From Algibacter amylolyticus (GTDB lineage: Bacteria; Bacteroidota; Bacteroidia; Flavobacteriales; Flavobacteriaceae): a DNA stretch of 43,221 nucleotides. Both the position numbers and the translations under genes were made by a program. Of this stretch, positions 1 to 43,221 are shown piece after piece. Numbering within the stretch: the first letter of the stretch is position 1; every line of letters starts with the position of its first letter. The notes under the pieces were generated by a model. The model saw nothing but the letters and a program-made list of their open reading frames with translations, had not been told where the DNA came from and did no database searches. The stretch lies in the NCBI RefSeq assembly GCF_014202225.1, contig NZ_JACHGE010000001.1, forward strand, positions 1 through 43,221, read 5' to 3'.

Positions 1-2985
1 ATAATTAGTAAAAGTATCATCAAGTTTTATCCATAACATGGTAGTCATTTTTGATAAACCACTAAAATTAAAATCACTATCAACATAATCATCAACGCCA
101 TCAAAATCAATAGTCGAAGAACGTGGTGGATTGATATTAAATATATCTCGATAATCTAAATCGCCGCCCGCTACTAAATCGGCATCTGTATCTGGCAAAA
201 TAGATAAGTCTGATGGATTTTCAATATCTTCATTAACATCCAATGAGGCATCACTAATATTTGTGGTTTCGAACGCATCATCCAATCCATCTGAATCTGC
301 ATCATTTCCTGAAACAACATTTGCCATTCCATTTTCTTCTATATCTGGTGTACTGTCATTATCACTATCTAAATCTAAATAGTCTGGTGTACCATCGCCA
401 TCTGTATCTTCTAAACTAGTAAACCCTGTGCCATAAGCAGTATCAATTCCAGTTGCGCTATCCACGGTTCCTGTAGGTGGAACATAGCCAACGGTAGGTT
501 GTGCTTCGACATTATCTGGAATGCCATCGTTATCCGAATCTATATCTATAAAATCTGGCTTACTGTCATTATCTAAATCATTACTACAGTTTAAACCATA
601 ACTATTTGCATAAAGAAATGTTGGCCCATCAACTTTTTGAGAGACAACAACCGTATTATCTGTTAGCGAATTCCATGTAATTCTATTAAATTGAGGGTGT
701 GCAGCATCAATAATCAAATCTTCTAACGGTGAAGTTAGCGTACGTTTCCCTTGCATAGTAATTTTTCCTATTGGAGAAATAATGATTTTTAAGGATAGAA
801 ATAACGGGTTAGCGTTGTAATAATTTAATGACCAAACATTAGAGTTACCTGACTGTCCGTAAAGGGAATTATCTGAAGCAAATCGCACTAACGACTCACC
901 ACTTGCATAAGCACCAGGTGCAAATTGAAGTTCATCTGGCACTAATTTCGTGCCATTTATTTCCAAATTAAAACTATTATCTAATGATGTGATTTCAATA
1001 ACATATCCGCCTGTTGCAGCAGAAAAAGTGAAGGTATCCGTATTTCCGTTAGTTACTAAAAACGTGCTATATTCAACTTGACCACACTCTTCAAGATCTG
1101 GAATACCATCATTATCATTATCTAAATCGCATTCATCGCCAACACCATCACCATCTATATCATTAAAAGATGGGTTATTACTATTACAAGGACTACACTC
1201 GTTTGCTTGAACCAAAATATCTATACTACTTCCTAAACCTTGTCCGCCACTAGCTGTATTTGGTATACCATCTGCATCTTCTCCTCCTATTATTCTGCCA
1301 TTAGCATCTAAATTACTATATCCTATTTGGCTGTTTGAAGCATCGCCTTCTAAAGCATCTAGACACCCATCGTTATCACTATCATTATCTAAATGATCTG
1401 GAATACCATCACCATCGGTATCTTTATCTGCACACTCCAAAAACACACCTATAGAAAGTCCTTGCTTACCATTTGTTTCACTTTCAATAAAAATATCTAA
1501 AACAGTAGCATTTACACTTCTAAATAATGGTGCAGTAACTGATGTATTTATTCCATTTCCGGCCACCGTTCCTGTACCTAATCCAGTTAATGGATAATTT
1601 GTACCAGAACCATAATATTCTAAAAGTTCCCAGTTACCACCATTGGTAGTTAATTGATATTCTTCGTCATTTTCGGCAGCTGTACCTGCACTATTAACAT
1701 CGGTTGTTTCTGCATCGGCAACAACTAAATCTAACTTTTGACCTGTATCTGTTGTAATGGTTACAGTAAAACTTGCCGAAACCCCAGCCTGTACATCATT
1801 GTAAATAGACAGGTTACCCGCGGAGTTGCTAGCATCATAATGTTTCCATAATTCGGCGCCAGCCCAAGTTTGCATACTTCTAGCCAACATTAAACCAGCA
1901 TCGGCATTCGCATTAGAAAATGTTGCCGTAGCCATTGTACCGTCTGGTAATGTAAAGTTTTTAGTATCGCCATTTTGAATTCCATTATTTAAAATACCCG
2001 ACCAATCGAACCAATAAATATTATCTACATAAGTTGCAGAACCGTTTCCGTTTCCATCATTTAAATGCGAGCAATCCATTTCATCGGCATCTAAAATACC
2101 ATCATTATCATCATCTAAATCATCGCCATCGCTATAGCCATCAGAATCGCTATCGTCCAACGTAAGGATAAAAACTTTTCCATCTCCGTGATCACTTGTA
2201 GAACCTGTTAGTCTAACCTTAGTTATTATTGATCCATTAGGAGCAATATCATCTAAATAAAACAAAGCAATTCCAACGGTTGAACAGTTAGTATTTACAA
2301 CCCTGTCACTTAACCAATAATCCGACCCTGAAACAGGTGGTGTTATGGCACCCGATGTACCCAAATTACCAGGACTACCTGTACCGCCAAAACCCCATTG
2401 CGTTGTTGTTTCATGCACAAAAGTTTCGCCTAACGATTGTTCTGCTCCACTAGACGTAAGTTTACCAAACAACTCGATATGATAACAATTATTAGCATTC
2501 CGTTCTGTAATCGCCAAAATACTACTAGAACTAGATACTACACCTGCACTATAAGATAAGGTTTGACGTTGCGCCGTTGTTGTAGACGATTCGGCTGTAA
2601 AATTATCACAAACATTTGCGCCATTTCCTGTAGCCCAAAAAAAGTGATTTAAATTAAAATCTTGATATGCCGCTAAGGCTGAAGCATTCCATGTAGCGCT
2701 AGCACTAGTGGTTTCAACAACAGTTGCGTTTTTTTGTATTTTATTATAACTATGACCAGAAGATCCTAATTGAGTTAACTCATAACTGGTAGGTACGTTA
2801 TACGTATCATAAACCAAATTATTAATAACAATACTTTCTATAGTTGCGGGATCCGTAGGACTTGTTTGAGTATCTGCCCATCTAAAATCTACACCAGCTT
2901 GAATACTAGGCGCATTAGTTTGAGAGATTGCATTATTAAAAATAAGGCATAAAACTAAGACAAAAAAAAGTAGTTTTTTTTTCAT
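1..2985 (-). CDS. Large secreted protein with calcium-binding (TSP3-like) repeats and LamG start, 3' end outside window
   Basis: The frame is open from an ATG at 2985 to the left edge (995 codons), so the C-terminus is missing. A typical signal peptide (MKKKLLFFVLVLCLIFNNAISQ-like, about 22 residues) indicates export. The first ~270 residues and the stretches between repeats are Thr/Ser/Asn-rich and unassigned. Asp-rich clusters of the DxDxDGxxD type, as in thrombospondin type 3 repeats, occur near residues 275-305, 515-548, 602-632, 797-828 and 857-905; these normally bind calcium. Near residue 955 the sequence turns into FDGVDDYV...TMLWIKLD, typical of the start of a LamG/concanavalin-A-like domain. 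In Flavobacteriaceae such proteins usually end in a T9SS sorting domain, but that part lies outside the window. Surface adhesin or scaffold is an inference; the ligand is unknown. Confidence 0.85.
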   Translation of the reverse strand, partial: MKKKLLFFVLVLCLIFNNAISQTNAPSIQAGVDFRWADTQTSPTDPATIESIVINNLVYDTYNVPTSYELTQLGSSGHSYNKIQKNATVVETTSASATWNASALAAYQDFNLNHFFWATGNGANVCDNFTAESSTTTAQRQTLSYSAGVVSSSSSILAITERNANNCYHIELFGKLTSSGAEQSLGETFVHETTTQWGFGGTGSPGNLGTSGAITPPVSGSDYWLSDRVVNTNCSTVGIALFYLDDIAPNGSIITKVRLTGSTSDHGDGKVFILTLDDSDSDGYSDGDDLDDDNDGILDADEMDCSHLNDGNGNGSATYVDNIYWFDWSGILNNGIQNGDTKNFTLPDGTMATATFSNANADAGLMLARSMQTWAGAELWKHYDASNSAGNLSIYNDVQAGVSASFTVTITTDTGQKLDLVVADAETTDVNSAGTAAENDEEYQLTTNGGNWELLEYYGSGTNYPLTGLGTGTVAGNGINTSVTAPLFRSVNATVLDIFIESETNGKQGLSIGVFLECADKDTDGDGIPDHLDNDSDNDGCLDALEGDASNSQIGYSNLDANGRIIGGEDADGIPNTASGGQGLGSSIDILVQANECSPCNSNNPSFNDIDGDGVGDECDLDNDNDGIPDLEECGQVEYSTFLVTNGNTDTFTFSAATGGYVIEITSLDNSFNLEINGTKLVPDELQFAPGAYASGESLVRFASDNSLYGQSGNSNVWSLNYYNANPLFLSLKIIISPIGKITMQGKRTLTSPLEDLIIDAAHPQFNRITWNSLTDNTVVVSQKVDGPTFLYANSYGLNCSNDLDNDSKPDFIDIDSDNDGIPDNVEAQPTVGYVPPTGTVDSATGIDTAYGTGFTSLEDTDGDGTPDYLDLDSDNDSTPDIEENGMANVVSGNDADSDGLDDAFETTNISDASLDVNEDIENPSDLSILPDTDADLVAGGDLDYRDIFNINPPRSSTIDFDGVDDYVDSDFNFSGLSKMTTMLWIKLDDTFTNY

Positions 2986-3326
2986 TTTAATAGGTTTGGG
3001 GTTAGCTATATAAAATTTTAAACTCAATATCATACTTTAGTGCAAAATCGACAAAACAACTTTGAGAGTGCAACATTACATGATTAATATTGCCCTTTGT
3101 TGTTTAAATTTTACACATTAACAATGTTATGAAATTGATTCTTGAGGGAAGAACAATTCAACTTTACAAATCGCAAAACATTACGGTTCGAACAATTTAC
3201 AAAGCAAACCTAGGATATTTAATCGAAAAGAACTAAAAAAAGCCTCGCAAAAGCATTTAAAACTCCATTAAATGTATGTTTTTATCGATAAACGGTAATT
3301 TAACGTAATACAAACGCTTCTCTTTT
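2986..3326. other. Intergenic region without a gene (341 bp)
   Basis: I see no ORF or RNA gene here. The stretch lies between the start of the large surface-protein gene and the end of radA, both on the minus strand, so it should hold the radA operon terminator and the promoter of the surface-protein gene. I could not find a clean TAnnTTTG box or a strong GC hairpin. The only notable structure is a 12-bp perfect palindrome TTTATCGATAAA at 3281-3292. Confidence 0.5.
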
Positions 3327-4685
3327 TTAAACTACAAAACCTACCAAATCTTCAATTTTAGATATGAGTTGAATCTTAATTACAGTGTTTTTAAGTGATA
3401 TTTTGTTGTATTTTGATACAAAAATAGTTGAAAAACCAAGTTTTTCAGCTTCCAAAATACGTTGCTCCACGCGCTGTACTGGTCTAATTTCGCCTGATAA
3501 ACCAACCTCGGCAGCAAAGCAAAAATCTTTTTGAAGTGAGACATCTTCATTTGAAGATAAAATAGAAGCCACTACCGCTAAATCTATAGCAGGATCATCC
3601 ACAGTTATACCTCCTGTTATGTTTAAAAATACATCTTTAGCTCCTAAACGGAAACCAGCGCGTTTTTCTAAAACAGCTAATAACATATTAAGCCTTTTAG
3701 CATTAAAACCTGTTGCACTTCGTTGCGGCGTACCGTAAACTGCAGTACTTACAAGAGCTTGTACCTCTATCATAAGTGGGCGCATACCCTCTAAGGTAGC
3801 AGCTATAGCATTTCCAGAAAGCTCTTCGTCCTTTTTTGAGATTAAAATTTCCGACGGATTTGAAACCTCTCTTAAACCAGAACCTTGCATTTCATAAATC
3901 CCTAACTCGTTGGTAGACCCAAAACGATTTTTATGTGCCCTTAAAATTCTAAATACGTGGTTTCTATCGCCTTCAAACTGCAAAACAGTATCGACCATGT
4001 GTTCTAAAATTTTAGGGCCAGCAATATTACCATCTTTTGTTATGTGCCCAATTAATAAAACAGGGGTAGCGGTTTCTTTAGCGAACTTAATAAGCTCTGT
4101 AGTACATTCTTTAATCTGCGAAATACTACCTGCCGAAGACTCGATATAATCGCTATGTAAGGTCTGAATAGAATCGATAATTACAATATCCGGCTCTAAA
4201 GCTTCAATTTGCTTGAAGATATTTTGAGTTTTTGTTTCTGTTAAAATATAACAGTTACTATTATTGGGATTAATACGTTCTGCACGCATTTTTATTTGTT
4301 TCTGGCTTTCTTCACCTGAAACATATAAAGTCTTATATGGTAATTTTAATGACACCTGAAGCAAAAGTGTACTTTTACCTATTCCTGGTTCACCTCCCAA
4401 CAAGGTTAATGATCCAGGAACAATACCACCGCCTAAAACACGATTAAACTCGCCATCAAAAGTATCTAATCGGGCTTCCTTTGAAGAATCAATTTGATTA
4501 ATTAATAAAGGAACCGATGCTTTTTTTGCTGCAGTTGTGGACGTTTTCCAATCACTCTTTTCTGGTTTTTGAATAAGCTCCTCTACAATAGTATTCCATT
4601 CTTTACAGGCATTACATTGCCCTTGCCATTTAGCGTATTGTGTACCGCAATTTTGACAAAAAAAAGTTGTTTTTACCTTAGCCAT
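3327..4685 (-). CDS. radA: DNA repair protein RadA
   Basis: RadA is a RecA-related ATPase and DnaB-like helicase that helps branch migration and processing of recombination intermediates. The 452-residue protein has the expected order: an N-terminal C4 zinc finger (C10, C13, C24, C27), Walker A GGEPGIGKST at about 97-106, Walker B VIIDS at 168-172, the RadA-specific KNRFG motif at 252-256, and a C-terminal Lon-protease-like domain that is expected to be non-proteolytic. Length is normal for the family. It is the last gene of a five-gene minus-strand operon; its ATG overlaps the TAA of the upstream gene by one base (TAATG), which suggests translational coupling. Confidence 0.97.
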   Translation of the reverse strand: MAKVKTTFFCQNCGTQYAKWQGQCNACKEWNTIVEELIQKPEKSDWKTSTTAAKKASVPLLINQIDSSKEARLDTFDGEFNRVLGGGIVPGSLTLLGGEPGIGKSTLLLQVSLKLPYKTLYVSGEESQKQIKMRAERINPNNSNCYILTETKTQNIFKQIEALEPDIVIIDSIQTLHSDYIESSAGSISQIKECTTELIKFAKETATPVLLIGHITKDGNIAGPKILEHMVDTVLQFEGDRNHVFRILRAHKNRFGSTNELGIYEMQGSGLREVSNPSEILISKKDEELSGNAIAATLEGMRPLMIEVQALVSTAVYGTPQRSATGFNAKRLNMLLAVLEKRAGFRLGAKDVFLNITGGITVDDPAIDLAVVASILSSNEDVSLQKDFCFAAEVGLSGEIRPVQRVEQRILEAEKLGFSTIFVSKYNKISLKNTVIKIQLISKIEDLVGFVV

Positions 4686-5836
4686 TAATACCCAAAATCT
4701 TCTTTTATTAAATCTGCTTTTTCTAGCATTAAATCTTTTGTAAGTCCAGCAATTTCTTCTAACGTATATGCTGACTGATAGGTACGCATAGCCTTTTTAG
4801 GCTCGCCTGTTTCTTCGTAAAAACGCGCAATATAATAAGTACCTAACAAAGTCTCAGGATATGCTTTTCTTGCCATTTTACCTAAATCCTCATAATACTC
4901 ATATAATTCGTTTTTTTCAATGGCTGCAGAAATAGCTTTAAAATCGTTTAATAAAATCTTCTTATCTATACCAAACAAATCAGAAATAGACTGATATTTT
5001 TCTTGCAGATATACCACTGGCGAAATCTCTAATTCAAGGATAACATCTTTATACTCCTTTTTGGAAATAGGCTGAAATACTTTAAAAATACCCTCAATAG
5101 CACTTGGTATGGCATGGGTTGGCACAGAATAATGCGAAGGCCCATCAAAACTATCAAACCTAAAAACTACATTATCATTTTCAATAGCTGAAAGATCTGA
5201 ATTTAAGGCTGCTGTCATGTCTTTTACAGAACTAGCATCGTTATTTGTATTTGCCAAATAGTAAAACGTTTTAGATTGTGTTTTCCCTAGGGCTTCTGGA
5301 AGATATTCTATCATTTGTGGCGCTAAATTTGGACTTATAGAAATATAAGCTTTAAATAAAGGCTGTGGCTTTAATAAGTAATAGTTAATAAAATTAGCCG
5401 TTTCTCCATGACCAACAGCCACCCTAAAATTACCTACTCTATATTTTTTTTCTAAATGAGCCATTAATTCCATGCCTATAAACTCGAAAAAAGCTGCTCC
5501 AGTTTCAATAGGTAATGAGTTTTGTTCAGAATACATACAATCATCAAATCGTTTTTCCATTTGATTAACACCAACAACTATAGCTTCTGGCATATCTTCC
5601 CAATAGGTAAAATAATCTACATTCCCTGCTACGGCTTCAAACATATAATCGCCATCTAATACAACAAATATTGGGTATGTTTTTTTGGTATCTGAATTAT
5701 AACCTCTAGGTAATTGTACCTTAATTTGGCGCTCTTCGCCTAGTTTTAAAGAATTGATAATTTCGTATTTAACTTGTGCATCTAATAGATTACAAGCTAC
5801 AAACAATAACAAAAAGAAAGTAATAGTCTTTTTCAT
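4685..5836 (-). CDS. Secreted esterase-fold (IroE/Esterase D-like) protein with altered nucleophile
   Basis: I chose the ATG at 5836 (383 aa) rather than the longer frame from 5899, because MKKTITFFLLLFVACNLLDAQ is a good signal peptide. The mature part follows the PF00756-type esterase fold: an LDGDYMF motif at about 60-67, the nucleophile elbow at 142-146, then an ISPNLAP segment, and SHYSVP near the expected catalytic histidine. At the elbow the usual GHSxGG reads GHGETA, so the catalytic serine is glycine. The C-terminal ~100 residues are helical and TPR-like. It sits between a YbhN-like membrane protein and radA and overlaps radA by one base. It is either a catalytically dead binding protein or uses another residue; the substrate is unknown. 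Confidence 0.8.
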   Translation of the reverse strand: MKKTITFFLLLFVACNLLDAQVKYEIINSLKLGEERQIKVQLPRGYNSDTKKTYPIFVVLDGDYMFEAVAGNVDYFTYWEDMPEAIVVGVNQMEKRFDDCMYSEQNSLPIETGAAFFEFIGMELMAHLEKKYRVGNFRVAVGHGETANFINYYLLKPQPLFKAYISISPNLAPQMIEYLPEALGKTQSKTFYYLANTNNDASSVKDMTAALNSDLSAIENDNVVFRFDSFDGPSHYSVPTHAIPSAIEGIFKVFQPISKKEYKDVILELEISPVVYLQEKYQSISDLFGIDKKILLNDFKAISAAIEKNELYEYYEDLGKMARKAYPETLLGTYYIARFYEETGEPKKAMRTYQSAYTLEEIAGLTKDLMLEKADLIKEDFGY

Positions 5837-5902
5837 TTTAAAAAGATTTGAGATTTTATAATGGCAAGGTAAGAAATTATAAAGAGAGAATAAAAGCAAA
5901 GC

Positions 5903-6874
5903 CTAAGCCTTGCTTGAGTTTTTATTTCGATTAAAAATAGGTAAATAAATAAGTGATAAGCCTCCACAAATAATAATTAACACCGTTTGAGCCGACCAAA
6001 TTATCCAACCAAAAGCACGACTAGGATCTTCTGGAATAAAAAACAAAGAGGTAAACACCAATACAATAGCTTCTGGATAAGAGCCTATACCGCCATTTGT
6101 AGCCGCAATACTAAAACTAGCCGCTATAAAACCAATTAAAACGGCAGCAAATGGAATATTACTCATTTCCTGTAACGAAAAGGTAGTTACATAAAACATA
6201 AGCACATACATGGTCCAGATAAATAGCGTATGAAAAATAAAGGCCCATTTTTTCTTCATTTTAAATATACTTAAAACACCTTCCACCAATCCACTAACAA
6301 AGCCTTTAATTTTTATGGCAATCTTGGAACTACTAGTATTTATAAACCTTAAAAACAAAAGACCTAAAACCAAAAGGATAGCAAATGAAATCGCTATTTT
6401 GGTAGGATTAAATTTTTCTACCAAAAACCCATAAATAAAATCGAACTGAAGAAAAAGTGTTACCGCAATTATGCCAAGCATTACAATTAAATCGGCAATA
6501 CGTTCGGCAACAATAGTTCCGAAACCTTTTTCAAAAGGAACACCTTCATAGTTTGTAAGTATTGATGCTCTTGCAACTTCACCAGCTCTAGGAATAGTAT
6601 AATTTATTAAATACGTTGCAAAAACAGCCATTATACTGTTACCCAACTTTATTTTATAACCCATAGGTTCGAGCTGAAACTGCCAACGATAAGCTCTTGA
6701 CAAGTGACTAAGTAACCCAAAAAACATACCCAACACTATATAGGTGTAATCTGCTTTTTTAAAGTACTTTATAAGCTCGCTTATTGAAATTTGAGACAGA
6801 GAATACCAAACTAAAAAAACTCCCAATAACAATGGGAGCGTGATTTTTAATATGTTCTTTATGTTTGTATTCAA
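5903..6874 (-). CDS. YbhN/LPG-synthase-TM (UPF0104) family membrane protein
   Basis: The 323-residue protein has about eight hydrophobic segments and resembles the flippase-like transmembrane domain of lysylphosphatidylglycerol synthases (PF03706). Seen: an arginine-rich loop SRAYRWQFQLEPMGYK, TIPRAGEVARA around residue 93, and NGGIGSYPEA around 260, which are typical landmarks of this family. It lacks the aminoacyl-transferase half, so it probably moves or handles a lipid rather than synthesising one. The only in-frame start after the preceding TAG is TTG at 6874, three bases after the panD stop. It is in the panC-panD-radA operon; a functional link to pantothenate synthesis is not evident. 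Confidence 0.85.
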   Translation of the reverse strand: MNTNIKNILKITLPLLLGVFLVWYSLSQISISELIKYFKKADYTYIVLGMFFGLLSHLSRAYRWQFQLEPMGYKIKLGNSIMAVFATYLINYTIPRAGEVARASILTNYEGVPFEKGFGTIVAERIADLIVMLGIIAVTLFLQFDFIYGFLVEKFNPTKIAISFAILLVLGLLFLRFINTSSSKIAIKIKGFVSGLVEGVLSIFKMKKKWAFIFHTLFIWTMYVLMFYVTTFSLQEMSNIPFAAVLIGFIAASFSIAATNGGIGSYPEAIVLVFTSLFFIPEDPSRAFGWIIWSAQTVLIIICGGLSLIYLPIFNRNKNSSKA

Positions 6875-6877
6875 TGC

Positions 6878-7228
6878 CTATTTTAAAAGATTTGTAGCCT
6901 CATCTGGAAATACTAAAGACGGTTTAAATACTTTAGCTTCTTCAATATCCATAAAAGCATAGGTGATAAGAATTAATGTATCTCCAACCGCAACTTTTCT
7001 AGCTGCCGCACCATTTAAAGTTATTTCGCCACTATTTCTAGGTCCAGGAATACAATAGGTTTCTAAACGTTCGCCATTGTCGTTATTAACAATCTGTACT
7101 TTTTCGCCTTGAATAATATTGGCAGCATCCATTAAGTCTTCATCAATGGTGATACTTCCTATATAATTAAGTTCTGCACCTGTGCATTTAACTCTATGAA
7201 TCTTAGATTTTACTACTTGAATTTGCAT
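6878..7228 (-). CDS. panD: Aspartate 1-decarboxylase proenzyme
   Basis: PanD makes beta-alanine from L-aspartate in the cytoplasm, for pantothenate and coenzyme A. The 116-residue protein has the self-cleavage site G24-S25 in [15 protein letters not shown], where Ser25 becomes the pyruvoyl cofactor, and the downstream catalytic-region motifs expected for the family ([27 protein letters not shown]). Length is normal. It follows panC by 13 bp and is followed after 3 bp by the flippase-like gene, so panC and panD are almost certainly cotranscribed. Confidence 0.97.
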
Positions 7229-7241
7229 GTTACAAAGGTAA

Positions 7242-8093
7242 TTAATTTAAAGCGATATTATCTATAAGTCTAATATCGTTAGCATACACAGCAATAAACG
7301 CTCTGTACTTTTTAGTTTTAGATTTTCGTTTTAATGGTTTTAAGGTTTCAATGTCCGATATTAAAAAATACTCTAATTCAAGAATATCGTGTTTATTAAA
7401 CTGAGCATTAACCCATTCCGTAACTTTAGTAGCACTTTTTGTGCCAAATTTTTCTTTGGCAGCTTTTAACGTTTTATAAATAAAAGGCGCAGCCTCTTTA
7501 TATTTCGGACTTAGCCTTGTATTACGCGAGCTCATTGCTAGTCCATTAGATTCTCTATGAATTTCACAACCTACAATTTGCACAGGTATATTGTACTTTT
7601 CCACTAATTTTTTAATGATAGCTAATTGCTGAAAATCCTTCTCTCCAAAATAAGCCTTATGTGGTTTTACAATATCGAAAAAGCGTTTAACAATAGTTCC
7701 TACACCATCAAAATGACCATGCCTAAATTTACCTTCCATTTCAAACTCCAGGCCATCAAAATCGAAATTTTGCGACACCGTATTCCCACCGTACATATCC
7801 TCTACCGTAGGCGCATAAACCACAATTTTAGTTGAACTAACAGTGTTTAGCAAAGCTACATCATTCTCTAAAGTTCTGGGGTATTTTAGCAAATCGTCTT
7901 TATTATCAAACTGTGTAGGATTCACAAAAATGCTTACCACAACCCTATCGTTATCAACTAAAGCTTTTTTAACTAACTGCAAATGCCCTTCATGCAATGC
8001 ACCCATAGTAGGCACCATACCAACGGTTAGCTTTTTAGCCTTAAAACCATCAATAGCCAATGTAATTTGTTGTTTATCTGAGTAAATTTCCAC
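7242..8093 (-). CDS. panC: Pantothenate synthetase
   Basis: PanC condenses pantoate and beta-alanine using ATP. The 283-residue protein has the nucleotide-binding [10 protein letters not shown] motif (HxGH at about 34-37), the [14 protein letters not shown] region that contacts pantoate, YFGEKDFQQ, and the MSSRNTRLS segment equivalent to the KMSKS loop. The start is a GTG at 8093: an in-frame TAA lies just upstream and the next Met is too far inside. It is the first gene of the minus-strand operon panC-panD-flippase-esterase-radA. A TAAGTTTG box on the minus strand at 8118-8125 is a good -10 candidate, 24 bases before the start. Confidence 0.97.
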
Positions 8094-8117
8094 TATTTAA
8101 TAAAAAATTAACGGGTG

Positions 8118-8125
8118 CAAACTTA
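8118..8125 (-). promoter_or_regulatory. Candidate -10 box for the panC operon
   Basis: On the minus strand this reads TAAGTTTG, matching the Bacteroidota -10 consensus TAnnTTTG. It lies 24 bases upstream of the panC GTG. I did not find a well-spaced TTG -33 element. Confidence 0.45.
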
Positions 8126-8156
8126 AGATTTTACAACCAATTAGCATAAAATTTTG

Positions 8157-8164
8157 TACTTTTG
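8157..8164 (+). promoter_or_regulatory. Candidate -10 box for the GT5-like gene
   Basis: TACTTTTG matches TAnnTTTG. It lies about 127 bases before the ATG at 8292, so the transcript would carry a leader of about 120 nt. It is divergent from and 31 bases away from the panC box, giving a compact divergent promoter. Confidence 0.45.
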
Positions 8165-8291
8165 CGTGTTTTTTATTTTGAAATCTCAAAAGAAGAACCA
8201 CTTTACAGCAGGCTTTTTAAAGTTCTCATTTCAAAAAAAGAAAACAACAATTGCTATTATAGAGCTATTTTAAGTCAACAAAAACAAACAT

Positions 8292-9110
8292 ATGAAAGAT
8301 AAGAGGATATTATATGTATCATCTGAAGTAGTACCGTATTTACCAGAAACCGAGATTTCTTCAGCTTCTTTTGAAGCACCACGATTGGTAAATCAACAAG
8401 GCGGTCAAATAAGAATTTTCATGCCTCGATACGGTAACATTAATGAGAGAAGACATCAATTACACGAAGTTATCCGATTATCAGGTATAAATTTAGTGAT
8501 TAATGATTTAGATATGCCTCTTATTATTAAAGTGGCTTCTATACCTAAAGAGCGTATTCAGGTTTATTTTATTGACAATGATGAGTATTTTAAAAGAAAA
8601 GCAACATTAACAGATGAAGATGGTAAGCTGTTTTCTGACAACGATGAGCGTGCTATTTTCTTTGCTAAAGGCGTTATTGAAACTGTTAAAAAATTAAATT
8701 GGGCGCCAGATATTATTCACGTTCATGGTTGGTTAGCATCTTTATTACCACTTTACTTAAAACAATACTACAAAGACGAGCCATTATTTAACGAAAGTAA
8801 AATAGTTACCTCTATTTACAATCAAAGCTTTGAAGGCACGTTAAATACAGATATGGTTAACAAAATTAAGTTTGATAATATTGAAGAGGATGCTATTAAA
8901 ACTTTAGTAGAACCATCATACAATAGCTTAATGAAAGTAGCTATTGATTATTCTGATGCTTTAATTGTAGGGTCTGAAAACATTCCTGAAGAATTAGATA
9001 CTTATTTAAAAGCCGCAGACAAACCTATTTTAGAATATAAAAGTAAAGATGAATTTGGTGAAGCTTATACCACGTTTTTTAACGAAACTGTTTTAGGTAA
9101 TTCCAATTAA
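8292..9110 (+). CDS. Half-size glycogen/starch-synthase-like (GT5 N-domain) protein
   Basis: The 272-residue protein aligns with the N-terminal Rossmann domain of GT5 glycogen synthases: KRILYVSSEVVPYLPE at the start, QGGQIRIFMPRYGNI near 36-50, and DIIHVHGWLASLLPLYL near 140-155. Two hallmarks are missing. The ADP-glucose-binding KTGG motif is PETE (residues 18-21), and the whole second GT1-type domain (about 200 residues) is absent. The next gene starts 18 bases after its stop, and no GT1 remnant is visible there, so this is not a recent frameshift. I recall similar short proteins beside panC in other Flavobacteriaceae. Glycogen synthase activity is unlikely; its role is unknown. Confidence 0.8.
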   Translation: MKDKRILYVSSEVVPYLPETEISSASFEAPRLVNQQGGQIRIFMPRYGNINERRHQLHEVIRLSGINLVINDLDMPLIIKVASIPKERIQVYFIDNDEYFKRKATLTDEDGKLFSDNDERAIFFAKGVIETVKKLNWAPDIIHVHGWLASLLPLYLKQYYKDEPLFNESKIVTSIYNQSFEGTLNTDMVNKIKFDNIEEDAIKTLVEPSYNSLMKVAIDYSDALIVGSENIPEELDTYLKAADKPILEYKSKDEFGEAYTTFFNETVLGNSN

Positions 9111-9128
9111 TTCATTAAGTATTACTAT

Positions 9129-10826
9129 ATGAAAAACACATTTACAGCCCTTAAAATCTCTATTTTTTCACTTTTTGTTCTAACCTCTTTAGTGGCCTGC
9201 GACAAAGATTTTAGTATCATAGAAAGTGATGTTCTAGGTGAAGGCAATGCTAATTTTTTAACCAATACAGAATTTATTCCTGTAACGGCTTACAACAAAA
9301 AACTAAGCGCTCTACAAGTTAACAATCTAGCATCTAATTTATTAGGCGTATTTAAAGATCCGGAATACGGAACAACAACAGCTGGTATTGTAACTCAATT
9401 AACACCTTCTGTATACGGTGTAGATTTTGGCGTTAATCCAACAATAGATAAAGTTACCCTTCATATTCCTTATTTTAGTACAGCTATAGGTTTAGATGAT
9501 GAAGGTAATACAACCTACCAATTGGATTCCGTTTATGGCAACGCAAACAAACCTATTAAATTATCCATTTATAGAAGTAATTATTTTTTAAGAGATTTCA
9601 ATCCTTTAGGAGATGCCAGTACATCTCAGAATTATTATTCTAACGCTTCCAGCACTACTAATTCTGCACTTAACGGAAGTACAACCATTAATTTTGACGA
9701 TCATATTCTAGAAACGATTTTCTCTGCAAGCACTATTATTCCTAGTAGCGCTGCATCAGAAACGATAACAGACGAAGATACTGAAGATGAAATTATAACT
9801 TATTCTGAACCTGCTTTTAAAGTTGAATTAGAAAGTGAATTTTGGCAAAATACTATAGTTGCAAAAAGTGGCGGATCTGAATTGAGCAACGAAAATAATT
9901 TTAAAAACTACTTTCGTGGCTTATATTTTAAAGCTGAAGCCGTTGATGACACTAATGACGGAAGCATGTTTTTAGTAAATTTAGAATCTACAAATGCATA
10001 CATTACCATAGCATATACCAATGGTGAAGACGATGCAAGAGTCGAAAATACTTATACCCTAAAATTCACCGGAAATAAGCTAAACACCTTTATAAACGAT
10101 TTTGAAACTACATTAACCGATGGAGACAACGTTAATGGAGACTCAACAATACATTTAAAAGGGATGGAAGGTTCTATGGCTGTAATCGATTTATTTGGGA
10201 CAGAAGATCTTGATGGTAATGAAATTCCTGATAATTTAGATACGTTTTTAAAAACATATAGAAAAACCGATGAAAGTGGCAACTTTGTTAAAGACGAAGA
10301 CGATAATTATGTTTTAAAAAGACTAATTAACGAAGCGCATTTAGAAATCTATGAAGACGACACTCAGGTTTCAAATACCTTAGACGATAACGGTGATGAA
10401 TACCACAAATACGATCGTATTTATGCTTACGATATAAAAAATAATACAACCCTTATTGATTATTTATATGACCCTACAGAAAATAACGCAGCTGTTAGTT
10501 CTAAAATTATTAGTCTAGGGCAAAGAGGTGTTTTAACCGATGATGATGGTGAAGAAAAAGTTAAATACAAAATACGTATTACCGAACATCTAAATAATAT
10601 TATCCAAAACGATTCAACCAATTACAATATTGGTTTAGTCATTTCTAATAATGTTAATTACACAAATAATTCTGAAATTTTAAACAGCACAGACGAAGTA
10701 ACAGCTGTTCCTTCTGCTTCAGTAATAACCCCAAGAGGAACAATTTTATACGGAAGTCATGAAAGTGTGGATGACGATAAAAAACTAAAATTAAATATAC
10801 TTTTCACTGAAACTAAAGAGGATTAA
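9129..10826 (+). CDS. DUF4270 family outer-membrane/surface lipoprotein
   Basis: The 565-residue protein begins with a lipoprotein signal peptide ending in LVAC, with lipidated Cys24. It continues with the pattern I associate with DUF4270: an N-terminal FxTNTEFIPVTAYN segment, repeated beta-rich stretches, and a C-terminal RGTILYGSHES segment before the end. Acidic, Asn- and Thr-rich composition fits a surface-exposed protein. It starts 18 bases after the GT5-like gene and is probably cotranscribed with it; glmS follows after 131 bp. No function is established for the domain that I know of. Confidence 0.85.
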   Translation: MKNTFTALKISIFSLFVLTSLVACDKDFSIIESDVLGEGNANFLTNTEFIPVTAYNKKLSALQVNNLASNLLGVFKDPEYGTTTAGIVTQLTPSVYGVDFGVNPTIDKVTLHIPYFSTAIGLDDEGNTTYQLDSVYGNANKPIKLSIYRSNYFLRDFNPLGDASTSQNYYSNASSTTNSALNGSTTINFDDHILETIFSASTIIPSSAASETITDEDTEDEIITYSEPAFKVELESEFWQNTIVAKSGGSELSNENNFKNYFRGLYFKAEAVDDTNDGSMFLVNLESTNAYITIAYTNGEDDARVENTYTLKFTGNKLNTFINDFETTLTDGDNVNGDSTIHLKGMEGSMAVIDLFGTEDLDGNEIPDNLDTFLKTYRKTDESGNFVKDEDDNYVLKRLINEAHLEIYEDDTQVSNTLDDNGDEYHKYDRIYAYDIKNNTTLIDYLYDPTENNAAVSSKIISLGQRGVLTDDDGEEKVKYKIRITEHLNNIIQNDSTNYNIGLVISNNVNYTNNSEILNSTDEVTAVPSASVITPRGTILYGSHESVDDDKKLKLNILFTETKED

Positions 10827-10957
10827 CACGTTATAAATTAAGCAAAGTGTTTTTGAACGTATAAATAGACTAGTTCATATAATAATTATCCGTTCTAAAC
10901 ATTTATTTTTCATATTTGCGCCAATTAATTATAACCCCAAAATCAAATTAAAAAATT

Positions 10958-12811
10958 ATGTGTGGAATTGTTGGATATATTGGACCCAGAGAAGCTTACC
11001 CTATTGTAATTGAAGGGCTTAAAAGATTAGAGTATAGAGGTTATGATAGTGCTGGAATAGCATTATTTGATGGCACAGACTTAAAAGTATCTAAAACAAA
11101 AGGTAAAGTAGCAGATTTAGAAGCGCGAGCTACCCAAGAAATTACTAAAACAGGAAATGTTGGTATTGGCCATACACGTTGGGCAACCCATGGTGTTCCT
11201 AACGATGTTAATTCACACCCACACTTATCAAACTCTGGTGATTTAGTCATTATCCATAATGGTATTATTGAAAATTACGATTCACTTAAAAAAGAACTTA
11301 TTACAAGAGGCTACACCTTTCAATCTGATACCGATACCGAGGTATTAATTAATTTAATAGAAGACGTAAAAAAGCAAGAAGGTGTAAAACTTGGTAAGGC
11401 AGTTCAAGTTGCATTAAATCAAGTTATAGGTGCCTATGCTATTGCTGTTTTTGATAAAAATAAACCAGAAGAAGTTGTAGTCGCTCGTTTAGGAAGTCCG
11501 TTAGCCATTGGTATTGGCGAAAACGAGGACGAATTCTTTATAGCTAGTGATGCTTCACCTTTTATAGAATACACTAAAAACGCTGTTTATCTTGAAGATG
11601 AAGAAATGGCTGTTATTAGATTTCATAAGGGTATAAAAGTCAGAAAAATTAAGGATGATTCGTTAGTAGACACTTACGTTCAAGAGCTTCAAATGAATTT
11701 AGAGCAAATTGAAAAAGGAGGGTACGATCATTTCATGCTTAAAGAAATACATGAGCAACCTAAAGCTATAACAGATACCTATAGAGGAAGATTATTACGA
11801 AACGAAGCTATTATAAAAATGGCTGGTGTTGAAGATAACATGAAAAGATTTCTTAATGCCAACCGTATTATTATAGTCGCTTGTGGTACATCATGGCACG
11901 CAGGATTAGTAGCCGAATATATTTTTGAGGATTTAGCGCGCATACCTGTAGAAGTTGAATACGCTTCAGAATTTAGATATCGTAACCCTGTTATAAGAGA
12001 AGATGATGTAGTAATTGCTATTTCTCAATCTGGAGAAACTGCCGACACGCTTGCAGCCATTAAATTAGCAAAATCTAAAGGTGCCTTTGTATTTGGAGTT
12101 TGTAATGTAGTAGGTTCATCAATTTCTAGAGAATCTCATGCCGGTGCATATACACATGCTGGACCAGAAATAGGTGTAGCTTCAACTAAAGCATTTACCA
12201 CTCAAATAACTGTTTTAACGCTTATCGCTTTAAGACTTGCTAGAGCAAAAGGAACTATTACTAGTTCAGATTTCCGTCAGCATTTATTAGAATTAGAAAT
12301 GATTCCTAACAAGGTGGAAAAAGCATTAGAATCTGATAAAAATATTAGAGTCATAGCTGATGTTTACAAAAACGTAAGCAACTTTTTATATTTAGGAAGA
12401 GGTTATAATTTCCCGGTAGCTCTTGAGGGCGCTCTTAAATTAAAAGAGATTTCGTATATCCACGCCGAAGGTTATCCTGCAGCAGAAATGAAGCATGGCC
12501 CTATTGCTTTAATTGACGAAAACATGCCAATAGTAGTAATTGCAACTAAAAAAGGGCATTACGAAAAGGTAGTCAGTAATATTCAAGAAATTAAATCAAG
12601 AAAAGGAAAAATTATTGGAATAGTAACCGAAGGTGATGTTCAAGTAAGAGATTTAGCAGATCATGTTATTGAAGTACCTGAAACTTTAGAGTCTCTTTCG
12701 CCATTATTAACTACAATTCCTCTGCAACTGTTATCATATCATATTGCAGTAATGTTAGATAAAAATGTAGATCAACCAAGAAACTTGGCTAAATCGGTTA
12801 CAGTAGAATAA
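10958..12811 (+). CDS. glmS: Glutamine--fructose-6-phosphate aminotransferase (isomerizing)
   Basis: GlmS makes glucosamine-6-phosphate from fructose-6-phosphate and glutamine, the entry step to peptidoglycan and LPS amino sugars. The 617-residue protein has the N-terminal nucleophile Cys2 (MCGIVGYIG), GYDSAG and HTRWATHG glutaminase motifs, then two SIS sugar-isomerase domains (about 295-430 and 465-605) with the CGTSWHAG and SQSGETADT motifs and the C-terminal LAKSVTVE. Length matches the family. A near-consensus -10 (CATATTTG, 10911-10918) lies 40 bases upstream. I saw no glmS ribozyme-like structure in the 131-bp gap. A strong terminator follows at 12838. Confidence 0.98.
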   Translation: MCGIVGYIGPREAYPIVIEGLKRLEYRGYDSAGIALFDGTDLKVSKTKGKVADLEARATQEITKTGNVGIGHTRWATHGVPNDVNSHPHLSNSGDLVIIHNGIIENYDSLKKELITRGYTFQSDTDTEVLINLIEDVKKQEGVKLGKAVQVALNQVIGAYAIAVFDKNKPEEVVVARLGSPLAIGIGENEDEFFIASDASPFIEYTKNAVYLEDEEMAVIRFHKGIKVRKIKDDSLVDTYVQELQMNLEQIEKGGYDHFMLKEIHEQPKAITDTYRGRLLRNEAIIKMAGVEDNMKRFLNANRIIIVACGTSWHAGLVAEYIFEDLARIPVEVEYASEFRYRNPVIREDDVVIAISQSGETADTLAAIKLAKSKGAFVFGVCNVVGSSISRESHAGAYTHAGPEIGVASTKAFTTQITVLTLIALRLARAKGTITSSDFRQHLLELEMIPNKVEKALESDKNIRVIADVYKNVSNFLYLGRGYNFPVALEGALKLKEISYIHAEGYPAAEMKHGPIALIDENMPIVVIATKKGHYEKVVSNIQEIKSRKGKIIGIVTEGDVQVRDLADHVIEVPETLESLSPLLTTIPLQLLSYHIAVMLDKNVDQPRNLAKSVTVE

Positions 12812-12837
12812 AAATTACTTTTTATAAACACATTTTA

Positions 12838-12874
12838 AATTTCCATGCTTGTACTAAGCATGGAAATTCTTGTT
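12838..12874 (+). terminator. Intrinsic terminator after glmS
   Basis: A perfect 13-bp stem (AATTTCCATGCTT at 12838-12850 with AAGCATGGAAATT at 12856-12868) closes a GTACT loop and is followed by CTTGTTTT. It begins 27 bases after the glmS stop. Confidence 0.85.
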
Positions 12875-13024
12875 TTAAGTCCTATTTTTTAAGTATTTAA
12901 TAATAAATAGATACTTTTTTTGTTAAAACATACTATGCGTGCATAATTTTTTATATTTTTAGACACTTGCATAATATTATAATTTTATAGTATCTTGTTA
13001 TTAAACTAAAACTTTGTAAACTAC

Positions 13025-15784
13025 ATGAAGACAATTCTCCCCTTTTTAATGTTATTATTTTGTGGAATTTCCTTTTCGCAAACAACAATTACTGGTACAG
13101 TAGTAGATGATAACAGCCAACCCATTCCGGGAGCCAACATTATTATTGTTGGTACATCAACTGGAAACGTAACCGACTTTGATGGTAATTTTACCGTAAC
13201 CACAAACTTAAACCCACCCTTTACACTACAAGCTAGTAGCGTTGGCTTTGAAACGGCTACTGAAGAGGTTACTACAAGAAACCAAAAAGTAAATTTTATT
13301 TTAAAGGAAGGTAACGCTCTAGATGAAGTTGTAATTTCTGCATCTAGAACACCAGAACGTATTTTTGAATCTCCGGTAACGGTAGAGCGTTTCGGTCTTA
13401 AACAAATTAAAAACACAACGTCTGCCGATTTTTATGGTGGTTTAGAAAACCTAAAAGGTGTTGATGTAAACACCAATAGTTTAACTTTCAAATCGGTTAA
13501 CACAAGAGGTTTTGCAACATTTGCAAACAACCGTTTCATGCAATTAGTCGATGGCATGGACAACTCTACTCCGGCATTAAACTTTCCAATTGGTAACTTA
13601 GTTGGTATGACAGAAACCGATGTGCTAAGTGTAGAATTACTACCTGGTGCATCTTCTGCATTATATGGTGCAAATGCCTTTAATGGTATTTTATTCATGC
13701 GTAGTAAGAATCCTTTCGATCACCAAGGCATTAGTGCTTCAATAAAAAGAGGAATTACTTCTCAAGAATCTGCAGGAGATAACGCTTATACGGATCTTAG
13801 TTTTAGAGCTGGTTACAAATTCACTGAAAAATTTGCAGCAAAAATCAACTTCGGTTACTTGAAAGGTACCGATTGGGCTGCCACTAGCGAAACAGATAAG
13901 TTGAACCCAAACAACACCAGAGCTAACACAGATTATGATGGTATTAACGTATATGGTGATGAAGTATCTGCAAATATTAGAACCGAAGCACCTGCCAGTG
14001 TAAAAGGTATTATCCCAGATGTTGTGGTTAGTAGAACAGGTTATAACGAAAGAGATTTAACAAACTACAATGCAGAAAGTATTAAATCTGATTGGGGATT
14101 ATACTACCGTCCTTGGGAAAATGATTTTGAAGTATCTTATGTTGGAAAAGTAGGAACAGGATCAACTATTTATCAAGGAACAAATAGATATAACATTGCA
14201 AACTTTTTTCAACAGCAACATAAATTAGAATTTAAAAATGATAATTTCTTTTTAAGAGGTTATGTTGTAACAGATAAGGCTGGAGACTCTTACGATATGG
14301 TCTTTACAGGTATTAATATTAATAGGGCATGGAAAGCAGATAAACAATGGTTTCAAGAATATATTGAAACTTATGCTGGCGCAACCCTTGGTGGTGCAAC
14401 AGAAGCAGAATCTCACGCAGCGGCAAGAGCGCAAGCAGAATCTGGACGCTATTTACCGGGTACTCCTGAGTATCAATCTGCTTTTACTAGAAGTATTAAC
14501 GATCCAGACTTAAGTACAGGATCTAAATTTCAAGATGCCTCTAAATATTACCATTCAGATGCTAACTATAACTTAAGTCATTTAATTGATTTTGCCGAAA
14601 TTCAAGTTGGTGCATCTTACAGAAGATATAATCTAAATTCTTCAGGAACTATTTACACAGATTTAGACGGGCCAATCGACTATTCAGAATATGGAATCTA
14701 TACTCAAATTCAAAAAAACATAGAATTCAATGACGATTTAGAATTAAAATTAACAGGATCTGTTCGTTACGATAAATCTGAATTTTTTGATGGTTTCTTT
14801 TCACCAAGAATATCTGCAGGTTTAACAGTTAATCAAAATCACAACATTCGTGCTTCTGTACAAACAGGATTTAGAAATCCAACAACACAAGATTTATTTA
14901 TTGGTTTAGATGCTGGTAGAGCTATCTTAGTTGGTTCGGCTCCAGAAAATTTAGACAGATATGTTAGAACATTTGATGTAAGTGATGAAGGTCAAGTAGG
15001 ATTCGGTCAAGATGCTACTGTAACACAAACAGGACGTGTTGCTTATGAGAATTCTTACACTGCAAGTTCTGTACAGGCCTTATCAGATACTGGAAACCCT
15101 GCTGTTCTTGAGGTTTCTAATCCTGATATTATTAAACCAGAGCAAGTATCATCTGCTGAGATTGGATATCGTGGTAAATTCGAAAATTTAATTGTTGATT
15201 TTAGTACATATTACAACAAGTATAAAGACTTCATTTCTCAAGAAGTTGTTATATCTCCTTATTATGGTACAGTGGGCTCTCCCGATGGGTTAGCTATCGC
15301 TTCAATTGCTAATAAAGACTTTCAAGCCTATAGCACATACACAAATTCAGAAGCGGATGTTAACTCTTATGGTGCTTCAATTGGATTAACTACCAAAGTA
15401 TTTGGAGACTTTGATTTAAGTGGAAGTTATACTTATGCTAAATTAGATTTTGATAGAAATAAATATCCAGATTTCACAACAAACTTTAATACACCAGAAC
15501 ACAAATTTAAAGCGTCTTTTGGAAATACTGAATTATTTAAAAACTTCGGTTTTAATGTAAATTACAGATTTAGTGATGACTATTTCTGGGAAGCAACATT
15601 TGGTAATGGTCTAGTACCAGAATACCACGTTGTTGATGCTCAAATCAATTTAAGAGTCCCTAGTTTTAAATCTACGTTCAAAGCAGGAGCTACAAATCTT
15701 TTAGGAGATGAGTACTTTACCGCTTTTGGTACAGGCTTTATAGGCTCAATGTACTATGTGTCTTGGACTATTAATAACCTATAA
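13025..15784 (+). CDS. TonB-dependent receptor with carboxypeptidase-like regulatory domain
   Basis: This is an outer-membrane active transporter. The 919-residue protein starts with a signal peptide (cut after about residue 19, FSQ), then a carboxypeptidase-D-regulatory-like beta-sandwich (about 20-100: ITGTVVDDNSQPIPGANI, GNVTDFDGNFTV), a plug domain (about 110-230, with NTRGFATF and the LPGASSALYGANAFNGI segment) and a 22-stranded barrel ending at INNL. This is the usual SusC-like layout, though shorter than SusC proper, and the partner is not SusD. The next gene, an SGNH-like lipoprotein, starts 10 bases after the stop, so the two are a pair. The substrate is unknown; a lipid, ester or acylated sugar would fit the partner. 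Confidence 0.95.
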   Translation: MKTILPFLMLLFCGISFSQTTITGTVVDDNSQPIPGANIIIVGTSTGNVTDFDGNFTVTTNLNPPFTLQASSVGFETATEEVTTRNQKVNFILKEGNALDEVVISASRTPERIFESPVTVERFGLKQIKNTTSADFYGGLENLKGVDVNTNSLTFKSVNTRGFATFANNRFMQLVDGMDNSTPALNFPIGNLVGMTETDVLSVELLPGASSALYGANAFNGILFMRSKNPFDHQGISASIKRGITSQESAGDNAYTDLSFRAGYKFTEKFAAKINFGYLKGTDWAATSETDKLNPNNTRANTDYDGINVYGDEVSANIRTEAPASVKGIIPDVVVSRTGYNERDLTNYNAESIKSDWGLYYRPWENDFEVSYVGKVGTGSTIYQGTNRYNIANFFQQQHKLEFKNDNFFLRGYVVTDKAGDSYDMVFTGININRAWKADKQWFQEYIETYAGATLGGATEAESHAAARAQAESGRYLPGTPEYQSAFTRSINDPDLSTGSKFQDASKYYHSDANYNLSHLIDFAEIQVGASYRRYNLNSSGTIYTDLDGPIDYSEYGIYTQIQKNIEFNDDLELKLTGSVRYDKSEFFDGFFSPRISAGLTVNQNHNIRASVQTGFRNPTTQDLFIGLDAGRAILVGSAPENLDRYVRTFDVSDEGQVGFGQDATVTQTGRVAYENSYTASSVQALSDTGNPAVLEVSNPDIIKPEQVSSAEIGYRGKFENLIVDFSTYYNKYKDFISQEVVISPYYGTVGSPDGLAIASIANKDFQAYSTYTNSEADVNSYGASIGLTTKVFGDFDLSGSYTYAKLDFDRNKYPDFTTNFNTPEHKFKASFGNTELFKNFGFNVNYRFSDDYFWEATFGNGLVPEYHVVDAQINLRVPSFKSTFKAGATNLLGDEYFTAFGTGFIGSMYYVSWTINNL

Positions 15785-15794
15785 AAAAACAAAC

Positions 15795-17456
15795 ATGAAA
15801 AATATAAAATATTTAACTTTAATATTTGGCCTTATTGCTTTTGTTGGCTGTAATGAACCTGAAGATGTCCTTAAAGACACTAATATTGAGCCTGAAGAAG
15901 TTGTTGTATTACCAGAACTAATAACAGGATCTACAGATTTCTCAACTTACGTTTCTATAGGAAATTCGCTTACTGCTGGTTTTACAGATAATGCTTTATT
16001 TAAAGCATCTCAAGAAAACTCGTTTCCAAATATATTATCACAAAAATTTGCTATGATTGGTGGTGGAGATTTTAATCAACCACTTACAAACGACAACTTT
16101 GGAGGTATTGCTCTAGGAGGAAACAGAATCTTGGAACCAAGATTAGTAACAACAGGAGGAGCTCCAGTAAGTTTAGAAAGCGTAATTGGACCTGTTACTG
16201 TAACAACAGATGTAGCATTAAATAATCCAACCGGACCTTTTAATAACATGGGTGTTCCAGGAGCAAAAAGTTTTCATTTACTTGCTCCCGGCTATGGTAA
16301 CATTAGTGGTTTATTAACCGACCCTGCAACGGCAAATCCTTATTTTGTTAGAATGACAGGAACAACTCCAGATGCTAGTATTTTGCAGTTAGCTATGGCA
16401 CAAACACCAACCTTCTTTTCTTTATGGATTGGGAATAATGATGTTTTAGGATATGCCACTACAGGTGGAGATGGCACAAACCCAATAACTCCTGTTGATG
16501 GTGCTCCAGGTGTTGGTTTTACTCAAACTTATGGCGCTTTAATTGCAACATTAACAGCCGGTGGCGCCAAAGGCGTTATTGCAAACATACCTTATGTAAC
16601 CGATATTCCACATTTTACAACGGTGCCCTATAATGCTTTAGATCCAAATGATGAAGATAACGGCCCTGCACTTATAGCTCAAATACCAACTTTAAATACT
16701 GTTTATGGTGCATTAAATCAAATTTTTAATTTGGTTGATCCTTCTCGCGTCATATCATTTTCTTCAACAGAAGCTAACGGTGTTGTAATTAAAGATGAAA
16801 CTTTGGCCGACCTTTCCTCAGTAATCAGAGGTGGATTACTATCGAATAGACCAGCATTTGAAGGCTTTATTGCTCAGTTCGGCTTAGCGCCTGAAGCTGC
16901 GGATTCTGTAGCTACTTTATTTGGAATTGTTTATGGACAAGCTCGACAAGCCACAGCAGACGATTTATTTGTATTACCTAGTTTAAGTATTATTGGAGAG
17001 GTTAACGAAACTCAATCAGCCTTTTTACAATCACAAGACTTACCAGAAGCCCTTGCAGATCAATTCTCAGCAGAAGGTGTTACTTTTCCTTTGGCAGATA
17101 AATGGGTTTTAATTCCGAGTGAACAAGACGAAATTAAAAAAGCTGTCGATGCATTTAATTTAACTATTGAAACCGCAGCAACAAATGCAGGATTAGCATT
17201 TGTTGACGCTAACTCTTTATTATCTCAATTAGCAACAACTGGAATAGAAACTGATAATTTTATTTTAAAATCCAATTTAGTAACGGGTGGTGCTTTTTCA
17301 TTAGATGGAGTACACTTAACATCTAGAGGTTATGCCATGGCAGCAAATGAATTTATGAAAGCCATTGATGCAGCTTATGGAACTAACTTTGAAGCTTCAG
17401 GAAATTTAGTTAACACTGGAAACTATCCAACAAACTATTCTCCATTGTTACAATAA
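15795..17456 (+). CDS. SGNH/GDSL-hydrolase-like lipoprotein
   Basis: I chose the ATG at 15795 (553 aa); a longer frame from 15756 would overlap the receptor gene, and only the shorter form begins with a lipoprotein signal (lipobox FVGC, Cys19). SGNH blocks are visible: block I IGNSLTAGF (Ser58, with Asn in place of the usual Asp of GDSL), block III WIGNNDVLG, and block V DGVHLTSRGY containing the Asp-x-x-His pair. The protein is much longer than single-domain SGNH hydrolases, with inserts between blocks. Sitting 10 bases behind a TonB receptor, it probably works at the outer membrane on the substrate taken up by that receptor. A terminator follows. Confidence 0.82.
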   Translation: MKNIKYLTLIFGLIAFVGCNEPEDVLKDTNIEPEEVVVLPELITGSTDFSTYVSIGNSLTAGFTDNALFKASQENSFPNILSQKFAMIGGGDFNQPLTNDNFGGIALGGNRILEPRLVTTGGAPVSLESVIGPVTVTTDVALNNPTGPFNNMGVPGAKSFHLLAPGYGNISGLLTDPATANPYFVRMTGTTPDASILQLAMAQTPTFFSLWIGNNDVLGYATTGGDGTNPITPVDGAPGVGFTQTYGALIATLTAGGAKGVIANIPYVTDIPHFTTVPYNALDPNDEDNGPALIAQIPTLNTVYGALNQIFNLVDPSRVISFSSTEANGVVIKDETLADLSSVIRGGLLSNRPAFEGFIAQFGLAPEAADSVATLFGIVYGQARQATADDLFVLPSLSIIGEVNETQSAFLQSQDLPEALADQFSAEGVTFPLADKWVLIPSEQDEIKKAVDAFNLTIETAATNAGLAFVDANSLLSQLATTGIETDNFILKSNLVTGGAFSLDGVHLTSRGYAMAANEFMKAIDAAYGTNFEASGNLVNTGNYPTNYSPLLQ

Positions 17457-17480
17457 AATAGAATTCAAATAATACTATAA

Positions 17481-17510
17481 AAACACCTTCAAATTGAAGG
17501 TGTTTTTTTT
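17481..17510 (+). terminator. Intrinsic terminator after SGNH lipoprotein gene
   Basis: Stem AAACACCTTC / GAAGGTGTTT (17481-17490 and 17496-17505) with an AAATT loop, followed by a run of T. It ends the receptor-lipoprotein operon and insulates it from atpD. Confidence 0.85.
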
Positions 17511-17557
17511 GGTGCAAAAAAGCTTTAAAAACAACTTTCATTTTAAATTAAAAAATA

Positions 17558-17565
17558 TATCTTTG
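17558..17565 (+). promoter_or_regulatory. Candidate -10 box for atpD
   Basis: TATCTTTG matches TAnnTTTG and lies 60 bases before the atpD ATG. A TTT at 17536-17538 is at -33 spacing but is not a clean TTG. Confidence 0.55.
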
Positions 17566-17622
17566 CACGCGAAAACTTAAAGTGTTTTTATAGAATTAAA
17601 ACGCATAATATTAAATACATAA

Positions 17623-19134
<1,512 letters not shown>

Positions 19135-19146
19135 GCTGAAAGCAAG

Positions 19147-19165
19147 TGCTGAATTTATTTCAGCA
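19147..19165 (+). other. Hairpin 1 between atpD and atpC
   Basis: TGCTGAA (19147-19153) pairs with TTCAGCA (19159-19165) around a TTTAT loop, beginning 12 bases after the atpD stop. Its 15-base core CTGAATTTATTTCAG (19149-19163) is the exact reverse complement of the core of hairpin 2. Confidence 0.7.
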
Positions 19166-19199
19166 TCTTTTAAATTGAATATCGAATAAAATTAAAAAG

Positions 19200-19220
19200 A
19201 CCCTGAAATAAATTCAGGGT
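19200..19220 (+). other. Hairpin 2 between atpD and atpC
   Basis: ACCCTGAA (19200-19207) pairs with TTCAGGGT (19213-19220) around ATAAA. The core at 19203-19217 can alternatively pair with hairpin 1, so the two arrangements exclude each other. No T-run follows directly, so it is a poor terminator. Confidence 0.7.
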
Positions 19221-19238
19221 AGTTAAACAAGTTTAACT
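19221..19238 (+). promoter_or_regulatory. Hairpin 3 abutting the atpC start codon
   Basis: AGTTAAAC-AA-GTTTAACT is a perfect inverted repeat whose last base is immediately before the atpC ATG. Folded, it would place structure right at the start codon and could tune atpC translation. Confidence 0.55.
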
Positions 19239-19532
19239 ATGTATTTAGAAATAGTATCACCAGAAGCCACATTATTTAGCAGCGAAGTTGATTCTGTAGC
19301 AGTTCCAGGTATAAACGGTGAGTTTCAAATGTTGGATAATCACGCTCCTATAGTTTCTATACTAAAAGAAGGTTTTATTAAAATCCATACACATACACAA
19401 ACCCACTTAGAGTTTGATGCTTTACATTCTGAAGTTATTCCACATAACGATGATGATAAAGTATTGACTATAAAAATAAATTCGGGTACACTTGAAATGA
19501 AAGATAATAAAGCTATAATTTTAGCAGATTAA
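19239..19532 (+). CDS. atpC: F1F0 ATP synthase subunit epsilon, short form
   Basis: Epsilon belongs to the central stalk and couples rotation in F1 to F0. The 97-residue protein contains the N-terminal beta-sandwich (YLEIVSPEATLFSSEVDSV, VPGINGEFQMLDNHAPIVS) but ends before the C-terminal helical hairpin present in E. coli-type subunits of about 135 residues. That hairpin is the part that inhibits ATP hydrolysis elsewhere, so that control is expected to be missing or different; short forms are common in this phylum. It follows atpD after 104 bp of hairpin-rich DNA. Confidence 0.96.
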   Translation: MYLEIVSPEATLFSSEVDSVAVPGINGEFQMLDNHAPIVSILKEGFIKIHTHTQTHLEFDALHSEVIPHNDDDKVLTIKINSGTLEMKDNKAIILAD

Positions 19533-19556
19533 TTTTATTTTAAATATTGATATATT

Positions 19557-19588
19557 AAAAAACGCAAAGCTTAAACTTTGCGTTTTTT
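19557..19588. terminator. Bidirectional terminator between atpC and umuD
   Basis: Perfect 13-bp stem AAAAAACGCAAAG (19557-19569) / CTTTGCGTTTTTT (19576-19588) with a CTTAAA loop. The A-run and T-run on either side let it serve the convergent atpC (+) and umuD (-) genes. Confidence 0.9.
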
Positions 19589-19619
19589 TATGTTTATACT
19601 CTTTTTTATATACAAACGA

Positions 19620-20060
19620 TTATACCTTTTTAATCACATTGGTTACAATACCCCAAATAACAAAGTCGTTATCGTCGGTAATTTTAATAATTGGATAGTT
19701 TGGGTTTTCGGGTTGTAGCCACATCCCGTCTCTATCAACTCTTAAACGTTTTACGGTAAATTCGCCATCTAGAAAACATACCGCAATTTTATTATTTGCA
19801 GGTTCTAAGCTTCTATCTATTACTAATAAATCGTTATCATCAAGTCCTGCTCCTATCATGGATTGTCCACTTACACGCGCATAAAAGGTGGTTTCTTTAT
19901 TTCTTACCAGTTCGGTGTCTAAGGATAAACGTTGTTGACTAAAATCTTCTGTTGGCGCTGGAAATCCTGCCGAAATTCCTGTATCGAAAAAAAGTGCCCC
20001 TGAAGACTGCGTTGATTCTGGCGAAAAAATATCTATCGAGTTTGTGTTTAGTGCTATCAT
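19620..20060 (-). CDS. umuD: UmuD-like S24 autoprotease, without adjacent umuC
   Basis: UmuD, after RecA-stimulated self-cleavage, forms the accessory subunit of translesion DNA polymerase V. The 146-residue protein shows the cleavage site Ala31-Gly32 in SAGFPAP, the catalytic Ser67 in SGQSMIGAG, and the general-base Lys104 in FTVKRL; length fits UmuD (about 140) and there is no DNA-binding domain, so it is not LexA. In most genomes umuC follows directly. Here the downstream side is a terminator and the convergent atpC, so umuC is missing from this locus. The upstream side is only 28 bp before a repeat element (20089), and I found no clear -10 box. Confidence 0.93.
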   Translation of the reverse strand: MIALNTNSIDIFSPESTQSSGALFFDTGISAGFPAPTEDFSQQRLSLDTELVRNKETTFYARVSGQSMIGAGLDDNDLLVIDRSLEPANNKIAVCFLDGEFTVKRLRVDRDGMWLQPENPNYPIIKITDDNDFVIWGIVTNVIKKV

Positions 20061-20088
20061 AAATTAAAGATTTTGCTGGCGGTTTAGT

Positions 20089-20200
20089 GCGTTAGGGATT
20101 GAGCGGTTTGTTTGAAATCCTTTTTGTTTTTCGCAAAAAGATTGAGTAGCGAAAGCCCGACCGCCTGCCCTGAGCATAGACGAAGGGTGTGGTAACGCCC
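20089..20200 (+). repeat. Three-box intergenic repeat, copy A (with nested palindrome)
   Basis: Contains the three conserved boxes shared with copies B and C: GCGTTAGGGATTGA at the 5' end, GAAAGCCCGACC in the middle (20150-20162) and GGTAACGCCC at the 3' end. GCGTTA and TAACGC at the two ends can pair. Between boxes 1 and 2 lies a CTTTTTG/CAAAAAG hairpin (20120-20140). Between boxes 2 and 3, where B and C have only about 5 bases, A carries an inserted palindrome at 20168-20187. It lies in the divergent region between umuD and a membrane-protein gene. Confidence 0.85.
20168..20187. repeat. Nested CCCTGAGC..GAAGGG palindrome inside copy A
   Basis: CCCT and AGGG close an imperfect palindrome resembling the CTGAGC-GTCGAAG type of short palindromes that I remember being scattered through many bacterial genomes. 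It occupies the small third arm of the repeat, apparently as an insertion. Confidence 0.55.
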
Positions 20201-20318
20201 AAATTAATTTTCTGCTTCTAAATTTAATTTAAAATTTTGAAATATCAACTTTTATTAGACACTATAATACATCTAAACATATCTTATAAACTGTTTATAG
20301 CCGATTTGCGTGTTTTAT

Positions 20319-20326
20319 TATATTTG
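20319..20326 (+). promoter_or_regulatory. TAnnTTTG box six bases before a start codon
   Basis: TATATTTG matches the -10 consensus but ends six bases before the ATG at 20333. If used, the transcript would be leaderless or nearly so; if the longer frame from 20237 is real, the box is inside the coding region and meaningless. Confidence 0.4.
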
Positions 20327-20332
20327 TGGTCA

Positions 20333-20875
20333 ATGGATAAAACACTAACATATATTGAAAGGCAAAAGCCATTATGGCTTCGTATTAGTGCGGCAATATT
20401 ATTTACCATTGTGGCAGGCTTAATTTTCCATTTTGTAATAACAATGGATTTTTCGTTGGAAGAACGCCACTTTTATGGCCACTTCGATTATTTCCAGACT
20501 ATATTTATTCTTTTATTTTTGGCCATTTATTTCTCTTATACAGTAAATTGTTATTTCGATTTTGGAACAAAATTATTTAAGAGAGAAAAAACGATTGGAA
20601 TTTTTAGATATGGACGCTGGAAACCGTTACCAGATTTAGACTATGTATCCTTATTTGCCGTTAATGCCAATACTTTTGAAATAAATTTATGGCATTCGAA
20701 AAACAAACATTGGGATTTATACGAAAAATACGATTTTAAAGACGCCTTTACTATTGCCTATGAGCTTTCGGAACTCTTAGATATTAGCCTACTGGACGCT
20801 ACAATTCCAGGCGATTTTAAATGGGTTGATAAAAAAGCGACGATGGAAAGTGGAAACATGGTGTATGTAAATTAA
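20333..20875 (+). CDS. Hypothetical protein with two membrane segments
   Basis: I do not recognise the family. I chose ATG 20333 (180 aa: MDKTLTYIERQKP...), because the extra 32 residues of the longer frame from 20237 look like leader DNA and a TAnnTTTG box lies just before 20333. Visible: a short basic N-terminus, a hydrophobic segment at about 19-37, a polar stretch with EERHFYGHFDYF, a second hydrophobic segment at about 56-75, then a soluble tail of about 100 residues with mixed charge and no cysteine cluster. The layout recalls small PH-like membrane proteins but I cannot show it. Its end overlaps the convergent DUF3157-like gene by 4 bp. Confidence 0.7.
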   Translation: MDKTLTYIERQKPLWLRISAAILFTIVAGLIFHFVITMDFSLEERHFYGHFDYFQTIFILLFLAIYFSYTVNCYFDFGTKLFKREKTIGIFRYGRWKPLPDLDYVSLFAVNANTFEINLWHSKNKHWDLYEKYDFKDAFTIAYELSELLDISLLDATIPGDFKWVDKKATMESGNMVYVN

Positions 20876-21309
20876 AAAATATCCTGCTTTTTAATAATGG
20901 TATTGCCTATACGCTTATATGCAACAGGTATTCCGTTAGCACAAAATTGATATGTGGCTTTCGATTTTTGTTCGGAAACGGATAGCAATAAAACATCTTC
21001 TATGGTACAATTATTATCTTTTGCTACTTTTGCTTTTACGTGACTTATTGTAGCGCGTCCTTTTTTTAATTGGGCTTGTATTTTACTATTTAAAGCCGGC
21101 TCCTTAAAGTCTGATGCTAAATTACAGCCTGTATCCGCTTTTAAAGGTGTTTTAATGCTTGTTAATGAAGATTGCCCATCGATATACTCCCAAGTAAAAT
21201 CGGCTTTAAGTAATACACGTCTACCATCCTCTGTATTTACAATCTGATTATTTTGTGCACATACAAAAGATGAAACTAAAAGACTTAAAAGGAAAAAATA
21301 TGTTTTCAT
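20872..21309 (-). CDS. Secreted DUF3157-like protein
   Basis: The 145-residue protein has a signal peptide (cut near residue 18, VCAQ) and then the pattern NTEDGRRVLLKADFTWEY, which I associate with DUF3157 and similar small periplasmic proteins. The C-terminal half contains two cysteines (ATYQFC, GCNL and NNCTIED in the middle) and alternates strands. No enzyme motif is seen. It is a lone gene on the minus strand whose end overlaps its convergent neighbour by 4 bp, so there is no terminator between them. Function unknown. Confidence 0.75.
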   Translation of the reverse strand: MKTYFFLLSLLVSSFVCAQNNQIVNTEDGRRVLLKADFTWEYIDGQSSLTSIKTPLKADTGCNLASDFKEPALNSKIQAQLKKGRATISHVKAKVAKDNNCTIEDVLLLSVSEQKSKATYQFCANGIPVAYKRIGNTIIKKQDIF

Positions 21310-21497
21310 GAAGGGAGCGTTATAAGATTATTTGTACCACCAAAAATACAATATAAAATTCATTATGTTTTAAAAAAAATAGAGACGTGAAGAATACAGA
21401 TTGCTGATAGACACCAAATTAATGTAAGAAAAAAATGATGATATTCGTTTACAAACAAAATTTAAAAAACTATATTTACTTAAACTAATCTTGAATT

Positions 21498-21926
21498 ATG
21501 GCCGAAACCTTCACTACAGTTGCAAAATTTCAATATTCGGCAGAGGCGCAAATTGTTAAAGGACGTTTGGTAGCCGAAGGGATTAAAGTATTCTTATTTG
21601 ATAATTTAACTATTGATACAGATCCTTTGGTAAGTAATGCCATTGGAGGCGTAAAGCTAAAAGTTTTATCTACCGATGTCATTAAAGCACGACATATTTT
21701 AGAAAGTATAGCAAAATACTCTATAGATGATGATGGCCAACCCGTAGTATGCCCTAATTGCAATAAGAAGGAAATTGAAATTTTTTCTACCATAACCAAT
21801 TTAAAATCTCTTTTAGCATTCATTTTTGCATTAGTAGCAAACCTTTTAACAAGTGTTTTACCTATTTACACAAAGCACAAATACAGGTGTAATAATTGCA
21901 AAACAGAATTTGAAATTTCTAAGTGA
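21498..21926 (+). CDS. DUF2007 protein with C-terminal zinc ribbon and membrane segment
   Basis: The 142-residue protein begins with a DUF2007-type domain (about 5-75: TTVAKFQYSAEAQIVKGRLVAEGI, VLSTDVIKARHIL), a small alpha-beta fold proposed to act in signalling. A CPNC motif near 87-90 and a CNNC motif near 132-135 can form a split zinc ribbon, with one hydrophobic segment (LKSLLAFIFALVANLLTSVL) between them, so the two halves of the ribbon would lie close to the membrane. The gene stands alone. Role unknown. Confidence 0.82.
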   Translation: MAETFTTVAKFQYSAEAQIVKGRLVAEGIKVFLFDNLTIDTDPLVSNAIGGVKLKVLSTDVIKARHILESIAKYSIDDDGQPVVCPNCNKKEIEIFSTITNLKSLLAFIFALVANLLTSVLPIYTKHKYRCNNCKTEFEISK

Positions 21927-22041
21927 TAAACTGGATTACACGAGTCTTCATTTAGCTAAAAATTCTATCCATTCCATTATATTTAAACGATTGCAATACC
22001 CAAAGTTTGTAACAACACTAAAATTGTTAGTCTCTATATTA

Positions 22042-22085
22042 GTTCTCGATACGATTTTTTTATCAAAAAATCACTCGAACTGACA
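22042..22085. repeat. Intergenic palindrome, possible bidirectional terminator
   Basis: Inner stem GATTTTTT (22053-22060) / AAAAAATC (22065-22072) with TATC loop, flanked by GTTCTCGA on the left and CTCGAAC-TGACA on the right, which extend the pairing imperfectly. It sits between the convergent DUF2007 and mocR genes. From memory, near-identical palindromes are frequent between flavobacterial genes; I could not check this. Confidence 0.6.
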
Positions 22086-22117
22086 CTTTCCAACTCTTAT
22101 TAGCTATTAAAACTTAT

Positions 22118-23599
22118 TTAAAGCACTGCACTATAGGCTATTTTTAGTTTTTTAACTACGAGTTCAATTTCTGCTTCATTAAAATGCCCAAAACCAAACC
22201 GAATAGCACATGTATCTTTATCTTGATATAGCGTGGTATTAGGAAGGTGCAAATCGTTTTTTTCGGCTTCTTCGGCTAATTGTACCAAAGATATTTTGGG
22301 CTCAAATTGCAACCAAATTGCTAGTCCGCCAGATGGTAGTTCCCAATGAATAACATCTTGAAAATGCTGTGTTAAATGCCTACACAAACAATTGCGCCTT
22401 TCTTTATAAATTACAATATTCTTTTTAAGTAGGCGATAAATTTCACCTTCCATAATTAACTCAGCTAGCATTTGTTCCTGTATAACATCTCCCTGCTTAT
22501 CTAGTAATTTTAAATAATTTTTAGCTTCTTTAATTAAATTTTCGGGCGCTACAACAAAACCAACTTGAAAACTAGGGAATAAGGATTGCCCCAACTTGCC
22601 TAAATAAATAACCATGCCCTTAGCATCGGCACTCGCCATAGGTAACATAGCAGAACCTTCGAACTGAAAATCGTAATCAAAATCATCTTCAATTATAGCA
22701 AATTGGTAAGCTTTGGCTAAGGCTAACAATTTTATACGGCGTTCTGCACTTAGTGTTGCTGTTGTTGGGTAATGCCGGTGTGCACAAACATAAACGCACC
22801 TAATACTACCTTTTACAAAATGTGTTTTTATATAATCTACATCCAATCCATGTGCATCCACAGGAATTGTTTTAATATTGGCTCCTGCCTGCTGAAAAAT
22901 CATGTTAGAGGCATAATTACTTAAATGCCCCACCAAAACCACATCGTTTTGCTGTATTAAAAGTTGCGAAACGATATACAAACTCATTTCTGTACTTCGG
23001 GTACTTAAAAGATTATTAGGTTGTATATGGAAACCGCGTGTAGCATTTAAATAATTACACAACTGCATTTCGAAAAGTGAGTAAGATGATTCATTCCATT
23101 TACTAACCACCGATTTTCGTTTCATTACCGCGCTATACCATCTAGAAAATTGGTGTACTGGATGCAATCTTAAATCTGGCGAGCCTTCATTTATACTATA
23201 TTTCGCCTTTGTAACCTTAATATTTGAGGCCAAATTAAAAGACGACTGAAAAGGAAACCCTGTAGTAGTAGAGTATGTATTGGCTTGATCTATATGTTGT
23301 GCGCTAGCTTTTATTTTTGCAGTAGTTTGCTCAGGCACCAAAACAAAAGTGCCTTTATTGGGTATAATATTTACCCAACCTTGCGAGGCTAACTCATCGT
23401 AAACCGCAACAACCGTGTTTCTATGTATTTTTAAAACCTGACTTAAAACGCGGGTTCCGGGTAAAACGGTGCCCTTTGTTAAATAGCCACGTTGTATGGC
23501 ATTTATAACTTGCTGCGCTATTTGGATATATACAGGCTGCGCACTCAATTTGTCGAATTCTATTAACTGATTTAGAAGTTGGCTAACCGGACTATTCAT
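22118..23599 (-). CDS. MocR/GabR-type regulator lacking the PLP lysine
   Basis: MocR regulators join a GntR winged helix to a fold-type I aminotransferase-like domain that senses PLP and an effector. Here the 493 residues comprise the winged helix (about 16-85, TKGTVLPGTRVLSQVLKIHRNTV), a linker, and the large domain (about 130-493) with AHRHYPTT and IIEDDFDYDFQFEG conserved. The Schiff-base segment, usually GTFSKTLFP, reads GKLGQSLFP: Gln338 stands where the lysine is expected. The neighbouring ExPxY segment is also changed (GHLSNY). It is divergent from a TonB receptor with only 71 bp between, and a repeated motif covers its start codon, so autoregulation and control of the receptor are likely. 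Confidence 0.9.
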   Translation of the reverse strand: MNSPVSQLLNQLIEFDKLSAQPVYIQIAQQVINAIQRGYLTKGTVLPGTRVLSQVLKIHRNTVVAVYDELASQGWVNIIPNKGTFVLVPEQTTAKIKASAQHIDQANTYSTTTGFPFQSSFNLASNIKVTKAKYSINEGSPDLRLHPVHQFSRWYSAVMKRKSVVSKWNESSYSLFEMQLCNYLNATRGFHIQPNNLLSTRSTEMSLYIVSQLLIQQNDVVLVGHLSNYASNMIFQQAGANIKTIPVDAHGLDVDYIKTHFVKGSIRCVYVCAHRHYPTTATLSAERRIKLLALAKAYQFAIIEDDFDYDFQFEGSAMLPMASADAKGMVIYLGKLGQSLFPSFQVGFVVAPENLIKEAKNYLKLLDKQGDVIQEQMLAELIMEGEIYRLLKKNIVIYKERRNCLCRHLTQHFQDVIHWELPSGGLAIWLQFEPKISLVQLAEEAEKNDLHLPNTTLYQDKDTCAIRFGFGHFNEAEIELVVKKLKIAYSAVL

Positions 23600-23629
23600 T
23601 GTTTTAAAACTGGACTATTCTACTCGTCC
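23589..23629. promoter_or_regulatory. Candidate MocR operator: direct repeats plus inverted half-site
   Basis: GGACTATTC occurs at 23589-23597 and again at 23612-23620, 23 bases apart (about two helical turns), and a GTCC at 23626-23629 is inverted to the GGAC of the second copy. The first copy overlaps the mocR start codon. MocR proteins such as GabR and PdxR are known to bind spaced direct repeats. Confidence 0.5.
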
Positions 23630-23670
23630 GGAAAGTTACGACTTTTGCAGCGTTAAAAACAAATCATTTA

Positions 23671-25494
23671 ATGAAGTCTATTTACGCTACAATCGCATTT
23701 ACGTGTTTATCTATTATTGGGTACGCACAAGAAAACCCTGTACAAACAAATTCGTTGGAAGAAGTTATTATTAATTCTACAAGAATCAATTTACCTTTTA
23801 AAGAAAACTCTAGAACCATAGATATTATTTCTTCAGAAGACATTAAAAAAAGTGCCTCAACTACCCTAGCCGATTTACTACAACAAGTAGCCGGAATAGA
23901 TATTAGACGCCGTGGAACTGCTGGTAGTCAGGCTGATTTATATATTCGCGGTGGTAGTTTCGACCAAACATTACTGCTAATTGATGGTATAAAAATGGAC
24001 GATGCACAAACCGGGCATCACACCATGAATGCCGCTTTACCGCTAGAAGTTATAGAACGTATTGAAATCATCAAAGGGCCAGCTGCTCGTGTTTTTGGGC
24101 AAAATGCGTTTAATGGTGCCATAAACATAATCACTAAAAAAGAACTTAGCAATTCGGTTTCAGTAAAAACAGAAACTGGATCTTTTGGACAGTTAAACGC
24201 TGGCGTTACCGTTGGTGCAGACCTCGATAACTCGTCGCATATTGTTCATGTAGATAAAATGACATCGGCAGGTTACCGCCATAATACCGATTACGATAAC
24301 AGTAACTATTTTGTTAAAAGCGTTTTTAATAAAAACAAAAAAGCTATTGAAATGATTGCTACGTTTCAAGAACGAAAATTTGGCGCCAATGGGTTTTATG
24401 CTAGAGAAAGCGCTACCGAGCAATACGAAGAAACCCAAAACAGCCTTATTGGATTTACTACAACCTTTAACACCGAAAAATTAACCCTTAAACCTCGCGT
24501 ATACTGGAAACGTAACCAAGATGAATATGTATATTTAAGAAACGACCCAACCGTTTACCGTAATTTACATATTACCAACAAAATTGGCGCAGAGCTTAAC
24601 GGAAACTATACATCTAAAGCCGGAATAACTGGTTTTGGCATCGATCTTTCTCAAGTTTATATTAATAGCAATAATTTAGGAAACCGCAATCGTTTTATGA
24701 CAACCTTGTTTTTAGAACATGCCTTTAAATTAGCCAACCAAAATTTAGATATTACACCAGGCGTTGCGGTTACCTATTTTTCAGATTTCGATTTTTATGC
24801 CTTTCCAGGTATAGACATTGGATACAAAATTAACGACCAATTAAAAGCATACGGTAACATAGGCTATACTTATAGAATACCAACTTATACCGATTTGTAT
24901 TATAACGACCCAAGTACGGTTGGAAACCCAGACTTAGAGGTTGAGGAAGCTTTTTCGCAAGAAATTGGAATTAAATATTTTTCTCCAAAATTTACAGGAT
25001 CGTTGGCCGTTTACAACCGCGATGCACAAAACTTAATAGATTTTGTTCGCACCGGAGTTACAGAAACCATTTATACAGCAACCAATATTACCGAGGTTAA
25101 CACAAAAGGGTTCGAGGTAGATGCTGCATACCATTTTAAACATAACACTTATAACCAAACGCTTGCCGTAGGGTATAACTTTTTAGAAGACGATATTTTA
25201 AACGATAATAAAGACCTATCGCGTTACTCATTAAACACCCTTAAGCACCATTTTACAACCCGTTTAAGTACACAATTTTTTAAAAATGTGAGTCAGAATA
25301 TTATTTACAAACACGCCGAACGTACTACTGGCGATAGTTATAATGTTTGGGATGCCTCCATTGCATTACACCTAAAACAGCTAGAGTTCACCTTTACGGC
25401 AAGTAATATTTTTAATGCCGATTATATTGAAGCTGGTTTCGTGCCTATGCCACCAAGCAATGTGCTTTTTGGGCTAAACTATAAGTTTAAATAA
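23671..25494 (+). CDS. TonB-dependent receptor, BtuB-sized
   Basis: The 607-residue protein has a signal peptide (cut after about residue 19, GYAQ), a TonB-box-like region (NSLEEVIINSTR), a plug domain (about 40-160: SASTTLADLLQQVAGIDIRRRG, IRGGSFDQTLLLIDGIKM, GPAARVFGQNAFNGAINIIT) and a barrel ending in FGLNYKFK. There is no N-terminal carboxypeptidase-like domain. Size and plug resemble cobalamin/siderophore receptors (BtuB type), but the substrate cannot be read from sequence. It is divergent from the MocR-type regulator, which suggests a vitamin, amine or amino-acid-related ligand. A repeat element begins 4 bases after the stop. Confidence 0.93.
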   Translation: MKSIYATIAFTCLSIIGYAQENPVQTNSLEEVIINSTRINLPFKENSRTIDIISSEDIKKSASTTLADLLQQVAGIDIRRRGTAGSQADLYIRGGSFDQTLLLIDGIKMDDAQTGHHTMNAALPLEVIERIEIIKGPAARVFGQNAFNGAINIITKKELSNSVSVKTETGSFGQLNAGVTVGADLDNSSHIVHVDKMTSAGYRHNTDYDNSNYFVKSVFNKNKKAIEMIATFQERKFGANGFYARESATEQYEETQNSLIGFTTTFNTEKLTLKPRVYWKRNQDEYVYLRNDPTVYRNLHITNKIGAELNGNYTSKAGITGFGIDLSQVYINSNNLGNRNRFMTTLFLEHAFKLANQNLDITPGVAVTYFSDFDFYAFPGIDIGYKINDQLKAYGNIGYTYRIPTYTDLYYNDPSTVGNPDLEVEEAFSQEIGIKYFSPKFTGSLAVYNRDAQNLIDFVRTGVTETIYTATNITEVNTKGFEVDAAYHFKHNTYNQTLAVGYNFLEDDILNDNKDLSRYSLNTLKHHFTTRLSTQFFKNVSQNIIYKHAERTTGDSYNVWDASIALHLKQLEFTFTASNIFNADYIEAGFVPMPPSNVLFGLNYKFK

Positions 25495-25497
25495 TTT

Positions 25498-25597
25498 GGG
25501 CGTTACCACAAGGGTCGGGCTTTCGGTAGTCGCTTTTTTGTGTTGCATATGTGCAACAACACAAAAAGAGCTTCAACAGTACCTCAATCCCTAACGC
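25498..25597 (-). repeat. Three-box intergenic repeat, copy B
   Basis: Read on the minus strand it has the same boxes as copy A: GCGTTAGGGATTGA, GAAAGCCCGACC, GGTAACGCCC. The arm between boxes 1 and 2 is a long hairpin (CTTTTTGTGTTG with CAACACAAAAA). The arm between boxes 2 and 3 is short (ACC-CTTGT-GGT). It starts 4 bases after the receptor stop codon and might end transcription. Confidence 0.85.
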
Positions 25598-25764
25598 GGG
25601 TAAGTCTGTATAATTTAATTAACAATCCAATCGTTTTAAGCTTTTCTGCTAGAACTCGCATAATACTAAGCCAAATTTAAAAATACTTTATATCCATATT
25701 GCGGTTTATTCATAACAAATAACATGATGTTTTAAACTCAAGTTTTAGGATTAATGTAACTCGC

Positions 25765-25852
25765 GCGTTAGGGATTGAAGTGGATAGCCCACAGCCTGAC
25801 GTAGGAAGAGCGAGGACTTGTAACGGAAAGCCCGACCCTTGCGGTAACGCCC
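25765..25852 (+). repeat. Three-box intergenic repeat, copy C
   Basis: Shares all three boxes with A and B, but the arm between boxes 1 and 2 is GC-richer and different in sequence (AGTGGATAGCCCACAGCC...), with only weak pairing. The small arm reads ACC-CTTGC-GGT. It ends 32 bases before the -10 box of the next gene. Confidence 0.85.
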
Positions 25853-25884
25853 AAAATACTATTTTAGTTCTAATATCGTTTTGT

Positions 25885-25892
25885 TAACTTTG
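25885..25892 (+). promoter_or_regulatory. -10 box for cupin_8 gene
   Basis: TAACTTTG matches TAnnTTTG and lies 21 bases before the TTG start at 25914, supporting that start. Confidence 0.6.
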
Positions 25893-25913
25893 CGATCTTA
25901 AACTAAATATACT

Positions 25914-26780
25914 TTGTCGTTAAACCTACAGGATATTCCGCGTGTAAAAACCATTACTAAAGCGGATTTTTTAAAGCACTATTTTAAACCGCAAAAACCT
26001 GTGGTAGTGGAGTGCTTAACCCAAGATTGGCCGGCATACAGCAAATGGAATTTAGAGTATATGAAGGTCGTTGGCGGCGATATTACCATTCCGCTATACG
26101 ACGACAGACCGGTAGATTATAAAGATGGTTTTAACGAGCCGCATGCCAAAATGAAACTGCGCGATTATATAGATTTATTAAAGCGTGAACCTACTAAATA
26201 CCGTATTTTTTTATGGAATGCCTTAAAGGAAATACCTCAACTACAAAAGGATTTTACTTTTCCTAAACTAGGAATTAGGCTTATAAAAGGTATACCTATG
26301 CTGTTTTTTGGCGGTAAGGATTCGCATACCTTTATGCATTACGATATTGATTTGGCTAATATTTTTCATTTTCATTTCGAGGGGCAAAAACAAGTTATTT
26401 TATTCGACCAAAAGCAAAACGACTTCCTGTATAAAATTCCGCATGCCTTAATTACCAGAGAAGATATAGATTTTAATAACCCCGATTTTAAAAAATGGCC
26501 TATGCTTAAAAAGGCTAAGGGTTACAAAACCGAACTTAAACATGGCGAAATGCTATACATGCCAGAAGGATATTGGCACTATATGCGCTACATTACACCT
26601 GGGTTTTCTATGAGTTTAAGAGCACTTGCCAGAAACCCAAAAAACTTTAGTAAAGCCGTTTATAACATTTTAATAATGCGCAATTTCGATAATGTGATGC
26701 GCCGTATTAAAGGCCAAAAATGGATAGACTGGAAAAACGAACAAGCCATTTTAAAAACCAACAAACATTTACAAAGCTAA
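25914..26780 (+). CDS. Cupin_8/JmjC-like Fe(II)/2-oxoglutarate oxygenase-fold protein
   Basis: The 288-residue protein matches the cupin_8 (JmjC) family: KPVVVECLTQDWPAYSKW near 30-47, the metal motif HYD in FMHYDIDLANIFHFHFEG near 141-158, and the distal His in MPEGYWHYMRY near 220. HxD...H would hold Fe(II), so dioxygenase activity (hydroxylation of a protein or small molecule) is plausible. The start is TTG: an in-frame TAA lies at 25899 and the next Met is residue 51, inside the domain. A -10 box lies 21 bases upstream. It stands alone behind two repeat elements; the target is unknown. Confidence 0.88.
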   Translation: MSLNLQDIPRVKTITKADFLKHYFKPQKPVVVECLTQDWPAYSKWNLEYMKVVGGDITIPLYDDRPVDYKDGFNEPHAKMKLRDYIDLLKREPTKYRIFLWNALKEIPQLQKDFTFPKLGIRLIKGIPMLFFGGKDSHTFMHYDIDLANIFHFHFEGQKQVILFDQKQNDFLYKIPHALITREDIDFNNPDFKKWPMLKKAKGYKTELKHGEMLYMPEGYWHYMRYITPGFSMSLRALARNPKNFSKAVYNILIMRNFDNVMRRIKGQKWIDWKNEQAILKTNKHLQS

Positions 26781-26842
26781 AACACCTGTTTTTAGGGCTT
26801 TTTAAACAAACTCTAAATAAGATAGAACTTACAAATAAACCT

Positions 26843-26871
26843 TTGATATTAAAAAACTTGTAATATCTTTG
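26843..26871 (+). promoter_or_regulatory. Promoter of outer-membrane protein gene
   Basis: TTG (26843-26845), 18-base spacer, TATCTTTG (26864-26871): a full Bacteroidota-type promoter. Transcription should start around 26877, giving a leader of about 105 nt before the ATG at 26984. Confidence 0.75.
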
Positions 26872-26888
26872 CCCACTTAAATTTAAAG

Positions 26889-26926
26889 CTCATGTCAAGA
26901 CATGAGGACATCTAAAATATTAGATG
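26889..26926 (+). promoter_or_regulatory. Tandem hairpins in the leader of the outer-membrane protein gene
   Basis: Two perfect stem-loops lie back to back: CTCATGTC-AA-GACATGAG (26889-26906) and CATCTAA-AATA-TTAGATG (26909-26926). They start about a dozen bases after the predicted transcription start. Such 5' structures can stabilise an abundant mRNA. Confidence 0.6.
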
Positions 26927-26983
26927 AAATCAAAATTTTATTGTTCGAATTACATTTTACAACTTAAAAATAAACATAACAAA

Positions 26984-27499
26984 ATGAAAAATTTAATATT
27001 ATTATTGACTATTCTTAGTTTTTCGGCTGTAAGTGCACAAGCTTACAAAGGACAAGGTGACAACAAATTTCAAGTAGGTGCAAATTTACAAGACAATGGT
27101 TCTGGTATTAATGTAAGTTACGATTACGGTATTGGAGAAAACATTTCTGTTGGTATATCGTCTACTTACCTTTTAGGTGTTGATGATGCTTTACAAAACA
27201 ATGAAAACGAAGATTTAGACGCTAATTTCGATAACCGTTTTGATGTAAGATTTCGTTTTAACGCTAACCTAGGAAACGTTATTAATATTGATGAAAATTT
27301 TGATATTTACCCAGGTTTAAGCTTAGGTCTTAAAAACTTTGGTGGGCATTTAGGAGCACGTTATTTCTTTACAGATGGTTTTGGTATTTACACAGAATTT
27401 AACACACCGTTTGCTAAATACAAATCGGAAACTTTAACTGCTGCCGAAACCTTACACAACCAATTTACTGTTAATTTAGGAGCTGTTTTTAACTTATAG
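26984..27499 (+). CDS. Small outer-membrane beta-barrel protein (DUF6646-like)
   Basis: I chose ATG 26984 (171 aa) because MKNLILLLTILSFSAVSAQ is a clear signal peptide; the 20 extra residues from 26924 would be the mRNA leader containing hairpins. The mature protein alternates hydrophobic and polar residues in strands, with landmarks AYKGQGDNKFQVGANLQDNGSG, YDYGIGENISVGISS and a C-terminal NLGAVFNL, and I recall it as a conserved flavobacterial family (DUF6646). It should form an eight-stranded barrel in the outer membrane. A strong promoter, structured leader and strong terminator suggest an abundant protein. Role unknown. Confidence 0.85.
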   Translation: MKNLILLLTILSFSAVSAQAYKGQGDNKFQVGANLQDNGSGINVSYDYGIGENISVGISSTYLLGVDDALQNNENEDLDANFDNRFDVRFRFNANLGNVINIDENFDIYPGLSLGLKNFGGHLGARYFFTDGFGIYTEFNTPFAKYKSETLTAAETLHNQFTVNLGAVFNL

Positions 27500-27518
27500 T
27501 CCTAAACTTTTAAATATT

Positions 27519-27557
27519 AAAAAGGCGAATTATGTTTTATACATAATTCGCCTTTTT
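27519..27557. terminator. Bidirectional terminator between barrel gene and recX
   Basis: A perfect 17-bp stem (27519-27535 with 27541-27557), core AAGGCGAATTATGT, loop TTTAT, A-run before and T-run after. It serves the two convergent genes. Confidence 0.92.
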
Positions 27558-27564
27558 TACGAGA

Positions 27565-28038
27565 TTACCCCAACAACTCTCTGGCTTTTTCGTACACTAA
27601 ATGAGTTTCCCAGCCTCGATACAACAGATAATCGATTAATTTTTTCTTTTTCTTAAAATTATTAGGTTCTGTAATTAAATTAACCCTTTTCTCGGCTAAG
27701 GTATTGAAAACCTCGATATACTCCGTGTTTTCAATTTCAGCAAGTGCTTGATTTATATTAACTTTGCTTATGTCTTTTTTCTTTAATTCTAAAGTTAATC
27801 GGCGACGGCCCCAAGCCTTAATTCTAAACTTACCACTTACAAATGTTTTGGCAAAACGCTCTTCATTAAGAAAGTTATGCTCTAAAAGATGAACTATTAT
27901 AACATCGATAGCCTCGGGTATCATGTGTAAGGATTCTAACTTTTTACGTACTTCTTGGTGGCAACGTTCTTGATACGCGCAATAATGCTCTAGTTTTCTA
28001 GTAGCTTCTTGTACCGTATATGTTTTTTTTGTTTGCAT
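27565..28038 (-). CDS. recX: Regulatory protein RecX
   Basis: RecX binds RecA filaments and modulates recombination. I chose the Met at 28038 (157 aa, MQTKKTYTVQEA...), although an upstream ATG at 28056 would add six residues. The protein has the three tandem three-helix units of RecX: YCAYQERCHQEVRKKLESL, LLEHNFLNEERFAKTFVSGKF with RIKAWGRRRLTLELKKKDIS, and the C-terminal KKKKLIDYLLYRGWE. Length fits. It is a lone gene, not beside recA, ending just before a shared terminator. Confidence 0.93.
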   Translation of the reverse strand: MQTKKTYTVQEATRKLEHYCAYQERCHQEVRKKLESLHMIPEAIDVIIVHLLEHNFLNEERFAKTFVSGKFRIKAWGRRRLTLELKKKDISKVNINQALAEIENTEYIEVFNTLAEKRVNLITEPNNFKKKKKLIDYLLYRGWETHLVYEKARELLG

Positions 28039-28125
28039 AAGCATCAAAAATAACAATTGTTAAATTGACATTAAGAATAAAAATATTATAAATACCAAAT
28101 CTTAGATTTTTAAAACTTAACGGTT

Positions 28126-30438
28126 ATGAAAAAGATTACCCTAGTACTATTATTACTTTTAGCTTTTGACTTTGGTTTTGGGCAAACGTCCGACTTAATT
28201 ATTTCTGAATATGGAGAAGGCAGTAGTTTTAATAAATATATAGAAATTTTTAATGGAACAGGTACAGATGTCGATTTAGCCGATTACGAATTATGGAGAG
28301 TAGTTAATGGTGGTACTTGGCCTGAAAACACATTTGGTTTATCAGGTACTTTAGCAAATGGATCTGTTTATATTATTGCACATCCATCTAGCGACCCAAC
28401 AATTTTAGCAGCAGCTAATATAATTAGTGGAAGTGCTATTTGGACTGGCGATGATGCAACTGGTTTAGCAAAAGATGATGGTACTGGAACATTTTTTTTA
28501 ATTGATGTGATAGGAACTGATGGTGCTGACCCTGGAACGGGATGGGATGTTGCCGGAACTACAAATGCTACTGCAAACCACACTTTAGTAAGAAAAAATA
28601 GCATCTGTGATCCAAATACGAATTGGTCAACTTCTGCGGGAACAACTGTTACAAATAGTGAATGGGTAGTATTAGTAATTGATGATTGGTCTGATATAGG
28701 AACACATACTACTAGTTGTTGTATATCAACCACAATTTACACAGGAACATGGTCTAGCGGATTGCCGGATAGCTTAACAAAAAGTGTGGTTATAAGCAGT
28801 AATTACAGCACAACAACCGGAGATATTGTAGGTTGTAGTTTAACCGTAGATGCTGGAGCAACACTTACCATTGCTAATGGCACATTTGCAGAAATTGAAA
28901 ATGATGTAACCATTAATGGTACTTTAGTAGTTGAAACCCAAGGAAACTTTGTACAACGAGACAACGCAGGAACGTTTACAAATAATGGCACATCGAGTGT
29001 AAATAAAACTACAGCTACAAAAGCAGATTGGTATTACTATACTTATTGGAGTTCTCCTGTTGTTGGAGAAACTACCACTAATGTATTTCCAGATGTAGAT
29101 GGCGACAGACGCTTTTGGTTCAATGCTGCTAATTTTGTAGATACAGATGCTGATAACGTTGATGATAATGCAGACGCATGGCAATATGCCTTAGCTTCAA
29201 ACGGGACCGAAAATATGCTTCCTGGAGTTGGTTATGCGGTTACAGAGGCTAGACTTTTTTCAAATTTTGCTCCAGGTACGGGATCTGCATCATTTCAAGG
29301 TGAATTTAACACTGGTGATATAGACACAAATATTTCATTTAACGCTACAAATCCAGGTACTAGTTGGAATTTTATTGGTAACCCATACCCTTCGGCTATC
29401 GATTTTGATGCCTTTTATGCTGCAAATTCTGGTGTTATTGATGGTACTGCCTATTTTTGGTCGCAAGCCACACCGCCTTCTGGAGCTAATCCAGGTAACG
29501 AACAAAGTAATTTTAGTAGAAATGATTACGCCATGTATGCCGCTGGAAGTGGTGGTATTGGCATTGAAGGGGCAAGCGGCGTAATACCTTCTCAATACAT
29601 CCCTTCAGGACAAGGATTTTTTATAGCTGGATTAGCCAATGGACCTGCTACTTTTACCAACGTTATGCGTATGGCAGATGCCACTAGTAATACACAATTT
29701 TTCAAAAACTCTAGTGCTAAACAAAACACCGCTACGGCTAATAGACTTTGGTTAAATTTAACTTCGGATAACGGCATATTTAACCAAATACTTGTAGCCT
29801 ATGTTGATGGCGCAACCAACGGAATAGATAATGGAGCCTACGATGCTAAACGATTTTTAACACCAGATTTTAACACAACTCTATATTCTACCATTGAAGG
29901 GTCTAACACTAAATTTGCCATTCAAGGTAAGGCCATAAATAGCTTAACAGAAGATGAAATTATAAACCTTGGATTTGCAACTAATATTGATGTGGCCACT
30001 TTATATACGTTTTCTATAGCACAACTAGAAGGTGACTTTTTGGCCAACAACACCATTTACTTAAAAGATAATGTATTAAATAAGGTGCATAACCTATCGG
30101 ATTCCGATTATAGTTTTACCTCGGAAGTTGGAGAGTTTAACGATCGTTTTGAAATTCTATTTAAAGCTGATACTACATTATCTATCGATAATAATCCATT
30201 AGATGCGAATACCTTAAAAATTGTTGAATTGGACGATGATCACGTTCAATTTACGGCATCAAAAAACATAGCAGCCGTACGTATTTTTGATTTATTAGGC
30301 CGTCAATTATATCAATTTAAAGGAAACACCACTTCAGAAACCTATAATTTATCACAATTAAGTAGTGGTAGTATTTATATCGCTAAAGCAGAACTTTCTA
30401 GCGGTGCGATTATAACCAAAAAGGCGTTTAAAAAGTAA
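28126..30438 (+). CDS. Lamin-tail-domain protein with T9SS sorting tail
   Basis: The 770-residue protein begins with a signal peptide (cut near residue 19, GFGQ) and a lamin tail domain (about 22-195: LIISEYGEGSSFNKYIEIFNGTG, LADYELW, VYIIAHPSS), a fold found in many secreted bacterial proteins and nucleases. The middle is Thr/Asn-rich beta structure with TSSVNKT and a WNFIGNPYPSAIDFD motif common in T9SS cargo. The last ~75 residues (VRIFDLLGRQLYQF...ITKKAFKK) form a type A T9SS sorting domain, so it should be secreted and anchored or released at the cell surface. No nuclease motif is seen. Function unknown. Confidence 0.9.
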   Translation: MKKITLVLLLLLAFDFGFGQTSDLIISEYGEGSSFNKYIEIFNGTGTDVDLADYELWRVVNGGTWPENTFGLSGTLANGSVYIIAHPSSDPTILAAANIISGSAIWTGDDATGLAKDDGTGTFFLIDVIGTDGADPGTGWDVAGTTNATANHTLVRKNSICDPNTNWSTSAGTTVTNSEWVVLVIDDWSDIGTHTTSCCISTTIYTGTWSSGLPDSLTKSVVISSNYSTTTGDIVGCSLTVDAGATLTIANGTFAEIENDVTINGTLVVETQGNFVQRDNAGTFTNNGTSSVNKTTATKADWYYYTYWSSPVVGETTTNVFPDVDGDRRFWFNAANFVDTDADNVDDNADAWQYALASNGTENMLPGVGYAVTEARLFSNFAPGTGSASFQGEFNTGDIDTNISFNATNPGTSWNFIGNPYPSAIDFDAFYAANSGVIDGTAYFWSQATPPSGANPGNEQSNFSRNDYAMYAAGSGGIGIEGASGVIPSQYIPSGQGFFIAGLANGPATFTNVMRMADATSNTQFFKNSSAKQNTATANRLWLNLTSDNGIFNQILVAYVDGATNGIDNGAYDAKRFLTPDFNTTLYSTIEGSNTKFAIQGKAINSLTEDEIINLGFATNIDVATLYTFSIAQLEGDFLANNTIYLKDNVLNKVHNLSDSDYSFTSEVGEFNDRFEILFKADTTLSIDNNPLDANTLKIVELDDDHVQFTASKNIAAVRIFDLLGRQLYQFKGNTTSETYNLSQLSSGSIYIAKAELSSGAIITKKAFKK

Positions 30439-30462
30439 ATCAGAAAATTTATAAAATTATGT

Positions 30463-30494
30463 AATGCTCTAGTTTATAGCTAGAGCATTTTTTT
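30463..30494. terminator. Bidirectional terminator between lamin-tail gene and TonB receptor
   Basis: Stem AATGCTCTAG (30463-30472) / CTAGAGCATT (30480-30489), loop TTTATAG, followed by T-run. Placed between two convergent genes. Confidence 0.9.
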
Positions 30495-32904
30495 ATAAGC
30501 TATATTTTAAAGCTACTATTAGGTTTCGTCCGGCAGCAGCAATTCCCGAAGAATAGGTTTTATAACGCTGGTCGGTAATATTTTCTAAGCTTGTAGTTAA
30601 AGTAATGGCATTATTTACTTGGTACTGCGCCCTAAAATTTACGGTGTACCACGACGGACTGTAAGGATTTCCGTTGGCATCTAAGGCATAAATATAATCC
30701 TTTTCAATTTCGGAAGGTGCTAACTCGTAATAAGACAAATCGCCATTATAATTTGCAAAAAAGTCTAATTTAATAGCGTTGGATGTCCATGTTAAATGTG
30801 TATTCCCAAAGTTTGGTGCCACATGGCGTATTGGCACTTCTATAGACTCCTCCTCTTCTGTTCCTCCAATTACCGAATACTGCGATGTTAAATCCAACTG
30901 ATTTGTAATAGGCATTTTTAAACCCACTTCAAACCCATAAATCCATGCTTTTGATGCATTTTGTATGGCTTGTACATTGCTTAATTCGCCATTATATAAA
31001 ATTTCGGTTTCGCCATTTAAACTATAGTCTCGTCTTACCAAAGCATTATCCAAATATGTGTAATAAGTACTCATGTCCAAAACTAACTTGTTATTAAAGT
31101 TAAGTTTTAAGCCCAATTCGCTACCATAAGCGTATTCCGATTTTAAATTATTATTTGGTACAACTACAGATCCGGGTTCGGAATCGAATACCTTACCAAT
31201 ATCATCAATGTTTGGCGCCCTAAATGCTGAAGATGCATTTAATTTCCATTGTATTTTGGGGCTTGGGGTCCAACTAATGCCTGCAGTTCCTGTTAAGGCT
31301 TCCGATTCGTTTTTGGCATAATCAAAAGGTAGGTTTAAAAAGACATTGTTTTCGGTGAAATTAGCCTCGGAAACCACATAATTAAAACGTAAACCCGACT
31401 GAAACACAAACTTTGGGTTTGGTTTATATTTTATGCTTGAATATACTGCTGCCGATTGCCAACTCGATCCATTTGGATATCTAGTTACCGCGTCAACCTC
31501 GGTATTATTTGCGGTATCCTGATTGTAACCCACCGACTTTACTTTGTTATAAATATACTCGCCTCCATAGAAAAACTCTGTTTTAGGCGACAACTTTTTC
31601 TCTAAATCTATATTAAAAGAATAGGCATTAACCGCCTCTTCACTAACACTACGCGTAGTAGATTGAAAATCTCTATCCATCCTACTCTCCTGAAAATTTT
31701 GATACGCTACCGTGGCCTTTATTTTATCGTATAAATTAGACCTACTACTTAGTTTGGTAACCTCTAAATTAGACATGAACCAATTTTGTGGCCCGTAGTT
31801 CCATTCGGTAGAACGCAACACACCACTTCTATACCGAATTAAACGATCGTACCGGGGAATATTAGACGTTGTTGAGTAATATAGCCCCAAATCGAAACTT
31901 AAGTCTTCATAGGGCTCATAATGGGCCTTCTGCATAACATTAAACTGACTGTAACCGGAGTATTTTTGTACTAACGGATTGTCATTTTCTATAATAACAT
32001 CGCCGCTAGAGGTTGCTACGGCAAACTCTGGCCTTAAATAATCTTCTGGCCCGTGGCTTCCCATTCTTAAATCATCAAAATCGGTATAACTAGCACTGGT
32101 AATAAAAGCCCATTTTTTATAGCCTAAATTGAAATCGAAGTGCCCTGTTCTTTCATTACTTGCCGAGGCATATCTTACGACAGCATTAGCCTTAAACATT
32201 AAAGAATCTGTATAAGATAATTTAGGTTTAAGCGTATAAAAACTCATTACACCACCAATAGCATCACTTCCATAAGTTACCGAGCCTGCACCTAAAGTTA
32301 CCTCGGTATTTTGAATGGCAAAAGGATCGATAGCAATAACATTTTGAAGATTTCCGCCTCTAAAAATGGCATTATTCATTCTTACACCATCAACAGTAAT
32401 TAATAATCTATTTGTAGAGAAACCTCTAATCATTGGGCTTCCGCCACCTAATTGACTTTTTTGAATATAAACCTGCCCTGTGTTTTCCAATAAATCGGCA
32501 CTAGTTTGTGGATTATTAAACTGAATACTTTTAGCATTAGCACTAAGAATTTTTTGAGGAATATCTCTTTTATTTTGCTTAAACTTTGAAGCTGAAATTA
32601 CTATTTCCTGTAAACCTTGAGTGTTGGAAACTAAAAACACTTTGTTCAATTTTCCTATTTGCTTCTTATTTATCGTTTTTAACGTATGAGATAAGTGTTT
32701 AAAATAAATGGTTTCGGTGTCATTGAACTCGCCTAAATCAGCTTCACCATTAAAATTGGTAATGACACTTTTAGTTTTATCTACGTTATAAATAGCCACC
32801 CCAAAAACCGGTTCTTTTGTTTGACTATTAAGAACTTTTATGTTTTGGGAATGAACACCTAAACTAAGAAATACTAAGCAAAGCGATAAATAAAAAAACT
32901 TCAT
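30493..32904 (-). CDS. TonB-dependent receptor, possible heme-type
   Basis: The 803-residue protein has a signal peptide (to about residue 19, VHSQ), a short carboxypeptidase-regulatory-like domain (about 20-90), a plug domain (about 105-230, with GGGSPMIRGFSTNRLLITVDGVRMNN) and a barrel ending in NLIVALKYSL. An AFRAPN motif near residue 560 followed by PNNNLKSE near 581 resembles the FRAP/NPNL pair of heme/hemoglobin receptors, so heme or a similar iron source is a reasonable guess. It begins 3 bases after recO and is the last gene of the porZ-recO-receptor operon. A bidirectional terminator follows. Confidence 0.9.
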   Translation of the reverse strand: MKFFYLSLCLVFLSLGVHSQNIKVLNSQTKEPVFGVAIYNVDKTKSVITNFNGEADLGEFNDTETIYFKHLSHTLKTINKKQIGKLNKVFLVSNTQGLQEIVISASKFKQNKRDIPQKILSANAKSIQFNNPQTSADLLENTGQVYIQKSQLGGGSPMIRGFSTNRLLITVDGVRMNNAIFRGGNLQNVIAIDPFAIQNTEVTLGAGSVTYGSDAIGGVMSFYTLKPKLSYTDSLMFKANAVVRYASASNERTGHFDFNLGYKKWAFITSASYTDFDDLRMGSHGPEDYLRPEFAVATSSGDVIIENDNPLVQKYSGYSQFNVMQKAHYEPYEDLSFDLGLYYSTTSNIPRYDRLIRYRSGVLRSTEWNYGPQNWFMSNLEVTKLSSRSNLYDKIKATVAYQNFQESRMDRDFQSTTRSVSEEAVNAYSFNIDLEKKLSPKTEFFYGGEYIYNKVKSVGYNQDTANNTEVDAVTRYPNGSSWQSAAVYSSIKYKPNPKFVFQSGLRFNYVVSEANFTENNVFLNLPFDYAKNESEALTGTAGISWTPSPKIQWKLNASSAFRAPNIDDIGKVFDSEPGSVVVPNNNLKSEYAYGSELGLKLNFNNKLVLDMSTYYTYLDNALVRRDYSLNGETEILYNGELSNVQAIQNASKAWIYGFEVGLKMPITNQLDLTSQYSVIGGTEEEESIEVPIRHVAPNFGNTHLTWTSNAIKLDFFANYNGDLSYYELAPSEIEKDYIYALDANGNPYSPSWYTVNFRAQYQVNNAITLTTSLENITDQRYKTYSSGIAAAGRNLIVALKYSL

Positions 32905-32907
32905 GGT

Positions 32908-33627
32908 TTAGTTAAAAACTTGATTAAAAACGGCTAATGATTTAGGGGTTTTAAAAGTGCCCAAATGTAACTCAAAATAAAGCAAAATCATGCTTAAAAA
33001 AGATTGCCTTTGTTTTGCATTTATTTTAATACTAGTTAATGCATCAAATTTTATGCCTAACAACTGTTTAAGCAGCACTAAATTTTCGCCTGAAATAGCA
33101 TACTTATTGCTAGGTTTTAATTCAAACTTCCCTTCATATAAATTAAAGTAGTGTGCATCTATATTAGAAGTGTCAGGATAGAAGCCTAAATACTTGGTGA
33201 GTTTTAATAAAAATAACAAATGAAAATTTGCATAATCGGCTTGCGAATCTAGCCATAAAAGGGAGTATTCTAGATAACTATATAACACTTCATTTTCTTC
33301 TTCTTCTTGTAATACATTGGATAGTACTTCAGAAAGAAACATAACAATAGAACTTTTTAACACATGGGTATGCAAGCTCGAATACATATGATTTAGCTTC
33401 GTTTCTTTTATACTTTGTAAAGATCTTGTATTTTTATGCGTAAATACAATCTCTATTTGAGATAATAATTGAAAGTAAGCAACTTTAGAATTTCCTTTTT
33501 TACTTTTTAAAACTCCACGCAATAAAAAACTAACCACGCCAATATCTTGGGTATAACATTTTACTATTAAATCGTTGTCTTTAAATTTTAATTTAGATAG
33601 AACAATAGCGTTTGTAGTAATAAGCAT
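32908..33627 (-). CDS. recO: DNA repair protein RecO
   Basis: RecO loads RecA onto SSB-coated DNA in the RecFOR pathway. The 239-residue protein has the N-terminal OB-fold (TTNAIVLSKLKFKDNDLIVKCYTQDIGVVSFLLRG) and the helical C-terminal region with the KLTKYLGFYPD motif typical of RecO. The zinc-binding cysteines seen in some family members are not present, as is usual in Bacteroidota. Its ATG overlaps the porZ stop by one base (TAATG), and the TonB receptor starts 3 bases downstream, so it is translationally embedded between envelope genes. Confidence 0.94.
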   Translation of the reverse strand: MLITTNAIVLSKLKFKDNDLIVKCYTQDIGVVSFLLRGVLKSKKGNSKVAYFQLLSQIEIVFTHKNTRSLQSIKETKLNHMYSSLHTHVLKSSIVMFLSEVLSNVLQEEEENEVLYSYLEYSLLWLDSQADYANFHLLFLLKLTKYLGFYPDTSNIDAHYFNLYEGKFELKPSNKYAISGENLVLLKQLLGIKFDALTSIKINAKQRQSFLSMILLYFELHLGTFKTPKSLAVFNQVFN

Positions 33628-35966
33628 TATCTAACCACCATTAATTTTAAAACTTTAGTTTCGTAGGTATCTAAATCTGAAAGCATAATTAAATAAACAC
33701 CAGAAGCTACCAAATTGTTTGCTAGGTTTCTACCGTTCCAATAGGCTGTTCCTCCATCAATTTCTAAATTATAACCCCCGTATCGTTGGTTTATTCTAGA
33801 TTGTGCTTCGGCAACTAGATTACCTTCAATATCGGTAATTTTAATGTTTACATTTTCAGATATATCTTTAATTTTAACTTTATCTTCAATAAAATTAAAA
33901 CCTGGTCGTACTGGATTGGGGTAAGTATATGCGCTTGATAAATCTTGCAGCGCAGAAGACCCACCCGAATTAAACGTAAGTAAACCTTTGGTTGTCGCAA
34001 TATAAACTATTCCATTTTTATCATCTATCTCAATATCACTTATACTATTTGATGGCAACGGCGAATTATCGGTAGTAAAATGAAAGATGGTTTCTTGACC
34101 ATCTGATGAAAGATAAAACAAGCCGGCATCCGTAGTTCCTATCCATTTATTATTTGAGCCATCAACCTCTATTTCCGTTATAAACTGCTCAAACAAAAGC
34201 TCTTTAGCTATACCGTCTTCTTCAATGATAATTTCATCAACCTCTATTTCATCATTTCCAAAAAAATTGGAAACATTATATAGCACACGAATACCCTTTA
34301 AAGTACCTATCCATAGCTGATTTCTATTATCTAAAGCCAATGCGCTTACGTATGGATCAGACATGTTTACATCTTCCCCTTCTACTTTCCTAATTTGTGG
34401 GTTCCCGTTATTTTCATTAAAACCAATAAAACCACTGGCATAGGTACCCATAAATTTTGTTCCTGTAGACTCATCAATTACTATTTTACTAAATCCATTT
34501 TCGTTATTAGGTACGGCAATAACTTCAGAAAAATCGTAAGAAGTCCACCTTCCATTTTCATATTTATTTAAAGGTTCTTTTACCCTACCATTTATTAACC
34601 ATAAAACGCCATTTGCATCAAAAGTACTTGCTGCGGTAAGCTTAAAATTACCTGCAAAGGGCACTAAAGTACTATTGTCTTGAGTATACAACTCTATAGG
34701 TTCGGCATCTTCAAATTCTATTAAACCTGAATAATACGAACTTACAAATACTTGGTTGGGCTTAGTAGGGTTAATTGATGTGGCCGTTAAATAATATGGA
34801 TTAGTTATGGCATTATTAATAGAATCGTACGGAATGTTTTGCCACTCATTATTCTTTAAGCGACTAATTCCTGTTCTAACTCTGTCTCCACCAACAAAGC
34901 TATAAAAAAAGTTATAGCCCCCAGAAACGCACCATAAATCGTTATTATAGTATTCTAAAGAAAATAAATCGTTTCTAAGTGGTCCATCTGGATGAATTTC
35001 CTCAAAAGCAATGGGATTATTAATCGCTGTTTTTAAAACACCAAAATCTGAACTACCTATATATATGTTTTCACTATCAAGAACCGATGAATTAAAACCT
35101 GTATCAAAATCTTCTAAAACTGAAACTTGAGACGTTAAATTAAAACCTGAATCGTAAATAAAAACAACATTCTGAGTTGTTACAACCAAATTTGAATTAT
35201 AGGATTCTAACTCTACAGGTATGTTATCATACCTAATTAACTGATTTAAAGTATCGTTAACAACCTCAAATAGTACACGATTAGAATTCAACGCATACAA
35301 TTTCTCTTCATTTGTTACTACGCCAATAAAATTACCAGACGTAACGCTTTGCCAATTATTATAGTCTATTAAATTTAAACTTGAAATATCCCCCTTCTTT
35401 ACTCCACCAGAATCTAAACAAGCAGCATATACAGCTCCATTAAAAACAGAGGTTTGTTTTACGGCAACTTGAGACCCTCCATCTCCAATTAAATAAGTAT
35501 CGCCAAACTCCAAACGTTCAAGATCGTATATTGAAATACCATAATTGGTAGATATATATATTACATTTTGGTAAGCATTAAAATGATTAATAGTTTTATT
35601 ATCTGCAGGAATTGCAGGCTTGTCAACTATATCTACTACAGATAGAACATCGTCATCATTATCGAAAACTATTTCAATAAGTCCGTTTTCATAACCAATT
35701 ACTAATAGCTGATAAAGCTCACTGTAAAAAATTGTAGAAATAGTTTCACCCGAAAGCCCATTTACAGTAGTAAGCTCTTCCATATTATTAGATTGAACAT
35801 CCACAATAAAAATAGCATTTCCTGAAGCTGCATATATTTTATTGTTCCCTTTTACAACCTTGGTAATATTATAATATGAAAAATGCCCTTCCCATTGCGC
35901 GGAATAATTTTGAGCAAACTGAATAAATGGCGAAAGACAAAAAAGTATAAAAAGTATTTTTCTCAA
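33627..35966 (-). CDS. porZ: T9SS component PorZ (beta-propeller protein)
   Basis: PorZ is part of the attachment complex of the type IX secretion system and delivers anionic LPS for cargo anchoring at the cell surface. The 779-residue protein has a signal peptide (FIQFAQ), WEGHFSYYNIT at the mature start, two-component-regulator-like propeller repeats (for example NRNQLWIGTLKGIRVL, NNKWIGTTDAGLFYL, GIVYIATTKGLLTF) and a C-terminal sorting-type domain (about 690-779, YPNPVRPG...TKVLKLMVVR). The only in-frame start is TTG at 35966; a TATCTTTG box lies 19 bases upstream. It leads the operon with recO and a TonB receptor. Confidence 0.9.
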   Translation of the reverse strand: MRKILFILFCLSPFIQFAQNYSAQWEGHFSYYNITKVVKGNNKIYAASGNAIFIVDVQSNNMEELTTVNGLSGETISTIFYSELYQLLVIGYENGLIEIVFDNDDDVLSVVDIVDKPAIPADNKTINHFNAYQNVIYISTNYGISIYDLERLEFGDTYLIGDGGSQVAVKQTSVFNGAVYAACLDSGGVKKGDISSLNLIDYNNWQSVTSGNFIGVVTNEEKLYALNSNRVLFEVVNDTLNQLIRYDNIPVELESYNSNLVVTTQNVVFIYDSGFNLTSQVSVLEDFDTGFNSSVLDSENIYIGSSDFGVLKTAINNPIAFEEIHPDGPLRNDLFSLEYYNNDLWCVSGGYNFFYSFVGGDRVRTGISRLKNNEWQNIPYDSINNAITNPYYLTATSINPTKPNQVFVSSYYSGLIEFEDAEPIELYTQDNSTLVPFAGNFKLTAASTFDANGVLWLINGRVKEPLNKYENGRWTSYDFSEVIAVPNNENGFSKIVIDESTGTKFMGTYASGFIGFNENNGNPQIRKVEGEDVNMSDPYVSALALDNRNQLWIGTLKGIRVLYNVSNFFGNDEIEVDEIIIEEDGIAKELLFEQFITEIEVDGSNNKWIGTTDAGLFYLSSDGQETIFHFTTDNSPLPSNSISDIEIDDKNGIVYIATTKGLLTFNSGGSSALQDLSSAYTYPNPVRPGFNFIEDKVKIKDISENVNIKITDIEGNLVAEAQSRINQRYGGYNLEIDGGTAYWNGRNLANNLVASGVYLIMLSDLDTYETKVLKLMVVR

Positions 35967-35985
35967 AATTGAATTTATTTATGTT

Positions 35986-35993
35986 CAAAGATA
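35986..35993 (-). promoter_or_regulatory. -10 box for porZ-recO-receptor operon
   Basis: On the minus strand this reads TATCTTTG, 19 bases before the TTG start of porZ. A well-spaced TTG -33 was not found. Confidence 0.55.
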
Positions 35994-36095
35994 TTACATC
36001 TAACGAACTTCATCTTAAAATAATATATTTTAAAACACATAAAATGTATGCGATTGTTACATATAATGTTAAAGTTGCCAGCTTATTAAATGTAT

Positions 36096-37130
36096 TTAGC
36101 TAGATAATAATTTTTTTTGCCTTTCCTTTCGGCCTTTAGACAGAAATCTTAACTCTATTAAATACCAAGATAAAGTTGCTAAAATAACAACTAGCAATAA
36201 TATAAATACACTAACAAAAACTGGATTATAGACCTGAAACAATCCATAAAACACACATACTTGAATGATTGGAAAATGATAAATATACACACCATAAGTT
36301 ATATCTCCATATTTTCCAAAATGATTTAAAAATTTAAAATTATAAGCGATATAAAAAACCATAAAACTGTAAGCTAATGGTTTAAAAATATGAATACTAA
36401 ATATGTATTGCTCTAAAAAAAACACAAACAAACAAGGTAAAATTATGTGATGTTTCCATTTTATAAAAAAATTGAAGTTTTTATAGAGTACAATTCCACA
36501 CATAAAAAAAGCTAAGGCACCAGGTAATTGCTTTGCTATTCGATACATATCTACAGAAACAAAATAATTAAAATATAGTATTGAAAGCAAATAAACAAAA
36601 ACACCAAAAATATGGGTTTTATTCTTTTTCGATTTAGTTACCCAATAAAACAAAGGCAATAATAGATAAAAAGCCTCTTCAATTTTTATAGTCCAAAGCG
36701 CACCATTAACCACACATAAATAATTGTTACTAAAAACTCCTGGCAAACAAGGTTCAATATAATTTTGAAATGTTAAATTGGCTATAAGATACTTCCAAAA
36801 TTGTCTGTGTAAAAAATAATCGCCAATAGAATACGTTGAAATAACAGCAAAAAACAAGGCACAAAGCAAAATAACGAAAAGGTAAGCAGGTATTATACGT
36901 CTTACTCTTTTAATAAAATAAGACCTTAAAGATTTACTGTTTTCATAGCTTTTAACAATTAAAAAGCCACTTATAACAAAAAAACCATTAATAGCTAAAC
37001 GGGTATTAAAAAGTCCAATATAATCTTGAAACATTTCAACTTGGCTTAACTCTATAAGATGACTAAAACACACCGTAAAAGCAAAAACAACTCTTAAAAA
37101 GTCGAAATTATTAGTATTTATTTTTTCCAA
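36096..37130 (-). CDS. Acyltransferase 3 family membrane protein
   Basis: The 344-residue protein matches PF01757 (OatA/NodX-like): FDFLRVVFAFTVCFSHLIEL at the start with the conserved His, GFFVISGFLI, the cytoplasmic RRVRRIIPAYL motif, and about ten membrane segments. Such enzymes acetylate sugars of LPS, exopolysaccharide or peptidoglycan. The start must be TTG at 37130, because an in-frame TAA precedes it and no ATG fits; a TATATTTG box lies 18 bases upstream. It is a single gene, not within a polysaccharide cluster, so the acceptor is unclear. Confidence 0.9.
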   Translation of the reverse strand: MEKINTNNFDFLRVVFAFTVCFSHLIELSQVEMFQDYIGLFNTRLAINGFFVISGFLIVKSYENSKSLRSYFIKRVRRIIPAYLFVILLCALFFAVISTYSIGDYFLHRQFWKYLIANLTFQNYIEPCLPGVFSNNYLCVVNGALWTIKIEEAFYLLLPLFYWVTKSKKNKTHIFGVFVYLLSILYFNYFVSVDMYRIAKQLPGALAFFMCGIVLYKNFNFFIKWKHHIILPCLFVFFLEQYIFSIHIFKPLAYSFMVFYIAYNFKFLNHFGKYGDITYGVYIYHFPIIQVCVFYGLFQVYNPVFVSVFILLLVVILATLSWYLIELRFLSKGRKERQKKLLSS

Positions 37131-37148
37131 AACTTAAACTTTATGTTT

Positions 37149-37156
37149 CAAATATA
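37149..37156 (-). promoter_or_regulatory. -10 box for acyltransferase gene
   Basis: Minus strand TATATTTG, 18 bases before the TTG start at 37130. Confidence 0.5.
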
Positions 37157-37202
37157 TTTATAACTATCGAGCTTTTATGGAGAATTACATGATTTAAACA
37201 AA

Positions 37203-37230
37203 AAAGCTTCCTAATGCATTAGGAAGCTTT
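37203..37230 (-). terminator. Terminator after gdhA
   Basis: A perfect 28-bp palindrome, arm AAAGCTTCCTAATG, followed on the minus strand by a T-run. It lies 23 bases beyond the gdhA stop. Confidence 0.85.
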
Positions 37231-37252
37231 CTAATTATAAGACCTCTTAAGC

Positions 37253-38596
37253 CTAAACTATACCTTGAGCTAACATTGCATCGGCCACTTTTACAAACCC
37301 AGCAATATTTGCTCCTTTTACATAATCTACATAGCCATCATCATCTGTACCATATTCCGAACATGATTTATGAATATCGGACATGATATCTTTAAGTTTA
37401 TTATCCACCTCTTCTCTAGACCATTTGAATCGTAACGAATTCTGTGTCATTTCTAAACCAGACGTTGCTACGCCTCCAGCATTTGATGCTTTACCGGGAG
37501 CAAATAATATTTTAGCTTTATGGAAAGCTGCAATAGCCTCCTTAGTTGACGGCATATTTGCCCCTTCACTAACACAAATGCAACCGTTGCTTAAAAGCGT
37601 ATTAGCATCTTCTTCTTGTAGTTCATTTTGAGTTGCACAAGGCAATGCAACATCGCATTTTTCACCCCAAGGTGTTTTTCCTTTTATAAATTTAGCGTTA
37701 GGGTATGACTCTAAATACTCACTTATTCTACCACGTTTTACATTTTTCAGATCCATAACAAAAGCTAATTTATCTGCATCAATACCGTCCTCATCAAAAA
37801 TATAACCCGATGAATCTGAAAGTGTTAAAACCTTACCACCCAACTGCAATACTTTTTCGGCAGCATATTGCGCCACATTACCTGAACCCGAAATCACTAC
37901 GCTTTTACCTTTAATAGTATCGTTTTTAGTTTCAAGCATTTTTTGCGCAAAATACACATTACCGTAGCCTGTTGCTTCCGGTCTAATTAATGAGCCACCC
38001 CATGTTAAACCTTTACCTGTTAACACCCCAGTAAACTCATTTTTTAATTTTTTATACATCCCGAATAAAAACCCAATTTCTCGAGTTCCTACTCCAATAT
38101 CTCCTGCAGGAACATCGGTATTTGGACCAATATACCTAAACAATTCACTCATAAAGGCGTGGCAAAAACGCATAATTTCATTATCCGATTTCCCTTTAGG
38201 ATCAAAATCGCTACCTCCTTTTCCACCACCCATTGGCAACGTGGTTAAAGAGTTTTTAAAGACTTGCTCGAAAGCCAAAAATTTTAAAATGCTAGCATTT
38301 ACGGTAGGATGAAATCTTAATCCTCCTTTGTAAGGGCCTATTGCAGAATTCATCTGCACACGATACCCCCTATTTACTTGAATCTCTCCACTATCATCCA
38401 CCCACGATACTCTAAAAGATATTAGTCGTTCAGGTTCAACCATTCGTAGTAAAATATTTTTACCATAGTAAATATCATGCTTTACGATGTAAGGAATTAC
38501 TGTTTCTGCAACCTCCTCTACAGCCTGCAAAAACTCAGGCTCATGGCCATTTCTTTCCCTAACTAAGTCTAAAAACGATTCTATATTTTGTTTCAT
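37253..38596 (-). CDS. gdhA: Glutamate dehydrogenase (NADP type)
   Basis: GdhA interconverts 2-oxoglutarate plus ammonia and glutamate. The 447-residue protein equals the E. coli GdhA in length and has GPYKGGLRFHPTVN (Lys90), PMGGGKGGSDFDPKGKSDNE with catalytic Lys126, and the dinucleotide-binding GSGNVAQYAAEK. The hexameric, NADP-dependent small form is most likely by length and motif, though cofactor is inferred. It is monocistronic, with a TATATTTG box on the minus strand at 38646-38653 and its own terminator. The divergent gene encodes a barrel protein. Confidence 0.97.
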   Translation of the reverse strand: MKQNIESFLDLVRERNGHEPEFLQAVEEVAETVIPYIVKHDIYYGKNILLRMVEPERLISFRVSWVDDSGEIQVNRGYRVQMNSAIGPYKGGLRFHPTVNASILKFLAFEQVFKNSLTTLPMGGGKGGSDFDPKGKSDNEIMRFCHAFMSELFRYIGPNTDVPAGDIGVGTREIGFLFGMYKKLKNEFTGVLTGKGLTWGGSLIRPEATGYGNVYFAQKMLETKNDTIKGKSVVISGSGNVAQYAAEKVLQLGGKVLTLSDSSGYIFDEDGIDADKLAFVMDLKNVKRGRISEYLESYPNAKFIKGKTPWGEKCDVALPCATQNELQEEDANTLLSNGCICVSEGANMPSTKEAIAAFHKAKILFAPGKASNAGGVATSGLEMTQNSLRFKWSREEVDNKLKDIMSDIHKSCSEYGTDDDGYVDYVKGANIAGFVKVADAMLAQGIV

Positions 38597-38645
38597 ATTT
38601 ATAATTATTACGTCATTAATTTATTGAAAAAGTAATATATAAGCA

Positions 38646-38653
38646 CAAATATA
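38646..38653 (-). promoter_or_regulatory. -10 box for gdhA
   Basis: Minus strand TATATTTG, 49 bases upstream of the gdhA ATG. No clean -33 TTG seen. Confidence 0.5.
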
Positions 38654-38734
38654 CGTTATCTTCAAAAAAATATGTGATATTTTTTGAATTTCGCAACAAA
38701 AATAAATGAACAATATACACTAACATATTAATAT

Positions 38735-38764
38735 TTGTTTGTTTTGGTAGTTTTTATATATTTG
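38735..38764 (+). promoter_or_regulatory. Promoter of barrel-protein gene divergent from gdhA
   Basis: TTG (38735-38737), 19-base spacer, TATATTTG (38757-38764), a full match to the Bacteroidota consensus; ATG follows 34 bases later. Confidence 0.75.
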
Positions 38765-38798
38765 CTCATAATAATGCCCTCAAAAAAATAAACCTTTT

Positions 38799-39629
38799 AT
38801 GCTTAACTTGAAACATTTAGCTTCAGTTTTTTGCTTGCTTTTTTTACTTCAAACTGCAAATGCTCAACTAGGCTTTTCTCATGAATTGGGTGTTATTGCA
38901 GGACCACTTCAATTTAGATCTGATTATGGTGTTCGTGAAGATTCAAAAACTAACATAGGAAATTCAGGGTTTGGTATTGGAGTAGTACATTACCTTAACT
39001 TTTCATATCGTGCAGATTGTAACTGCTACACTACAGATACTTATTTCAACGATCATTTTAAAGTAAGAAATGAGATTTCATATAACAAAACTAATCTAGA
39101 ACACTTAGGTAAATGGGTAGGCAATCGTACTACTGCAGATGGATCTGTTGTTCCTCGAAATACTATCGAAGCTAACCAATTAAGAGGCCATAAAGGCGTT
39201 GCTAAAAATCTTGATATTGGTACACAGCTTGAGTTTTTCCCTTTGAGTATTCGTGATTTTCAAGGCTTTGCTTATAAATTTGCACCTTTTGTAAGTTTAG
39301 GGGTTCATTACACAGCGTTTACACCTGAAGTGAGTACAACTTACGCCAACCCAAATAGCGCAGCTATTGGCGATGTTACCGACCCTACTAACTTTTACAC
39401 GGGCTGGGAACCCGGTTCTGTTGATGCCTCTCCAGGAAGCACATGGTCTGTAGTTTCTAGTGTTGGTGTTAGATACAAACTAACCAAACTATCAGATTTA
39501 ATGCTCGATCTAAGATGGCAATATTACTTTGGCGATAATATTGATGGCTTAGACCACCAACTGGAGTCTAATAAATATAACGATTGGTTAGTGTGGCTAA
39601 ATGTAGGTTACATATTCTATCTTGATTAA
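38799..39629 (+). CDS. Secreted beta-barrel protein, THC0290_0291-like
   Basis: The 276-residue protein has a signal peptide (cut near residue 22, ANAQ) and alternating-strand sequence ending in VWLNVGYIFYLD, as in outer-membrane barrels. A short CNCY motif near residue 72 and the phrases HELGVIAGPLQFRSDYG and FGDNIDGLDHQL are distinctive. I recall a flavobacterial family of this kind (THC0290_0291) encoded beside glutamate dehydrogenase; the arrangement here, divergent from gdhA, agrees. It has a strong own promoter. Function unknown. Confidence 0.75.
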   Translation: MLNLKHLASVFCLLFLLQTANAQLGFSHELGVIAGPLQFRSDYGVREDSKTNIGNSGFGIGVVHYLNFSYRADCNCYTTDTYFNDHFKVRNEISYNKTNLEHLGKWVGNRTTADGSVVPRNTIEANQLRGHKGVAKNLDIGTQLEFFPLSIRDFQGFAYKFAPFVSLGVHYTAFTPEVSTTYANPNSAAIGDVTDPTNFYTGWEPGSVDASPGSTWSVVSSVGVRYKLTKLSDLMLDLRWQYYFGDNIDGLDHQLESNKYNDWLVWLNVGYIFYLD

Positions 39630-39778
39630 AAGCTAAAGCTTACTGTAATAAGCAATTAGTTTAGGCAGGTTCTAATATTCTATTTGGCTTCAAATATACA
39701 TTTTCCAAAAACTTTAATCTTTTAGTTGCGTTAATTCAATTGCAATAATTATCTTTAAACTAGGATTAAATTTCAAGT

Positions 39779-40501
39779 ATGTGCAATAATAAATATCTCA
39801 TTTTAATTAGTTTTCTTTTCATCCTTTTTAGTTGCAAAAATGAATCAGAAACTATTTTTACAGAGACTAATATTACTACCCAAAATAATACTATTGTTGA
39901 AGTAAATATTCCGCAAGCTAGCGGTAACGAAGCAGTAGCCAATCAAATTAATTCTGAAATTAATAAAGCAATCATTTCAGCTTTACACATAGGATATCCC
40001 GATGAGATTACTTCGACTTCAATAGAAGAGAGTATAGCTTCATTCACTGAAGAATTCAAGGCATTTAAAAATGATTTTCCTGAAACTGGCGAGCAATGGG
40101 AAGCACAAATAGATGGCGAAGTTATGTATCAATCACCAAAGCTAACCACCATAGCTATTACTAGCTATATAAACACCGGTGGCGCACATGGTAATTTGAT
40201 TATTTCTTTTTTAAATTTTAATTCTGAAACTGGCCAACTCCTAAAAAACAATGATTTGTTTACCAACATGGAAGGCTTTAAAACGCTATCTAAATCGTAC
40301 TTTACAACAGCCACTATAGATAAAAGTCTGCTTCTAGACATCGATTCATTTATATTACCGCAAAATATTGGGTATAGCGAAGACGGTGTTATTTTACTTT
40401 ACAACACCTATGAAATTGCACCGTACTCAAGCGGTATAATAGAGTTTGCAGTCCCGTTTAAGGCTGCAGAACATTATTTAGTTTTTAACAGCTCTTATTA
40501 G
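39779..40501 (+). CDS. DUF4163/DUF3298 lipoprotein
   Basis: The 240-residue protein has a lipoprotein signal (lipobox LFSC, Cys19). The rest matches the DUF4163 plus DUF3298 arrangement: an early strand-rich region, YINTGGAHGN near 130 (the conserved GGAHG hallmark), FNSETGQLLKNNDLF, and a late IGYSEDGVILLYNTYEIAPYSSG. The same pair is found in the extracellular part of anti-sigma factor RsiV and with PdaC deacetylases, where it binds or recognises cell-wall material. No enzyme domain is attached here. Its last 24 bases overlap the convergent DinB-like gene. Confidence 0.88.
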   Translation: MCNNKYLILISFLFILFSCKNESETIFTETNITTQNNTIVEVNIPQASGNEAVANQINSEINKAIISALHIGYPDEITSTSIEESIASFTEEFKAFKNDFPETGEQWEAQIDGEVMYQSPKLTTIAITSYINTGGAHGNLIISFLNFNSETGQLLKNNDLFTNMEGFKTLSKSYFTTATIDKSLLLDIDSFILPQNIGYSEDGVILLYNTYEIAPYSSGIIEFAVPFKAAEHYLVFNSSY

Positions 40502-40942
40502 TGCTAAAATGTATCCCAAATGCATCGATTCATGAAGAAGAATGAATTGCAAGGCATCATCAATATTTGTTAATGTATTACCAGTTGTAGAAACCGTATA
40601 AGTATTGTATTCTTTAAACACACCATTTTTATAATCCAACTCAAGATCCTTTAACGTAGAAACTAGCAATGCTTCAATTTCATCTACTTCGGCTTGAGAA
40701 ACTGCAGCTTCAGGCTTGCTATCTTTTCTATATTTATTCACTAATTCATCACTAACATTCATTGGTAGACCCGATAACTTATAGGCCAATAATTGAGCGG
40801 TAACCATAACGTGCCCAATATTCCAGATAATATTATTATTAAATCCCTCAGGAATTTTATTTAAATCTTCTAGCGAGTTGTTTTCAATATGTTTCTTAAA
40901 AAACGGACGAATATTATTTAATACTTCAAAGGTAAATTGCAT
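40478..40942 (-). CDS. DinB-family protein
   Basis: The 154-residue protein has the four-helix DinB/YfiT fold pattern, with metal-ligand candidates His in NIIWNIGHV (near 44) and two in LLHESMHLGYI (near 136 and 140). Members include metal-dependent thiol S-transferases (bacillithiol-related) and many of unknown function. Length is normal. It is a single gene whose 3' end overlaps the convergent lipoprotein gene by 24 bp, so no separate terminators exist between them. Confidence 0.85.
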   Translation of the reverse strand: MQFTFEVLNNIRPFFKKHIENNSLEDLNKIPEGFNNNIIWNIGHVMVTAQLLAYKLSGLPMNVSDELVNKYRKDSKPEAAVSQAEVDEIEALLVSTLKDLELDYKNGVFKEYNTYTVSTTGNTLTNIDDALQFILLHESMHLGYILALIRAVKN

Positions 40943-41048
40943 ATTATTTAATTTTTGATAAATATAGTATTTATGGCGTAATTGCTTTTATTTGTTGGTA
41001 AGATTCTTTAGATTTCCTTATTCAAGACAATGAAAAAACACAATATTT

Positions 41049-41405
41049 ATGAAAAAAGTATATTATTTAAAAACCTGTAGCACTTGTACTAGAATTTTAA
41101 AGGAGCTCAATTTGCCTTCTGAATTTATTTTACAAGACATCAAATCTGAAGCTATTACGGTAAAACAAGTTGAGGAGATGGAAGCCTTATCAGGAAGTTA
41201 TGAAGCTTTATTTAGCAAACGCGCTAAACTGTATAAAGAACTGGATTTAAAAAACCAAAATCTTACCGAGCGTGATTACAAACAGTATATTTTAGACCAC
41301 TATACTTTTTTAAGCAGGCCAGTAATTATTATTGACGATCAAATATTTATAGGAAACTCTAAAAAAACTATTGAAAACGTTAAAAACCACCTAAGCAGTA
41401 GTTAA
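41049..41405 (+). CDS. ArsC/Spx-like thioredoxin-fold protein
   Basis: The 118-residue protein fits the ArsC family: KTCSTCTRIL with Cys10 and Cys13, and SRPVIIIDDQIFIGNS with Arg90-Pro91 and a glycine-rich end. A CxxC pair, rather than the single active Cys of E. coli ArsC, is more Spx/YffB-like, so arsenate reduction is not certain; a redox or glutathione-type reduction role is possible. There is no ars operon nearby. It is a single gene. Confidence 0.85.
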   Translation: MKKVYYLKTCSTCTRILKELNLPSEFILQDIKSEAITVKQVEEMEALSGSYEALFSKRAKLYKELDLKNQNLTERDYKQYILDHYTFLSRPVIIIDDQIFIGNSKKTIENVKNHLSSS

Positions 41406-41475
41406 ATATCTGTTAATAAAGGCATATCAGTCAATATTCAATTTAAACGAGACAACCACCGCGACACTCTAAACG

Positions 41476-41483
41476 TATATTTG
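41476..41483 (+). promoter_or_regulatory. -10 box for YtxH/holin cassette
   Basis: TATATTTG ends 36 bases before the ATG at 41520. It is only 12 bases before an upstream ATG at 41496, which supports the later start. The region upstream is unusually GC-rich for this genome (CAACCACCGCGACAC) and has no TTG at -33 spacing. Confidence 0.5.
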
Positions 41484-41519
41484 GTATATCAATAAATGTT
41501 TAATTTAAATCAATATACA

Positions 41520-41852
41520 ATGAGTAATAACGGAAATACATTTTTAGGAATATTAGCAGGTACAGCAATTGGAGCCACCTTAGGAATTCTATTCGCACCA
41601 GATAAAGGAGCAAATACAAGACAACGTATTAGCGACGAGGCACAATTAGCGAAACAAAAAATTAGCGAAACGGCTACCGAGTTAAAAGACCAAGTAGTAA
41701 ATACGGCTACAGAAAAAAAGCAGACATTAGATGAGCAAATGGAATCATTAATTTCAAGTGCAAGTTATAAGGCTGACGATGTAATAAACACTCTTGAAAG
41801 CAAACTAAAAGCTTTAAAAGAGAAGAATAAAAAATTACAAAAAACATCATAA
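41520..41852 (+). CDS. YtxH domain protein
   Basis: I chose ATG 41520 (110 aa, MSNNGNTFLG...) over 41496 because of the -10 box position. The N-terminus has the YtxH hallmark, a glycine-rich membrane segment FLGILAGTAIGATLGILFAPDKG followed by basic residues; the rest is a long amphipathic, Lys/Glu/Gln-rich helix likely to be a coiled coil. YtxH proteins are general-stress envelope proteins in Firmicutes and others. It starts a three-gene operon with a holin-like gene (3 bp gap) and a 66-residue protein. Confidence 0.88.
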   Translation: MSNNGNTFLGILAGTAIGATLGILFAPDKGANTRQRISDEAQLAKQKISETATELKDQVVNTATEKKQTLDEQMESLISSASYKADDVINTLESKLKALKEKNKKLQKTS

Positions 41853-41855
41853 TTT

Positions 41856-42203
41856 ATGAGTTTAATAGATTCAATAAGCGAAACAAATGCTAAGGCTAGC
41901 GATGTTGGTGAGAGGTATTTTAAAACCTCTTACGAGTATTATAAGCTTAAAATATTTCAGCAGTTATCTATATCAACAAGTTTAATTTTTAAAATTGTTA
42001 TTATAGGCGGGCTGTTGTTAATAGGGTTAAGTTTTTCGGCCATCGCCTTAGCATTTTTAATTGGTAAAGCTCTTGAAAGCTATACCTTAGGATTTGTTAT
42101 TGTTGGAATTCTATTTTTATGCTTATCCCTTATAGCGTACTTTTTAAGAAAGCACATTAACAATTATACAGTAAAAATATTATCAGAAAAGTTTTTTAAT
42201 TAA
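41856..42203 (+). CDS. Phage-holin-like (Phage_holin_3_6) membrane protein
   Basis: The 115-residue protein has a helical N-terminus (about 1-35) followed by two strong membrane segments (about 40-70 and 76-97), the layout of PF07332. Despite the name, members of this family in Bacteroidota are chromosomal and usually not phage-linked. No endolysin or other phage gene is near. It is sandwiched between YtxH and a small protein with gaps of 3 and 1 bp, so the three are one transcript; an envelope-stress or membrane-organising role is inferred. Confidence 0.85.
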   Translation: MSLIDSISETNAKASDVGERYFKTSYEYYKLKIFQQLSISTSLIFKIVIIGGLLLIGLSFSAIALAFLIGKALESYTLGFVIVGILFLCLSLIAYFLRKHINNYTVKILSEKFFN

Positions 42204-42204
42204 A

Positions 42205-42405
42205 ATGAAAACATACCAAGACATAGAAAGTATTGAACGCGATTTAAAAATTCTAAATCTAGAACGACAAATTGCCTTTGAAGAAATTAAAACCTTAAAG
42301 GAAGCTTATAAAGATGACTTAAGGCCTTATAATTGGATTCAAAGCGCAGCAAAAATAGCTGGAAAGTTTGGTGGAATGATGCTATTGAAAAAAATTATTA
42401 AATAA
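42205..42405 (+). CDS. Small conserved protein of the YtxH/holin cassette
   Basis: The 66-residue protein is highly charged in its first two thirds (IESIERDLKILNLERQIAFEEIKTLKEAY, a coiled-coil-like helix) and ends in a short hydrophobic, basic stretch (IAGKFGGMMLLKKIIK) that could touch the membrane. I recall similar small proteins (DUF6327-like) next to holin-like genes in flavobacteria. Its ATG lies one base after the holin stop. No function known. Confidence 0.75.
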   Translation: MKTYQDIESIERDLKILNLERQIAFEEIKTLKEAYKDDLRPYNWIQSAAKIAGKFGGMMLLKKIIK

Positions 42406-42460
42406 AACACTTTCAAGCTTAATTTGCTTGATGTCAATTCTTTTATGAAAAAGAGAATTT

Positions 42461-42490
42461 AAAAAGCCTGGTAGAAATACTAGGCTTTTT
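42461..42490. terminator. Bidirectional terminator after the YtxH cassette
   Basis: AAAAAGCCTGGTA pairs with TACTAGGCTTTTT (one G-T wobble) around a GAAA tetraloop. It lies between the + strand cassette and the - strand leucine-rich-repeat gene. Confidence 0.88.
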
Positions 42491-42498
42491 TTATAAAA

Positions 42499-43221
42499 CT
42501 ATTTAACAATGAATTTTAAAATTTCTGATTTGTCGTTGTTTAATGCATGTATTTTTATAAAATAAACACCAACATTAAAATTTTCTAAATTCAAATTTAT
42601 GATTTGTATTTCAGGAAAACTAAATTCATTAATAGACCTACCTAAAGAATCAAATACCACAACTTTAACATTAGCATATTTAGACCCTAAATCTATTTTA
42701 GAAAAATTAGTACTTGGGTTTGGAACAACTGACAATTTCAAATTAAAAGAATTATTAGCAATAATTAAAGCATTACATTCTGTCTCGTTATTTACAAATA
42801 CTGAATTATCATCGACGACATCGGCCCAATTGTTATAACTATATACTAAATCATCGACAAATATGCACTTTAAATCAGGATTACTCTCTGCCCGAAATTC
42901 ATGTATTATAGAATTGTTACCGTTTCTAATATCCAAAAAATTTAGTTGATTAACGCCACAATTCAATAACTCCAAACTTTTATTATTACTTAAATCTAAA
43001 TTTTTAATTAAATTCGAATGACAATTTAAATCTATTAAAGCCTTGTTAGAACTAACATCTAAACTAGCTATTTTATTATATCCACAGTTTAAATATGTTA
43101 AAGCGACATTAGAACGAAGATTTAAATTATCCAAATTATTAACAACACAATACAATGTCGACAAAACCGGATTAAAACTAACATCTAAAGTACTTAAGTT
43201 GTTATACGCACAAGACAATGA
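42499..43221 (-). CDS. Leucine-rich-repeat surface protein with T9SS sorting tail, 5' end outside window
   Basis: The frame is open to the right edge, so the N-terminus is missing. The visible 240 residues start with about five 21-residue leucine-rich repeats of the LxCxxNxLxxLDVSxNxxL type (the Cys-containing variant common in Bacteroidota surface proteins), then a non-repeat segment (NWADVVDDNSVFVNNETECN) that often closes such arrays, then a type A T9SS sorting domain (last ~75 residues: SVVPNPSTNFSKIDL...YFIKIHALNNDKSEILKFIVK). Surface exposure and adhesion or ligand binding are inferred. A terminator lies just downstream. Confidence 0.9.
   Translation of the reverse strand, partial: SLSCAYNNLSTLDVSFNPVLSTLYCVVNNLDNLNLRSNVALTYLNCGYNKIASLDVSSNKALIDLNCHSNLIKNLDLSNNKSLELLNCGVNQLNFLDIRNGNNSIIHEFRAESNPDLKCIFVDDLVYSYNNWADVVDDNSVFVNNETECNALIIANNSFNLKLSVVPNPSTNFSKIDLGSKYANVKVVVFDSLGRSINEFSFPEIQIINLNLENFNVGVYFIKIHALNNDKSEILKFIVK

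Follow-up and report, generated by a model that had tools for sequence, protein, structure and literature searches.

A Flavo-1-like intergenic repeat with a constant frame and exchangeable arms in Algibacter amylolyticus

Introduction

Flavo-1 (Rfam RF01705) was put forward by Weinberg et al. 2010 as an RNA candidate without an assigned function (excerpts of PMC2864571). Rfam lists the family as type 'Gene; sRNA', and the excerpted text of PMC9029176 counts it, without giving a function, as one of the most abundant bacterial sRNA families in annotation. Part of PMC12306157 holds a count table with Flavobacterium species; among the other papers listed, none on the family was recognised from titles and the opening lines of abstracts. 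REPs, the sequences associated with RAYT (TnpA-REP) proteins, are palindromes of 20-40 bp, one end of which bears a GTAG or a CGTC tag (PMC3733652, in part).

The stretch analysed here (the window; 43,221 nt of an Algibacter amylolyticus contig) holds three copies of an element whose core and helices are those of Flavo-1; seven copies in six loci match the model over its full length (positions 1-76) on the same strand. The Rfam model differs in that it lacks both the GCGTTA/TAACGC end stem and the P3 arm, has a single arm type, and is listed as an sRNA whereas the evidence presented here leans to DNA. Like REP/BIME sequences, the copies are numerous, intergenic, folded and non-autonomous, but they are 74-149 nt long rather than 20-40 bp, have modular arms, and occur in high numbers in some genomes that lack a RAYT gene.

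Results

The preliminary description of this DNA reported three copies with boxes in the same order, and these lie where it placed them. The copies, measured from GCGTTA to TAACGC, and the parts of copy 1 are as follows.

20089..20198, + strand: copy 1, Flavo-1-like element, 110 nt, class A P2 arm
25500..25597, - strand: copy 2, Flavo-1-like element, 98 nt, class D P2 arm
25765..25850, + strand: copy 3, Flavo-1-like element, 86 nt, class B P2 arm
20089..20094, + strand: copy 1 P1 5' strand, GCGTTA (5 bp stem plus A)
20095..20101, + strand: copy 1 joint 1, GGGATTG (GGG pairs with CCC, TT with AA)
20102..20150, + strand: copy 1 exchangeable P2 arm, class A
20151..20162, + strand: copy 1 joint 2, GAAAGCCCGACC
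20163..20192, + strand: copy 1 P3 arm, enlarged by a nested GCCTGCCCTGAGC..GAAGGGTG repeat
20193..20204, + strand: copy 1 P1 3' strand, TAACGC, plus conserved tail CCAAAT

The middle box GAAAGCCCGACC is exact in all three copies, at 20151-20162 (+), 25513-25524 (-) and 25826-25837 (+); 0.07 occurrences with at most one mismatch are expected in the window, and three were reached in 0 of 100 shuffles. The box GCGTTAGGGATTGA is likewise exact at 20089, 25584 and 25765, and its two-mismatch matches at 3895 and 37695 are not elements according to R1, a covariance model built in this study. R1 has three matches in the whole window, with scores of 67.6 bits for copy 1 (20086-20201), 75.3 for copy 2 and 89.5 for copy 3. 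The arm between the first two boxes differs among the copies, as had been described. The small stem noted between the second and third boxes corresponds to the CC/GG side arm, P3, which in copy 1 is enlarged by the nested repeat. P3 inserts resembling that of copy 1 were seen at four other loci (L018, L028, L044 and L052).

A genome-wide search, which the preliminary description had called for, found 64 exact middle boxes (0 for the reversed control), and all 150 candidates scored with R1 matched, giving a lower bound of at least 150 copies. Element length ranges from 74 to 149 nt among the 64 exact copies. On contig C1, 13 of the 25 exact copies lie on the + strand and 12 on the - strand. Searches with window copy 2 as the only query returned no match in phages and three partial matches in plasmids. 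Intergenic spacers also hold several unrelated repeats.

Rfam RF01705 scores the window copies at 24.3, 29.5 and 28.5 bits (copies 1 to 3); no sequence in the window, these copies included, reaches the gathering cut-off of 42. Membership of Flavo-1 by this cut-off is nonetheless observed at the level of the family: among the 150 of 1053 candidates scored in the genome, at least 77 match at E<=1e-3 and at least 41 exceed the cut-off, including the copy at C1:73662, which has the same frame as the window copies and scores 57.9 bits. No matches occurred in 14 control genomes. We therefore term the window copies a Flavo-1 variant rather than plain members, as they fall below a cut-off that their sister copies exceed. 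The relatives in other flavobacteria that the preliminary description mentioned exist, as Rfam Flavo-1, and a match to a described family with known function, named beforehand as the outcome that would speak against the proposal, did not occur since this family has been described but its function has not.

Covariation supports a fold in which the + strand would form a P1 end stem (GCGTT/AACGC) enclosing GGG/CCC, an A.G mismatch and TT/AA, followed inward by a 3x3 GNA/GNA or 2x2 GA/GA internal loop, a 2-bp helix and the long P2 hairpin arm; the small side arm P3 (CC/GG) would precede the closing of the end stem, and shows no covariation because it is invariant. The pairing of the ends, proposed from the window alone, covaries among genome copies. 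Among 62 copies parsed (2 of 64 failed), 40 have GCGTTA/TAACGC, six GCGCTA/TAGCGC, two GCATTA/TAATGC, and one each GCGTAA/TTACGC, GCGCAA/TTGCGC and GCGTGA/GCACGC, with the remaining 11 having at least one unpaired position or being mis-ended by the script; the covariation score (51 of 64 copies) was reached by 0 of 500 shuffles. Compensatory change in the core helices, a requirement for Flavo-1 membership, was observed as GGG/CCC, CCG/CGG, CTG/CAG, GTG/CAC and GCG/CGC, as TT/AA versus TA/TA, and in the 2-bp helix as GC/GC, AC/GT, GT/AC, CT/AG and AA/TT. This helix is Watson-Crick in 65/76 (3x3 form) and 44/48 (2x2 form) of own copies, and slid controls gave 5, 8, 4 and 25 of 62. Cores from foreign genomes were chosen by complementarity at the first three pairs, so their counts lean towards pairing there; at the four pairs not used in this choice, 93/96 are Watson-Crick. 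The 3x3 loops carry GNA in 59/62 (5') and 58/62 (3') cases, and the 2x2 loops GA in 23/24 and 24/24.

At least seven P2 arm classes were sorted by eye, and the class found at an orthologous site can change from one species to another. The folded strand with its covarying stems, and the conserved joints with exchangeable arms, bear out what was initially proposed. Of the 25 own copies in an unselected 400 kb, 10 count as kept when compared with the nearest relative (G002), three have changed arms, three are deleted, three are degraded or truncated and six are not mapped or mismatched in length; insertions, present in several of the G002 copies that are kept or degraded, are ignored in this count. 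By our own tally, the same site is occupied by an element in G002 for 18 of the 25. Across 42 kept ortholog pairs the elements differ at 79/3859 sites (2.05%), noncoding DNA up to 200 nt away at 452/7262 (6.2%) and coding DNA at 4455/92841. When six arms were used as queries against 2 x 400 kb, three matches fell outside R1 elements; by eye, these three lie in other Flavo-1-like frames.

Discussion

We consider it slightly less than an even chance (roughly 45%) that the boxes make up the constant frame of a structured DNA repeat that is scattered between genes, belongs to the Flavo-1 family, resembles REPs in habit and exchanges its arms among copies. A candidate host protein would recognise the joints, not the arms, when the + strand is single-stranded or extruded, as may happen during replication, transcription or supercoiling, and the arms would be free to change because they are not what is recognised. 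Copies with common joints may recombine, or serve as switched templates for one another, and so change arms. They would act as DNA, as REP/BIME elements do in providing intergenic sites for binding or architecture, and not as expressed sRNA. Copy number, covariation, the slow change of kept copies and arm exchange at fixed sites all favour this reading; the keeping of only 10/25 copies over 400 kb counts against it, as does the failure to find a binding protein or enzyme.

The alternative that Flavo-1 is a genuine structured RNA, acting either in cis at the ends of mRNAs or as an sRNA, with a folded + strand that binds a protein, is possible but on the unlikely side. It has the Rfam type in its favour, and covariation and G.A-rich loops are frequent in RNA. 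Orientation to genes is mixed, leaning antisense: the right-hand gene is convergent for 42/64 copies (p 0.017), tandem spacers hold 16 sense and 24 antisense copies (24/40, p 0.27), and over 400 kb the antisense lean is 10/14 in the own genome and 10/12 in G002, partly at the same orthologs. This lean fits an RNA, while the inconsistency of strand does not, and in the excerpted text of a published transcriptome Flavo-1 matches show no preference for the sense or the antisense side of transcribed regions, and many fall outside these (PMC9723704). Nor would an RNA be expected from at least 150 copies in this genome or from the absence of an own promoter pattern: TTG-N16-20-TANNTTTG occurs within 120 nt upstream in 0/64 copies, and TANNTTTG alone in 6/64, with no excess over the other flank and strand combinations (15, 8 and 7). 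An intrinsic terminator was provisionally rejected, as the flank consensus of the 64 copies has no T-run after the end stem. Wobble pairs point both ways. In end-stem and core columns of 168 distinct copies, 13 A.C stand beside 15 G.T, in favour of DNA, with a tRNA control giving 14 G.T and 0 A.C (11 tRNAs only, from a finder that may avoid A.C); core and 2-bp-helix pairs have 9 G.T versus 1 A.C (8 and 0 within the 2-bp helix), an asymmetry compatible with + strand RNA and single-stranded DNA alike, and counted for the RNA. Predicted pairing is similarly divided. The inner pairs have their highest mean probability under DNA parameters on the + strand (GGG/CCC 0.43, TT/AA 0.35, versus 0.20 and 0.08 with RNA parameters on that strand; 63 copies), which counts for DNA, whereas for P1 RNA does equally well or better (0.79 on + and 0.86 on -, versus 0.76 and 0.65 for DNA). 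Single-copy folds give no clear verdict: RNA folds of copies 1 and 2 beat shuffles (z -3.22 and -2.95), in a structure that is not the covarying one, while among DNA folds copy 2 does so (z -3.86) and copies 1 (-1.47) and 3 (+0.34) do not.

A non-autonomous mobile element (MITE- or REPIN-like), with a putative transposase that would recognise the folded strand by its joints alone and so leave the arms free, is likewise possible but on the unlikely side. In its favour, match numbers differ strongly within one genus (g52; 0, 12, 2 and 24 per genome, with no more than 29 candidates scored), some species have an element at a site where others have a short spacer, and two copies 9.4 kb apart in L309 have common flanking sequence by eye. 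Against mobility stand the 18/25 shared sites, the slow change of kept copies and the mixed strands along contig C1 (origin not located); furthermore, no clean empty site or insertion with target duplication was found at the ortholog sites compared, and no transposase was recognised by inspection of the listed ORFs of 20 regions. The suggested link to a TnpA-REP/Y1 transposase also failed. Of the 15 genomes (our own among them) that have 13 or more Flavo-1 matches, five (G005, G007, G012, G014 and G025, with 25, 50, 24, 13 and 14 matches) lack Y1_Tnp (PF01797), and the only match in our own genome lies inside a restriction-modification protein; a RAYT-driven REP was thus rejected as a present requirement. 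Integron attC sites, also suggested as a model, likewise have conserved ends and a variable folded middle and are read as single strands, but their core boxes, RYYYAAC..GTTRRRY, have the order AAC..GTT. Here the ends are GCGTTA..TAACGC or paired variants, giving the opposite order GTTA..TAAC, and attC was rejected on this box polarity; copies are also dispersed rather than in arrays. Finally, what look like arm swaps could be cases in which different copies inserted independently at intergenic hot spots, or in which the whole spacer was replaced. We regard this as quite unlikely: the unrelated repeats in spacers agree with it, as do C1:94724, where the flanking spacer differs on both sides, and L186 and L196 of G009, where the 5' flanking spacer is also replaced, but at C1:103213 the P2 arm differs from that of the G002 ortholog despite a common 3' flank and unusual long 3' arm, and at C1:83049 it differs although both flanks and the 3' arm are common.

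Taken as a whole, the interpretation in the preliminary description is partly supported. A bolder form of the DNA reading, which we think rather improbable, is that Flavo-1, rather than being an RNA family, is a single-stranded DNA structure element of the chromosome. Its frame of GNA-zipper joints would be recognised by a putative hairpin-binding protein and its arms swapped like cassettes over evolutionary time, which would make it an extensive system of modular DNA repeats throughout Bacteroidia. In DNA (GNA)2 and tandem G.A zipper motifs, GNA faces GNA and GA faces GA; the GNA/GNA and GA/GA internal loops of the element may be likened to these, with the difference that here they lie within a bacterial repeat with covarying helices.

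If the element is DNA, many of the sRNAs annotated automatically in Bacteroidetes would be mislabelled, and a binding partner would have to be sought for a modular repeat present here in at least 150 copies. The frame and arm anatomy provides exact oligonucleotides and joint mutants for such a search.

Copies in the window and the genome

The repeat family is a variant of Flavo-1 (Rfam RF01705), for which the Rfam listing gives no function. Three copies and their boxes were located in the window where the preliminary description had placed them:

20089-20198, plus strand: copy 1
25500-25597, minus strand: copy 2
25765-25850, plus strand: copy 3

Exact box 1 and exact box 2 each occur three times in the window (0.07 expected for box 2), and at two box-1-like sequences with two mismatches (37695-37708 and 3895-3908) the covariance model sees no element. 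A search for further copies, as that description had proposed, found box 2 exactly 64 times in the organism's own genome (4.35 Mb, 25 contigs; 30 forward, 34 reverse) and no match to the control pattern read backwards. Fifty-six of these copies are free of any ORF of >=300 nt predicted by a simple caller; eight (L007, L019, L039, L042, L053, L058, L060 and L064) overlap such ORFs by 10 to 245 nt. For our covariance model R1 we set aside the 13 long-armed copies and used the other 51; it matched all 150 candidates scored of 1020 in this genome, which puts the number of copies at 150 or more.

At the Rfam gathering threshold (42 bits) RF01705 has no match in the window. By E-value, seven elements in six loci all match it at model positions 1-76 on the plus strand of the element. 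The long-armed copies among them score 52, 50, 44.1 and 38.4 bits, and the three in the window 29.5, 28.5 and 24.3. Genome-wide, the Rfam model gave at least 77 matches at E<=1e-3, at least 41 of them above the cut-off, among 150 scored of 1053 candidates. The variant described here has an outer stem and a side arm, whereas the Rfam model has neither.

Structure and covariation

The end stem P1 pairs GCGTT with AACGC. Compensatory change in this stem, for which the preliminary description had proposed a test, was found among the 51 copies: three of five pairs have changed on both sides, both-side changes occupy 16 cells compared with 2.3 in shuffles, none of 500 shuffles reaches the covariation score, and 99.5% of cells are paired compared with at most 57.8% in slid versions. 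Inward of P1 lie GGG/CCC, an A.G mismatch and TT/AA, almost invariant in R1 copies; in other species and frame types the core pairs are CCG/CGG, CTG/CAG, GTG/CAC, GCG/CGC and TA/TA. This foreign set comprised 24 of 35 cores, without two from genome G099 and nine from own copies that the own set already covered. By eye, the same core stands under other outer stems in other species, e.g. TTTTTAGC..GCTCCTAAAAA.

Next comes an internal loop, either 3x3 (GNA vs GNA; 59 of 62 5' loops and 58 of 62 3' loops) or 2x2 (GA vs GA; 23/24 and 24/24), and then a covarying 2-bp helix that leads to the exchangeable arm P2. The helix is Watson-Crick in 65 of 76 pairs of own 3x3 copies (5 G.T, 6 other), 44/48 of own 2x2 copies and 46/48 of other cores, with 5, 8, 4 and 25 of 62 in slid controls; these counts cover 63 of 64 own copies (62 distinct), divided into 3x3 and 2x2 by signatures chosen by eye. 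The small side arm P3 is an invariant CC/GG with a sometimes enlarged loop, and the tail CCAAAT is conserved, base by base, in 61, 53, 54, 61, 52 and 42 of 64 copies. A CTGTCCTGAGC..GTCGAAGGGTG-type repeat lies within the P3 arm at window 20163-20192 and in L018, L028, L044 and L052. Another repeat, ACTTCTCGATAC.., immediately follows the elements of L005, L029, L030, L047, L053 and L059 on the 3' side, in some cases with GAAGTGA further on.

Different arms in different copies and species

As had been described, the arms between boxes 1 and 2 differ among the window copies (classes A, D and B, in a scheme from A to G assigned by sight). At a site beside a TonB gene, a plus-strand window copy carries class B, an uncultured Algibacter (L101) class C and Tamlana sedimentorum (L109) class G, with similar 3' flanks; Algibacter pectinivorans (L096) has neither window copy there except for a remnant. 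The site of copy 1, traced across species by flank matches, holds class A arms in L096, L101 and L166, long payload arms in Mariniflexile (L098, L100), class C in Olleya aquimaris (L138) and a D/E-like arm in Mesoflavibacter (L174). By eye, the class C arm occurs in at least three frames. Compared with genome G009, another arm is present in three of four pairs matched on both flanks with a single copy comparable (L009+, L010, L038, L057). Against the nearest relative, G002, there are three marked arm changes (own first-contig, C1, positions 83049, 94724 and 103213) alongside 42 kept pairs, and at 94724 the flanking spacer is altered along with the arm. Long-payload copies (L023, L030, L032, L035, L037, L047, L059, L063) are 142-149 nt as whole elements, with a payload that varies from copy to copy; in three ortholog pairs long payloads contain most of the element's differences.

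DNA or RNA

A structured DNA repeat is the best reading. The rival readings overlap, so that probabilities do not sum to one. In favour of DNA, elements lie in both orientations to genes, no promoter signature was found in the flanks of the 64 copies, and the inner pairs are most probable under DNA parameters on the plus strand. Stem and core columns of 168 distinct copies show no wobble excess (Watson-Crick 1966, G.T 15, A.C 13, other 12), compared with 14 G.T and 0 A.C among 230 pairs of 11 tRNAs. PMC9723704 describes Flavo-1 matches as sense or antisense without distinction, many beyond transcribed regions. The nine G.T and one A.C in core and helix pairs fit RNA or plus-strand single-stranded DNA alike, and P1 gains nothing from DNA parameters (RNA 0.79 on plus and 0.86 on minus; DNA 0.76 and 0.65).

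The right-hand gene is convergent in 42/64 copies (p 0.017), and the spacers holding them are divergent in 6/64 and convergent in 18/64 (p 0.023); in tandem spacers 24/40 are antisense (p 0.27). Over 400 kb, promoter avoidance is weak, because 4 of 24 placed elements lie in divergent spacers, which make up 45 of 214 spacers; tandem elements there are antisense in 10/14 (own) and 10/12 (G002).

Mobility

Mobility is plausible. The number of Flavo-1 matches differs strongly between genera and also inside them, with at least 60 of 149 class members having any among the candidates scored, and the 25 exact copies on C1 divide into 13 plus and 12 minus. Of the empty sites sought in relatives, short spacers without an element were found at the copy 1 site in six loci (L119, L136, L142, L150, L170, L173), but ortholog-site comparisons gave no clean insertion with target duplication. 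By eye, no element was seen in the copy 1 site spacers of L107, L121 and L125.

The suggested link with a RAYT (TnpA-REP) transposase is not supported, as Y1_Tnp presence does not track Flavo-1 number across the genomes surveyed; no transposase was recognised by eye in 20 regions around elements. The only Y1_Tnp (HUH, IS200-like) match of the own genome (L066, G000:C2:316070-316282, minus strand) lies within an Eco57I-type restriction-modification protein, at residues 502-571 of the piece, in a frame of 1302 codons with Pfam Eco57I, N6_Mtase, TaqI_C and MmeI_Mtase; Y1_Tnp matches also fall within long frames (1074-1287 codons) in G001-G004.

Two inverted copies, C1:292878-292970 (-) and C1:322984-323075 (+), stand at the ends of an apparent inversion relative to G002 contig C12. 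The flank order and orientation there indicate an inversion between the species, in this one case, and neither end has a clear element in G002. Window copy 2 is partially matched on plasmid records CP012860 and CP012852 (Persicobacter) and NZ_CP027230 (Capnocytophaga); two of the three are large replicons and one is a plasmid of 28.7 kb.

Conservation between orthologs

We compared 78 own elements with part of G002; 25 had no mapped ortholog (which is not absence), five failed on length and six fell below a coverage/identity filter. In the 42 kept pairs, 79/3859 element positions differ; for noncoding DNA up to 200 nt away the figure is 452/7262 (Fisher p 1.4e-25 against elements), and for coding DNA 4455/92841. 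Many of these pairs were retrieved by an exact box 2 in each of the two genomes, which favours identity; ten pairs on a 400-kb stretch, for which G002 was not selected by box 2, give 18/861 versus 63/1149 (p 1.3e-4). Against slow change, the filter drops degraded copies and insertions in G002 are uncounted.

The 25 own elements of that stretch (C1:1-400,000) comprise 24 of 25 R1 matches, without the one at E 0.05, and a copy lacking P1 from an Rfam model scan of seven of its 20 stretches; the G002 set (C12:100,001-500,000) comprises 20 of 21, without the R1 match at E 0.07. Only ten of the 25 were kept, which also weighs against slow change. Arms had changed in three (L005, C1:83049, C1:103213), three were degraded or truncated (L001, L004, C1:212394), three deleted (both L009 copies, L012), one length-mismatched and five unmapped, among them C1:336099, which has a counterpart in a separate G002 comparison. 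The G002 copies of L007, C1:63541, C1:140001 and C1:267430 contain either a palindrome or some other sequence as an insert. One palindrome, CCTGCCTGCCGGCAGGCAGG, about 20 bp long, recurs as an insert in Flavo-1 frames; it often separates TAA from CGC in the end stem, and was seen in G002 orthologs L249, L232 and L224 and at own C1 sites compared with G002.

Between orthologs, one P1 pair has had both of its bases replaced and remains paired (L055), and one is broken (C1:63541). The second arms of L031 and L053 are private features common to orthologs, which argues that kept copies are probably under site-wise constraint rather than homogenisation. The family is a real one, numerous and modular, whose kept copies are slow to change.
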